Shown piece by piece: positions 1-35,623 of a stretch of DNA of 35,623 bases. Position numbers and translations under genes: made by a program. Origin of the DNA: a virus. Below the pieces are notes generated by a model. The model made no database searches. It saw nothing but the letters and a program-made list of their open reading frames with translations, and was not told where the DNA came from. The DNA lies in the IMG/VR virus record IMGVR_UViG_3300017987_000217, positions 1 through 35,623 of that record; one strand, given 5' to 3'. Positions within the stretch are counted from its first letter, which is position 1, and each line of letters starts with the position of its first letter.

Positions 1-135
1 CCTTATTTCCTCTGCTTTCTTTGCCTCTTCGTAGAGCAGACCGAGGTCACTATCGATGGTCGCTCGGTCATTGCGCTTGAATGGAATCTCGCCAAGGACG
101 GTCCATAAACGTCTGTATGATTCGTGTATGTCCAC
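1..135 (-). CDS. 5' part of an unidentified gene, cut by the left edge
   Basis: An open frame of 45 codons starts at GTG (135-133) and runs off the window. A G-rich stretch (GGGGGAT) four bases upstream can serve as ribosome-binding site. The visible part is acidic with an amphipathic look (LGEIPFKRN, then DSDLGLLYEEAKKAEE), as expected for real coding sequence; the competing ATG frame gives a less protein-like sequence and soon stops. It follows the lectin-fold gene and its terminator, so it may be read through or from its own promoter. Function not recognised; head-tail or tail gene by position only. Confidence 0.5.
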   Translation of the reverse strand, partial: MDIHESYRRLWTVLGEIPFKRNDRATIDSDLGLLYEEAKKAEEIR

Positions 136-144
136 AACATCCCC

Positions 145-192
145 CAGAAAAACAGAACCCCCCCGGAGGCCACACCGGCGTGTCCGGAGGGG
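145..192 (-). terminator. Probable rho-independent terminator of the head operon
   Basis: On the minus strand a GC-rich imperfect hairpin lies between the lectin-fold gene stop (206) and the next gene. CCCC/GGGG, CCGG/CCGG and ACAC/GTGT segments pair around a CGGC loop with a five-base bulge. It is followed on the minus strand by the T-rich run TTCTGTTTTTC. Confidence 0.6.
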
Positions 193-205
193 ATCAGATC
201 AACAC

Positions 206-1069
206 TTAGTATTCACGAGCCACGCGAACCCAGTCCACGTAGATACCGTCCGCGTCAGCCGCCGTGCCGTCGGCGGTGAAACCGATCACAACGTCCATAT
301 CCGTCGCGCTTGGGAAGTTGGCGTTGGTTGCGCTGATGTCGATGGCTGCGGTATCGCCCAGATCAACACCATCGACAAAGAAGCGAACCTCGCCCTTTAG
401 TCGATCAACCTTGAAGCCAAGGCGGTACCACGTAGCTGCGGCAATCGTCTTCGCAGCGCCTGACTGAGCCGTGCCACTCGTGGCCTCATTGTAGGCGTAC
501 TTCAAGGCATCGCCATCACCCGAGAGCTGCACAAACCCGATGTAATCCACATCGGCCAGTGAAGACGCATCACCGCCGAGACACCCGCCACTGTCCTTGG
601 CCTCGCCGGGCTGAGCCAGACCGACGAAGAAACCGGCATCGCCATCGGTAATGGAAACCGCCTTGATTCGGGCCTCGAACCACAGACCCTTTGCAGGCGT
701 GCCGATACTCGGGGTCTTAAACAAACCACCGGCGTTCCCACCGGTCGTAATCACCGTCTCATCGGCGTCAGTGCCGTCAGTTTGCAAAAACAGCACGCCG
801 TCATCATCAGCCTGCAACGCTACATCAGCCTGCTTATCCGACTGACAATACACATACCAGTTGATGTCCCCGGCTATAGCGCCGAGGCCGCTGATAAAAT
901 CAGTAGCATGGGCAATACCCAAGGTCGAATTCTTGAAGTCATCAAACTTGTGAATGCCCGCTGCCGGGTCCGCCAAATACGTGCTCACCGGGCAATCGTC
1001 CCAAATGATGGGGCTCGGGGCGCGCGAAGTAACAGCAGCGGCGCTGCCGTAACGAATAGTTCCACTCAT
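206..1069 (-). CDS. Lectin-fold (LamG/concanavalin-like) virion protein
   Basis: 287 residues, acidic and rich in Gly, Ala and Asp, without signal peptide or membrane segment. The central and C-terminal part has the look of a concanavalin/LamG jelly roll: a stretch reading GLWFEARIK, then IGFVQLSGDGD, then TWYRLGFKVDRLKGEVRFFVDG, where a strand pair reports a bound surface and ends in a turn. Such domains are common in phage capsid decoration and tail proteins that bind sugars. It lies directly after the coat protein gene with a GGAGGG ribosome-binding site, so a head decoration or head fibre role is the likeliest. The fold is inferred from pattern only. Confidence 0.6.
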   Translation of the reverse strand: MSGTIRYGSAAAVTSRAPSPIIWDDCPVSTYLADPAAGIHKFDDFKNSTLGIAHATDFISGLGAIAGDINWYVYCQSDKQADVALQADDDGVLFLQTDGTDADETVITTGGNAGGLFKTPSIGTPAKGLWFEARIKAVSITDGDAGFFVGLAQPGEAKDSGGCLGGDASSLADVDYIGFVQLSGDGDALKYAYNEATSGTAQSGAAKTIAAATWYRLGFKVDRLKGEVRFFVDGVDLGDTAAIDISATNANFPSATDMDVVIGFTADGTAADADGIYVDWVRVAREY

Positions 1070-1095
1070 TAAACCCTCCTCTGTTTCTGGGGATT

Positions 1096-1128
1096 AAAAA
1101 CGAAACGGGACGCCACAGCTCATCCCGT
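1096..1128 (-). terminator. Hairpin with T tract after the coat protein gene
   Basis: On the minus strand ACGGGA (1128-1123) pairs with TCCCGT (1110-1105) across a 12-base loop, followed by TTTCGTTTTT. It lies between the coat protein stop and the lectin-fold gene. It is probably a partial terminator that lowers expression of the downstream gene. Confidence 0.5.
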
Positions 1129-1177
1129 CAAAGACTTGCCCACTGTCTATAGCGTCTGTGGTGTGGGTTATTCTCTG

Positions 1178-2281
1178 TTACGAAGTCAGAGCCTTGTGCA
1201 GGACACCGCCGACCTTCCGACGATTCGTACACAAGTTCTGATGAGCCCCGTCCAGAAAGACCGTAAACGTGGTATGCTGCCCACGATCCGTCTGCGGCTC
1301 ACTCTCTTCCATCCAGTATCCGTCATGAATGATCGGCTGGAAGTGCGAGAAATCGACCAGATATAGAGGATCGGTATCGTCACCAGTCTCCGGATCGGTG
1401 TCGCCCACGAGCTGCGGGATCGGAATCACCGGCGTCCGATTCAGGAGCACCAGGTCACCGTCGCCAATCACCATGTTATGCAGAGCATCCTTGCCCTTAT
1501 GATTATCATCAGCCGCGTCAACGTAATCCATCAGATCATTGATGAGATCGTAATCACAGTAGAACCGCTTCTGCATGGCGCGCTTGTTGCTCGGATCGTT
1601 GATGAACAACGGGGCCTTGAAGCGAGTCTTCATGAACATCATCCGGACCTTCTTCATGAATTCCCGATTGATGTCAGTGTAAACATCTGCGAAGTTCCGC
1701 CACATCGCATGCGTATTGGCCGACAAATTCGCACAGGTGGTACCAGTGGTTCCGTCCTGAAAACGAATCGTCTTACCGACAAACCCGCCGGTGGTCGAAT
1801 CGGCGTCCACCATGTTAATGAAGTACGGAATACCGTAGGGATACAGATCATCATCAGCGTCGGTTGGGGTCTTCCAGAACCGATCCTCGATGAGATCAGC
1901 CAGAGCCCACAAACCGTCGATTCGTCGCTGCTTCATCACGCGAATGAAACCCTTGACGGAATTCATCTGGTGGAGGATTTCGAGGTCGTCCCACGAATAG
2001 TTGGTACTCAGACGAGTCCACGGCACCTTAATCGTGCCCATGTGGTCTTCCACGGCCGGATCATCGGTTTCATAGTATCGCCGGTACTTGGCGTTCCCGG
2101 TATTGTCGAGCATGACCTTCCGCTCGATCTGTTCACCACCGTCGATGACGAATCGTTCCTGTTGATAGATTCGACACGCTTCGTAATCCTGATTGTCCCA
2201 AAGGACATCAAACACCTGCTTGGGCAGGTCATTAATCGTACTGGCAATAAGACCAGCCAGTTCCGTCGCTTTTACAGCCAT
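1178..2281 (-). CDS. Major capsid (coat) protein
   Basis: 367 residues. Assigned from position (directly after a scaffold-like gene, third large gene after TerL and portal) and composition: N-terminal helix (MAVKATELAGLIASTINDLP), a central stretch rich in Trp/Tyr and acidic residues, then a long mixed alpha/beta body. The segment RRIDGLWALADLIEDRFW followed by PYGIPYFINM resembles the spine-helix and substrate regions of coat proteins that handle 'wild-type-like' subunit contacts, but I cannot place it in HK97 or P22 subfamilies by eye. A strong GGAGGAG ribosome-binding site fits high expression. No protease domain or cleavable delta domain is visible. Confidence 0.75.
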   Translation of the reverse strand: MAVKATELAGLIASTINDLPKQVFDVLWDNQDYEACRIYQQERFVIDGGEQIERKVMLDNTGNAKYRRYYETDDPAVEDHMGTIKVPWTRLSTNYSWDDLEILHQMNSVKGFIRVMKQRRIDGLWALADLIEDRFWKTPTDADDDLYPYGIPYFINMVDADSTTGGFVGKTIRFQDGTTGTTCANLSANTHAMWRNFADVYTDINREFMKKVRMMFMKTRFKAPLFINDPSNKRAMQKRFYCDYDLINDLMDYVDAADDNHKGKDALHNMVIGDGDLVLLNRTPVIPIPQLVGDTDPETGDDTDPLYLVDFSHFQPIIHDGYWMEESEPQTDRGQHTTFTVFLDGAHQNLCTNRRKVGGVLHKALTS

Positions 2282-2316
2282 TCACTCCTCCTCCTTCTAA
2301 CCAGGGGGAGCGGGTA

Positions 2317-3381
2317 TCACCTTATACCGAATTTCTTGCGAGCCTCGGCAAGTCTCTGCTCCGTCCTGGCTTCCAATTCTTCCTGGTTTTTAGGTTTGCT
2401 CTTGGCGTTGTTTGATGCCGGAGGCCGGTTCTTCGTGGGTCGCAAAGTCACACCCTTACCGCGCTTCTTGACCTTACCCACCAGCTCTTTCCGCACTCGC
2501 TCCTCGCGCACATTCTCCGTCAGAAGCATGTGTGCTTTCTCCAGCGCCTCCGCCACACTCAACTCACGTCCGTGCATTTCCGACCCCAGCCAAAGCGCAT
2601 CCGCCTCATCAATCAAAGCCCTGCGATTCGCCGCCTGACCGGGCGTCATATTACGCCCCTCAAAATCAGGCATTCCTTCCTCGGTGAAGGCCGAACCATA
2701 GAAATCCTCAAAGGTCTTCATTCGGTCACTACCGAGGAACGTGAGAATCTGCTGAGCGAGTGACAAATCCATCTGCTGATTCGCTGGTTCGGGATCGGCG
2801 GGTTTCTTACTACCACCACGAAGCTCCTTCAGAGCCTCGTTCAATCCCTCTACAATCGGCAGCAAATCATTTTCCGGATCGGCCTCTCGCAAGGCTTTCA
2901 GGTCGATGAAATCTTTGGTTTCCGGCTGCACTTCTGGCTGTCGCCGTTGCTGCTGCTGAACCCGGACCCGTCCGGCTTGGGCAAACTGACGCGACAAATC
3001 ATTCATGGACTTGTGCATCTTCTCAAGCGTCTTCAACGCCTGTGTCGGGCTCGCTTCGTAGAACTCCGAAATCTCTTCCGGGGTCCATCCGTTATAGTGA
3101 GCGGCCCTCAGTAACCGCTCAGGAATGGCGGGCTTTTCCTCTTCTGCCGGTTCCTCATCATCGTTATCGTCCTGCTCGGGAAGATCGTCATCCTCTGCCG
3201 GTTTCTCGTCCGGGGTAGAGTCGTCGTCTTCAATCTCAGGCTCGTCATCGATTTCCGGTTCCGGGGTAGAAGGTCCCCCACCAAGTTCTGCCAAATGCTG
3301 TGCAATCTTGCTTTCAACGTCATTGTTCTCATACGCACCTTCGTCAGTGCGCATATCTTCCCCCGTGATTGATCCAGACAT
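2317..3381 (-). CDS. Scaffolding protein (head assembly)
   Basis: 354 residues. The first third is extremely acidic and low complexity (runs of Glu, Asp and Pro at about 30-85). A charged helical centre follows with a Gln/Arg-rich segment (about 140-150), and the C-terminus is strongly basic (KKRGKGVTLRPTKNRPP and after). An acidic disordered start plus a basic C-terminal tail lying immediately before the coat gene is the standard layout of phage internal scaffolds, whose basic tail contacts the coat shell. The segment WTPEEISEFYEASP is also typical of such proteins. No protease motif is seen, so scaffold exit rather than fused-protease cleavage is likely. Start chosen at the first ATG, preceded by GGGAG. 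Confidence 0.7.
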   Translation of the reverse strand: MSGSITGEDMRTDEGAYENNDVESKIAQHLAELGGGPSTPEPEIDDEPEIEDDDSTPDEKPAEDDDLPEQDDNDDEEPAEEEKPAIPERLLRAAHYNGWTPEEISEFYEASPTQALKTLEKMHKSMNDLSRQFAQAGRVRVQQQQRRQPEVQPETKDFIDLKALREADPENDLLPIVEGLNEALKELRGGSKKPADPEPANQQMDLSLAQQILTFLGSDRMKTFEDFYGSAFTEEGMPDFEGRNMTPGQAANRRALIDEADALWLGSEMHGRELSVAEALEKAHMLLTENVREERVRKELVGKVKKRGKGVTLRPTKNRPPASNNAKSKPKNQEELEARTEQRLAEARKKFGIR

Positions 3382-3421
3382 AATTACTCCCGAATATGGG
3401 TTAAAGAGGTAAGATCGAGGA

Positions 3422-3799
3422 TCACTTGTCCTTCGATGTTGTCTTCACGCGCTTTGCGCGGCGTCGTATTCGCTGTGGGTGTTTCACCACCCCGGATTTC
3501 TTTAGGTAGTCTTCATGCTTGCGAAATGAGTCAAACACCGGTCGTCCATCCGGCAACACTTTCACATCGGGAAATTTTCTCCGGTGTTCCGGTATCTGCT
3601 CCGGATTGATCGCCAATGTGTCACTCACTATCGGCCGATGATATTCTCTATCGCCAACATTAGCACGTTCGGAGTGATAATCGCGCTGCATCTCGCAACC
3701 GCACTCTAAACAGTCATGCGGCTCACTACACTGTGACATCGACCGCATAACTTCATCCTGGTGGCCGCATTCCGGGCACCAAAAAACATACGTAGGCGT
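3422..3799 (-). CDS. FmdB-like zinc-ribbon protein with an ACG start codon
   Basis: 125 residues if started at ACG (3799-3797). The frame is open from the preceding stop (3805-3803) and encodes, from the ACG on, the N-terminus typical of FmdB-type zinc ribbons: start residue, PTYVFWCPECGH, then C30-x2-C33, giving four zinc ligands (C8, C11, C30, C33). The first in-frame ATG (3748) would delete the first CxxC, so it is unlikely to be the true start. GGGGGTGA lies just upstream as ribosome-binding site. The rest is polar and ends in a basic tail (RIRRRAKRVK). Such small zinc ribbons are common beside phage packaging genes. Alternative: an ATG changed to ACG by a mutation or base-call error. Confidence 0.7.
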   Translation of the reverse strand, partial: TPTYVFWCPECGHQDEVMRSMSQCSEPHDCLECGCEMQRDYHSERANVGDREYHRPIVSDTLAINPEQIPEHRRKFPDVKVLPDGRPVFDSFRKHEDYLKKSGVVKHPQRIRRRAKRVKTTSKDK

Positions 3800-3802
3800 A
3801 TT

Positions 3803-4081
3803 TCACCCCCCAATCGATCGAATCTCTTCATCAGTCAAGGCACCCCGCAGAGCACTTCGTTGCTTCTTGCGGGTTTTCTTCACCTTGCCAAGAGTAGATT
3901 CAGATTTCTTTTTCCTCTTCTTGCGCTGCTGCTTGATCTCTGCCTTGACGCCTTTCTCGAACCGCTTCATCCACTCCGATGTGTACATTTGCGGATAAGT
4001 TTCGCGAAGACTCGCGTTGACCAGGGCTTCTTCCCTGCGGCTGCGCGGCCTGGCCTTGGCGTTAGGGCTTCGTTTAGCCAA
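3803..4081 (-). CDS. Small highly basic protein
   Basis: 92 residues from a TTG start at 4081, which has GGAGG eight bases upstream inside the end of the portal gene; a longer frame from TTG 4096 has no good site. It is rich in Lys and Arg throughout, with the run KQQRKKRKKK near the middle, so it may bind nucleic acid or act as a minor head protein. It overlaps the portal gene by eight bases and its stop abuts the zinc-ribbon gene, so all three are translationally coupled. Family not recognised. Confidence 0.6.
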   Translation of the reverse strand: MAKRSPNAKARPRSRREEALVNASLRETYPQMYTSEWMKRFEKGVKAEIKQQRKKRKKKSESTLGKVKKTRKKQRSALRGALTDEEIRSIGG

Positions 4082-5891
4082 ATTGCTGCCCTCCAAACCC
4101 GGCCGCTGACTGTGCTTCTCCGGCCGTCATCTGTTGCATCTGATTTTGCTCCGTTGCAGGTGACGCCACCGGCCGTTGACCGGCGAATCCACCGTTCTGC
4201 AACACACCCGCGAGTTGTCCTTTGCCCGGATTCTGCGGCCCGAACATCATGAACGTCTCCATACGCTGAGCAAATTTCGGGTCGATAAAGACCTCTTGAA
4301 CAACCTCATCGATCCCCAGTTCCTCTGCCGCCTGCATAAGAGCACGAGGTAGATCAAACTCGATACCCATCTGCATCATTACCATTGCCGACTGCACCAT
4401 AGCGGGCACAACGTTCGTGTAATAATCCAGGAGTCGCTTTGAGCGGAGCGTCGGTTCCAGAATCGTCATCGAACGCTTGACGATCTCAAAACTGTATTCC
4501 AGGAAGTCACCCCGCATTTGTTCAGGCGTAAGGTAAACCTGAATCTCCTCGCCACCTGTTATGCGGCGGATCAATGGGATGCCGGGTTGACCAGGCTGGA
4601 ACATCAGCGGATCATAGAATATGAACCACGCCTGCTTTTTGCTGATGTCGGCGTATGACTCCGCCATCATCGTCCGCATGTCCTCAACGCGCAGACTTGC
4701 ATTTGCCTGTAAGCCCTGGAACTCCGTGGCAGTATCGGCGTTGCTCGTGGCAATTCCCATCATCTGATCGGGATTACCGGCCATGTAATTAAACCACCCT
4801 CGAAGCTCCTGAATCATTCGCTCGTTATCAGGATTCTGTCCACCGAATGACGCGACATTTACCCCGTTTGGGTCGTTACACGCAATCGAGGCACCGTCTT
4901 CCGCCGTGCGGATCGCTTCGGCCACATCTGCCAATTCCGGCCGATAGAGCAAAACGTCTTTCTGGCGCTCTGACTGGCCCATGAACTTCTTGAAAATCTC
5001 ATTGGCCATGTCGTTCAAGTCGCGATACACGCCGACCGGAGCAATGGGGAACGGATTGTCAGGAACCGGCTGTGTCAACGAGCCAATCGTGTACGGTCCC
5101 TCAGCAGGACCATAGTAGTCCTTAATGAGCAAGAAGTCATCCAGCGTTAATTGCTGCGGGTCAGGGATATATGCCACGGCCTCCGCTTCCGGGACACAAA
5201 CCTCCACGACATACACATAATCCTGAAGGTCAAACATTCGTTTGGCCTGTTTGGAATCTTGTGTCATCGATTGCGCCCAATCCTTCTCCATCGGATGCTG
5301 AGAAGCAGACGGTAATCGATCCACAATCTCTTGTTTCATGCCGAGTTCAACTAATTGCTGCCTCGGGACTCGCAAACGATGTCCCATGAAATTGGCCTTA
5401 TCAAAAGCCAACGCCGTGGGATCAAACGTGAAGTCATCCATACTTACAACGTCGGTATAGACCATGCCAGGATCGACATCTTCATCGTCGCCGATTGGAA
5501 TCAGCAAACCGGACGCCGCAATACTCGTTTTGGCGATAAAAAACCCACCGAGTATTGTATCCACGAGCGCTGCTCGCATGATCTGCTTCATTTTGAGCTG
5601 TTTCTGGAGTCGATTTAGAGCCAGACCAAGAAGTTCCGCTGTTTCCTTGTTCCCTAGGAAATCAGTTGTGACCTTGTTAAGCCCTTCCCGCTGAATTAGC
5701 GCGGGTACAAGTGCATGGATGGCGAGAAAGACCAAATTGATCGGCATTTCTCCTGTAAGTCCCTGTTCGGCTTTGAAATAATGCCCGCAATAATCCTTAA
5801 TAAACAGAGCCCTGGCCCGTCGAAACCGCTTCATTCGCTCGAACCCTTCCTTTACGGCCTGGCTGAGCGTTGTCGCTGTCAACTCTGTCAT
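4074..5891 (-). CDS. Portal protein
   Basis: 605 residues. It forms the dodecameric ring at one head vertex through which DNA is packed and ejected. Assigned from its place directly after TerL, its size, and portal features: an N-terminal helical region (TLSQAVKEGFERMKRFRRAR), a wing with VDTILGGFFIAKT and DDFTFDPTALAFDKANFMGH, a clip/stem region with PFPIAPVGVYRDLNDMANEI, and a Gln/Gly-rich C-terminal tail. Start chosen at ATG 5891, which follows GAGGAGG placed right after the TerL stop. The frame extends 22 codons further upstream to an ATG inside TerL, but that start has no ribosome-binding site. Confidence 0.85.
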   Translation of the reverse strand: MTELTATTLSQAVKEGFERMKRFRRARALFIKDYCGHYFKAEQGLTGEMPINLVFLAIHALVPALIQREGLNKVTTDFLGNKETAELLGLALNRLQKQLKMKQIMRAALVDTILGGFFIAKTSIAASGLLIPIGDDEDVDPGMVYTDVVSMDDFTFDPTALAFDKANFMGHRLRVPRQQLVELGMKQEIVDRLPSASQHPMEKDWAQSMTQDSKQAKRMFDLQDYVYVVEVCVPEAEAVAYIPDPQQLTLDDFLLIKDYYGPAEGPYTIGSLTQPVPDNPFPIAPVGVYRDLNDMANEIFKKFMGQSERQKDVLLYRPELADVAEAIRTAEDGASIACNDPNGVNVASFGGQNPDNERMIQELRGWFNYMAGNPDQMMGIATSNADTATEFQGLQANASLRVEDMRTMMAESYADISKKQAWFIFYDPLMFQPGQPGIPLIRRITGGEEIQVYLTPEQMRGDFLEYSFEIVKRSMTILEPTLRSKRLLDYYTNVVPAMVQSAMVMMQMGIEFDLPRALMQAAEELGIDEVVQEVFIDPKFAQRMETFMMFGPQNPGKGQLAGVLQNGGFAGQRPVASPATEQNQMQQMTAGEAQSAAGFGGQQFG

Positions 5892-5899
5892 CTTCCTCC

Positions 5900-7831
5900 T
5901 CACACGAAGCTGAACTTCTTCCTCCAGGAACTCGTTTTTCGGTGACTCCGCTTCCACGCCTCAAACCTGTAACCCCAACTTTTCCCCGGAGCCTGTGGTT
6001 TGCCGCGTTTGGGCTCTCCCACGTCCTTGCTGTCTACGGTCAGAGCATCCGCCATCACACGGTCCCCGTGCAGAAGCATTTCCGCTTGCTTGGCATCTTG
6101 GAGTTCGGCCGGTCCGATTCCACCACCAGGATAATAGATGTAATACTTCGCCTGCTCTATCGATCTGCGGTCGTGATTGATGAACTTGCCCTGTTTCAAA
6201 GCTCGCTCATACGCCTGAAGCAGGAGCATTTTGCTGTCTCGTGAGACATGAAAACCGTATTTGTCGGTCTTTTTCTCCGCCACTGTCCCCTGCGTTTCAG
6301 AACAGTAATAGTGCGGATACTTGAACTGCTTGACCAGCAGCTCCCCGAGATCGAGACCGGGACCGTTCTTCTCCCACTTCAAATATGGCAGACTGTGCGG
6401 TTTCGCCCCGCCGACCCAGAGAGCTAAAGCAATGATCGTGCGCGCGAACTCATGTGGGCGTGTAGATCGAGAGGCCCACTGAGCGATCTTCTCACCGGTC
6501 TGTTTGCACTTTATAGATACGACCGATTCCGAAGCACCACGTCCGGTGGAGGTGTCAATTCCAAACATATATGTCTTCGATTGATCTGGTCGCCCGTCAA
6601 TGAGTTCGACCCAGACATCGAGGAGCCCGTTGTTCTTCGCCGGTCGTCTGTCATACGCCTGTTGTGCCCGTCGTCGTAATATCCCTGGAATGTCTTCATC
6701 TGGAATCTTGCCCTTCAGTTTGATGCTGTGTCGCGAAATCGGCTCCCGAGCGAACAAAACGATGTGCTTGTCCAGTTCCCCAAGGTCAAAGAAGGTGTCA
6801 CCGGTTTCCAGATCATGCGCGTAACACTCCTGCGCGATCTCCTTCTCCGTCCGCCGCATTTTCTCGTGTTCCAGCCAAGGGGAACTAATCGAGAACTTAC
6901 CGGTTGTCTCATCTTTGATGACAAATCGGCCGCGTCCTTTCTCGGGATGATCCCAGAACATCAACGGCACGACCTTGATTTGGCCGGAGTTTTTCCACCG
7001 AGAGTACGCTGTCCCGGCTCCGGCTGGAGTTGAATTGACAATTCGACACGGCGTCACGTCCGCCGTGGCAGTGCGAATCTCCTCGCCGTTCTCCACCTTG
7101 GAAAATTCATCGAGGAGCAATATCTGACATCGGCCACCGGACATCGCATATTTGGCCGTCGTCTCTCCCGCAATGGTCGAGCCGTTCAACTCATTGTGAA
7201 TGCGCAACTTGGTACGATTCTTACTCCCCCGCTCCAACACGTCCGGAGGACGCATCCATTCAGGCAGCCACGTATTGATGTAATCGTGTTTCCAGAACAA
7301 ACTATCCGAGGTCGGTCCGTCAACGTAAAACTCCTTACGTGACATCTCACGTATCTGACAACCCGACCGGAATAGCCATTTATGATGATCGAAAAACAGA
7401 CACTCCCAGGATGCTCCCATGTCACGCGACTTCGAAACCAACAGGTCCTCACCGTGCTCGAAGGCGTATTCAAAATCCGCCCACGCTCTTTCCTGACACT
7501 CCCAGGTAATCATCGGCTGATGAGCGATCTTCGCCGGTCGCATCCCGCCCGTAGCGGAATCAATCTCGAATTGCCAATAGGTCCAGCCAAACGTGTTGAT
7601 CCAAAACAATCCGCTCTCGCGACACGCGGCCAGGAGATCGGCCTGCAATACAGGATCGCGCTCCGCTTCTCTGAGGACTTTTTCTCGGTATTCGAGGTTC
7701 TCTTGTTTCCTCATAGGGACCCGCAATCCCGTATGCGGGCACGTCCAGAATTGTCGATCAGAAGGGAAGGGCTCAGGAAGATGCGGGTGCTGGATGAGGT
7801 CACGCCCGCCAACTACCTTCGCGTGTTCCAT
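5900..7831 (-). CDS. terL: Terminase large subunit
   Basis: 643 residues, the packaging motor ATPase and headful or site-specific nuclease. Residues 133-141 (SKSRDMGAS) form the deviant Walker A of phage terminases. Residues 237-242 (ILLLDE) are Walker B with its catalytic Glu, and NSTPAG (266-271) is the coupling motif. The RNase H-fold nuclease is visible as FGID (423-426), YYCSE (508-512) and HGDRVMADAL (588-597). The gene starts inside the Lar-like gene (19-base overlap) with GAGGAGG upstream, and ends one base before the portal ribosome-binding site. Full length for the family. Confidence 0.93.
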   Translation of the reverse strand: MEHAKVVGGRDLIQHPHLPEPFPSDRQFWTCPHTGLRVPMRKQENLEYREKVLREAERDPVLQADLLAACRESGLFWINTFGWTYWQFEIDSATGGMRPAKIAHQPMITWECQERAWADFEYAFEHGEDLLVSKSRDMGASWECLFFDHHKWLFRSGCQIREMSRKEFYVDGPTSDSLFWKHDYINTWLPEWMRPPDVLERGSKNRTKLRIHNELNGSTIAGETTAKYAMSGGRCQILLLDEFSKVENGEEIRTATADVTPCRIVNSTPAGAGTAYSRWKNSGQIKVVPLMFWDHPEKGRGRFVIKDETTGKFSISSPWLEHEKMRRTEKEIAQECYAHDLETGDTFFDLGELDKHIVLFAREPISRHSIKLKGKIPDEDIPGILRRRAQQAYDRRPAKNNGLLDVWVELIDGRPDQSKTYMFGIDTSTGRGASESVVSIKCKQTGEKIAQWASRSTRPHEFARTIIALALWVGGAKPHSLPYLKWEKNGPGLDLGELLVKQFKYPHYYCSETQGTVAEKKTDKYGFHVSRDSKMLLLQAYERALKQGKFINHDRRSIEQAKYYIYYPGGGIGPAELQDAKQAEMLLHGDRVMADALTVDSKDVGEPKRGKPQAPGKSWGYRFEAWKRSHRKTSSWRKKFSFV

Positions 7832-7974
7832 GCCTCCTCAGCTTCCTCTTTCGTTTCGCACCACGGACCTGTTGCGGCACAGGAACAACATTCCATATAA
7901 TACTGATCGTCAATGTCGCACTTTGATATGCTTTCTTCACTTGCTCCGCAAAACGGACACGGTTCGTAGTGCAT
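7813..7974 (-). CDS. Lar-like restriction-alleviation zinc protein
   Basis: 53 residues. The pattern matches the Lar restriction-alleviation family almost end to end: N-terminal PCPFCG, then a Cys pair (YYMECCSC), AATGPW, an acidic helix (ETKEEAEEA) and a final WNTRR. In the family, Rac prophage Lar eases type I restriction by modulating the host enzyme; many phage members are only known as zinc ribbons. The gene ends inside terL and starts three bases after the next small zinc-protein gene, so it is coupled to packaging genes, an unusual address for an anti-restriction factor. Confidence 0.75.
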   Translation of the reverse strand: MHYEPCPFCGASEESISKCDIDDQYYMECCSCAATGPWCETKEEAEEAWNTRR

Positions 7975-7977
7975 CTT

Positions 7978-8160
7978 TCACTCCCCAGTTACAGTAACAT
8001 TCGCCATAGCCAAACAATGTGGACATTGTAACGCAATAGTATCAATAAACTGGTAGTGTCGTGGCGCTGTACGAAGAAACTCTTCGTAAGTAGTCACTAT
8101 TTTGTGCTTGCTACAATTTGTACACTCAATCGTAACAACAGCATCCCTGGGTACCATCAT
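7978..8160 (-). CDS. Small zinc-ribbon protein
   Basis: 60 residues with two CxxC pairs, C13/C16 (ECTNCSK) and C47/C50 (LQCPHCLA), spaced as in rubredoxin-like zinc ribbons. Between them is a helix (TYEEFLRTAP). The start overlaps the upstream stop (ATGA). Function unknown; adaptor or DNA-binding role possible. Confidence 0.6.
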   Translation of the reverse strand: MMVPRDAVVTIECTNCSKHKIVTTYEEFLRTAPRHYQFIDTIALQCPHCLAMANVTVTGE

Positions 8161-8528
8161 TCATCTCCCGCTATCGCATTCAATCGTTCTTTGTTCGACT
8201 CACTCAATCGGTCCGCTATACTCTGCCGCTGCTCCATCTCCTCCGCGTTCACGCCGGGCTTGCCCTCCACTCTCTCCAGGAGAAGCTTGACCCAGGAGAG
8301 GTTGATGCCCTGGCAATAATACTTTCCATCCTGCTCGTCCCACTCCAGACCCATTGCCTTTTCCCAAATCGCCCGAGCCAGGGCCTCGCCTTTTGAGACG
8401 ATTTTCGTCTTGCCCGAATCAGGGTCACGGATCAGCTCGGTCTTCTCGCTGGCAATTCCGCGTAGGTATTCGCTGAGCACTCGACCGGCCCGGTTCTTCT
8501 CCCCGAGCTGCATGAGTTCTTTAGTCAT
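8157..8528 (-). CDS. Putative terminase small subunit
   Basis: 123 residues, helical and charged. The stretch GEALARAIWEKAMG followed by WVKLLLERVEGKPG resembles the DUF5681-type region found in proteins next to phage terminase genes. It lies two small genes upstream of terL in the same operon, where TerS is expected. I see no clear helix-turn-helix at the N-terminus, so the assignment rests on context and that motif. A strong alternative is a non-TerS protein of the same family. Confidence 0.45.
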   Translation of the reverse strand: MTKELMQLGEKNRAGRVLSEYLRGIASEKTELIRDPDSGKTKIVSKGEALARAIWEKAMGLEWDEQDGKYYCQGINLSWVKLLLERVEGKPGVNAEEMEQRQSIADRLSESNKERLNAIAGDE

Positions 8529-8561
8529 GTTTGATATACCTCACCATGCCCGGCAAGCGCA

Positions 8562-8909
8562 TCAGCCAATCATAGGGGGGCTGTCCGTGACCTTGGCATC
8601 AATCGCGTCCACCGTCTGGCCGATGTCGTCGAGGTTATACCCACCCACACTGTACTGCTTGACCACCTTGCCCTTGCCCGTGCCATAACTGACCATCACG
8701 ACCCACTCGCCTTGCGCATCCGGGGTAAATGAACCGCTGTATCGGCCGCTCGTATCGATCTCCGTCATCGTGACATCCGGGAAATTCGTTATGTCCTTCG
8801 CCCCGGTCTCGTCAAAAATCTCCATCGTGACCGTCTCGCCGGACTTCGCCCCGTCCGTTTGGTATGTCACCTGAATCGCTTCGTTGATTGCAAAGTTCTT
8901 TTCCGCCAT
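8562..8909 (-). CDS. Ig-like beta-sandwich structural protein
   Basis: 115 residues from ATG 8909 (AGAGGGTG eight bases upstream; a GTG two codons earlier is less likely). Predicted all-beta: alternating hydrophobic strands and turns such as AIQVTYQTDG, ETVTMEIFDETG and GRYSGSFTPDAQGEWVVMVSY, the last being typical of Ig-like or filamin-type folds in phage surface proteins. The C-terminus is a short helix. Probable small virion or connector component. Confidence 0.5.
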   Translation of the reverse strand: MAEKNFAINEAIQVTYQTDGAKSGETVTMEIFDETGAKDITNFPDVTMTEIDTSGRYSGSFTPDAQGEWVVMVSYGTGKGKVVKQYSVGGYNLDDIGQTVDAIDAKVTDSPPMIG

Positions 8910-8921
8910 GCTCACACCCTC

Positions 8922-9371
8922 TTATTGTAGTTGTTTGCGGTAAAAAATCACATCCGACCCGTCGTCCAGATACTCCGCCAGCTCTCCCACACGCTGATAG
9001 CCCGCCTTCTCATAGAGCTTGCACGCTGCTGTAAAAATCGGATGAGCGTATGTTTCCACGAAGATTTCCCGGTATCCACGGGATCGAGCGATGTCTTCAA
9101 CGTAAGAAAGAAGCAATCCTCCGATTCCACGTCCGCGCCGATCGGATCGTACCGCCAGGTATCCGAGCCAAACCTTCCGTTTCGATATTTCAGCTCCGAT
9201 ACCTCCGATTGCCACCAATCCGTGAGCGTCGAATCGCGCGTATACCCCAGTCTCATCACCGGTGGCACCCTCCCATTCTGCCTCTGCTCGCTCACCTAAC
9301 TGCTCCCCCATCGTTTGGTAAATCAGCGGCACCGCATATTCAATTACCTGCTTCGCTGATAGCTCGATCAT
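8922..9371 (-). CDS. GNAT family N-acetyltransferase
   Basis: 149 residues from ATG 9371, whose A overlaps the upstream TGA (ATGA); a start nine codons earlier lacks a separate site. Motif A of the acetyl-CoA pocket is clear: LAVRSDRRGRGIGGLLL, with the R-x-x-G-x-G signature. It is followed by the typical FVETYAHPIFTAACKLYEKAGYQ (motif B and the buried Tyr). Full length for a single-domain GNAT. In a head-operon setting it may acylate a host or virion protein. Substrate cannot be told. Confidence 0.85.
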   Translation of the reverse strand: MIELSAKQVIEYAVPLIYQTMGEQLGERAEAEWEGATGDETGVYARFDAHGLVAIGGIGAEISKRKVWLGYLAVRSDRRGRGIGGLLLSYVEDIARSRGYREIFVETYAHPIFTAACKLYEKAGYQRVGELAEYLDDGSDVIFYRKQLQ

Positions 9372-9715
9372 GCGCCTGACTTGAGCCTGCGCAGCCAACC
9401 CTTACCTCCGTTTGCCAGAGACTGATAGTGCAGGCTCGTGTAGCCGAAAGGGATTTGTATGGTGATCGTCTCACCCGGACAGCATACCCATTCGATATTC
9501 GCCGCCGCCGTAATATCGGCCAGTCCGAAATGGAACGTGTCGTCATCCTGACCACCCAGGTTGGCCGTGAACGCATACGTCGCGCCCGCAACGACCGTGG
9601 TGGTGTGATCCCCGCCTGTAGCGGCGTCGGTTAGCGTCACACCGCTTCCCTTGACCGGCGCACACATGTGAGGATGAGGACCTACTCTTCTATCGGCATT
9701 ATCAACAATGGCCAT
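9368..9715 (-). CDS. Hypothetical structural-type protein
   Basis: 115 residues, beta-rich and Gly/Thr-rich (DHTTTVVAGATYAFTANLGG, then ETITIQIPFGYTSLHYQSL). The style is that of phage head or tail accessory proteins containing strand repeats. No motif recognised. It overlaps both neighbours. Confidence 0.6.
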   Translation of the reverse strand: MAIVDNADRRVGPHPHMCAPVKGSGVTLTDAATGGDHTTTVVAGATYAFTANLGGQDDDTFHFGLADITAAANIEWVCCPGETITIQIPFGYTSLHYQSLANGGKGWLRRLKSGA

Positions 9716-9989
9716 CTATGTACTCCTGTTTTCGTTGTTCTTCTGGCACGCCATCGCGTCTCCACTTGTAGTAGTTGAGCTGACGGTCCAACATGAGCTG
9801 CTTCGCTTCGGAAAATGCGTTCCCGCTCTTTGTCACCGCAGCAAGTTCTCGCTCGAACTCCTCAAACGACATATCTCTGGCTTCCTCGGGAAATGTGTAG
9901 TACGAAATTTCCGCCGCTGAAGCCTGTCGAATTGGTCTGTACGCAGGCAAAACGTCGTACAGGACCCACGCGATCCCGAGAATCAACAT
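9702..9989 (-). CDS. Small membrane-anchored protein, first gene of the late operon
   Basis: 95 residues. Residues 1-14 (MLILGIAWVLYDVL) are hydrophobic, a short anchor or signal; the rest is charged and helical with acidic/aromatic repeats (MSFEEFERELAAV). GGGGAGG lies eight bases before the ATG. It is the first gene after the shared late promoter block. Family not recognised; a holin is not supported because there is only one hydrophobic segment. Confidence 0.6.
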   Translation of the reverse strand: MLILGIAWVLYDVLPAYRPIRQASAAEISYYTFPEEARDMSFEEFERELAAVTKSGNAFSEAKQLMLDRQLNYYKWRRDGVPEEQRKQEYIDGHC

Positions 9990-9998
9990 AAGTGATAC

Positions 9999-10041
9999 CT
10001 CCCCAATAAGGGCTGAGATATAAGTTCAAACCTCGGATTTT
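9999..10041 (-). promoter_or_regulatory. Conserved promoter block of the late operon (copy 1)
   Basis: Read on the minus strand, a block of about 42 bp (AAAATCCGAGG, TTTGAACTTATAT, CAGCCCTT, ATTGGGGAGG) repeats almost base for base at 20476-20520 on the plus strand. Both copies end at the ribosome-binding site of the first gene of an operon. TTATAT could be a -10 hexamer, but there is no sigma-70 -35 at the right distance, so a phage-encoded or activated promoter is likely. Conservation in two distant operons with different gene content argues for a shared regulatory site. Confidence 0.6.
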
Positions 10042-10062
10042 GGCGGTTGCGCCAAAGTTTTT
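10039..10062 (+). promoter_or_regulatory. Perfect inverted repeat beside the late promoter
   Basis: TTTGGCG pairs with CGCCAAA around GTTG, followed on the plus strand by GTTTTTC. A second small palindrome (CTTAC, AAAT, GTAAG) follows at about 10064. Either an operator just upstream of the late promoter block or a terminator for plus-strand transcripts. Confidence 0.4.
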
Positions 10063-10195
10063 CTTACAAATGTAAGAGAAATGTCTGCGGATTGTAGGGG
10101 TTGTAAATTTGGTATGAGTTGGAGCGCTAATATGGGGGACCCGCTCGCCCACCGGTCGGCAGACAAGGTGCCACCCCAGGTCCCCCCGCCCCCTC

Positions 10196-10278
10196 CGTCC
10201 GATAACAAACACCCGTCCGCGCGTCCGATAATAGGCACGCGCGCAATCGTCATAACCCGCAAAAGTCGCGTCCGATAA
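10196..10278 (+). repeat. Three direct repeats CGTCCGATAA
   Basis: The ten-base element occurs at 10196-10205, 10222-10231 and 10269-10278, spaced 26 and 47 bases, in an otherwise gene-free stretch between the late and early promoters. Probable protein-binding sites (operator or replication iterons). Confidence 0.45.
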
Positions 10279-10362
10279 GTCGAATGAAACATAACCCCCA
10301 TTCTAGGACGCGCTCGTCGGCCTTGATCGGCGGCCGATGAAGCCGCCGGCAACATAGGAGGA

Positions 10363-10431
10363 TACGCGCACGCACGCGCGCACGCGCGCACGCGCACGCA
10401 CGCGCGCACGCGCACGCACGCGCGCACGCAT
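10363..10431. repeat. Alternating purine-pyrimidine (CG/CA) tract
   Basis: About 69 bp of almost unbroken alternation of CGCG and CACG units. This is a classic Z-DNA-forming sequence. It lies about 20 bp upstream of the 10450 promoter, where it could absorb negative supercoiling or act as a slippage hot spot. A weaker CG/CA-rich stretch recurs at about 10688-10735. Confidence 0.7.
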
Positions 10432-10449
10432 CGGCCGCCGATTAATCGT

Positions 10450-10478
10450 TTGGCACGCGAGCCGACATCGTGTATACT
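10450..10478 (+). promoter_or_regulatory. Strong sigma-70 promoter for the 39-residue peptide gene
   Basis: TTGGCA (10450-10455), 17 bp spacer, TATACT (10473-10478). Each hexamer matches the consensus at five of six positions and the spacing is optimal. The peptide gene ribosome-binding site lies about 25 bp downstream, so the leader is very short. Confidence 0.75.
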
Positions 10479-10511
10479 ATACACACACGCACACCATTAA
10501 AGGAGAGGCCT

Positions 10512-10631
10512 ATGAGAATCAATCAAGTATGGTTCCGCCGTCGCCCCGCAATCTATTACCACCCAGCACGTACATGGCGTCAGGGCGTCTTGCAAATCGG
10601 ATGGGTCTGCATAGGTTGGGTACTCAAGTAG
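10512..10631 (+). CDS. 39-residue basic/aromatic peptide with its own promoter and terminator
   Basis: ATG at 10512 with AAGGAGAGG seven bases upstream. The peptide is basic and Trp-rich: N-terminal MRINQVWFRRRPAIYYHP, C-terminal LQIGWVCIGWVLK, the latter hydrophobic enough to touch a membrane. A strong promoter lies 34 bp upstream and a perfect terminator hairpin 28 bp downstream, so it is a stand-alone transcription unit. No family recognised; early host-acting peptides of phages are often arranged this way. Confidence 0.65.
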   Translation: MRINQVWFRRRPAIYYHPARTWRQGVLQIGWVCIGWVLK

Positions 10632-10658
10632 CCCATCTTCCGACGCCCGAATCGCCTG

Positions 10659-10684
10659 GCCAGTCGCTATCGACTGGCTTTTTT
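10659..10684 (+). terminator. Rho-independent terminator after the 39-residue peptide gene
   Basis: Perfect 8-bp hairpin GCCAGTCG (10659-10666), loop CTAT, CGACTGGC (10671-10678), then six T. Confidence 0.9.
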
Positions 10685-10870
10685 CATGCGCGTCGGTGGC
10701 ACGCGCGCACGCGCACGCCCGCATGCACGCCCGCCTGCATCAGCGGCATCGGCAGCACGCCCCGAGACCATCGGCCGGATCGAAGCCGTCATCGACGCCC
10801 GTGATATTGTCGACAATGGCGACCCACAAAGACCATCGGCGGGATCAAGGCCGTCGTCGGTCGCTGTGTG

Positions 10871-10961
10871 TTTAAAAGTTGCCTAACATCAATAATCGTC
10901 ACAATCCACAAAAACCGGCGACACGGGTTATAACGATTATCGGTGTTTGACAACTTTTAAA
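10871..10961. repeat. Large interrupted palindrome
   Basis: TTTAAAAGTTG (10871-10881) is the exact inverse of CAACTTTTAAA (10951-10961). Inside, AACA/TGTT (10885-10888, 10944-10947) and ATAATCGT/ACGATTAT (10892-10899, 10933-10940) continue the pairing, leaving a 33-base central loop. Flanks add G-C and G-T pairs. Such a composite AT-rich palindrome can form a cruciform or be a replication-initiator or regulator site. It opens the iteron-rich stretch. Confidence 0.65.
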
Positions 10962-10993
10962 CGCGCAGCTTGTATGTGATATTGTGGACAAAA

Positions 10994-11670
10994 TAAGTCC
11001 AAAATACTACGAAATTTTTCGTACTTCCGCCTCCGCGCGGCCGCAAGTCCGGTCTAGTCCACAATTAGTCCGTGACTGTCACGATCTCGGACTAACGTAA
11101 CCCCTGCCTCCATAAGTACTTATACCCTATTAGTCCATCTAGTCCATCATTTTAGAAGAAGAAAAAAGAAGAAGCAGATATAGGGCATAAAGAGGACATA
11201 ATGGGTCCAGTAATAATCATAACGGACGCCTTATGCATATTGCGACTATAGAAAGTTTTAGGGTGCCATGTCACGGACTGTTGCGCAAGGAAATCAAACA
11301 TAAATACTTGCCACACAAGCATTTACATCTAGTCCATTAGGTTTTTGCTCTGGACTAGACATTGAGCTAATCCCTTACCACACAAAGACTTATATCAAAA
11401 CCGCATTTCGGCGCATGTAAAGGCCGTTTTTGAACGTAAGTCCTTGCCAGTAAAGCACTTAGATTGGACTACCGCCCTGGACTAATCTTGCCGAGACGGC
11501 CAGAGGCCGTAGGACGGCCTTCACCCACCGACAGTACCGATTGTCCATTCTGAGGCATCCTGAGGCCATCTAGAGGCCGTCTGTAGGCACACGCAGCCGC
11601 CCGCACGCCACAAGCCCGCAACGCACAAAAAATCCTTACGTAAACCCTTGCATAGCAAGCACTTAGCATC
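10994..11670. other. Iteron-rich gene-free region, candidate origin of replication or regulator array
   Basis: Nine copies of TAGTCC or its complement lie within 430 bp (starts 11055, 11066, 11131, 11140, 11330 on the plus strand; 11089, 11352, 11466, 11479 on the minus strand), far above chance. A degenerate 23-bp repeat of type CTTGCCACACAAGCATTTACATC-like length recurs at 11307, 11374, 11443 and 11647, each with CTT(G/A)C at its start and an A/T-rich ACTTA end. A 7-bp palindrome TACGAAA, TT, TTTCGTA lies at about 11007-11022, and a purine-rich tract at about 11152-11178. No gene is convincing here. Confidence 0.55.
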
Positions 11671-11687
11671 TTTCTTGCACTTTTGGT

Positions 11688-11716
11688 TTGGCAAACGGCT
11701 TTGCATGATGTATGCT
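11688..11716 (+). promoter_or_regulatory. Sigma-70 promoter of the early leader
   Basis: TTGGCA (11688-11693), 17 bp spacer, TATGCT (11711-11716). The flanking bases resemble the 10450 promoter (TTTGGCA, and TATAC following). Its transcript would begin near 11723 with a GTCGGC/GCCGAC hairpin and run through about 590 bases of leader before the gene at 12314. Confidence 0.65.
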
Positions 11717-11791
11717 ATACGTGTCGGCAGGATGGCCGACGGTAACATCCGCCAGGATCGGCACGCCGCAAAGCTCCCGCCAAGCGGCAAC

Positions 11792-11819
11792 AAGCTCTAG
11801 GAGAAACAAGCTCTAGGGG
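11792..11819 (+). promoter_or_regulatory. Tandem sites complementary to the small RNA at 18485
   Basis: AAGCTCTAGGAG (11792-11803) and AAGCTCTAGGGG (11808-11819) stand 16 bases apart in the early leader. The exposed segment of the small RNA contains the exact complement of 10 bases of the first and 12 of the second. The second site is followed by a GGGGAA/TTCCCC-type hairpin (11816-11831). No convincing start codon lies right behind, so these may be decoy or processing sites rather than translational targets. Confidence 0.5.
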
Positions 11820-12313
11820 AACCGATTCCCCGCCACAAAGAAAGTCGGATGCGTCTGTGTGCCCTTGAATGTGGCCCGGTATCCGGCAGCATACGGGGAG
11901 GGTATGTCTATGGCTAGCGAACGCCGAAGGCGTCTGCGGCGTGCCGAGACTACCCCGCACGATGTGACCGCTTCCCGCGAAGGATTCGCGCTCCAGAGAC
12001 TGGAGAGTATACGCCCACGACGGGCGGGAAGCCACATCACATCGACCATACCCTGGGCACCGAAGAAGCCATCCGGGACAGGCGCTTGGTTAGCGCTGTC
12101 CGTGAATCGGCAGTCGCGGGGCCGTATGGTGCGGGGACGGTCGAACAGCACGCCAAAACTCCAAGCGTCATACGTTCGGGCCTTCCGAGCGGATTGACGG
12201 AACATAGGGGGCTGCCCATCAGGGTGGCCCCCGTTGCATATCCTCTCTCACACCGCAAGCGTCGGCATAGTGCCGATTCTATACGTTGTTGCTCCATTTA
12301 CGGGAGAATCACC
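11820..12313 (+). other. Long early leader, no convincing gene
   Basis: About 490 bases between the leader motif and the gene at 12314. A plus-strand frame at 11904-12197 starts after GGGGAGG, but its product is extremely Arg-rich and unlike its neighbours. A second frame is open from about 11916 to the end of the gene at 12508, yet has no good start before 12314. Neither is supported firmly. The region holds strong hairpins (see 12207) and a TCGGC/GCCGA hairpin at about 12259-12273. Confidence 0.4.
12207..12232 (+). repeat. Strong intergenic hairpin before the first small gene
   Basis: GGGGGC pairs with GCCCCC, with an inner GCCC/GGGT stem and an ATCA loop. No T tract follows, so an RNA stability, processing or attenuation role is more likely than termination. 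Confidence 0.55.
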
Positions 12314-12508
12314 ATGCACGTAACGATCAAAGGCACTAAGCTCACTATCACGGTCGATCTGGCAGAAAAGGGAACGCCGTCCTCCACCGGGAAGATGCTT
12401 CATTACTTCCTGGCACCATGGACTGATCTTGGCGTCAGACACAATGACCAGCCTCTGCGGGCGATGGTGCAGATCGGGTGTAAGAACCCCGACTACACTG
12501 CCGCTTAG
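12314..12508 (+). CDS. Hypothetical 64-residue protein
   Basis: Starts MHVTIKGTKLTITVDLAE, a pair of beta strands, then a polar stretch (KGTPSSTGKMLHY) and FLAPWTDLGV. GGGAGA stands six bases before the ATG. First gene of the run of small early genes. It has the look of small phage proteins with a single beta hairpin; no family recognised. A strong hairpin follows the stop directly. Confidence 0.6.
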   Translation: MHVTIKGTKLTITVDLAEKGTPSSTGKMLHYFLAPWTDLGVRHNDQPLRAMVQIGCKNPDYTAA

Positions 12509-12558
12509 GCACGGTGTGCGGGTACGGCCCCTACGGGGGCCTGTCCCCTGCGCCGTGC
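12509..12558 (+). repeat. Intergenic hairpin, family member 1
   Basis: Three stacked stems, GCACGG/CCGTGC, GCGGG/CCCTGC (one G-T) and GGCCCC/GGGGCC, with TGT and TAC internal loops. It lies between the stop at 12506 and the gene at 12595. No T tract. Confidence 0.6.
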
Positions 12559-12594
12559 AGGGACAATCTAATAACGCTTTTGTGTGGAGGCTCT

Positions 12595-12771
12595 ATGGAC
12601 TTCGAAACGAAGCGTGAAGAGCATCTCGCGAAAGCCATTGAAGCCGAGAAGGCAGGCAATAAGGAGGGCGCGAATCGTTCGTTCCGTCTGGCTGCCTACT
12701 GTGACTTCAAGGCTCGCGGGTGTGCTGGTTCGGCCAAGGAGTATTGTGATTCTGTGGGGGACGTGCTTTAG
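12595..12771 (+). CDS. Hypothetical 58-residue helical protein
   Basis: Starts MDFETKREEHLAKAIEAEKA, a charged amphipathic helix like a TPR half-repeat (AxAxx..G..EGANRSFRLAAY), then two Cys-containing turns. GGAGG lies four to eight bases before the ATG. No family recognised. Hairpins lie on both sides. Confidence 0.6.
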   Translation: MDFETKREEHLAKAIEAEKAGNKEGANRSFRLAAYCDFKARGCAGSAKEYCDSVGDVL

Positions 12772-12773
12772 CA

Positions 12774-12823
12774 CACGGTGTGCGGGTGAGAGGCCACGTG
12801 TGGCCTCCATCCCCTGCATTGTG
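12774..12823 (+). repeat. Intergenic hairpin, family member 2
   Basis: Inner perfect stem GAGGCCAC, GT, GTGGCCTC; outer TGCGGG/CCCTGCA with TGA and CAT internal loops. Same plan as member 1. Confidence 0.6.
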
Positions 12824-12825
12824 GT

Positions 12826-12837
12826 TAAGCTCTAGGG
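12826..12837 (+). promoter_or_regulatory. Small-RNA target covering the ribosome-binding site of the 19-residue peptide
   Basis: TAAGCTCTAGGG is the exact reverse complement of bases 18535-18546 of the small RNA. The site includes most of the AGGGAGA ribosome-binding sequence (12834-12840) of the peptide gene starting at 12846, so pairing would block translation. Direct sequence observation; regulation inferred. Confidence 0.6.
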
Positions 12838-12845
12838 AGAACATC

Positions 12846-12905
12846 ATGCAATCATTCTGGGAATTGATCTGGTTAGCCATGCTCGCGTACCTGGCCTTGT
12901 GTTGA
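12846..12905 (+). CDS. 19-residue hydrophobic micropeptide, possible small-RNA-controlled toxin
   Basis: MQSFWELIWLAMLAYLALC: a short polar head and one membrane-spanning helix with two Trp, the composition of type I toxins and other phage membrane micropeptides. AGGGAGA lies five bases before the ATG. Its leader carries a perfect 12-base match to the exposed segment of the small RNA at 18485. It stands between two hairpins of the same family. Coding is inferred from site, start and composition; it is too short for statistics. Confidence 0.6.
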   Translation: MQSFWELIWLAMLAYLALC

Positions 12906-12906
12906 T

Positions 12907-12954
12907 TGCGGGTGTGCGACCGATGGCCGTCGTGTGACGGCCACCGCTCCTGCA
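12907..12954 (+). repeat. Intergenic hairpin, family member 3
   Basis: Inner stem GGCCGTC, GTGT, GACGGCC; outer TGCGGG/CCTGCA. It begins right after the micropeptide stop codon. Confidence 0.6.
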
Positions 12955-12980
12955 CCGGTGATGGGAGAAAGGCAGGTGAT

Positions 12981-13175
12981 ATGATTTTCGAAAAAGGTGA
13001 ACGGTATCACCGCCATTTGCGATATGCAATGCTTATCGCGAGTGGCTACGATTGGACTTGCCCTGTGTGTGGCGAGTGTAACCACGAGACGTGTTTTCCG
13101 CGAGCGCGGACTGTAGTGTGCGTGGAGTGTAGGCATTCCTTCCGCACGAGAGACCCGGAACATGCCCTGGAGTAG
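12981..13175 (+). CDS. Small zinc-ribbon protein
   Basis: 64 residues. N-terminal helix, then CPVCGECNHETC (27-38) and CVEC (47-50): two CxxC pairs of a zinc ribbon with HSFRTRDPEH after it. The leader carries the 16-base sequence GGGAGAAAGGCAGGTG, which recurs exactly before the gene at 13973. Probably binds nucleic acid or a host protein; function unknown. Confidence 0.65.
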   Translation: MIFEKGERYHRHLRYAMLIASGYDWTCPVCGECNHETCFPRARTVVCVECRHSFRTRDPEHALE

Positions 13176-13180
13176 ATCAG

Positions 13181-13393
13181 ATGACGCGTGAGAGACGGCT
13201 GAAGCGTGAAGCGCAAGCAGCCTGTCAACGGCGTGGGCATATCATGACGCGGTTTCGCACTGATTCGCGATACCCGCGTGCGGCCTTTGCGGCAACGTGC
13301 AAACGGTGCCATGCGTATGCCCAGGTTCTCCTTCGGCCCTGGCCGAACGTCGTTATCGGGAGTGCTGTAGCTTTGGAGTGCGACGATGTGTGA
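13181..13393 (+). CDS. Hypothetical basic protein with a Cys pair
   Basis: 70 residues. A basic N-terminus (MTRERRLKREAQAACQRRGH) leads to a CKRC pair (40-43) and a beta C-terminus. The ribosome-binding site is weak (TGGAG), so coupling to the upstream gene five bases away is likely. It overlaps the next gene by eight bases. Confidence 0.55.
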   Translation: MTRERRLKREAQAACQRRGHIMTRFRTDSRYPRAAFAATCKRCHAYAQVLLRPWPNVVIGSAVALECDDV

Positions 13394-13523
13394 AAGTTCG
13401 TGTCTTGAGTGTATGCGCTTTGGAGAGTGTATGCAAATTGCGTGGGCCGCCCAGCAACGGAGGCGACAGTGGCGGTTCTGGGGATTGCTCGCCCGGTGTA
13501 CGTGGCGGGTCTTTAAGGGGTGA
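13386..13523 (+). CDS. Small Cys-rich, Arg/Trp-rich protein
   Basis: 45 residues from ATG 13386 with TGGAG before it. The N-terminal MCESSCLECMRFGEC has four Cys in 15 residues, a compact metal knuckle; a helix rich in Arg and Gln follows (AAQQRRRQWRFW). It overlaps its neighbours on both sides. No family recognised. Confidence 0.5.
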   Translation: MCESSCLECMRFGECMQIAWAAQQRRRQWRFWGLLARCTWRVFKG

Positions 13524-13526
13524 TGT

Positions 13527-13706
13527 ATGCAGCAGCGTCTCAACGATGTTGAGACGGAAGAGTATTCACTGGAGGTCTATAGGTGTTCGTGTGGATTTGT
13601 TGTGGGGTTTGATGCGACGTTCATCGACCAGGTATGTCCTCCAGCGGATTTTCCGTCCGTCGTGTGTCCCGCGTGCGGGATGCGAATTGAAGCCGATCCT
13701 GAGTAG
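13527..13706 (+). CDS. Small zinc-ribbon protein
   Basis: 59 residues. CSCG (20-23) and CPACG (47-51) give a zinc ribbon around an acidic, aromatic core (FVVGFDATFIDQV). AAGGGG stands six bases before ATG 13527; the ATG at 13523 is in another frame. Family not recognised. Confidence 0.6.
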   Translation: MQQRLNDVETEEYSLEVYRCSCGFVVGFDATFIDQVCPPADFPSVVCPACGMRIEADPE

Positions 13707-13714
13707 AGGGTGAT

Positions 13715-13894
13715 ATGCTGTGTGACCAGTGTGATGCACTCGTGATAAATGGCGTGTTGTGCCATGAATTTGAGTGCCCGAACGCGTGGCGAGGTGCTGT
13801 CCGCCAGTGTGCGTGGTGCGGGCAGGAATTCAAGCCGGAAAATAAGTTTCAGAAGTGCTGTAGTATAGAATGCGCCGAGGCGTACTACAGCTGA
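13715..13894 (+). CDS. Double zinc-finger protein
   Basis: 59 residues. The first module, CDQCDALVINGVLCHEFECPNA, is a pattern I know from small phage proteins of unknown role (CxxC, then NG..CHE..CPNA). The second, CAWCGQEFKPENKFQKCCSIEC, has the MYM/FLYWCH-like spacing of a C4 finger. AGAGGGTG precedes the ATG. Probably a nucleic-acid or protein adaptor. Confidence 0.7.
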   Translation: MLCDQCDALVINGVLCHEFECPNAWRGAVRQCAWCGQEFKPENKFQKCCSIECAEAYYS

Positions 13895-13943
13895 CGCGGT
13901 ACGGGTGCGGGCTGTCGCCCGACAGCCTCATCCCCTGCTGCGT
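13894..13943 (+). repeat. Intergenic hairpin, family member 4
   Basis: Inner perfect stem GGCTGTCG, CC, CGACAGCC; outer ACGC/GCGT with a G-rich/C-rich middle. It begins at the stop codon of the zinc-finger gene. Confidence 0.55.
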
Positions 13944-13972
13944 TGTTAGCGGGAGAAAGGCAGGTGGAGTGC

Positions 13973-14122
13973 ATGAAAACTGAAGATGTGCGACGGCGGA
14001 TGATTCGCTATGTGTCCGCTGCCAGGGACAAGCGTGAGCGCGCCTATCGCGTGGAACGTGCGAGTAGGGCGCTCTATAGGCTGAAAATCCATAACCTGAA
14101 GCGGGGGAGATGGCCTCTCTAA
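13973..14122 (+). CDS. Hypothetical 49-residue basic helical protein
   Basis: Basic amphipathic helices (VRRRMIRYVSAARDKRER, AYRVERASRALYRLK) suggest nucleic-acid binding or a coiled coil. The leader has the same 16 bases as the gene at 12981. No family recognised. Confidence 0.55.
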   Translation: MKTEDVRRRMIRYVSAARDKRERAYRVERASRALYRLKIHNLKRGRWPL

Positions 14123-14141
14123 TAGGAGAAAGGTAAGTGAC

Positions 14142-14213
14142 ATGCTAGATTGCATAGTGGTGGTAGGCGTCCTCGTGGCACTGCTGATGCTGTTTGCAGA
14201 TGATTTATCGTGA
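14142..14213 (+). CDS. 23-residue membrane micropeptide
   Basis: MLDCIVVVGVLVALLMLFAD plus a three-residue polar tail: a single membrane helix. GGAGAAAGG lies upstream, close to the repeated leader of the two genes above. Second hydrophobic micropeptide of the region. Too short for firm coding statistics. Confidence 0.5.
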   Translation: MLDCIVVVGVLVALLMLFADDLS

Positions 14214-14246
14214 GCGGGCGGTGCGCTCGCAGAGAGGAGGGTCCCT

Positions 14247-14783
14247 ATGGGGATTGACTATGGTATGGGGAAAACGAACATCGATTCCGAAACGGGTATT
14301 CGGTACGGTGTGATTTCCCAACACAGTGTGGGTTCATGGGCGTTGCAAGACATGGAGTATGACTACGGACCGCCGACGTGTCCATATTGTGGCGGAGAAG
14401 TTATCGAAATCAGTGAGTATGATGAAGATACTCTCGAAGGCTTTATGTCAGAACCGTATGAATGTGATGAGTACGTTTGCATCTCTTGTGAGCGTATTTT
14501 CGGTGGTGAATCGGCGTTCGGTGAAGCAATCGGCATGTATGTTGATAATGCCGATTACACGGTGACAACGTGTCTGGATTCAGACCTTATGGTCACTAGG
14601 TCGCCGTATTTCACCTATGCTGAATTCTGTTCACCGTGTGTGCCAGGGGCCGGAAATCTGGATCAGCCGGACCGGGCCGGACCGAAGACATACTGTCTCG
14701 GATATGACTGGTTTGATGAAGACAATCCGTGTCCATATCCGATCTATTCAATCGAGACTGGAGAACTCATTGTGGAGGGTTGA
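14247..14783 (+). CDS. Conserved phage protein with a zinc ribbon
   Basis: 178 residues. It begins MGIDYGMGKTNIDSETGIRY, followed by GVISQHSVG, an N-terminal signature I associate with widespread phage proteins of unknown function. CPYCGG (45-50) and CISC (78-81) form a zinc ribbon; CSPC lies at 128-131, and the C-terminal third has further Cys and acidic turns. GAGAGGAGGG precedes the ATG. Probably acts in the cytoplasm during take-over; role unknown. Confidence 0.75.
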   Translation: MGIDYGMGKTNIDSETGIRYGVISQHSVGSWALQDMEYDYGPPTCPYCGGEVIEISEYDEDTLEGFMSEPYECDEYVCISCERIFGGESAFGEAIGMYVDNADYTVTTCLDSDLMVTRSPYFTYAEFCSPCVPGAGNLDQPDRAGPKTYCLGYDWFDEDNPCPYPIYSIETGELIVEG

Positions 14784-14784
14784 G

Positions 14785-15321
14785 ATGAAAACACAATTTT
14801 TGACCGGAGATGTAAATTGGCTCGCTTATGGAGGCAAGTGGGTGTTACCCAAACTGAGCAATGGAGAATTTGACTATTGGCTCGTGGTCGAATTTATCAA
14901 CATGGATGAAGCCTGTGGCTGTGACAATGAGGGATACCCGAGGTACATTGCGGAAATTTCGGCAGTGTCGCCCGATGAAGCGGGACCGGAGAATCTAACA
15001 CACGCACTTGAATGTTGCGGCCTCTCGGAAGATGTGGAACTGACGGAATTGATGAAAGTCGAGGTACTGCATACATACGGTATCAAGGCCCTTTGTGATT
15101 CATTCTCCGGTAACAATGGGCGTCGGATTTTGCGGGAAGCAAAGCGAGCCTTGGACCCTATTGCGTCTATGTTGGGTTTTTTCATGGACGGCCCAAAGAA
15201 TCGCATCGGTCATACTGGTTGGGATTGTCTCAAAGGCGATATGTCAATCGATGCCGCTCAGGCGAATCGTGATCGGTGGGGTACCACGCCACCCCCTAAT
15301 ATGCACGTTCAGGAGGCGTGA
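14785..15321 (+). CDS. Hypothetical 178-residue acidic protein
   Basis: ATG at 14785, two bases after the preceding stop and with GGAGGG in the end of that gene. A beta-rich N-terminus (GKWVLPKLSNGEFDYWLVVEF) is followed by an acidic middle, a helix (GRRILREAKRAL) and a Pro-rich end. No motif recognised. It sits between two other phage-typical unknowns, with overlaps or very short gaps. Confidence 0.7.
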   Translation: MKTQFLTGDVNWLAYGGKWVLPKLSNGEFDYWLVVEFINMDEACGCDNEGYPRYIAEISAVSPDEAGPENLTHALECCGLSEDVELTELMKVEVLHTYGIKALCDSFSGNNGRRILREAKRALDPIASMLGFFMDGPKNRIGHTGWDCLKGDMSIDAAQANRDRWGTTPPPNMHVQEA

Positions 15322-15322
15322 C

Positions 15323-15382
15323 TTGCCCTCAGACGCGGATCAGTTACAATATGAACTGTTGGAGAATGATGATGAGAGTTGA
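15323..15382 (+). CDS. 19-residue acidic micropeptide, TTG start
   Basis: TTG at 15323 stands six bases after AGGAGG (15311-15316). The product, PSDADQLQYELLENDDES after the start residue, is acidic and protein-like. It overlaps the next gene start by 11 bases and probably feeds ribosomes to it. Confidence 0.45.
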   Translation: MPSDADQLQYELLENDDES

Positions 15383-15986
15383 ACACATTGTGATCTGTAA
15401 GCTCCACGAGCTTACAGAAGAAGCTCAAGACAAGGCCCATGAGGAATATCTGGAACGTTTTGGCTGGGATATTCCGGCATGGAGGGAAGAGAATCGGGAA
15501 TCCTTGGAAGAATTTTGCAAGGTGTTCCCGGTCAAGGCAAAGAACTGGTCGTATGGTTACAGAACGGACATAACATCAGTGATAGAATTCAGTGCATATG
15601 ATGACGACGTTTGGGACTTGACCGGCCTGCGATTGCGGACATGGCTAATTAACAACTTTGAGGAATGGCTGTACAAGGGCAAGTACATCCATATCGTCAC
15701 CAATCTGAAGCCTTACTCGTACAAGTCCAAACATAGCAAGGCGATCATCGAACCGTCCTGCTGCCCGTTCACTGGATATTGTATGGACGAAAACTTGCTG
15801 GACCCGATTCGCAAGTTTATCAAGGAACCGGATGGTCGAACCTTGGAGGACCTGCTGAACGAATGCCTCTGGTCCTGGGTAAATGCCTGCCAGGAAGACT
15901 ACGAGTACGAAATGACCTTCGAGTTCTTCAAAGAGCACGCCGAGGCGAATGAGTGGGAGTTTTATCAGAATGGGAAAATGATCTGA
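15372..15986 (+). CDS. Conserved phage protein of unknown function
   Basis: 204 residues from ATG 15372 (GGAG seven bases upstream; two ATGs just before are too near). It opens with KLHELTEEAQDKAHEEYLER, the 'ELTEEAQ.KA' opening found in many phage proteins of unknown role, then aromatic beta strands and a DLTGLRLRTWL segment. Later Cys-rich patch SCCPFTGYC. Cytoplasmic, no membrane segment. Possible nucleic-acid or host-protein interaction; not determined. Confidence 0.7.
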   Translation: MRVEHIVICKLHELTEEAQDKAHEEYLERFGWDIPAWREENRESLEEFCKVFPVKAKNWSYGYRTDITSVIEFSAYDDDVWDLTGLRLRTWLINNFEEWLYKGKYIHIVTNLKPYSYKSKHSKAIIEPSCCPFTGYCMDENLLDPIRKFIKEPDGRTLEDLLNECLWSWVNACQEDYEYEMTFEFFKEHAEANEWEFYQNGKMI

Positions 15987-16048
15987 CCAGCCCTTCACTG
16001 TAAGCCGACGACTAACGATCCCCGATCGGGGCAGAAAGGACGTGTAAC

Positions 16049-16639
16049 ATGGAACGCAATATCATCATCGCCGATCAGACGTATGTGGTTGAGGCGGATG
16101 GCTATATTCCGTCGTTGCCGGATTTGTCTGGCGACGACTGGCGGGATCAGGCGGATGAGGCCTTGGACAACGGCATTGAAACTTGCTATAGGTATGCTCT
16201 GACAGACGGCCTCAACCTTTATATTGATGTGGAACAGGGCGACATCGTCGGCGTGCAAGTGTCGGCTGAACCAATGCTGGCTCACATGCGAGAGTGGTGG
16301 CACGCTATGGCGTGCGGCGACGCGGAAGAGGCGGAGTGGTTGGCCGTTTTGGGCTTCTCGGGTCTTGACGTGTTGGAAACTGCCGACGAGGATTACAACG
16401 GCCCCTGCCGCGTGTGGCATGAGCCTTGCTACTATCAGGGTACGTGCAACGCCCCGCCTGACCATTTCGCCCGCGTAGAGGGCACCGACGACATTCGCGA
16501 GTTTGTGACTCGCGAGGCGGCCCAATCATACGTGGATGAGTACTACAACGCCCCGAGCAAGTATGATGGTATACCCGCGTGCAATGTGCTGTCTCATGGT
16601 CAGGCGGGAGCGGACAAACTCACAATCGTGAAGGCATAA
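16049..16639 (+). CDS. Hypothetical 196-residue acidic protein
   Basis: An acidic protein beginning MERNIIIADQTYVVEADGYI, with Trp/Cys-rich C-terminal part (WHEPCYYQGTCNAPPDHFAR). A perfect palindrome CCCCGATCGGGG (16019-16030) stands between the previous gene and its AAAGGA ribosome-binding site. No family recognised; the YRYALTDGLNLYIDVE stretch could be a small beta sheet. Confidence 0.65.
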   Translation: MERNIIIADQTYVVEADGYIPSLPDLSGDDWRDQADEALDNGIETCYRYALTDGLNLYIDVEQGDIVGVQVSAEPMLAHMREWWHAMACGDAEEAEWLAVLGFSGLDVLETADEDYNGPCRVWHEPCYYQGTCNAPPDHFARVEGTDDIREFVTREAAQSYVDEYYNAPSKYDGIPACNVLSHGQAGADKLTIVKA

Positions 16640-16688
16640 ACGATCCCCGGCCCGGTGCCTTGCGAGGCGTCGTCAGCTAACGACCTTC

Positions 16689-16720
16689 CGCTGTGGACCG
16701 TGATGTCACGGTCCCATGCG
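16689..16720 (+). repeat. Intergenic hairpin, family member 5
   Basis: GGACCGTGA (16695-16703), TG, TCACGGTCC (16706-16714), with TGT and CAT internal loops and an outer CGC/GCG. Same plan as the hairpins at 12509-13943. The 180 bases from 16640 to 16819 hold this hairpin and possibly a 22-codon reading frame (16755-16823) of low confidence. Confidence 0.55.
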
Positions 16721-16819
16721 AACGGCCGTTCCTGTATCTGGTGAGAGACAGGGAATGTACCACCAGATGGACCGTAATTCATACCGGATGGAGTTACATA
16801 GCAGAAAGAGAGTGTTGCT

Positions 16820-16984
16820 ATGAATTGTCTAGACTCACAAGCGGAAAGGGAGGGAGCGGCAATTCAACAAATGCGATCCTACGCGCTGCGGAAACCGTCG
16901 TGTCGAGTGAAGCGCTGGGAACTACGGAGGGGCCTGGAAATCAGGGATGGGCGTCGTCGATTCAATGCGTTATTTGGGGGGTGA
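16820..16984 (+). CDS. Hypothetical 54-residue basic protein
   Basis: Starts MNCLDSQAEREGAAIQQMRS, then an Arg-rich helix (RVKRWELRRGLEIRDGRRRF) that could bind nucleic acid. AGAGAG stands eight bases upstream. It ends one base before the start of the next gene. Confidence 0.5.
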   Translation: MNCLDSQAEREGAAIQQMRSYALRKPSCRVKRWELRRGLEIRDGRRRFNALFGG

Positions 16985-16985
16985 C

Positions 16986-17216
16986 ATGACGAAGAAACAT
17001 TTTCGAAAGCTGGCATACAAGCTGGCGATGCAGGAACCACGACAAGACGGTGCGCTCGATGAGTCAATGATTCTGGATGAACGCCACGAAACATGGCAAG
17101 TGTGCTGCGCAGCCGTCGCGGATGCGTGTGAGTATTTCAGTCCGAGGTTCAGCCGTGGTACGTTCCTGGTAGCCTGCCATAGAGACTACTGGAAAAACCA
17201 CAAACCACCACGTTAA
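16986..17216 (+). CDS. Hypothetical 76-residue protein
   Basis: GGGGGG lies just before the ATG. Helical, with a basic N-terminus, a central Cys pair (VCCAAVADACEYF) and an aromatic basic end (RDYWKNHKPPR). No family recognised. Confidence 0.6.
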   Translation: MTKKHFRKLAYKLAMQEPRQDGALDESMILDERHETWQVCCAAVADACEYFSPRFSRGTFLVACHRDYWKNHKPPR

Positions 17217-17232
17217 AACTTTGGGGGGTAAT

Positions 17233-17400
17233 ATGACTTATCCATTTCCAGTATGTGAGAAACGGGTCAGTTGGTTTGTTGTCGATGCTGTTGCAGAAGC
17301 ACTCATTGAAAATTCACAGTGGTTTGTCTGTACTCCGTATCCAGATGGAGATTGGCTTATTACAGTAAAAGCGGAGAATGAACATATGTTGGAGGGTTGA
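17233..17400 (+). CDS. Hypothetical 55-residue protein
   Basis: Starts MTYPFPVCEKRVSWFVVDAV, then AEALIENSQWFVCTPYP and GDWLITVKAENEH: a helix plus two beta strands. GGGGGG precedes the ATG. Its end (TTGGAGGGTTGAG) supplies the ribosome-binding site of the next gene; an identical arrangement (GTGGAGGGTTGAGATGAAA) occurs at 14772, so these leaders have been copied. Confidence 0.6.
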   Translation: MTYPFPVCEKRVSWFVVDAVAEALIENSQWFVCTPYPDGDWLITVKAENEHMLEG

Positions 17401-17401
17401 G

Positions 17402-18037
17402 ATGAAACGCTACAAACTGACAACGCAGGACATGAAAACACGTCCTGGGGAAAGAAACGAAACACGGTGGGTCGTGGGGGAGTGGGTTGAAGCTACAGGT
17501 GACCTGGAACAGGACTTATGTTCGGATGCGTACATTCACTGGTATGACGACCCATTACTAGCTGTTTTGCTGAATCCGGTTCACGCCTGTCTTGATAATC
17601 CAAGGTTGTGGGAAGTTGAGGTTACTGGGGACACAAAAACAGACGGACAGTTGAAGGGCGGTTCCAGGCGAGTGCGATTGGTGAGGGAAATCGACGTGCC
17701 CAGAATAACAATAGAAATGTGTGTGACATTTGCCATTCTGTGTGCCAAGGCCGTATACAAAGACAGAGAATGGAACACATGGGCAGACCGATGGCTGAGT
17801 GGAGAGGATCGCACTACCAACGCTGCTGACGCTGCCGGCTACGCTGCCCGTGCTGTTGTCGACGCCGACGCTGTCTCGGCTGCCAACGCTGCTGCCAACG
17901 CTGCTGACGCTGCCGGCTACGCTGCCCGTGCTGTTGTCGACGCCGACGCTGTCTCGGCTGCCGACGCTGCTGTTGACGCTGCCTATGCTGCTGTCGATAT
18001 TGATCTGAAGAAGATCGCAACAGAGGCCACGCGATGA
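17402..18037 (+). CDS. DUF7666-like protein with an alanine repeat tail
   Basis: 211 residues. Residues 1-110 have the plan of phage DUF7666-type proteins: an N-terminal YKLTTQDM segment, a middle LLNPVHACLDN (a position-conserved 'glhlC' element) and a WEVEV...RRVRLVREI strand pair. Residues 110-140 are helical with a Cys and Trp (FAILCAKAVYKDREWN). The tail (about 138-203) is Ala-rich with AADAAGYAARAVVDADAVS repeated at a 26-residue period, typical for this family, and may form a solenoid or coiled stack. Function of the family is unknown; protein-interaction role inferred. ATGA overlap with the next gene. Confidence 0.7.
   Translation: MKRYKLTTQDMKTRPGERNETRWVVGEWVEATGDLEQDLCSDAYIHWYDDPLLAVLLNPVHACLDNPRLWEVEVTGDTKTDGQLKGGSRRVRLVREIDVPRITIEMCVTFAILCAKAVYKDREWNTWADRWLSGEDRTTNAADAAGYAARAVVDADAVSAANAAANAADAAGYAARAVVDADAVSAADAAVDAAYAAVDIDLKKIATEATR
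17817..17961 (+). repeat. 78-bp tandem repeat inside the Ala-rich gene
   Basis: A 68-bp block at 17817-17884 recurs without a mismatch at 17895-17962, a period of 78 bp or exactly 26 codons. The perfect identity points to recent duplication by slippage or recombination, keeping the frame. Confidence 0.85.
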
Positions 18038-18270
18038 AGCGACCGTGTGCGAAGTGTCGGAATCGGGGGGCGGTGTTCAAGCCGACTCGGAATTCAAACG
18101 ACTGGCAACAGGTGATTGCCTGTGATCGGTGCAATCGATTTCGTACCGATCTCGAAGCTGCCAGATGGTATTACAAGCAGCCGAAAGTCGTTGAATTTGA
18201 TGAAGCTATTGCCGTGGTTGGGGAAGAAAAAGACCGATGGAAAGAACATTGGCCTAAAGTCGCGGATTGA
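18034..18270 (+). CDS. Small zinc-finger protein
   Basis: 78 residues. CAKC (5-8) and CDRC (30-33) with a basic loop between make a compact zinc ribbon. A helix DLEAARWYYK and a basic C-terminal segment follow. The start overlaps the preceding stop (ATGA). Function unknown. Confidence 0.65.
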   Translation: MKRPCAKCRNRGAVFKPTRNSNDWQQVIACDRCNRFRTDLEAARWYYKQPKVVEFDEAIAVVGEEKDRWKEHWPKVAD

Positions 18271-18289
18271 GTCAGTCGAGGAAGTGAGT

Positions 18290-18457
18290 ATGTTGAAAGC
18301 TATTCTCTTTTTCATTGGTGTTCATTCAGCCCCGCCCTTGGCGATGTTGGTTCTGGGCTACATGGCCGGGGTAAGGGGAGGGGCCTTGTTGCTGTGCGTC
18401 GTCATCGCCGTTATTGCCTGGATCATGTTTTTGGATTTTATTGGGGATCAGGATTGA
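18290..18457 (+). CDS. Small two-span membrane protein
   Basis: 55 residues with two hydrophobic segments: about 4-24 (AILFFIGVHSAPPLAMLVLG) and about 32-50 (ALLLCVVIAVIAWIMFLDF), separated by a short basic turn (AGVRGG). That is the size and plan of small phage inner-membrane proteins, including some holins, though the location away from lysis genes argues against holin. GAGGAAG precedes the ATG. Its stop overlaps the -35 of the small-RNA promoter. Confidence 0.6.
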   Translation: MLKAILFFIGVHSAPPLAMLVLGYMAGVRGGALLLCVVIAVIAWIMFLDFIGDQD

Positions 18458-18482
18458 CACGCCCGGCATCATTTGCTATACT
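18454..18482 (+). promoter_or_regulatory. Near-consensus sigma-70 promoter of the small RNA
   Basis: TTGACA (18454-18459) is a perfect -35, followed by a 17 bp spacer and TATACT (18477-18482). Transcription should begin near 18488-18490. The strongest sigma-70 promoter in the window, yet no open reading frame follows it before a terminator. Confidence 0.8.
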
Positions 18483-18484
18483 AT

Positions 18485-18567
18485 GATCGGCCCGCTGGGT
18501 TTCGAGTGCCGATACTGCACAGTATCGGACTCACCCCTAGAGCTTACCAGCGGGCCGATCCTTTTTC
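18485..18567 (+). ncRNA. Structured small RNA with an exposed antisense segment
   Basis: GATCGGCCCGCTGG (18485-18498) pairs perfectly with CCAGCGGGCCGATC (18547-18560), followed by CTTTTTC: closing stem and terminator in one. Inside, GAGT-G-CCGATACT (18504-18516) pairs with AGTATCGG-ACTC (18521-18532) around GCAC, with one bulged G. This leaves GTTTC on the 5' side and the 14-base ACCCCTAGAGCTTA (18533-18546) exposed on the 3' side. That segment is complementary to the leader motif at 11792, 11808 and 12826. No start codon with a ribosome-binding site lies inside. The RNA ends one base before the integrase stop codon on the other strand. Confidence 0.75.
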
Positions 18568-19407
18568 TCAATCATCTTCATCAAGGCAGTCGGTCGCTCC
18601 CGTTACACTCGGGCGGGTAAGGTGTACGTACACCGTTTCCGTCGTCCTGGTGCTGGCATGGCCCAGAATCTCAGCAATCTTCTTGAGGGATTCTCCCTTC
18701 TCGACCATGCGCGTCGTGAAGTAGTGCCGCAGACTGTGTGGTGTGGCGACGGGGTCGATCCTCGCCCGGCGAGACACGGCCTCCAGCATGTGTGAGAGAT
18801 GCCGTCGATGCTTGTTGTAAGCGGCAACAAACGGGATCGGGTCTTCTCCTTTGTGTTTGAGTAGCATTTCTCGTAGGCCCCAGCTTATCGGAACCGAGCG
18901 AAATCGATCTTGTTGTCCTCGCTTGGTTTTTCCTCGCACCACGACATGTCGGTAGTCGGGTGTGAAATCCTTCCAAGCGATGCAGCAAAATTCCCTGGTT
19001 CGCGCGCCGGTACGCGCCAGGAAATAGATAGCTTCCCACTCCGTTCCTCTGGCCGCTCGCAAAAGGAGCTGTACTTCTTCATGTGAGAGTATCCGTCGCG
19101 AGATTTCTGCTTTCGGTAGGTAGTCCACTTTCCGCATGGGGTTGTCCAGATCGTATTGTCTGCTCACCCAGTGACACAGGCTTTTCAATACATTAATATA
19201 TGTGTTGACTGAATTGGTTTTCACGCCCGTAGTGACAAGCTGGTCCTTCCAGTCATCAACTTGTCGCCAGCTCAGTTCTTCGAAGTATGGTGGCATGAAC
19301 GGTCGGAATCTGCGCATCACCTTACAGTACAATTCCGTGGTTGCCTCTGAACGGTGGAGTCGGATGTACTGTAGCCACTGACGAATTACTACCTCAGAGT
19401 GATTCAT
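18568..19407 (-). CDS. int: Tyrosine recombinase / integrase
   Basis: 279 residues from ATG 19407 (GAGGAGA seven bases upstream; a longer frame has no site). An N-terminal SAM-like core-binding domain (about 1-95) precedes the catalytic domain. Catalytic residues are all visible: R136 in ARTGARTRE, K162 in GKTKRGQ, H224 and R227 in HSLRH, H250 in LGHAS and the nucleophile Y260 in ETVYVH. XerC/D-like size rather than lambda-like, without an arm-binding domain. It reads against its neighbours and converges on the small-RNA gene. It would integrate the phage or resolve dimers; no attP core can be named from one sequence. Confidence 0.9.
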   Translation of the reverse strand: MNHSEVVIRQWLQYIRLHRSEATTELYCKVMRRFRPFMPPYFEELSWRQVDDWKDQLVTTGVKTNSVNTYINVLKSLCHWVSRQYDLDNPMRKVDYLPKAEISRRILSHEEVQLLLRAARGTEWEAIYFLARTGARTREFCCIAWKDFTPDYRHVVVRGKTKRGQQDRFRSVPISWGLREMLLKHKGEDPIPFVAAYNKHRRHLSHMLEAVSRRARIDPVATPHSLRHYFTTRMVEKGESLKKIAEILGHASTRTTETVYVHLTRPSVTGATDCLDEDD

Positions 19408-19639
19408 TTTTCTTCTCCTCACGTAAAGAATAGTGATAATTTGGTAAAACGCAAATCGTTTTTCGCCCGAAAAAATCTCGCGTCCCGGCTGTTTGGCAGC
19501 TACAAAACAGTAATTGAGAATAAACCACCAGCCTATCCCAGACCGATAGCCCGAGATGCACGACTTTATCGGGCACATTCCGAGGGTATCGTATCATCAG
19601 TTTCGAATCAAGTCAAGAAAATTTTTTAGGGGGTGTCGT
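19408..19639. other. Divergent intergenic region between int and the next operon
   Basis: 232 bases with no gene. For int, TTGCGT, 16 bases, TATTCT is a possible promoter on the minus strand (about 19422-19449). On the plus side, an A/T-rich stretch (AAAATTTTTTAG) and GGGGGTG precede the gene at 19640; no good sigma-70 promoter is seen. A regulator or attachment site would be expected here. Confidence 0.35.
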
Positions 19640-19831
19640 ATGAAACACGTAACGAAACGCGCTGTTGATCCTGTAACGGGATGCCCACGTCACCCAAGGT
19701 ATCAAGTCAAGCGACGACCCAGATCGGACTGTCCGATCTGTCACTATCTCTGGCAGGGCAAACAAGAGCGTGAAGTAGGAAAGCAACCACGAATTGACGT
19801 TTTTAAGTTGAGTAAGGAGATGGGTCTATGA
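19640..19831 (+). CDS. Small Cys/His protein
   Basis: 63 residues, basic. It has a CPRHPRY turn at 15-21 and CPIC (31-34) with His 35: a likely zinc site of C-H/C-C type. GGGGGTG is the ribosome-binding site. Its stop overlaps the start of a possible 16-residue frame (19828-19878, ATG in ATGA) that carries the GGAGG of the following gene. Confidence 0.6.
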   Translation: MKHVTKRAVDPVTGCPRHPRYQVKRRPRSDCPICHYLWQGKQEREVGKQPRIDVFKLSKEMGL

Positions 19832-19878
19832 AGAAGTACACGAACACAATCATATATATGGAGGACACTTCATGTTGA
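19828..19878 (+). CDS. Possible 16-residue leader peptide
   Basis: ATGA overlap with the upstream stop; polar and Lys/Thr-rich, ending in ...EDTSC. It contains the ribosome-binding site of the gene at 19872 and may exist only to couple translation. Low support. Confidence 0.3.
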   Translation: MKKYTNTIIYMEDTSC

Positions 19879-20057
19879 ACTTCGTTGACTTTGATTGTCA
19901 CATCGTCAATTTGATTGACGTTGGCATGAATCCACGGCTTCCCAGATTCTGGGAGGCGATGCGCCTGTATGTGAAGACTTTCGCGGGACCGGGGTTACGA
20001 CCACCGTTGATGGAGCGATTACGTCGTAAACGAGCGGAGGCATTGAAGCATGGCTAG
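19872..20057 (+). CDS. Hypothetical 61-residue protein
   Basis: ATGGAGG lies nine bases before the ATG. An acidic beta start (LNFVDFDCHIVNLIDVG) is followed by a basic helical end (MERLRRKRAEALKHG). Overlaps the next gene by eight bases. Family not recognised. Confidence 0.55.
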   Translation: MLNFVDFDCHIVNLIDVGMNPRLPRFWEAMRLYVKTFAGPGLRPPLMERLRRKRAEALKHG

Positions 20058-20256
20058 ACGTGTTCGGAAACCGTTCAAAGCTCAGACCAATAAAGGTATA
20101 CGTTTGTCTATGCCCAAGATTGCGGCTATGGCTGAAACACAGCGTGATTCCTTGATCGCGCGTCATGGTCTGGAGCAGGCTCTCAAGGTCGCAAAGCTGG
20201 TGTACCAGAAGGTGCAAGCTACTTACAACGTTCAGAAGAAAATGGGGAAGATATGA
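20050..20256 (+). CDS. Hypothetical 68-residue basic protein
   Basis: Basic, helical: an N-terminal Arg/Lys stretch (MARRVRKPFKAQTNKG), then helices LIARHGLEQALKVAKLVYQK. Possible nucleic-acid-binding protein. ATGA overlap with the next gene. Confidence 0.6.
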   Translation: MARRVRKPFKAQTNKGIRLSMPKIAAMAETQRDSLIARHGLEQALKVAKLVYQKVQATYNVQKKMGKI

Positions 20257-20432
20257 TAGAACACACTGAACTCAGCGTTTTCCGTCCGGCTTGGACTCAA
20301 CGCAAACTCCAAGCCGGCGGTGATTTGCTCTGGCACGGAATCATAGAAGGATATTTCGACAAGACGCAAGGCATGCCAGGTAAAATCGGTAGGGTTATTG
20401 AGCGCAGGCGGCGCAATCGTTACAACCCGTAG
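20253..20432 (+). CDS. Hypothetical 59-residue protein
   Basis: ATG overlaps the preceding stop. MIEHTELSVFRPAW, then a small hydrophobic core (DLLWHGIIEGYFDK) and a strongly basic tail (RRRRNRYNP). Last gene of its cluster; a T-rich stretch follows at 20434-20464. Confidence 0.55.
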   Translation: MIEHTELSVFRPAWTQRKLQAGGDLLWHGIIEGYFDKTQGMPGKIGRVIERRRRNRYNP

Positions 20433-20475
20433 CTTTTCACGCCACTTTTTCACTTTTTTCTTTCACATTCCTCAT

Positions 20476-20520
20476 AAAATCCGGGGTTTGAACTTATATT
20501 CCAGCCCTTTATTGGAGGCG
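20476..20520 (+). promoter_or_regulatory. Conserved promoter block (copy 2) of the HTH-regulator operon
   Basis: AAAATCCGGGG, TTTGAACTTATAT, CAGCCCTT, ATTGGAGG: matches the minus-strand block at 10041-9999 apart from a two-base swap, one A/G change and small length differences at the end. It ends with the ribosome-binding site of the gene at 20527. TTATAT is a possible -10 with no sigma-70 -35. Confidence 0.6.
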
Positions 20521-20526
20521 ATTAAC

Positions 20527-20883
20527 ATGCTCAAAAAGACTTTCGAAGATTTTGTTGATCTGGCGTTTTTCACGTTTGGCAAACACGAGAAATTGGTGAC
20601 GACAGAAGATGAACAACGAGAGCGAGAAAGGATCAGAACGCTCTTGTTGTCACACATGCGAAATCGCGGTGTTACCAAGCGTCAGGTTGTCTGTTATATC
20701 AACTGGGTTAATGGAATGACTCAAGGACAAATAGCAGACGAACTTGGTGTTGAGCAACCAGCCATCAGTCAGTTTCTTAATGGGCTCAAAGACAAGTGGC
20801 CTCATCTCTTTCAATTCCCGGAGGTTGTTATGCACCAGTACGATCCTCTGCGAGACGACCACCAAACTCTGAGGCAGTTCTAA
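20527..20883 (+). CDS. Helix-turn-helix regulator (sigma region 4-like)
   Basis: 118 residues. The region of about 50-95 reads VTKRQVVCYINWVNGMTQGQIADELGVEQPAISQFLNGLK, a helix-turn-helix of the sigma-70 region 4/ECF type where TQGQIADELG is the first helix and VEQPAISQFLNGL the recognition helix. The N-terminal half is acidic-basic helical; there is no sigma region 2, so it is not a full sigma factor. Its gene stands right behind the promoter block shared with the late operon. It may be the activator or repressor of both. Ribosome-binding site GGAGG. Confidence 0.7.
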   Translation: MLKKTFEDFVDLAFFTFGKHEKLVTTEDEQRERERIRTLLLSHMRNRGVTKRQVVCYINWVNGMTQGQIADELGVEQPAISQFLNGLKDKWPHLFQFPEVVMHQYDPLRDDHQTLRQF

Positions 20884-21065
20884 TGAGCAAGGGTGATGCT
20901 CGGCGTCCGAAACAGATCAGCCCGGAGGAGGAAAACATCCGTTGGCTCCTGGCTGAAGGTCGTATCACATTTGATGAATTTGAACGCCGATTCAATCAAC
21001 TCTTGCAACACGGTAAGATCATGCGCAGTGGTCAAATCTTGTCAGCGTTTGATTGGGGGAAATGA
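20883..21065 (+). CDS. Hypothetical 60-residue protein
   Basis: Starts in the stop of the previous gene (TAATG). Charged, helical: ISPEEENIRWLLAEGRITFDEFERRFNQLL, which looks like a short protein-binding domain. The ILSAFDWGK end is followed at once by the next gene. Family not recognised. Confidence 0.6.
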   Translation: MSKGDARRPKQISPEEENIRWLLAEGRITFDEFERRFNQLLQHGKIMRSGQILSAFDWGK

Positions 21066-21310
21066 TGAAGTACATTTACGTTAAGACATTCCGAGAAAAC
21101 GGACGATGGCAGGTCGAGATTGTTCGTGTGTCAGAGAACAACGAATTCGATATGCCGGGTGAACAGCTTGGGCCGCCAGATATATGGCTTGAACATGGTG
21201 AATTCTCAATACACAATATCGGATTCAACACTCGTGAAGAGGCTCGTAATGCGATTCAAGAATTCAATAATTGCCATGCGGATTATCACATTAGAGGAGG
21301 ATTGCACTGA
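21065..21310 (+). CDS. Hypothetical 81-residue protein
   Basis: ATG 21065 is preferred over ATG 21062 because of its distance to GGGGGA. Beta-rich start (MKYIYVKTFRENGRWQVEIV), then a helix NTREEARNAIQEFNN. Its final codons carry the GAGGAGG of the dATP/dGTP-hydrolase gene. Confidence 0.6.
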   Translation: MKYIYVKTFRENGRWQVEIVRVSENNEFDMPGEQLGPPDIWLEHGEFSIHNIGFNTREEARNAIQEFNNCHADYHIRGGLH

Positions 21311-21729
21311 AGCTAAAAACGAGCAACCCAAAAGACGCTGTCGGCATTCGGAAAGTCCCGTTGTCTACCGTACCATGTGGCCCGATTCTCGAAGCCGGAC
21401 TCGGTATGCTTGAAGGTGCCCGTAAGTACGGGCGGCACAACTACCGAGTTGTGGGTGCGCGAGCGTCGGTCTATTACGATGCAGTGATTGCCAGACATTT
21501 GATGCCGTGGTGGGAAGGGCAGGACATTGACCCCGATAGTGGGCTCTCGCATATCACGAAGGCTATCACCGGTTTACTCGTGCTCCGTGATTCAATGCTG
21601 AAGGGCAACTGGATTGATGATCGCCCGATTTGCAATGAGATAGACTTAGCTGAACTGAATCGGAAAGCGGCCGAGATCATTGATCGATACCCAAACGCGG
21701 AAATACCGTTTACGGAGGAACCTGTATAG
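21307..21729 (+). CDS. dATP/dGTP diphosphohydrolase N-terminal domain protein, CTG start
   Basis: 140 residues. The family hallmark NPKDAVGIRKVPLS lies before any ATG, GTG or TTG in the frame; the only start that keeps it and has a ribosome-binding site is CTG 21307, six bases after AGAGGAGG (21293-21300). Downstream, EGARKYGRHNYR, SVYYDAVIARH, WWEGQDIDPDSGLSHITKA are as in phage proteins of the dATP/dGTP diphosphohydrolase N-terminal family (DUF5664). The known C-terminal partner domain (DUF550) is absent. Likely shapes the nucleotide pool for phage DNA synthesis. TTG 21361 would cut the hallmark off. Confidence 0.75.
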   Translation: MKLKTSNPKDAVGIRKVPLSTVPCGPILEAGLGMLEGARKYGRHNYRVVGARASVYYDAVIARHLMPWWEGQDIDPDSGLSHITKAITGLLVLRDSMLKGNWIDDRPICNEIDLAELNRKAAEIIDRYPNAEIPFTEEPV

Positions 21730-22322
21730 TGCAACGATGTTTTCTTGACGTTGATGGAGTCTTGTGTGACTTCATGGACGGAATTCATCAAGCGTTGGGT
21801 ATCGATTACGACCCTTCGCACTGGCCTTACAAACACGGACCGGATGGGTGGCACTTTCATGATGAACTGGGTTTGACCTTTGAGCAGCTCAGTGCTCATT
21901 GCGATTTCACATTCTGGCAGAACTTGCGATGGACTCACTTCGGTCGGGACATTCTTCGTGTTTTGTTGCAACATTTCGGCAAAGAACAGATCACGTTGCT
22001 GACTTCGCTGATGCCACATATTGAATCGGCCTCGGGAAAGATGGCGTGGATCAAGAAACATCTGCCGGAATACGAACGACAGACGATCATTTGTTCGTCA
22101 CCAAAGGAAATTCTAGCCGGTGTGCCCGACTCGTTTCTCATTGATGATTGTCAAAAGAATGTGGATCGCTGGCAGGATGCTGGAGGAACAGCCATATTGA
22201 TTCCACAACCCTGGAACTCCCTTTTTGATGTGCTGACGTGGCCCGCTTTCAATCTCAGTTCGGTCTTGGAACTCATTCTTTCGGAGATAGTCCTAAGTGG
22301 CAAGAACACTTGTAATACCTGA
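21729..22322 (+). CDS. HAD-superfamily 5'-nucleotidase-like protein, GTG start
   Basis: 197 residues from GTG 21729 (GGAGGA nine bases upstream). HAD motif I is FLDVDGVLCDFMDG (D7 nucleophile, D9 acid), motif II TSLMPH, and LIDD (motif IV) with a preceding Lys (SPKE). The fold and the cap segment (HWPYKHGPDGWHF) are as in 5'(3')-deoxyribonucleotidases of the NT5C group common in phages. It would dephosphorylate nucleotides to tune dNTP pools or host nucleotides. It overlaps the following gene by 26 bases. Confidence 0.8.
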   Translation: MQRCFLDVDGVLCDFMDGIHQALGIDYDPSHWPYKHGPDGWHFHDELGLTFEQLSAHCDFTFWQNLRWTHFGRDILRVLLQHFGKEQITLLTSLMPHIESASGKMAWIKKHLPEYERQTIICSSPKEILAGVPDSFLIDDCQKNVDRWQDAGGTAILIPQPWNSLFDVLTWPAFNLSSVLELILSEIVLSGKNTCNT

Positions 22323-23004
22323 CCTACATCTGCCCGCTTGCCGGACAGGGTTTCTTCAATTCTGTTGCGATTTGTATGAACAATGGGACTGTGACAAAGT
22401 TCGATTCCTCGGTGATGTTGTGGACTGGCACGCTATCAGTTTCTGGGCGAAGCACCCAGATTTACCAGGGCCGAAGGATGAATACGAGCTGGCAAAACAA
22501 GAAGTACGACGGTGGAGTGAAGCGTTTCCAGCGGCAGATGTGTGTATTGGAAACCACGATGAGCGCCCGACGAGACTCGCGAGAACAGTGAGCATACCAG
22601 ATTTCATGCTCCGGCCGTACAACGAAATCTGGCCCGCTAAATCATGGGTCTGGGAACGCCGATTCGAAGAAGATGACGTTGTGTTTCTTCACGGAACCGG
22701 ATGCCGGGGCATTCACCCGGCGTGGAATCTGATGAACAGTAAGATGCACCGGTCTGTTGTGATCGGCCATTGCCATACCCGTGCCGGGATTAAGTGGTCA
22801 AGCAACAAACGTGAACGCAAGTTCGGTCTTGATTGCGGATGTGGGATCGATGAGGAGAAATTCAACTTCGCCTATTCCACAGACAATCCTATTCGACCGT
22901 TCTTATCTGCCGCAGTAGTCATCGACGGGATACCATACTTTGAACCGATGCGATGCGGCAAAGGAGAACCGTACCACGATTCAAAATTCAAGAGGAGAAA
23001 GTGA
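22297..23004 (+). CDS. Calcineurin-like metallophosphoesterase, GTG start
   Basis: 235 residues. Binuclear metal motifs in order: DLHL (9-12), GDVVD (39-43), GNHDER (about 85-90) and GHCH (about 157-160). It could be a phosphodiesterase, Mre11-like nuclease subunit or a nucleotide phosphatase; the absence of an extra domain and the size suit phage phosphodiesterases. GTG start with GGAG ten bases upstream. ATGA overlap with the next gene. Confidence 0.85.
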   Translation: MARTLVIPDLHLPACRTGFLQFCCDLYEQWDCDKVRFLGDVVDWHAISFWAKHPDLPGPKDEYELAKQEVRRWSEAFPAADVCIGNHDERPTRLARTVSIPDFMLRPYNEIWPAKSWVWERRFEEDDVVFLHGTGCRGIHPAWNLMNSKMHRSVVIGHCHTRAGIKWSSNKRERKFGLDCGCGIDEEKFNFAYSTDNPIRPFLSAAVVIDGIPYFEPMRCGKGEPYHDSKFKRRK

Positions 23005-23366
23005 TGAATCTACCATTCACGAATGAACAACTATATCCCGATCAACAATATGACGGGTACTCAGGACCTATTGAGCGATTGGCCCTGTCAATGGAAAGGT
23101 TTACTGCTGCTCGACTCAAAGCAAAATTGCGGCGTTTCGGTATCGACCCCGATATAGTCTTCCCTGAGGATTACATGTGCCGTGACAACATAATTCATCT
23201 CATCCGTTATTACTACGGTCTATATTTCAGTATGGATGAATCACCTGCGTATTGTGCTTATGGGGACACGCCGATTGAAAAGCTGAACCGCAGATGTTTG
23301 GTTTACCTGAGTCAGTATCTTCAGGCCGTACTTGCCGAGGACAATCGAAAAAGGAGGAAGCGATGA
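23004..23366 (+). CDS. Hypothetical protein, paralogue A
   Basis: 120 residues. The core RFGIDPDIVFPEDYMCRDN followed by LIRYYYGL, and the tail VYLSQYLQAVLAEDNRKRRK, recur in the next gene, so the two are tandem paralogues. GAGGAG precedes the ATG. No known fold; a Cys pair (AYCAYG) is present but no clear zinc site. Confidence 0.65.
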   Translation: MNLPFTNEQLYPDQQYDGYSGPIERLALSMERFTAARLKAKLRRFGIDPDIVFPEDYMCRDNIIHLIRYYYGLYFSMDESPAYCAYGDTPIEKLNRRCLVYLSQYLQAVLAEDNRKRRKR

Positions 23367-23722
23367 ATCCATTGTATGAAGAGTTCGTTATTAGAATTCC
23401 CAAGATTGAGACTCCGTGCCATAAGGAACGTTTTCGCAACTGCGAAATGATAACGGTAAACTATATTGCTGGTACCCAGCTCAGGGCACGACTGCAAACT
23501 TACGGTATCGACCCCGATATGATGTTCCCCGAAGATTACATGCACCATGACGATTTGCTTGCCCTCATTCGTCACTATTACGGTCTGGTTTTTGATGACG
23601 ACAAGACATGCATGTGTTGCTATTGCGGAATGCCGATTGAAAGACTACAGCACAGGCATTTGATCTTCTTGAGTCAATATCTTCAGGCTGTTCTCGCTGA
23701 GGATAATCGGGAAAAGGAATGA
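23363..23722 (+). CDS. Hypothetical protein, paralogue B
   Basis: 119 residues. It matches its neighbour in TYGIDPDMMFPEDYMHHDD, LIRHYYGL and FLSQYLQAVLAEDNREKE. An insert CMCCYCGMPIERL adds a CxxC that the first copy lacks, so the copies may have diverged in metal binding. The ATG overlaps the first copy's stop (ATGA) after AAGGAGG. Confidence 0.65.
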   Translation: MNPLYEEFVIRIPKIETPCHKERFRNCEMITVNYIAGTQLRARLQTYGIDPDMMFPEDYMHHDDLLALIRHYYGLVFDDDKTCMCCYCGMPIERLQHRHLIFLSQYLQAVLAEDNREKE

Positions 23723-24072
23723 TGGGTTTCTCAAATGAACAGTTAGTTTTGCTGAAGTTGAAGAAAGATCGTGCCACTATTCAGCTTAACACAGAATTGC
23801 GGCGAATAATTGATGGGGAGAAAACGATGAATTATGTCAGCTTTAAAAGGCTCAAACATGTAATGTATCGCATTTCAGACTTAACCGGCGACAATTTTTC
23901 TTCTGAACGAACAGCCTTTATTGGGTCGCATGAAGAAGAATCGGCGGGAAATCTATATCTGATTACGCCTCGTTGTGTTATTCTGGCGGGGGACCCTACG
24001 CAAACATGGACACCACCTGACTGCGTTTTTGTTCGACGATTCGTCGATGTGAGAATCATGGTGCTGGGGTGA
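23722..24072 (+). CDS. Hypothetical 116-residue protein
   Basis: ATG 23722 is preferred over ATG 23719 by distance to AAAAGGA. The N-terminus is helical and basic (FSNEQLVLLKLKKDRATI), followed by ELRRIIDGEKTM and a beta-rich C-terminal half. No family recognised. Its stop overlaps the next GTG. Confidence 0.6.
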   Translation: MGFSNEQLVLLKLKKDRATIQLNTELRRIIDGEKTMNYVSFKRLKHVMYRISDLTGDNFSSERTAFIGSHEEESAGNLYLITPRCVILAGDPTQTWTPPDCVFVRRFVDVRIMVLG

Positions 24073-24497
24073 GCAAACCCCCAAGAGCGCCACGAAAGAA
24101 ACGGGTTGAATTCCCTGACCCGGATCAACACACTTGCAAGACCGACCTTCGCAAAGCCATTCGCAAGACCCTGATTGATCTACGTGAGCATGTTCACGGC
24201 AGTGGTAGAGAACGACTGATCCGCTTTTCAAATGTGCTGTCTGCGGGCGGTTTCCATGATCCTGGTCGCCTGCCTTACGGCCGCACCACCGGCCGCAGTC
24301 CCACGAAGCGAGCTGAAGATTGTCTGATGGCGATGATCGCCAAGATGATTTCCGATTACTGGTGGGTTGAGCTTGGGGAATCGGACGACATCGAGAGTGT
24401 ACAGAAGCAACATGAGATGATTCGCAAGCTTGCCGATCAGGGAATCGGCAAATGTAGTGTAGAGGGTGATGATGTAAAAGGATATACACTAACATGA
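24069..24497 (+). CDS. Hypothetical 142-residue protein, GTG start
   Basis: GTG overlaps the preceding stop (GTGA). Basic N-terminus (SKPPRAPRKKRVEFPDPDQH), then helices LRKAIRKTLIDLREHV and CLMAMIAKMISDYW. No motif recognised. ATGA overlap with the next gene. Confidence 0.6.
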   Translation: MSKPPRAPRKKRVEFPDPDQHTCKTDLRKAIRKTLIDLREHVHGSGRERLIRFSNVLSAGGFHDPGRLPYGRTTGRSPTKRAEDCLMAMIAKMISDYWWVELGESDDIESVQKQHEMIRKLADQGIGKCSVEGDDVKGYTLT

Positions 24498-24649
24498 AAA
24501 GATTAAAAATAGATTTCTGTTGGGCTCGATGGATTATCGGCATCGGATGGAGTTCTCAATTTCGGTTTTTTCAGATTGCCGTTGGTCCTGTTGTGTTTGA
24601 GTGGTCGTGGTATACGCCATTAAGGTCCCGCGGAACGAGCAGTGAATAA
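24494..24649 (+). CDS. Hypothetical 51-residue hydrophobic protein
   Basis: MKRLKIDFCWARWIIGIGWS, then FRFFQIAVGPVVFEWSWY: a Trp/Phe-rich, partly hydrophobic protein, possibly with one membrane or amphipathic segment. It overlaps both neighbours. Confidence 0.5.
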   Translation: MKRLKIDFCWARWIIGIGWSSQFRFFQIAVGPVVFEWSWYTPLRSRGTSSE

Positions 24650-25370
24650 GATTATTTGTGGTGATTCACTTAAAGTGTTGTCCGAAATCGGACACGCTCG
24701 AATGACCTTTGCTGACCCGCCGGACAATCTCAAATTGAAATACAATGGGTTCACGGATAAGTGGAAGTCGGAAGACGCTTACCTGACGTGGATGTTTGAT
24801 GTCTTTCAGGCAGGGACTTTTACAAGTGATGTTTTTTGGTTCAGTCATTTCTACAAATGGACCAGTTACATCCATAGATTTGCCTGCCGCGATAATCGTG
24901 ACATCCGCATGTTCATCTGGCGATTCACGTTCGGTCAGCATCGTAGAACAGACTGCGGCAATGGTTATCGACCGATCCTTCGTGTGAGCAAACCAGGTGT
25001 GAAGTGGAACACTAATGCAATCCGCGTCCCATCCTGGCGGCAGATGAAGTACAACGACAGACGAGCCAACCCAAATGGCCGTGTCCCTGATGACGTGTGG
25101 GATTTTCCTCGCGTCTGCGGCACATTCCATGAGCGGCGGAAGTGGCATCCTACACAACACCCCGAGGCTCTAATCGAGCGGATGATCCTCATGAGCACGA
25201 AGCCCGGTGATCTGGTGGTAGACATGTTCGCTGGTTCCGGCACAGTCAATCGTGTTTGTCAGCGACTCGATGAGAATGGTCAGGGTCGGGATTGCATCGG
25301 CATTGACGTATCGCCGTTCTATTGCCGGAAGATTGCCGAGGAATTGAACATTGAATCGGAGGGTGTATGA
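24642..25370 (+). CDS. DNA methyltransferase (N4/N6 type), GTG start
   Basis: 242 residues. Motif IV is ADPPDNL (24-30), a variant of DPPY with Asp for Tyr, as seen in some N4-cytosine/N6-adenine enzymes; motif I is FAGSGT near the C-terminus (about 205-210), so the order IV before I fits the beta class. The C-terminal WHPTQHPEALIERMI segment is typical of these enzymes. It likely protects phage DNA from host restriction. Opening residues NKIICGDSLKVL are as in known members. GTG start overlaps the upstream stop region. Confidence 0.85.
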   Translation: MNKIICGDSLKVLSEIGHARMTFADPPDNLKLKYNGFTDKWKSEDAYLTWMFDVFQAGTFTSDVFWFSHFYKWTSYIHRFACRDNRDIRMFIWRFTFGQHRRTDCGNGYRPILRVSKPGVKWNTNAIRVPSWRQMKYNDRRANPNGRVPDDVWDFPRVCGTFHERRKWHPTQHPEALIERMILMSTKPGDLVVDMFAGSGTVNRVCQRLDENGQGRDCIGIDVSPFYCRKIAEELNIESEGV

Positions 25371-27358
25371 CGTGGTGTGATGTCCTGACTAAAGCGGGTT
25401 TTCCGACTGAAGCCGTGGTCCTTGACTTCGAAACTTACTTCGATAAGGATTATTCACTATCGAAGATGTCTACAATTGAATATGTCAAGGATTCGCGGTT
25501 CATTTGTACTGGTCTGGGTGTGCAACGACTCGGACAAGATGCGTCGTTCATTGAACCTGATCGGATTGACATGGTTCTCAAAGCCACTCAGCGCCGCTTC
25601 GGTTCTGATCTGGAAGACATTACGGTTGTCATGCAGAACGCCAAGTTTGACGCCCTGGTCCTTCAGGAGCATTTCGGTATCACGCCCAGGCACGTGGTAG
25701 ACCTGATGGACTTGGATAAGATGTGGGATGCGCGGAATCGGCACAGTCTAAAGGAGATGGCGAAGCGATGGAAGGCCCCGAGTCTTAAAGGCGACACGAA
25801 GCAATTCATGGGTTATCACTATGAGGATATGGACGCCGAGTTGCGGGCAAAGTTTGTTGAATACACGCTTAATGATGTGGAGATTGAGGCGTGGTTGTTC
25901 AGAGAAATGATGCCGGTCGTGGTCAGTCGTCCCGAGATTGAACTGCCGGTGGCAAACTTCACTCTGCACATGTTCCTTCATCCCTGCTTTGAAATTGACA
26001 TGCAACTCGGCGAACGAATTCTTGCAGGGATGGAGATGGAGATGCTGTCGCCGATGGAAAACTTATATCGGCAGCACGGACTCAACATCGGCACGGGCGA
26101 CGTCAGCAAGAACGCCGATTTTTTCCAGCTCTTGAAACAATACTTGCCGAAAGGTGAAACTGTGCCGATGAAACAGGGCAAGCGCGGTTTGATCCCGGCC
26201 TTTGCCAAGGATGATGAGGGAATGCGGCAGCTTCAGGAGCACAGTGACCTCGTTGTCCGGGCTCTGGCACAGGCACGCGGAGCAATACAATCCTGGCCAT
26301 TGCACATCGCCAAGGTCCGGCACATTCTCGACCAGGCCCGAGCCAAGAATGGCATGATCGGCGCACCGCTCGGTTATCATAATGCGCATACCGGCCGTTG
26401 GGGGGGTGCAGAAAAGATCAACCTCCAGAATCTTGGTGGTGCCGGTCGCGGAGGATCGGCACCGCATGAGTTGATCCGTAATGTGCGTCACATGCTGCGG
26501 GCTCCAAAGGGCTACGTGCTCGGTGTTCAGGATTTTAGCAAGGTTGAAGCTATCGGCGTAGCCTGGCAGGCCGGGCAGGAAGATTTGGTTGAGGGTTTCC
26601 GTAGTGGGGCCGATGTGTATTCGGAATTGGCAATGGAATTGTTCGATAAGAGGGTATGGAAATGGGATAAAGATAAAGATGTTGAAGAATATCCCGGCCA
26701 AAAGAATGAAATCGGTACTATGCGTGGCTTTGGCAAAGATGCCATTCTGGGTGCAGGTTTCGGCCTCGGCGCATCCAAGTTCTATGACCGTTGCTATGCC
26801 AACGACACTCTGCGGCCCGCTTTCGATTCGGGACGATTCGACATGCCATTCATTGAAAGCGTCATTGATACCTATCGAAAGAAATATACCTCCATTCCGG
26901 CTTACTGGCGAAAATTGGAAATGGCGTGGCGGTACGTGACACGATTTCCGAGAGAACGATTACAGTTACCGGAGTGCGGCTTGGAGTTTTGGCATGACGG
27001 GGGAGCTACGTTCATTCGTCTGCCTAGTGGTCGCACACTACGTTACCCACACGCAACTGTAAACAACAGAACAAAAGAATGCCGTTATCACTGGGGTTAC
27101 TTGTGGGGTGGAGTGTTGACGGAGAACGTTGTGCAAGCTCTGTGTCGCGATTTCATTGCTGAAGCATTGTTGAAGTTGAGAGCTGCTGGATTCTGGGTGG
27201 TGCTAACAGTTCATGATGAGATTGTTTGTAATCTGCCGGAAGCTGATGCTCAGGAACGGCTAGAAGAGATGGGAGAAATCATGTGTGAATTGCCTACATG
27301 GGCGATTGGATTTCCTCTTTCCACTGAAGGCTATCTATCGGAGTTTTACCGCAAATGA
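25367..27358 (+). CDS. Family A DNA polymerase with 3'-5' exonuclease
   Basis: 663 residues. Exonuclease: DFET (D20, E22), NAKFDALVL (D95) and YTLNDVEIEAWLF (D170). Polymerase: HTGRWGG and NLQN (341-356) for primer binding; motif A QDFSKVEAIGV (D389, Phe in place of the usual Tyr after Asp); motif B RGFGKDAILGAGFGLG (453-468); motif C VHDE (615-618). A stand-alone replicative phage Pol I-type enzyme without the 5' nuclease domain. It overlaps both neighbours by ATGA. Whether it prefers a modified base cannot be told from sequence. Confidence 0.93.
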   Translation: MTWCDVLTKAGFPTEAVVLDFETYFDKDYSLSKMSTIEYVKDSRFICTGLGVQRLGQDASFIEPDRIDMVLKATQRRFGSDLEDITVVMQNAKFDALVLQEHFGITPRHVVDLMDLDKMWDARNRHSLKEMAKRWKAPSLKGDTKQFMGYHYEDMDAELRAKFVEYTLNDVEIEAWLFREMMPVVVSRPEIELPVANFTLHMFLHPCFEIDMQLGERILAGMEMEMLSPMENLYRQHGLNIGTGDVSKNADFFQLLKQYLPKGETVPMKQGKRGLIPAFAKDDEGMRQLQEHSDLVVRALAQARGAIQSWPLHIAKVRHILDQARAKNGMIGAPLGYHNAHTGRWGGAEKINLQNLGGAGRGGSAPHELIRNVRHMLRAPKGYVLGVQDFSKVEAIGVAWQAGQEDLVEGFRSGADVYSELAMELFDKRVWKWDKDKDVEEYPGQKNEIGTMRGFGKDAILGAGFGLGASKFYDRCYANDTLRPAFDSGRFDMPFIESVIDTYRKKYTSIPAYWRKLEMAWRYVTRFPRERLQLPECGLEFWHDGGATFIRLPSGRTLRYPHATVNNRTKECRYHWGYLWGGVLTENVVQALCRDFIAEALLKLRAAGFWVVLTVHDEIVCNLPEADAQERLEEMGEIMCELPTWAIGFPLSTEGYLSEFYRK

Positions 27359-27609
27359 AAATTGAATGGAAGCCAGCCAAAGGACCGTCACTGTTAGACC
27401 ACAAGTGGGGGGATTTGTGCCTTGATGCAAACGGGGCACTGATCTTAATCGGTGACGCGATAGATGACTATGAATATGACCAAGGTTGTGGTTGTTGCAG
27501 TGAGCGTGTGACTTCTCATTCAATTGTTGCTTACTGTAACGTGATTTCCTGGGAAGATGCAAAGACAGCAGCGCGCGATCGAACAGAGCCGAATCCGGCA
27601 GGAAGCTAA
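27355..27609 (+). CDS. Hypothetical 84-residue protein
   Basis: Acidic, beta-rich: KGPSLLDHKWGDLCLDANGALILIG and a Cys cluster CGCC. Overlaps the polymerase by ATGA and the nuclease gene by 53 bases. Family not recognised. Confidence 0.55.
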   Translation: MKIEWKPAKGPSLLDHKWGDLCLDANGALILIGDAIDDYEYDQGCGCCSERVTSHSIVAYCNVISWEDAKTAARDRTEPNPAGS

Positions 27610-28039
27610 GCCGCTCGGTGAACTCATCAACAAAATGCGGAGAGCCAAGGAGGAGGGCAGAGACCCATATGAAATCCCGCCTCCACCGCCGAGACGCAAG
27701 AAGCGACCCAAGAGTCAGCCTGAGAATAAGATAAAGAATGCCTGCTTTCGAGTCCTTCACAAGCACGGCATCTACGCCTATCGGCAGAACTCAGGCATGA
27801 CCTGGATCAACGGGCATCCAATTCGTTTCGGTACACCAGGAGCCGCCGACATCACTGGCATCATGCCGGATGGTACTCGATTAGAGATTGAGTGCAAACG
27901 ACCAGGCGGCAAACAATCCGATTCACAGAAGCAATTCCAACAGGTCATCGAAGCGAATAACGGCATTTACTGGTTGATCGACGATGCTGATGTTCTGGAT
28001 GCGAAAGTTTCACAATGGTTCAATGAAGAGGGCGAATGA
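27557..28039 (+). CDS. VRR-NUC nuclease
   Basis: 160 residues. A basic Pro-rich N-terminus is followed by a VRR-NUC core: YRQNSGMTWINGHPIRFGTPG, AADITGI, then the catalytic LEIECKRPGGKQS (E-x-K) and Q..F..VIEANNGIYWLIDD. This PD-(D/E)XK family acts on branched or single-stranded DNA in phage recombination and replication. It overlaps its predecessor by 53 bases; an internal start (ATG at about 27635) is possible but would remove only the tail. Confidence 0.85.
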   Translation: MQRQQRAIEQSRIRQEAKPLGELINKMRRAKEEGRDPYEIPPPPPRRKKRPKSQPENKIKNACFRVLHKHGIYAYRQNSGMTWINGHPIRFGTPGAADITGIMPDGTRLEIECKRPGGKQSDSQKQFQQVIEANNGIYWLIDDADVLDAKVSQWFNEEGE

Positions 28040-28040
28040 A

Positions 28041-28304
28041 ATGCAGACTGAGGGAATACAATGCATTCTAGATGACTTCGCTGAACAGATCGGCGATAAC
28101 GCGTCGTTCGTAGCAATGTGTGATGCACATGTGGCGCATATCATTCATGGCATCAGTTGCTATGCGCTTCTCGATGAAATTGAAGTGCAGCGTAACTCAC
28201 AAACACAGCTCAGACACCTATTACGCACCAGGCTCATTAACAGCTTCGCCCAGATTATTGAAAAAGCAGAAGCGGCAATTGATTCTTTGGAGGATTGCAC
28301 TTGA
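28041..28304 (+). CDS. Hypothetical 87-residue protein
   Basis: Starts MQTEGIQCILDDFAEQIGDN; helical, with a Cys/His patch (AMCDAHVAHIIHGISCY) that could bind metal. The last codons carry the GGAGG of the next gene, whose TTG start overlaps the stop. No family recognised. Confidence 0.6.
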   Translation: MQTEGIQCILDDFAEQIGDNASFVAMCDAHVAHIIHGISCYALLDEIEVQRNSQTQLRHLLRTRLINSFAQIIEKAEAAIDSLEDCT

Positions 28305-29491
28305 ACGAGATAAAACTATCTGCAACCGCAATTCAGGACTGGGAAGAATGCCGCTTGCGGTTCCTGTATCGTTATATGTACGGGTTGCAACCTGAAGAGC
28401 AGAAGGATAGCCGACGGATCGGCGAGACATGGCATGGAATGCACGAGATCATTCGTATGGTTCCGCAGACCAAATGCCCGAAGTGCATGAAGCGCAAAGA
28501 AATTCGCGAGAATTGCTACTTGTGCGATGGTACGGGTGTGTTGCCTGATGACATGATGGATGCTGTGGTTCGTTACATCGATCATGTTTACAGTGGCCCG
28601 ATTCCAGAGAACAAAACGGCCGAGGAAATGCAGGTCGAACGAATCACTTTGCTGTACAGTTTTTACGGCTATCGCTGGTTCTATGCCCGTGACCGATTTG
28701 AGACCGTAGCCTCTGAGGTCTGGTTTGACAACCCGATTGTGGACCCGGAAAAACGGCGGAAGCTGGCACACTGTCGCATAGTCGGAAAGGTCGACCACAT
28801 TCTCCGTGATACTGTGACCGGCTTGCTTTACGTCGGCGAGCGCAAAAGCACGAGCCAGAATCTTCAGGATATGAAATACTGGAATCGCCTAGCCCAAGAT
28901 GTGCAGATCAGTACGTATCTGTATCAACTTCGAATTGCTCAGCGACTTGGCAAACTGAAAGAACACGGCATCGCCAAGAATGATCCACTGATTCACGGCG
29001 TCTGGTACGATGTCTGGCACAAACCTGACATCAAGCCAAAGCGATTGAGCCAACACGACACAAAGGAATTCCTCGAAACGCAGGTGTATTGCGGGGAGAA
29101 ATTCGATGTGTTTATTACGGAATATACCGACTCGTTGAGAGTGAACATTAATAGAGTCAAAGCTCAAGTCGTTGAAGGCAAGCAGGGTATTTCCATCGTT
29201 GAAACACCTGAAATGTACGGCGAGCGCTTGCTGTCGGACATCAGCGAACGACCAGACCACTATTTTGCTCAACGTGAAATCGCACGCGATGATAAACAGA
29301 TGATGGAATATGAAGCGAATCTGGCTCGTGTTCTTAAAGCTGTGCGGTACTTCGAGAAAAACGATCTGTGGACGCCGAACTGTCGGTCTTGCCGCAGCCC
29401 CTTCTACTGTGATTTCGTGTCGCTGTGTGATAAGAGAATCAAGCCAGGGCCCAACGATGTACCCGAGGGTTTCTCAAAGAGAGGAGAATAG
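28301..29491 (+). CDS. PD-(D/E)XK nuclease with probable Fe-S site, TTG start
   Basis: 396 residues from TTG 28301 (GGAGG seven bases upstream; an ATG start is not available). Nuclease core: GKVDHIL (D165) and GERKS (E180, K182), the RecB/Cas4-type D-x14-E-x-K. Cys 18 and the C-terminal cluster CRSCRSPFYCDFVSLC fit the four-Cys iron-sulphur clamp of AddB/Cas4-like enzymes. An extra CxxC pair (59-75, KCPKCMKRKEIRENCYLCDG) is inserted before the core. It would resect or process phage DNA ends in recombination. Confidence 0.85.
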   Translation: MNEIKLSATAIQDWEECRLRFLYRYMYGLQPEEQKDSRRIGETWHGMHEIIRMVPQTKCPKCMKRKEIRENCYLCDGTGVLPDDMMDAVVRYIDHVYSGPIPENKTAEEMQVERITLLYSFYGYRWFYARDRFETVASEVWFDNPIVDPEKRRKLAHCRIVGKVDHILRDTVTGLLYVGERKSTSQNLQDMKYWNRLAQDVQISTYLYQLRIAQRLGKLKEHGIAKNDPLIHGVWYDVWHKPDIKPKRLSQHDTKEFLETQVYCGEKFDVFITEYTDSLRVNINRVKAQVVEGKQGISIVETPEMYGERLLSDISERPDHYFAQREIARDDKQMMEYEANLARVLKAVRYFEKNDLWTPNCRSCRSPFYCDFVSLCDKRIKPGPNDVPEGFSKRGE

Positions 29492-29492
29492 C

Positions 29493-29681
29493 ATGGCTAT
29501 GCAATATCTTTGTGACAGATGCGGGCGCGGAATACCAATCCCGGAAGAAGTATTTCGATTGGCAAGAGTAAGCGTAGAAGGAAAGAGATACTGGAATGCA
29601 CACTATGACACCGATCTGTGTGAAGATTGTTTTTACGCACTAAAGACGTTCGTCAACACCTGTTCAAAGAGAGGAAAATAA
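29493..29681 (+). CDS. Small zinc-ribbon protein, copy 1
   Basis: 62 residues. CDRCGRG (7-10 for the pair) and DLCEDCFYALKTFVNTC give a zinc ribbon. The preceding leader AAAGAGAGGA recurs before the second copy. Tandem paralogue of the next gene, with a shared C-terminus (DLCE.CF.AL.TF.N.CS). Function unknown. Confidence 0.65.
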   Translation: MAMQYLCDRCGRGIPIPEEVFRLARVSVEGKRYWNAHYDTDLCEDCFYALKTFVNTCSKRGK

Positions 29682-29869
29682 TGGCAACAAAGAGTTTCTG
29701 TGACAGGTGCGGTGAGGAATCTTTTGGGCCGCGTTTGGTAAAGATCAAAACAGTAGATACTAATCCAGACAGATGCTCAAGTCACGATTTTGCAGCAGAC
29801 TTGTGTGAAAACTGTTTTCATGCACTAACGACATTCATCAATGCCTGTTCAAGAAAGGAGACTGAGTGA
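29681..29869 (+). CDS. Small zinc-ribbon protein, copy 2
   Basis: 62 residues, start overlapping the first copy's stop (TAATG). FCDRCGEESFG, then DLCENCFHALTTFINACS. Same plan as copy 1, so a tandem duplication that included the ribosome-binding site. Confidence 0.65.
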   Translation: MATKSFCDRCGEESFGPRLVKIKTVDTNPDRCSSHDFAADLCENCFHALTTFINACSRKETE

Positions 29870-30708
29870 CAAAATTGAAACCACCGCCTATCCGACGACC
29901 GGTTCCGAAATCGGCGACTTCCACGGGCAATAAAACATTCACTGTCCACGCCTGGACTGGTGAAAACGAGGGGGAGAAAGTCTTGATCTATGGCCCTTCC
30001 GGCATGGGCAAGACCACTCTGGCGACAACGACCCCGAAGCCAGTGTTCGTTGGCATTGATGACGGTGGCCGTAAGATTCGGAATCCGATTACCAGCGAAG
30101 CACTCATGGCTGTCAACGGCGTTGAATCATTCGAGGACGTGCGAACTGTGCTTCAGGGTAACGCTCTCGACGGCTTTGAGACCATTGTAATCGACACAGT
30201 GACAGAATTACAACACATGGCTCTCGAAGCCACATTTCATCGTGTGCCCGCCGGTAAAAACCAGACGGCTAAGACTATCGAGGACTACGGATTCCACAAA
30301 GGCTATCGGCATTGGTATGACACAATGCGGTTAGTCCTTACTGATTGTGATCGGCACGTTCGTGCGGGTCGTAACATTGTTCTGCTGGCCCAGAGTCGCA
30401 CCATACGACGGGCTAACGCGGGCGGTGAGGATTTTCTTCAGGAGGCTCCTGATCTGTATCACGACAAGAACGTCTCCATCCTGGACGTGTACAAGTCGTG
30501 GGTCGATCACGTGTTTAAGCTTGACTACGCCAACATGGTCGTGGATAAGGGCAAGGCTGGTTCATCCAACGAACGAGCCGTGTATGTGCATCCTGAGATT
30601 CACTTCATCGCCAAGAGCCGAACGATTTCAGCGGACTATCCCGTCGTCTCGTTTAGTGAACCGGCTGATGATTCAATTTGGAAGCTTGTTTTCGGGAGTG
30701 ACGAATGA
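29866..30708 (+). CDS. Sak4-like RecA-fold ATPase, GTG start
   Basis: 280 residues. Walker A GPSGMGKTT (43-51) and Walker B TIVIDTVTEL (about 106-115) of the AAA_24/Sak4 type; later QSRTIRRA carries the arginine/motor element. Phage single-strand annealing and recombinase-mediator ATPases of this family sit beside SSB-like genes; here the next large gene (31396) fits that place. It would load on ssDNA in phage recombination. GTG start with GGAGA five bases upstream and overlapping the previous stop. Confidence 0.8.
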   Translation: MTKLKPPPIRRPVPKSATSTGNKTFTVHAWTGENEGEKVLIYGPSGMGKTTLATTTPKPVFVGIDDGGRKIRNPITSEALMAVNGVESFEDVRTVLQGNALDGFETIVIDTVTELQHMALEATFHRVPAGKNQTAKTIEDYGFHKGYRHWYDTMRLVLTDCDRHVRAGRNIVLLAQSRTIRRANAGGEDFLQEAPDLYHDKNVSILDVYKSWVDHVFKLDYANMVVDKGKAGSSNERAVYVHPEIHFIAKSRTISADYPVVSFSEPADDSIWKLVFGSDE

Positions 30709-30902
30709 AAGTACGACTGACGCGGACAATTCCGGTTGGGCCGGAGCATGGTTTGTGTGAGGGTCGAATTGTGGATGCCGATCCAAGGGGCGGATATATG
30801 AACATGTGGGTAAAAGGAGACGCCGATGAATATGTCTGCCTATTGCCGCATGAGTTTGAAGCGCTAGATGAAGAGGATCAGCATCATGTGGAACCCGAGT
30901 AA
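30705..30902 (+). CDS. Hypothetical 65-residue protein
   Basis: MKVRLTRTIPVGPEHGLCEG, a beta-rich start, then YMNMWVKGDADEYVCLLPHEF. ATGA overlap with the ATPase gene. Similar small barrel-like proteins occur in phages; family not named. Confidence 0.6.
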   Translation: MKVRLTRTIPVGPEHGLCEGRIVDADPRGGYMNMWVKGDADEYVCLLPHEFEALDEEDQHHVEPE

Positions 30903-31053
30903 CATAATCGAATGGCAACGGATGTGCTCTAAGCTAGCTCTTTTTGACTGCGTAAAGACGTTTTTCGAGAAGATGGAAAAGGATGATGAAGTCTTAGCGA
31001 AACTGTTTGCGTCCGCGTGGAAAGCGGACGGAGAGGATCAGCATAGTGCATGA
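30886..31053 (+). CDS. Hypothetical 55-residue helical protein
   Basis: ATG 30886 with GAGGA eight bases upstream; helical with a Cys and basic residues ([20 protein letters not shown]). It overlaps both neighbours. The leader GAGGATCAGCAT recurs before the next gene start. Confidence 0.5.
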
Positions 31054-31399
31054 CAACAGCAGCACAATGACGCCGGCGGCAGTTCCTATCGTGGGCGGGC
31101 AGAAACCCAAGCGCAACCAACCATGTCCTTGCGGCTCCAGTTTGAAGTATAAACATTGTCACGGGGACCCGGCCAAGATTCAAGCTATGAAACAGGTTAC
31201 CGCTGGTTTGATGAGCCGCATGATTCGTCTGGAACAAATGAAGAAGGGCCTCAAACCTTGGCCGTATACTTGTAAGTCGTGTGGCAAGGGGTTTACGGAC
31301 TTCAAGCCAAGTACAATCAAACCAGGTATGGGCTTGTGCCCACATTGTGATAGTGTCGATTTTGAAGCCGATGATTCTAGAACGGAGGATGATGAATGA
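31046..31399 (+). CDS. SEC-C zinc-motif protein, GTG start
   Basis: 117 residues from GTG 31046 (GGAGAGGA upstream). The SEC-C motif is clear: [19 protein letters not shown], the C-x-C-x8-C-H form used to bind zinc. A second zinc ribbon follows ([10 protein letters not shown] about 79-88, LCPHC 106-110). Likely an RNA- or protein-binding adaptor. ATG 31067 would also keep both motifs. ATGA overlap with the next gene. Confidence 0.75.
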
Positions 31400-32247
31400 G
31401 CAGATTGATTGATCGAGCCGAAACTTTCCGTGGTCGCATTGTTGAAAGCTGCCTCGGTCTCACCAAACAAAGTAGGCTCCCGCAGTTTGTTGTACGATTG
31501 GAGGCCGATGAGTGTTTCGATCAGGAAACCGAGCAGTGGGTTGATTGGACTCAATATGAGGAACGAGAGATTTTTGGTCGTCTCACCCTCAGCAGCAAGA
31601 ATGATGATATTCTCTTTCATGCAGAGAATCTTCATAAGGCTATCGGTTGGTCCGGTCAGACTTTGAGAGAGCTGGATGAAACGGACTATACCGGCACCGT
31701 GGTTCAGTTCCGGACGGATTGGAATGAGTATGACGGCAAAACCAGCATTCAAATAGTGAACATTATGCACGCCGATTCTGATCCGACGCGACGAATTGCT
31801 AGACTGGAACCTGAAAAGGTCAAGGCCCTGGACGCTCGATACGCCAACGCTCTGCGGAGCAAGTTTGGCGGACCGAAGCCGAAGAAGGTTAGCAAGCCGG
31901 ACTCTACTTCAAAGGAGACCCATTCGCCTGCTTCTAAGCCGAGCAAACCGGCGAAGAGTAACAAACCCAAGCCAAAAAAGAAGCCCGGTAGACCACCGAA
32001 GTCTGAGAAACCGAAGCCAGTCGGCATCGCCGAGCATTTAGGTCTTCCGGAAACCTGTACGGAAGATGAGGCGTGGGAACAGTTCAATAAGCACGCCAGC
32101 GATGAATTTCAGCCTGCCGAGCGGGAGGCGAAGTGGCTCGATGTCATTGAAGAGATGGGCGGAGCCGATGCACTGGATAAGGAAAATACCTGGGCGAACA
32201 TCCGTGACATCTGTTTGGAAACCATGACGGACGACCCGGCTCTCTGA
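31396..32247 (+). CDS. Putative single-stranded DNA-binding protein (AT-hook tail)
   Basis: 283 residues. N-terminal half is beta-rich ([51 protein letters not shown]), the plan of phage OB-type proteins paired with Sak4-like ATPases. From about 150 there is a Lys/Pro/Ser-rich linker with a [15 protein letters not shown] stretch whose GRPPK resembles an AT hook, then a helical C-terminal domain ([35 protein letters not shown]). No SSB signature is exact; role inferred from fold pattern and neighbours. Confidence 0.5.
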
Positions 32248-32259
32248 GTCATTTTCCAC

Positions 32260-32282
32260 ACGGCCAGGGATGGCCGTCTTTT
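32260..32282 (+). terminator. Rho-independent terminator-like hairpin
   Basis: ACGGCCA, GGGA, TGGCCGT (7 bp, perfect), followed by CTTTTCTC. It lies between the SSB-like gene and the primase, which restarts with AAGGAGG and a TTG. Probably attenuates the operon. Confidence 0.7.
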
Positions 32283-32300
32283 CTCTAAGGAGGTTTTCAT

Positions 32301-34493
32301 TTGCAATGGCATCGAGTGACTAAGGATGAGCCGTGCCCTGTCTGTGACCGCGAAAAATACTGTATGCGCAACACAAACTGGAGCGCCGTTCTCTGCACTA
32401 AGGTTGAGAATGACCATCCGGTGGGGGAAAGCAATGCCTGGCTTCACGTCTTAGACCCGGAGGCGAATGCCGGATACTCCAAGTTCGAAGAGCTGTTCGC
32501 CGTCTATCAGTCCAACATGCTCGGTGGTCTGCCGAACGCGTTGGCTGAGAGTCTTGGCGTCACCGTTGAATCGGTAGAGAAGATCGGCGCCGGTTTCTGG
32601 CCGGGTGAGCAGGCTTGGATCGGTCCTGAACGGGACGACAAGGGCCGAGTCGTGGGTCTGCTCATGCGGTTCCAGAAGAACGGCAAGAAGATCATGGTCA
32701 AGGGTTCTGAACGTGGTCTGATCTACGAACACCCGCTGCCTAAGACGGACAAGCCGATCATCATCGTCGAGGGATGGTCTGACACTCTGGCCGCATACGA
32801 TATGGGTTATGTGGGCGTTGGGCGACCTTCCGCTGAGGGCGGTGCCAAGCTCCTGCGGTCCTTACTGAAGGGCCGAGATGTAATAATCGTGGGCGAAAAT
32901 GACGACGCAGGACGTAAGGGCATGGAGAAGATCGCCGCTGTCCTGAAGGCGTCCTGTCCGTCGATCCGCAAGGTCCTGCCGCCGGCCAAGTTTAAGGACT
33001 TGCGCGCCTGGCATCCGACGGCCGGTGTGTTCGAGCAGTGGTTGGATCGGGATGGTGACAGTGTAGCCACGGACAAGGTGATCGAGAAATTCAATCCGTG
33101 GCAAATGGCAAACCAATGGTTGGATGATCTGCACACCAAAGACGATCGGCGATTAATGCACTTCGTACTCGATGACTGGTATCGATACAATGGGACAGTC
33201 TATCAGAAGATTGATTCCACTAAAGACTGCGAGCTAGATAACGAATTGTATCCATACCTGAACGAGTTTGAAATTGTCAAACGTCGCGGCAAGGATGTGT
33301 CTGTAGACACGCTAGCTCCAACTGAGTACATGATTCGGAATTTCAAACATGCGGCGAAGGCAGCGTCATACGTTGAACTGCCTGATAATGTGTTCGAACC
33401 GTTCTACATCGGCCGGAAAGAAGTTATCGACCCATCAAAGATCGTAGCTTTCCGTAACGGTTTGTTGGATGTGGAAACCGGCAAGTTAATGCCGCTGAAT
33501 TCAGATATTTTCCTGACGAGTACACTGCCGTTCGATTACGATCCGAAGGCCAGGTGTGATCTCTGGGACGGTACGACGCTGGACTGGTTCAACGCGCAAG
33601 AAGATTGCCAGATGCTCTTACAGGAGTGGTTTGGCTATAACTGTATCGCGTCGAATTTCATGCAACAGATGCTCATGCTGCACGGCGTCCGCAGCTCCGG
33701 CAAATCCACGACATTGGATGTTCTACAAGTACTGCTCGGCAGAGACAGAGTTGCACCTTTTGATTTCGCCAGTCTTGGTTCCCAGTCCCGTTTTAATAAG
33801 GGTGTGTTGATCGGTAAATATGCTGCGCTCCTGTCGGAAGATAAGGCATTATCACCGGCCGAAGCCCAAAGTATTCTGTCAGGATTGAAGCGGATTATCG
33901 GGAACGATACGGTGTTGATCGAGAGGAAGTATAAGGACCCTGTTCCAATTAAACTATTCTGCCGATTCACTTGTGCATCCAATGATCTGCCAAGGTTCTC
34001 AGATGATAGTAAGGCATTTCGTCGCCGTTTCAATTTGCTGTATTACCCGAATGACTATTTTCTAACGCCGGGTAAATTGGACCGGCGCTTGTTCGACAAG
34101 CTCAAAAGAGAACTGCCGGGTATTGCGAATTGGGCGCTGATTGGATTACGACGTTTGCTGAAAAACGGTCAGTTTACTGCGCCGGAAAGCAGTGCTGAAC
34201 ACATGCAGGATTTCATCGAGCTATCAAGTCCTATAGCAGAGATGGTACGAGAATACTGCGAATTGGGCAAAAGACTCTGGGAGCCGGTTAGAAGTCTTGT
34301 CGATCTTCATCGTGCAGTGTTCGAAGAACAGGGCCTGCATCGTCTGTCAGACGCCTTGTTCAAAGCCCGGTTACGATCGGCGGCCCCCGGCATCAAACGT
34401 GATCGGAGGACAGTAGCCGGGGAGCAAGTATACGTATATGAAGGCATTCAAATCAAAGAATCCGCGAAGAGACGTTATTTGGGGAGACCATGA
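32301..34493 (+). CDS. Toprim primase - SF3 helicase, TTG start
   Basis: 730 residues from TTG 32301 (AAGGAGG seven bases upstream). N-terminal zinc-ribbon Cys (C12, C15, C21, C32), Toprim elements IIIVEGWSD (E157) and GENDDAG (198-204), then a D5/SF3 helicase: FRNGLLDVETGKL (384-396), Walker A GVRSSGKST (462-470), LLSEDK as Walker B, and CASNDLP as sensor. This is the P4-alpha/D5-like primase-helicase plan that unwinds DNA and primes the family A polymerase. Full length, no frame break. Confidence 0.9.
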   Translation: MQWHRVTKDEPCPVCDREKYCMRNTNWSAVLCTKVENDHPVGESNAWLHVLDPEANAGYSKFEELFAVYQSNMLGGLPNALAESLGVTVESVEKIGAGFWPGEQAWIGPERDDKGRVVGLLMRFQKNGKKIMVKGSERGLIYEHPLPKTDKPIIIVEGWSDTLAAYDMGYVGVGRPSAEGGAKLLRSLLKGRDVIIVGENDDAGRKGMEKIAAVLKASCPSIRKVLPPAKFKDLRAWHPTAGVFEQWLDRDGDSVATDKVIEKFNPWQMANQWLDDLHTKDDRRLMHFVLDDWYRYNGTVYQKIDSTKDCELDNELYPYLNEFEIVKRRGKDVSVDTLAPTEYMIRNFKHAAKAASYVELPDNVFEPFYIGRKEVIDPSKIVAFRNGLLDVETGKLMPLNSDIFLTSTLPFDYDPKARCDLWDGTTLDWFNAQEDCQMLLQEWFGYNCIASNFMQQMLMLHGVRSSGKSTTLDVLQVLLGRDRVAPFDFASLGSQSRFNKGVLIGKYAALLSEDKALSPAEAQSILSGLKRIIGNDTVLIERKYKDPVPIKLFCRFTCASNDLPRFSDDSKAFRRRFNLLYYPNDYFLTPGKLDRRLFDKLKRELPGIANWALIGLRRLLKNGQFTAPESSAEHMQDFIELSSPIAEMVREYCELGKRLWEPVRSLVDLHRAVFEEQGLHRLSDALFKARLRSAAPGIKRDRRTVAGEQVYVYEGIQIKESAKRRYLGRP

Positions 34494-34663
34494 TGTCATT
34501 GTATGTCTATGAGGGTACTGAATCGGACGAACACGATCTATCCAGAGCGGCAGAGGCATTCTTTGCTCTGGCAGATTATCTAGGCAAAGAGTATCCACAT
34601 GCAACACGCGAAATCAATGTGCTCCGCGAAGCAGCGGAGTACGCACAGAGTCGTTGTTACTAA
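34493..34663 (+). CDS. Hypothetical 56-residue acidic protein
   Basis: ATG 34493 is preferred over ATG 34490 by distance to GGGGAG. It is acidic and helical (DEHDLSRAAEAFFALADYLG, NVLREAAEYAQS). No family recognised. Confidence 0.55.
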   Translation: MSLYVYEGTESDEHDLSRAAEAFFALADYLGKEYPHATREINVLREAAEYAQSRCY

Positions 34664-34675
34664 AGAGGAGGATCA

Positions 34676-35131
34676 ATGAAGCACCGTATCATTCCGTCAA
34701 TCATTATCCTGGTCAGTGTCACGATCCTGGCGTGTCTCGGTTGCGCGTCTATCGTGGATCGACTTACGCCGGGGTACGTCCAGCCGCAAGCTCCGCAGTA
34801 TGTAAACCAGGAGCCCAAAGACATCTACAGTCTGTTTGAAATGAAGATTCTCCAGGATGACATCTCGATCTCTCATCGAAACCGGCAGCTCGAATTACTT
34901 CGCACTGCTGAAGATGATGACCTGGCTTTTCAAGACGCTAGAGGATTCCTGGAGCCCGCTATCCGCGAGGCCGAGGAATTCCAGACTAAGATCATCGGTG
35001 ACGATTCGAATCCGATTAGCATCAGTGGGTTCCTGTTCGCCTTGACTGGTGGCATGATCGGTCGATCATTTTTGAAGCGACCCGGTGACATGACGAAGGA
35101 CGAGGCCCGAATGAAAGGAGCAAGAGTATGA
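34676..35131 (+). CDS. Predicted lipoprotein with C-terminal membrane segment
   Basis: 151 residues. Basic start (MKHR), hydrophobic core (IIPSIIILVSVTILA) and a lipobox-like LACLGC ending at Cys 23, so signal peptidase II processing is likely. The middle is charged with an amphipathic helix (FEMKILQDDISISHRNRQLELL) and the C-terminal part has a short hydrophobic span (ISGFLFALTGGMIG). GAGGAGGA precedes the ATG. Could be a superinfection-exclusion or spanin-like protein; no lysis gene adjoins, so both are open. Confidence 0.6.
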   Translation: MKHRIIPSIIILVSVTILACLGCASIVDRLTPGYVQPQAPQYVNQEPKDIYSLFEMKILQDDISISHRNRQLELLRTAEDDDLAFQDARGFLEPAIREAEEFQTKIIGDDSNPISISGFLFALTGGMIGRSFLKRPGDMTKDEARMKGARV

Positions 35132-35623
35132 CACAAGACCTCATGGTTGATATTGAGACGATGGGTAATGGCCCGAATGCTGCGATTATTCAGATAGGGG
35201 CTTGTTATTTCAACAGGCTCTACGGTTATGATTGCCAGGAACATCCCACTTTCGCTGCAAACATAAGTTTGGATGATGCAATGCGCAGTGGTTTTGAAGT
35301 GAATTCCGGCACGATTAAGTGGTGGATGGATCAAGTACAAGCCGGAAATCCCACAACGTGGCGCGATGTGCCACAATCAAAGATTAGCGTTGCTCTACAG
35401 GAATTTCGGCACTTCGCTGCAAATGCTTGTCGTATCTGGTCACACACGTCGTTTGATTTTGTTATCATTCAGAACGCGTTGACCAAATTGGGTATTCATC
35501 CACTACCCTATAGAACAGCAAGAGACATTCGTACATTGGTAGATTTGTCCGGTGTTAAACCGAACACGAGAAACAAACCGCATGATGCGCTAAAAGACGC
35601 ACTATATCAAGTGGAATATTGCG
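35128..35623 (+). CDS. DEDD-type 3'-5' exonuclease, cut by the right edge
   Basis: At least 165 residues; the frame is open to the window end. Motif I is MVDIETMG (D8, E10), motif II SHTSFDF, and the C-terminal HDALKDA carries the His-Asp of the DEDDh type. Resembles the phage ExoVIII/Rv2179c-like exonucleases that trim DNA or RNA ends. ATGA overlap with the lipoprotein gene; AAGGAG lies eight bases before the ATG. Confidence 0.85.
   Translation, partial: MTQDLMVDIETMGNGPNAAIIQIGACYFNRLYGYDCQEHPTFAANISLDDAMRSGFEVNSGTIKWWMDQVQAGNPTTWRDVPQSKISVALQEFRHFAANACRIWSHTSFDFVIIQNALTKLGIHPLPYRTARDIRTLVDLSGVKPNTRNKPHDALKDALYQVEYC

Follow-up and report, generated by a model that had tools for sequence, protein, structure and literature searches.

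In a temperate, uncultured phage, a short stretch of DNA separates the last gene of a rightward run from a convergent integrase gene and raises the question of whether it encodes a regulatory RNA and, if so, which genes such an RNA would control. The window examined comprises positions 1 to 35,623 of virus record IMGVR_UViG_3300017987_000217. Few instances of phage immunity mediated by RNA are known, namely the c4 RNA of P1/P7 and the CI RNA of P4. The reading that we favour, to which we assign a probability of about one half, is that the element encodes an antisense RNA acting in trans to repress early phage genes, with a likely role in lysogeny. A rigid two-helix RNA would display a single 14-nt segment able to pair with AAGCUCUAGGRG, present as two tandem copies in a putative early leader, and with the Shine-Dalgarno sequence of a small early ORF. 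Pairing would block translation and may also cause early transcription termination, and the resulting repression of the early region would favour or maintain lysogeny, with a putative function in immunity.

Promoter, fold and terminator of the RNA element

The consensus promoter reported in the preliminary description was confirmed, TTGACA at 18454-18459 being followed by a 17-bp spacer and TGC-TATACT, with the -10 box at 18477-18482. This 11/12 sigma-70 match is the single such site within the window, where 0.3 are expected from shuffles. The 55-codon hydrophobic (membrane-protein) ORF that precedes the element (18290-18457, plus strand) has a stop codon overlapping the -35 box, and the plus-strand gene run of the right arm terminates at 18457. 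The perfect 14-bp closing stem, the inner stem with one bulge, the lone single-stranded segment of 14 nt and the T tract are all present as originally described (Table 1). The window has just one perfect inverted repeat of 14 bp whose arms are closely spaced, and 60 shuffles gave none; the 114-nt element folds at -49.4 kcal/mol (z -6.07), a value for which none of 200 shuffles was as good. CTTTTTC follows directly 3' of the closing stem (18561-18567). The usual start distance places +1 near 18488-18490, and the mature closing stem may therefore be 10-14 bp. From these signals a small RNA transcribed from its own promoter is predicted.

Table 1. Coordinates of the RNA element, its proposed targets and related features. 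Positions are those of the window except where another contig is named.
Feature	Position	Strand	Basis or remark
Sigma-70 promoter TTGACA-17-TATACT, TG extension	18454..18482	+	sequence, 11/12 match
Predicted small RNA, ~76-82 nt	18485..18566	+	fold z -6.07; +1 inferred at 18488-18490
Closing stem 5' arm, GATCGGCCCGCTGG	18485..18498	+	perfect 14 bp
Closing stem 3' arm, CCAGCGGGCCGATC	18547..18560	+	
Inner hairpin, 4+8 bp, one bulged G (G18508), 4-nt loop	18504..18532	+	fold prediction
Exposed unpaired 14-nt segment ACCCCUAGAGCUUA, proposed antisense region	18533..18546	+	opening cost 1.4 kcal/mol
T tract, intrinsic terminator	18562..18566	+	sequence
Tyrosine integrase, 279 aa, convergent with small RNA	18568..19407	-	Pfam PF00589 E 1.4e-22
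Possible early promoter TTGGCA-17-TATGCT, upstream of targets 1 and 2	11686..11714 approx.	+	sequence, weak, 9/12
Proposed target 1, AAGCTCTAGG, first 16-bp tandem-repeat copy	11792..11801	+	10-nt perfect complement
Proposed target 2, AAGCTCTAGGGG, second tandem copy	11808..11819	+	12-nt perfect complement, duplex -23.6 kcal/mol
Proposed target 3, TAAGCTCTAGGG, covers next ORF's Shine-Dalgarno	12826..12837	+	12-nt perfect complement
19-codon hydrophobic ORF MQSFWELIWLAMLAYLALC, behind target 3	12846..12905	+	sequence; weak coding score
L090 terminator RNA with own promoter	L090 1945-2036		carries 13-nt antisense stretch
DUF5906-upstream stem elements	L066 18892-18994; L071 17311-17397; L081 18861-18963; L063 19183-19313		
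DUF5906-upstream stem elements, continued	L068 9209-9314; L046 12303-12436; L083 18458-18565; L070 16044-16137; others		

The original statement that the element contains no coding frame requires correction in its wording, as an ATG frame of 45 codons (18483-18620) does cross it, but this frame starts upstream of the likely +1 and its coding score is that of non-coding sequence. That the RNA belongs to none of the named families was upheld: a search of Rfam 15 with the small RNA gave no family above the gathering threshold, a permissive scan returned only a chance mir-2518 hit (E 0.9), and a tRNA search of the element found none. The element converges on the minus-strand integrase gene, whose end coincides with that of the T tract. 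A dedicated RNA gene converging on the integrase is supported by sequence only.

The same location, between the end of the rightward gene run and the convergent integrase, would also suit an element that is mainly a terminator or insulator of the rightward operon, with read-through from the promoter acting in cis as antisense to the integrase in the manner of OOP. Integrase mRNA reading through would be complementary to the RNA along its full length, and closing-stem plus T-tract elements are used between genes in related phages. An 11/12 promoter and an exposed segment with distant 12-nt matches would both be superfluous in a terminator, however, and the 3' end of the integrase gene in the relative L090 has no such element; we consider this explanation unlikely, if a serious one. 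A role as a DNA site, in which the inverted repeat directly adjoining the integrase gene would be its attachment or recombination site, is highly improbable, as it leaves the promoter, T tract and antisense matches unexplained. Related integrases (L118, L143) have a tRNA or tRNA fragment on their 5' rather than 3' side, and by this analogy an attP at the inverted repeat was rejected.

Two further features were observed in this part of the window. The integrase leader (19405-19582, minus strand) forms an extended structure (z -2.94), with a T tract ahead of the integrase Shine-Dalgarno sequence, and is a possible attenuator. At 17814-17969 an Ala/Asp-rich segment of the DUF7666 protein gene is tandemly duplicated (78 bp, 97% identical).

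Complementarity of the exposed segment to the early region

A comparison of the complete 76-nt RNA with the entire window gave complements of at least 12 nt at two sites, both to the exposed segment only, together with a third of 10 nt. All three lie on the early-gene strand where the rightward early region begins, and target 3 spans the Shine-Dalgarno sequence AGGGAG belonging to the ATG at 12846. Permuted exposed segments gave two or more 12-nt sites in 0/5000 cases and a single match of at least 12 nt in 41/5000, while the best duplex energy of -23.6 kcal/mol was reached by 0/206 permuted segments. After the cost of opening both partners, net pairing energies are about -11 to -17 kcal/mol, the strongest being that of target 3 (-14 to -17 kcal/mol). 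The preliminary description named the 14 nt as an antisense segment but gave no target, and its interpretation is partly supported: candidate targets exist within the genome, at leader and ribosome-binding sites of the transcribed strand, in excess of those of shuffled segments.

A trans-acting antisense RNA is favoured because the exposed segment is the only part of the RNA with 12-nt complements elsewhere in the window, because both the two-site and the duplex-energy matches exceed shuffles, because every site is on the early strand with one over a Shine-Dalgarno sequence, and because the phage carries an integrase. The same reading is weakened because, of random 14-mers from this genome, ~3% have a match of at least 12 nt and ~0.1% two or more matches of 12 to 14 nt, and because no convincing ORF lies directly behind targets 1 and 2. 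The three target copies belong to one repeat family and are consequently not independent. In addition, a protein at 20398-20883 with a weak HTH match could be a conventional repressor. A search confined to the starts of ORFs of at least 40 codons gave nothing above shuffles, the matches emerging only in the whole-window search.

The tandem sites look as though they are located in an early leader, ~80-105 nt downstream of the possible early promoter and just upstream of a well-folding region, 11820-12245. That region (~425 nt, plus strand; z -4.41) has no Rfam family match and no ORF with a good coding score, a score that is weak evidence for short ORFs, and may represent a large structured phage RNA located immediately after the tandem targets.

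Since the strongest net pairing is at the site of the 19-codon ORF, the RNA may instead be the antitoxin of a type I toxin-antitoxin-like pair, blocking the Shine-Dalgarno sequence of this peptide. Type I antitoxin RNAs are antisense RNAs that block translation of a small hydrophobic toxin (PMC8309996), and target 3 is likewise at the translation start of a short, hydrophobic candidate peptide; the L090 RNA described below is also aimed at a small hydrophobic ORF. In contrast to type I systems, there are three target copies here, two of them without a clear peptide ORF, and the tandem leader sites are left unexplained by such a pairing. Toxicity of the peptide is only putative, this phage has many small hydrophobic ORFs, and the RNA and ORF are 5.6 kb apart, so that we find this explanation rather improbable. 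Binding of a host or phage protein or of a host mRNA, for example as a polymerase decoy, would make the phage matches a product of chance. The rigid, largely double-stranded RNA with its asymmetric internal loop is compatible with such a role, but the in-genome complementarity is above shuffles and neither 6S nor any other Rfam family was matched, making it a poor candidate.

Other repeated structures were observed in and around the early region. Intergenic cassettes recur between small early ORFs (12510-12560, 12774-12824, 12905-12960 and 13894-13943), each consisting of a closing stem plus an inner hairpin (...GTGCGGGT...CCCCTGC...). Between the gene arms, 10863-10969 and 11298-11666 contain a 45-nt imperfect inverted repeat and three 29-nt iteron-like repeats, likely a replication origin, and a GCGCAC/GCACGC simple-repeat run (10364-10433) adjoins the left arm.

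Distribution of the element and a parallel in L090

Conservation was examined among ~100 relatives gathered via the DNA polymerase A protein. MAG contigs in which relatives occur carry the names Planctomycetota (two), Aegiribacteria, Neptuniibacter and others. The small RNA is present in one second contig only, which is 99.97% identical over 13.5 kb. A covariance search, suggested in the preliminary description as a check on the stems, produced no homolog: a single-sequence model of the RNA (R1) detected none beyond the near-identical contig in ~105 related viral loci and no credible one in 392 Planctomycetota genomes, its best chance-level hit being to a GC-rich contig (E 0.005). BLAST of the RNA against phages likewise gave no homologs. 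As no homolog exists in these searches except the near-identical contig, the fold has no covariation evidence, which weakens the trans-antisense reading, as does the restriction of its targets to one repeat family. Integrase-based searches for further temperate relatives led to the L118, G159 and G177 integrases, all without the RNA.

Retention of the stems and promoter in related phages, on which the earlier account had made its reading depend, was not observed at the corresponding place in the nearest integrase-bearing relative, L090. No other relative found had this type of integrase in the same gene neighbourhood; the two proteins are 27-29% identical and the L090 gene occupies the matching rightward region, with no RNA element at its 3' end. 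However, 2.5 kb upstream of its integrase L090 has a promoter, TTTGCA-18-TATAAT as read from the sequence, followed by a terminator RNA of ~90 nt. A 13-nt stretch of this RNA, largely in a hairpin loop, is complementary to AAAAGCGGAAAGC, which immediately precedes the ATG of a 42-aa hydrophobic ORF, at the ribosome site. The L090 duplex was equalled by 1/148 shuffles, and the sequences of the L090 and window-phage RNAs are unrelated. The existence of an independent parallel of this kind argues for a trans-acting antisense function. When 109 terminator-like hairpins were scanned without bias, complements to start sites were only slightly above shuffles (5 non-repeat hits versus 0-3); this barely raised count weakens the trans-antisense reading, and the parallel is therefore suggestive, not proof. 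The 5' end of the L090 RNA also contains a copy of its own target motif.

Relatives commonly carry another type of element upstream of the DUF5906 helicase gene, in which a T tract and then the next Shine-Dalgarno sequence come after a closing stem of 11-18 bp. The inserts are tRNA-like in some (tRNA score in L070, cloverleaf fold in L071) and variable in others. A promoter/stem motif shared between these elements and the small RNA was considered and dropped, given their position upstream of DUF5906 and the tRNA-like character of some.

Comparison with known phage RNAs

CI RNA, which serves immunity in satellite phage P4, is a small structured RNA that pairs with seqA and seqC and shuts off replication genes in the lysogen, two-site pairing stopping early transcription (PMC4825925). 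The two complementary sites in what appears to be an early leader resemble this arrangement. CI RNA is, however, processed from the primary untranslated transcript of the region that it controls, whereas the window RNA is predicted to be a separate gene beside the integrase with its own promoter, starting at 18485, 6.7 kb from the leader sites, and is thus not leader-derived. The c4 RNA of P1/P7, an immunity RNA of ~77 nt, masks the ribosome-binding sites of genes of the phage (PMC5320573, PMC12197685), and the single-stranded segment of the window RNA is similarly complementary to an early-gene ribosome-binding site, over 12 nt at target 3. c4 RNA (Rfam C4) folds into three stem-loops, is released from a precursor by RNase P and uses its loops a' and b' for pairing, in contrast to the two stacked helices, own promoter and terminator seen here. 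No match of the window RNA to the three-stem C4 covariance model reached the gathering score, and the promoter abutting the RNA argues against RNase P processing. The lambda OOP RNA, 77 nt long, influences lysis-lysogeny (PMC12197685); it is antisense in cis to its target, unlike the window RNA, whose proposed targets are distant. By analogy, the best reading is that the window RNA would work like P4 CI RNA and P1 c4 RNA yet be unrelated to them and a member of neither family, membership being denied because there is no Rfam match, the fold differs, the RNA has its own promoter and it is not leader-derived.

If this reading is true, an immunity RNA that stands alone next to an integrase in uncultured phages and is unrelated to the known ones would suggest that RNA control of lysogeny arose repeatedly, and such RNAs would have been missed because they are invisible to Rfam and to gene callers. 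The predicted segment-target pairs are open to direct test via compensatory mutation. More tentatively, and in our view doubtfully, a class of integrase-linked, self-promoted antisense RNAs may control lysogeny in the group of uncultured phages considered here, every phage evolving an RNA sequence of its own to match its own early ribosome-site repeat. Such a class would constitute an RNA-based analogue of repressor-operator immunity specificity, of which the window phage and L090 would be two independent instances.
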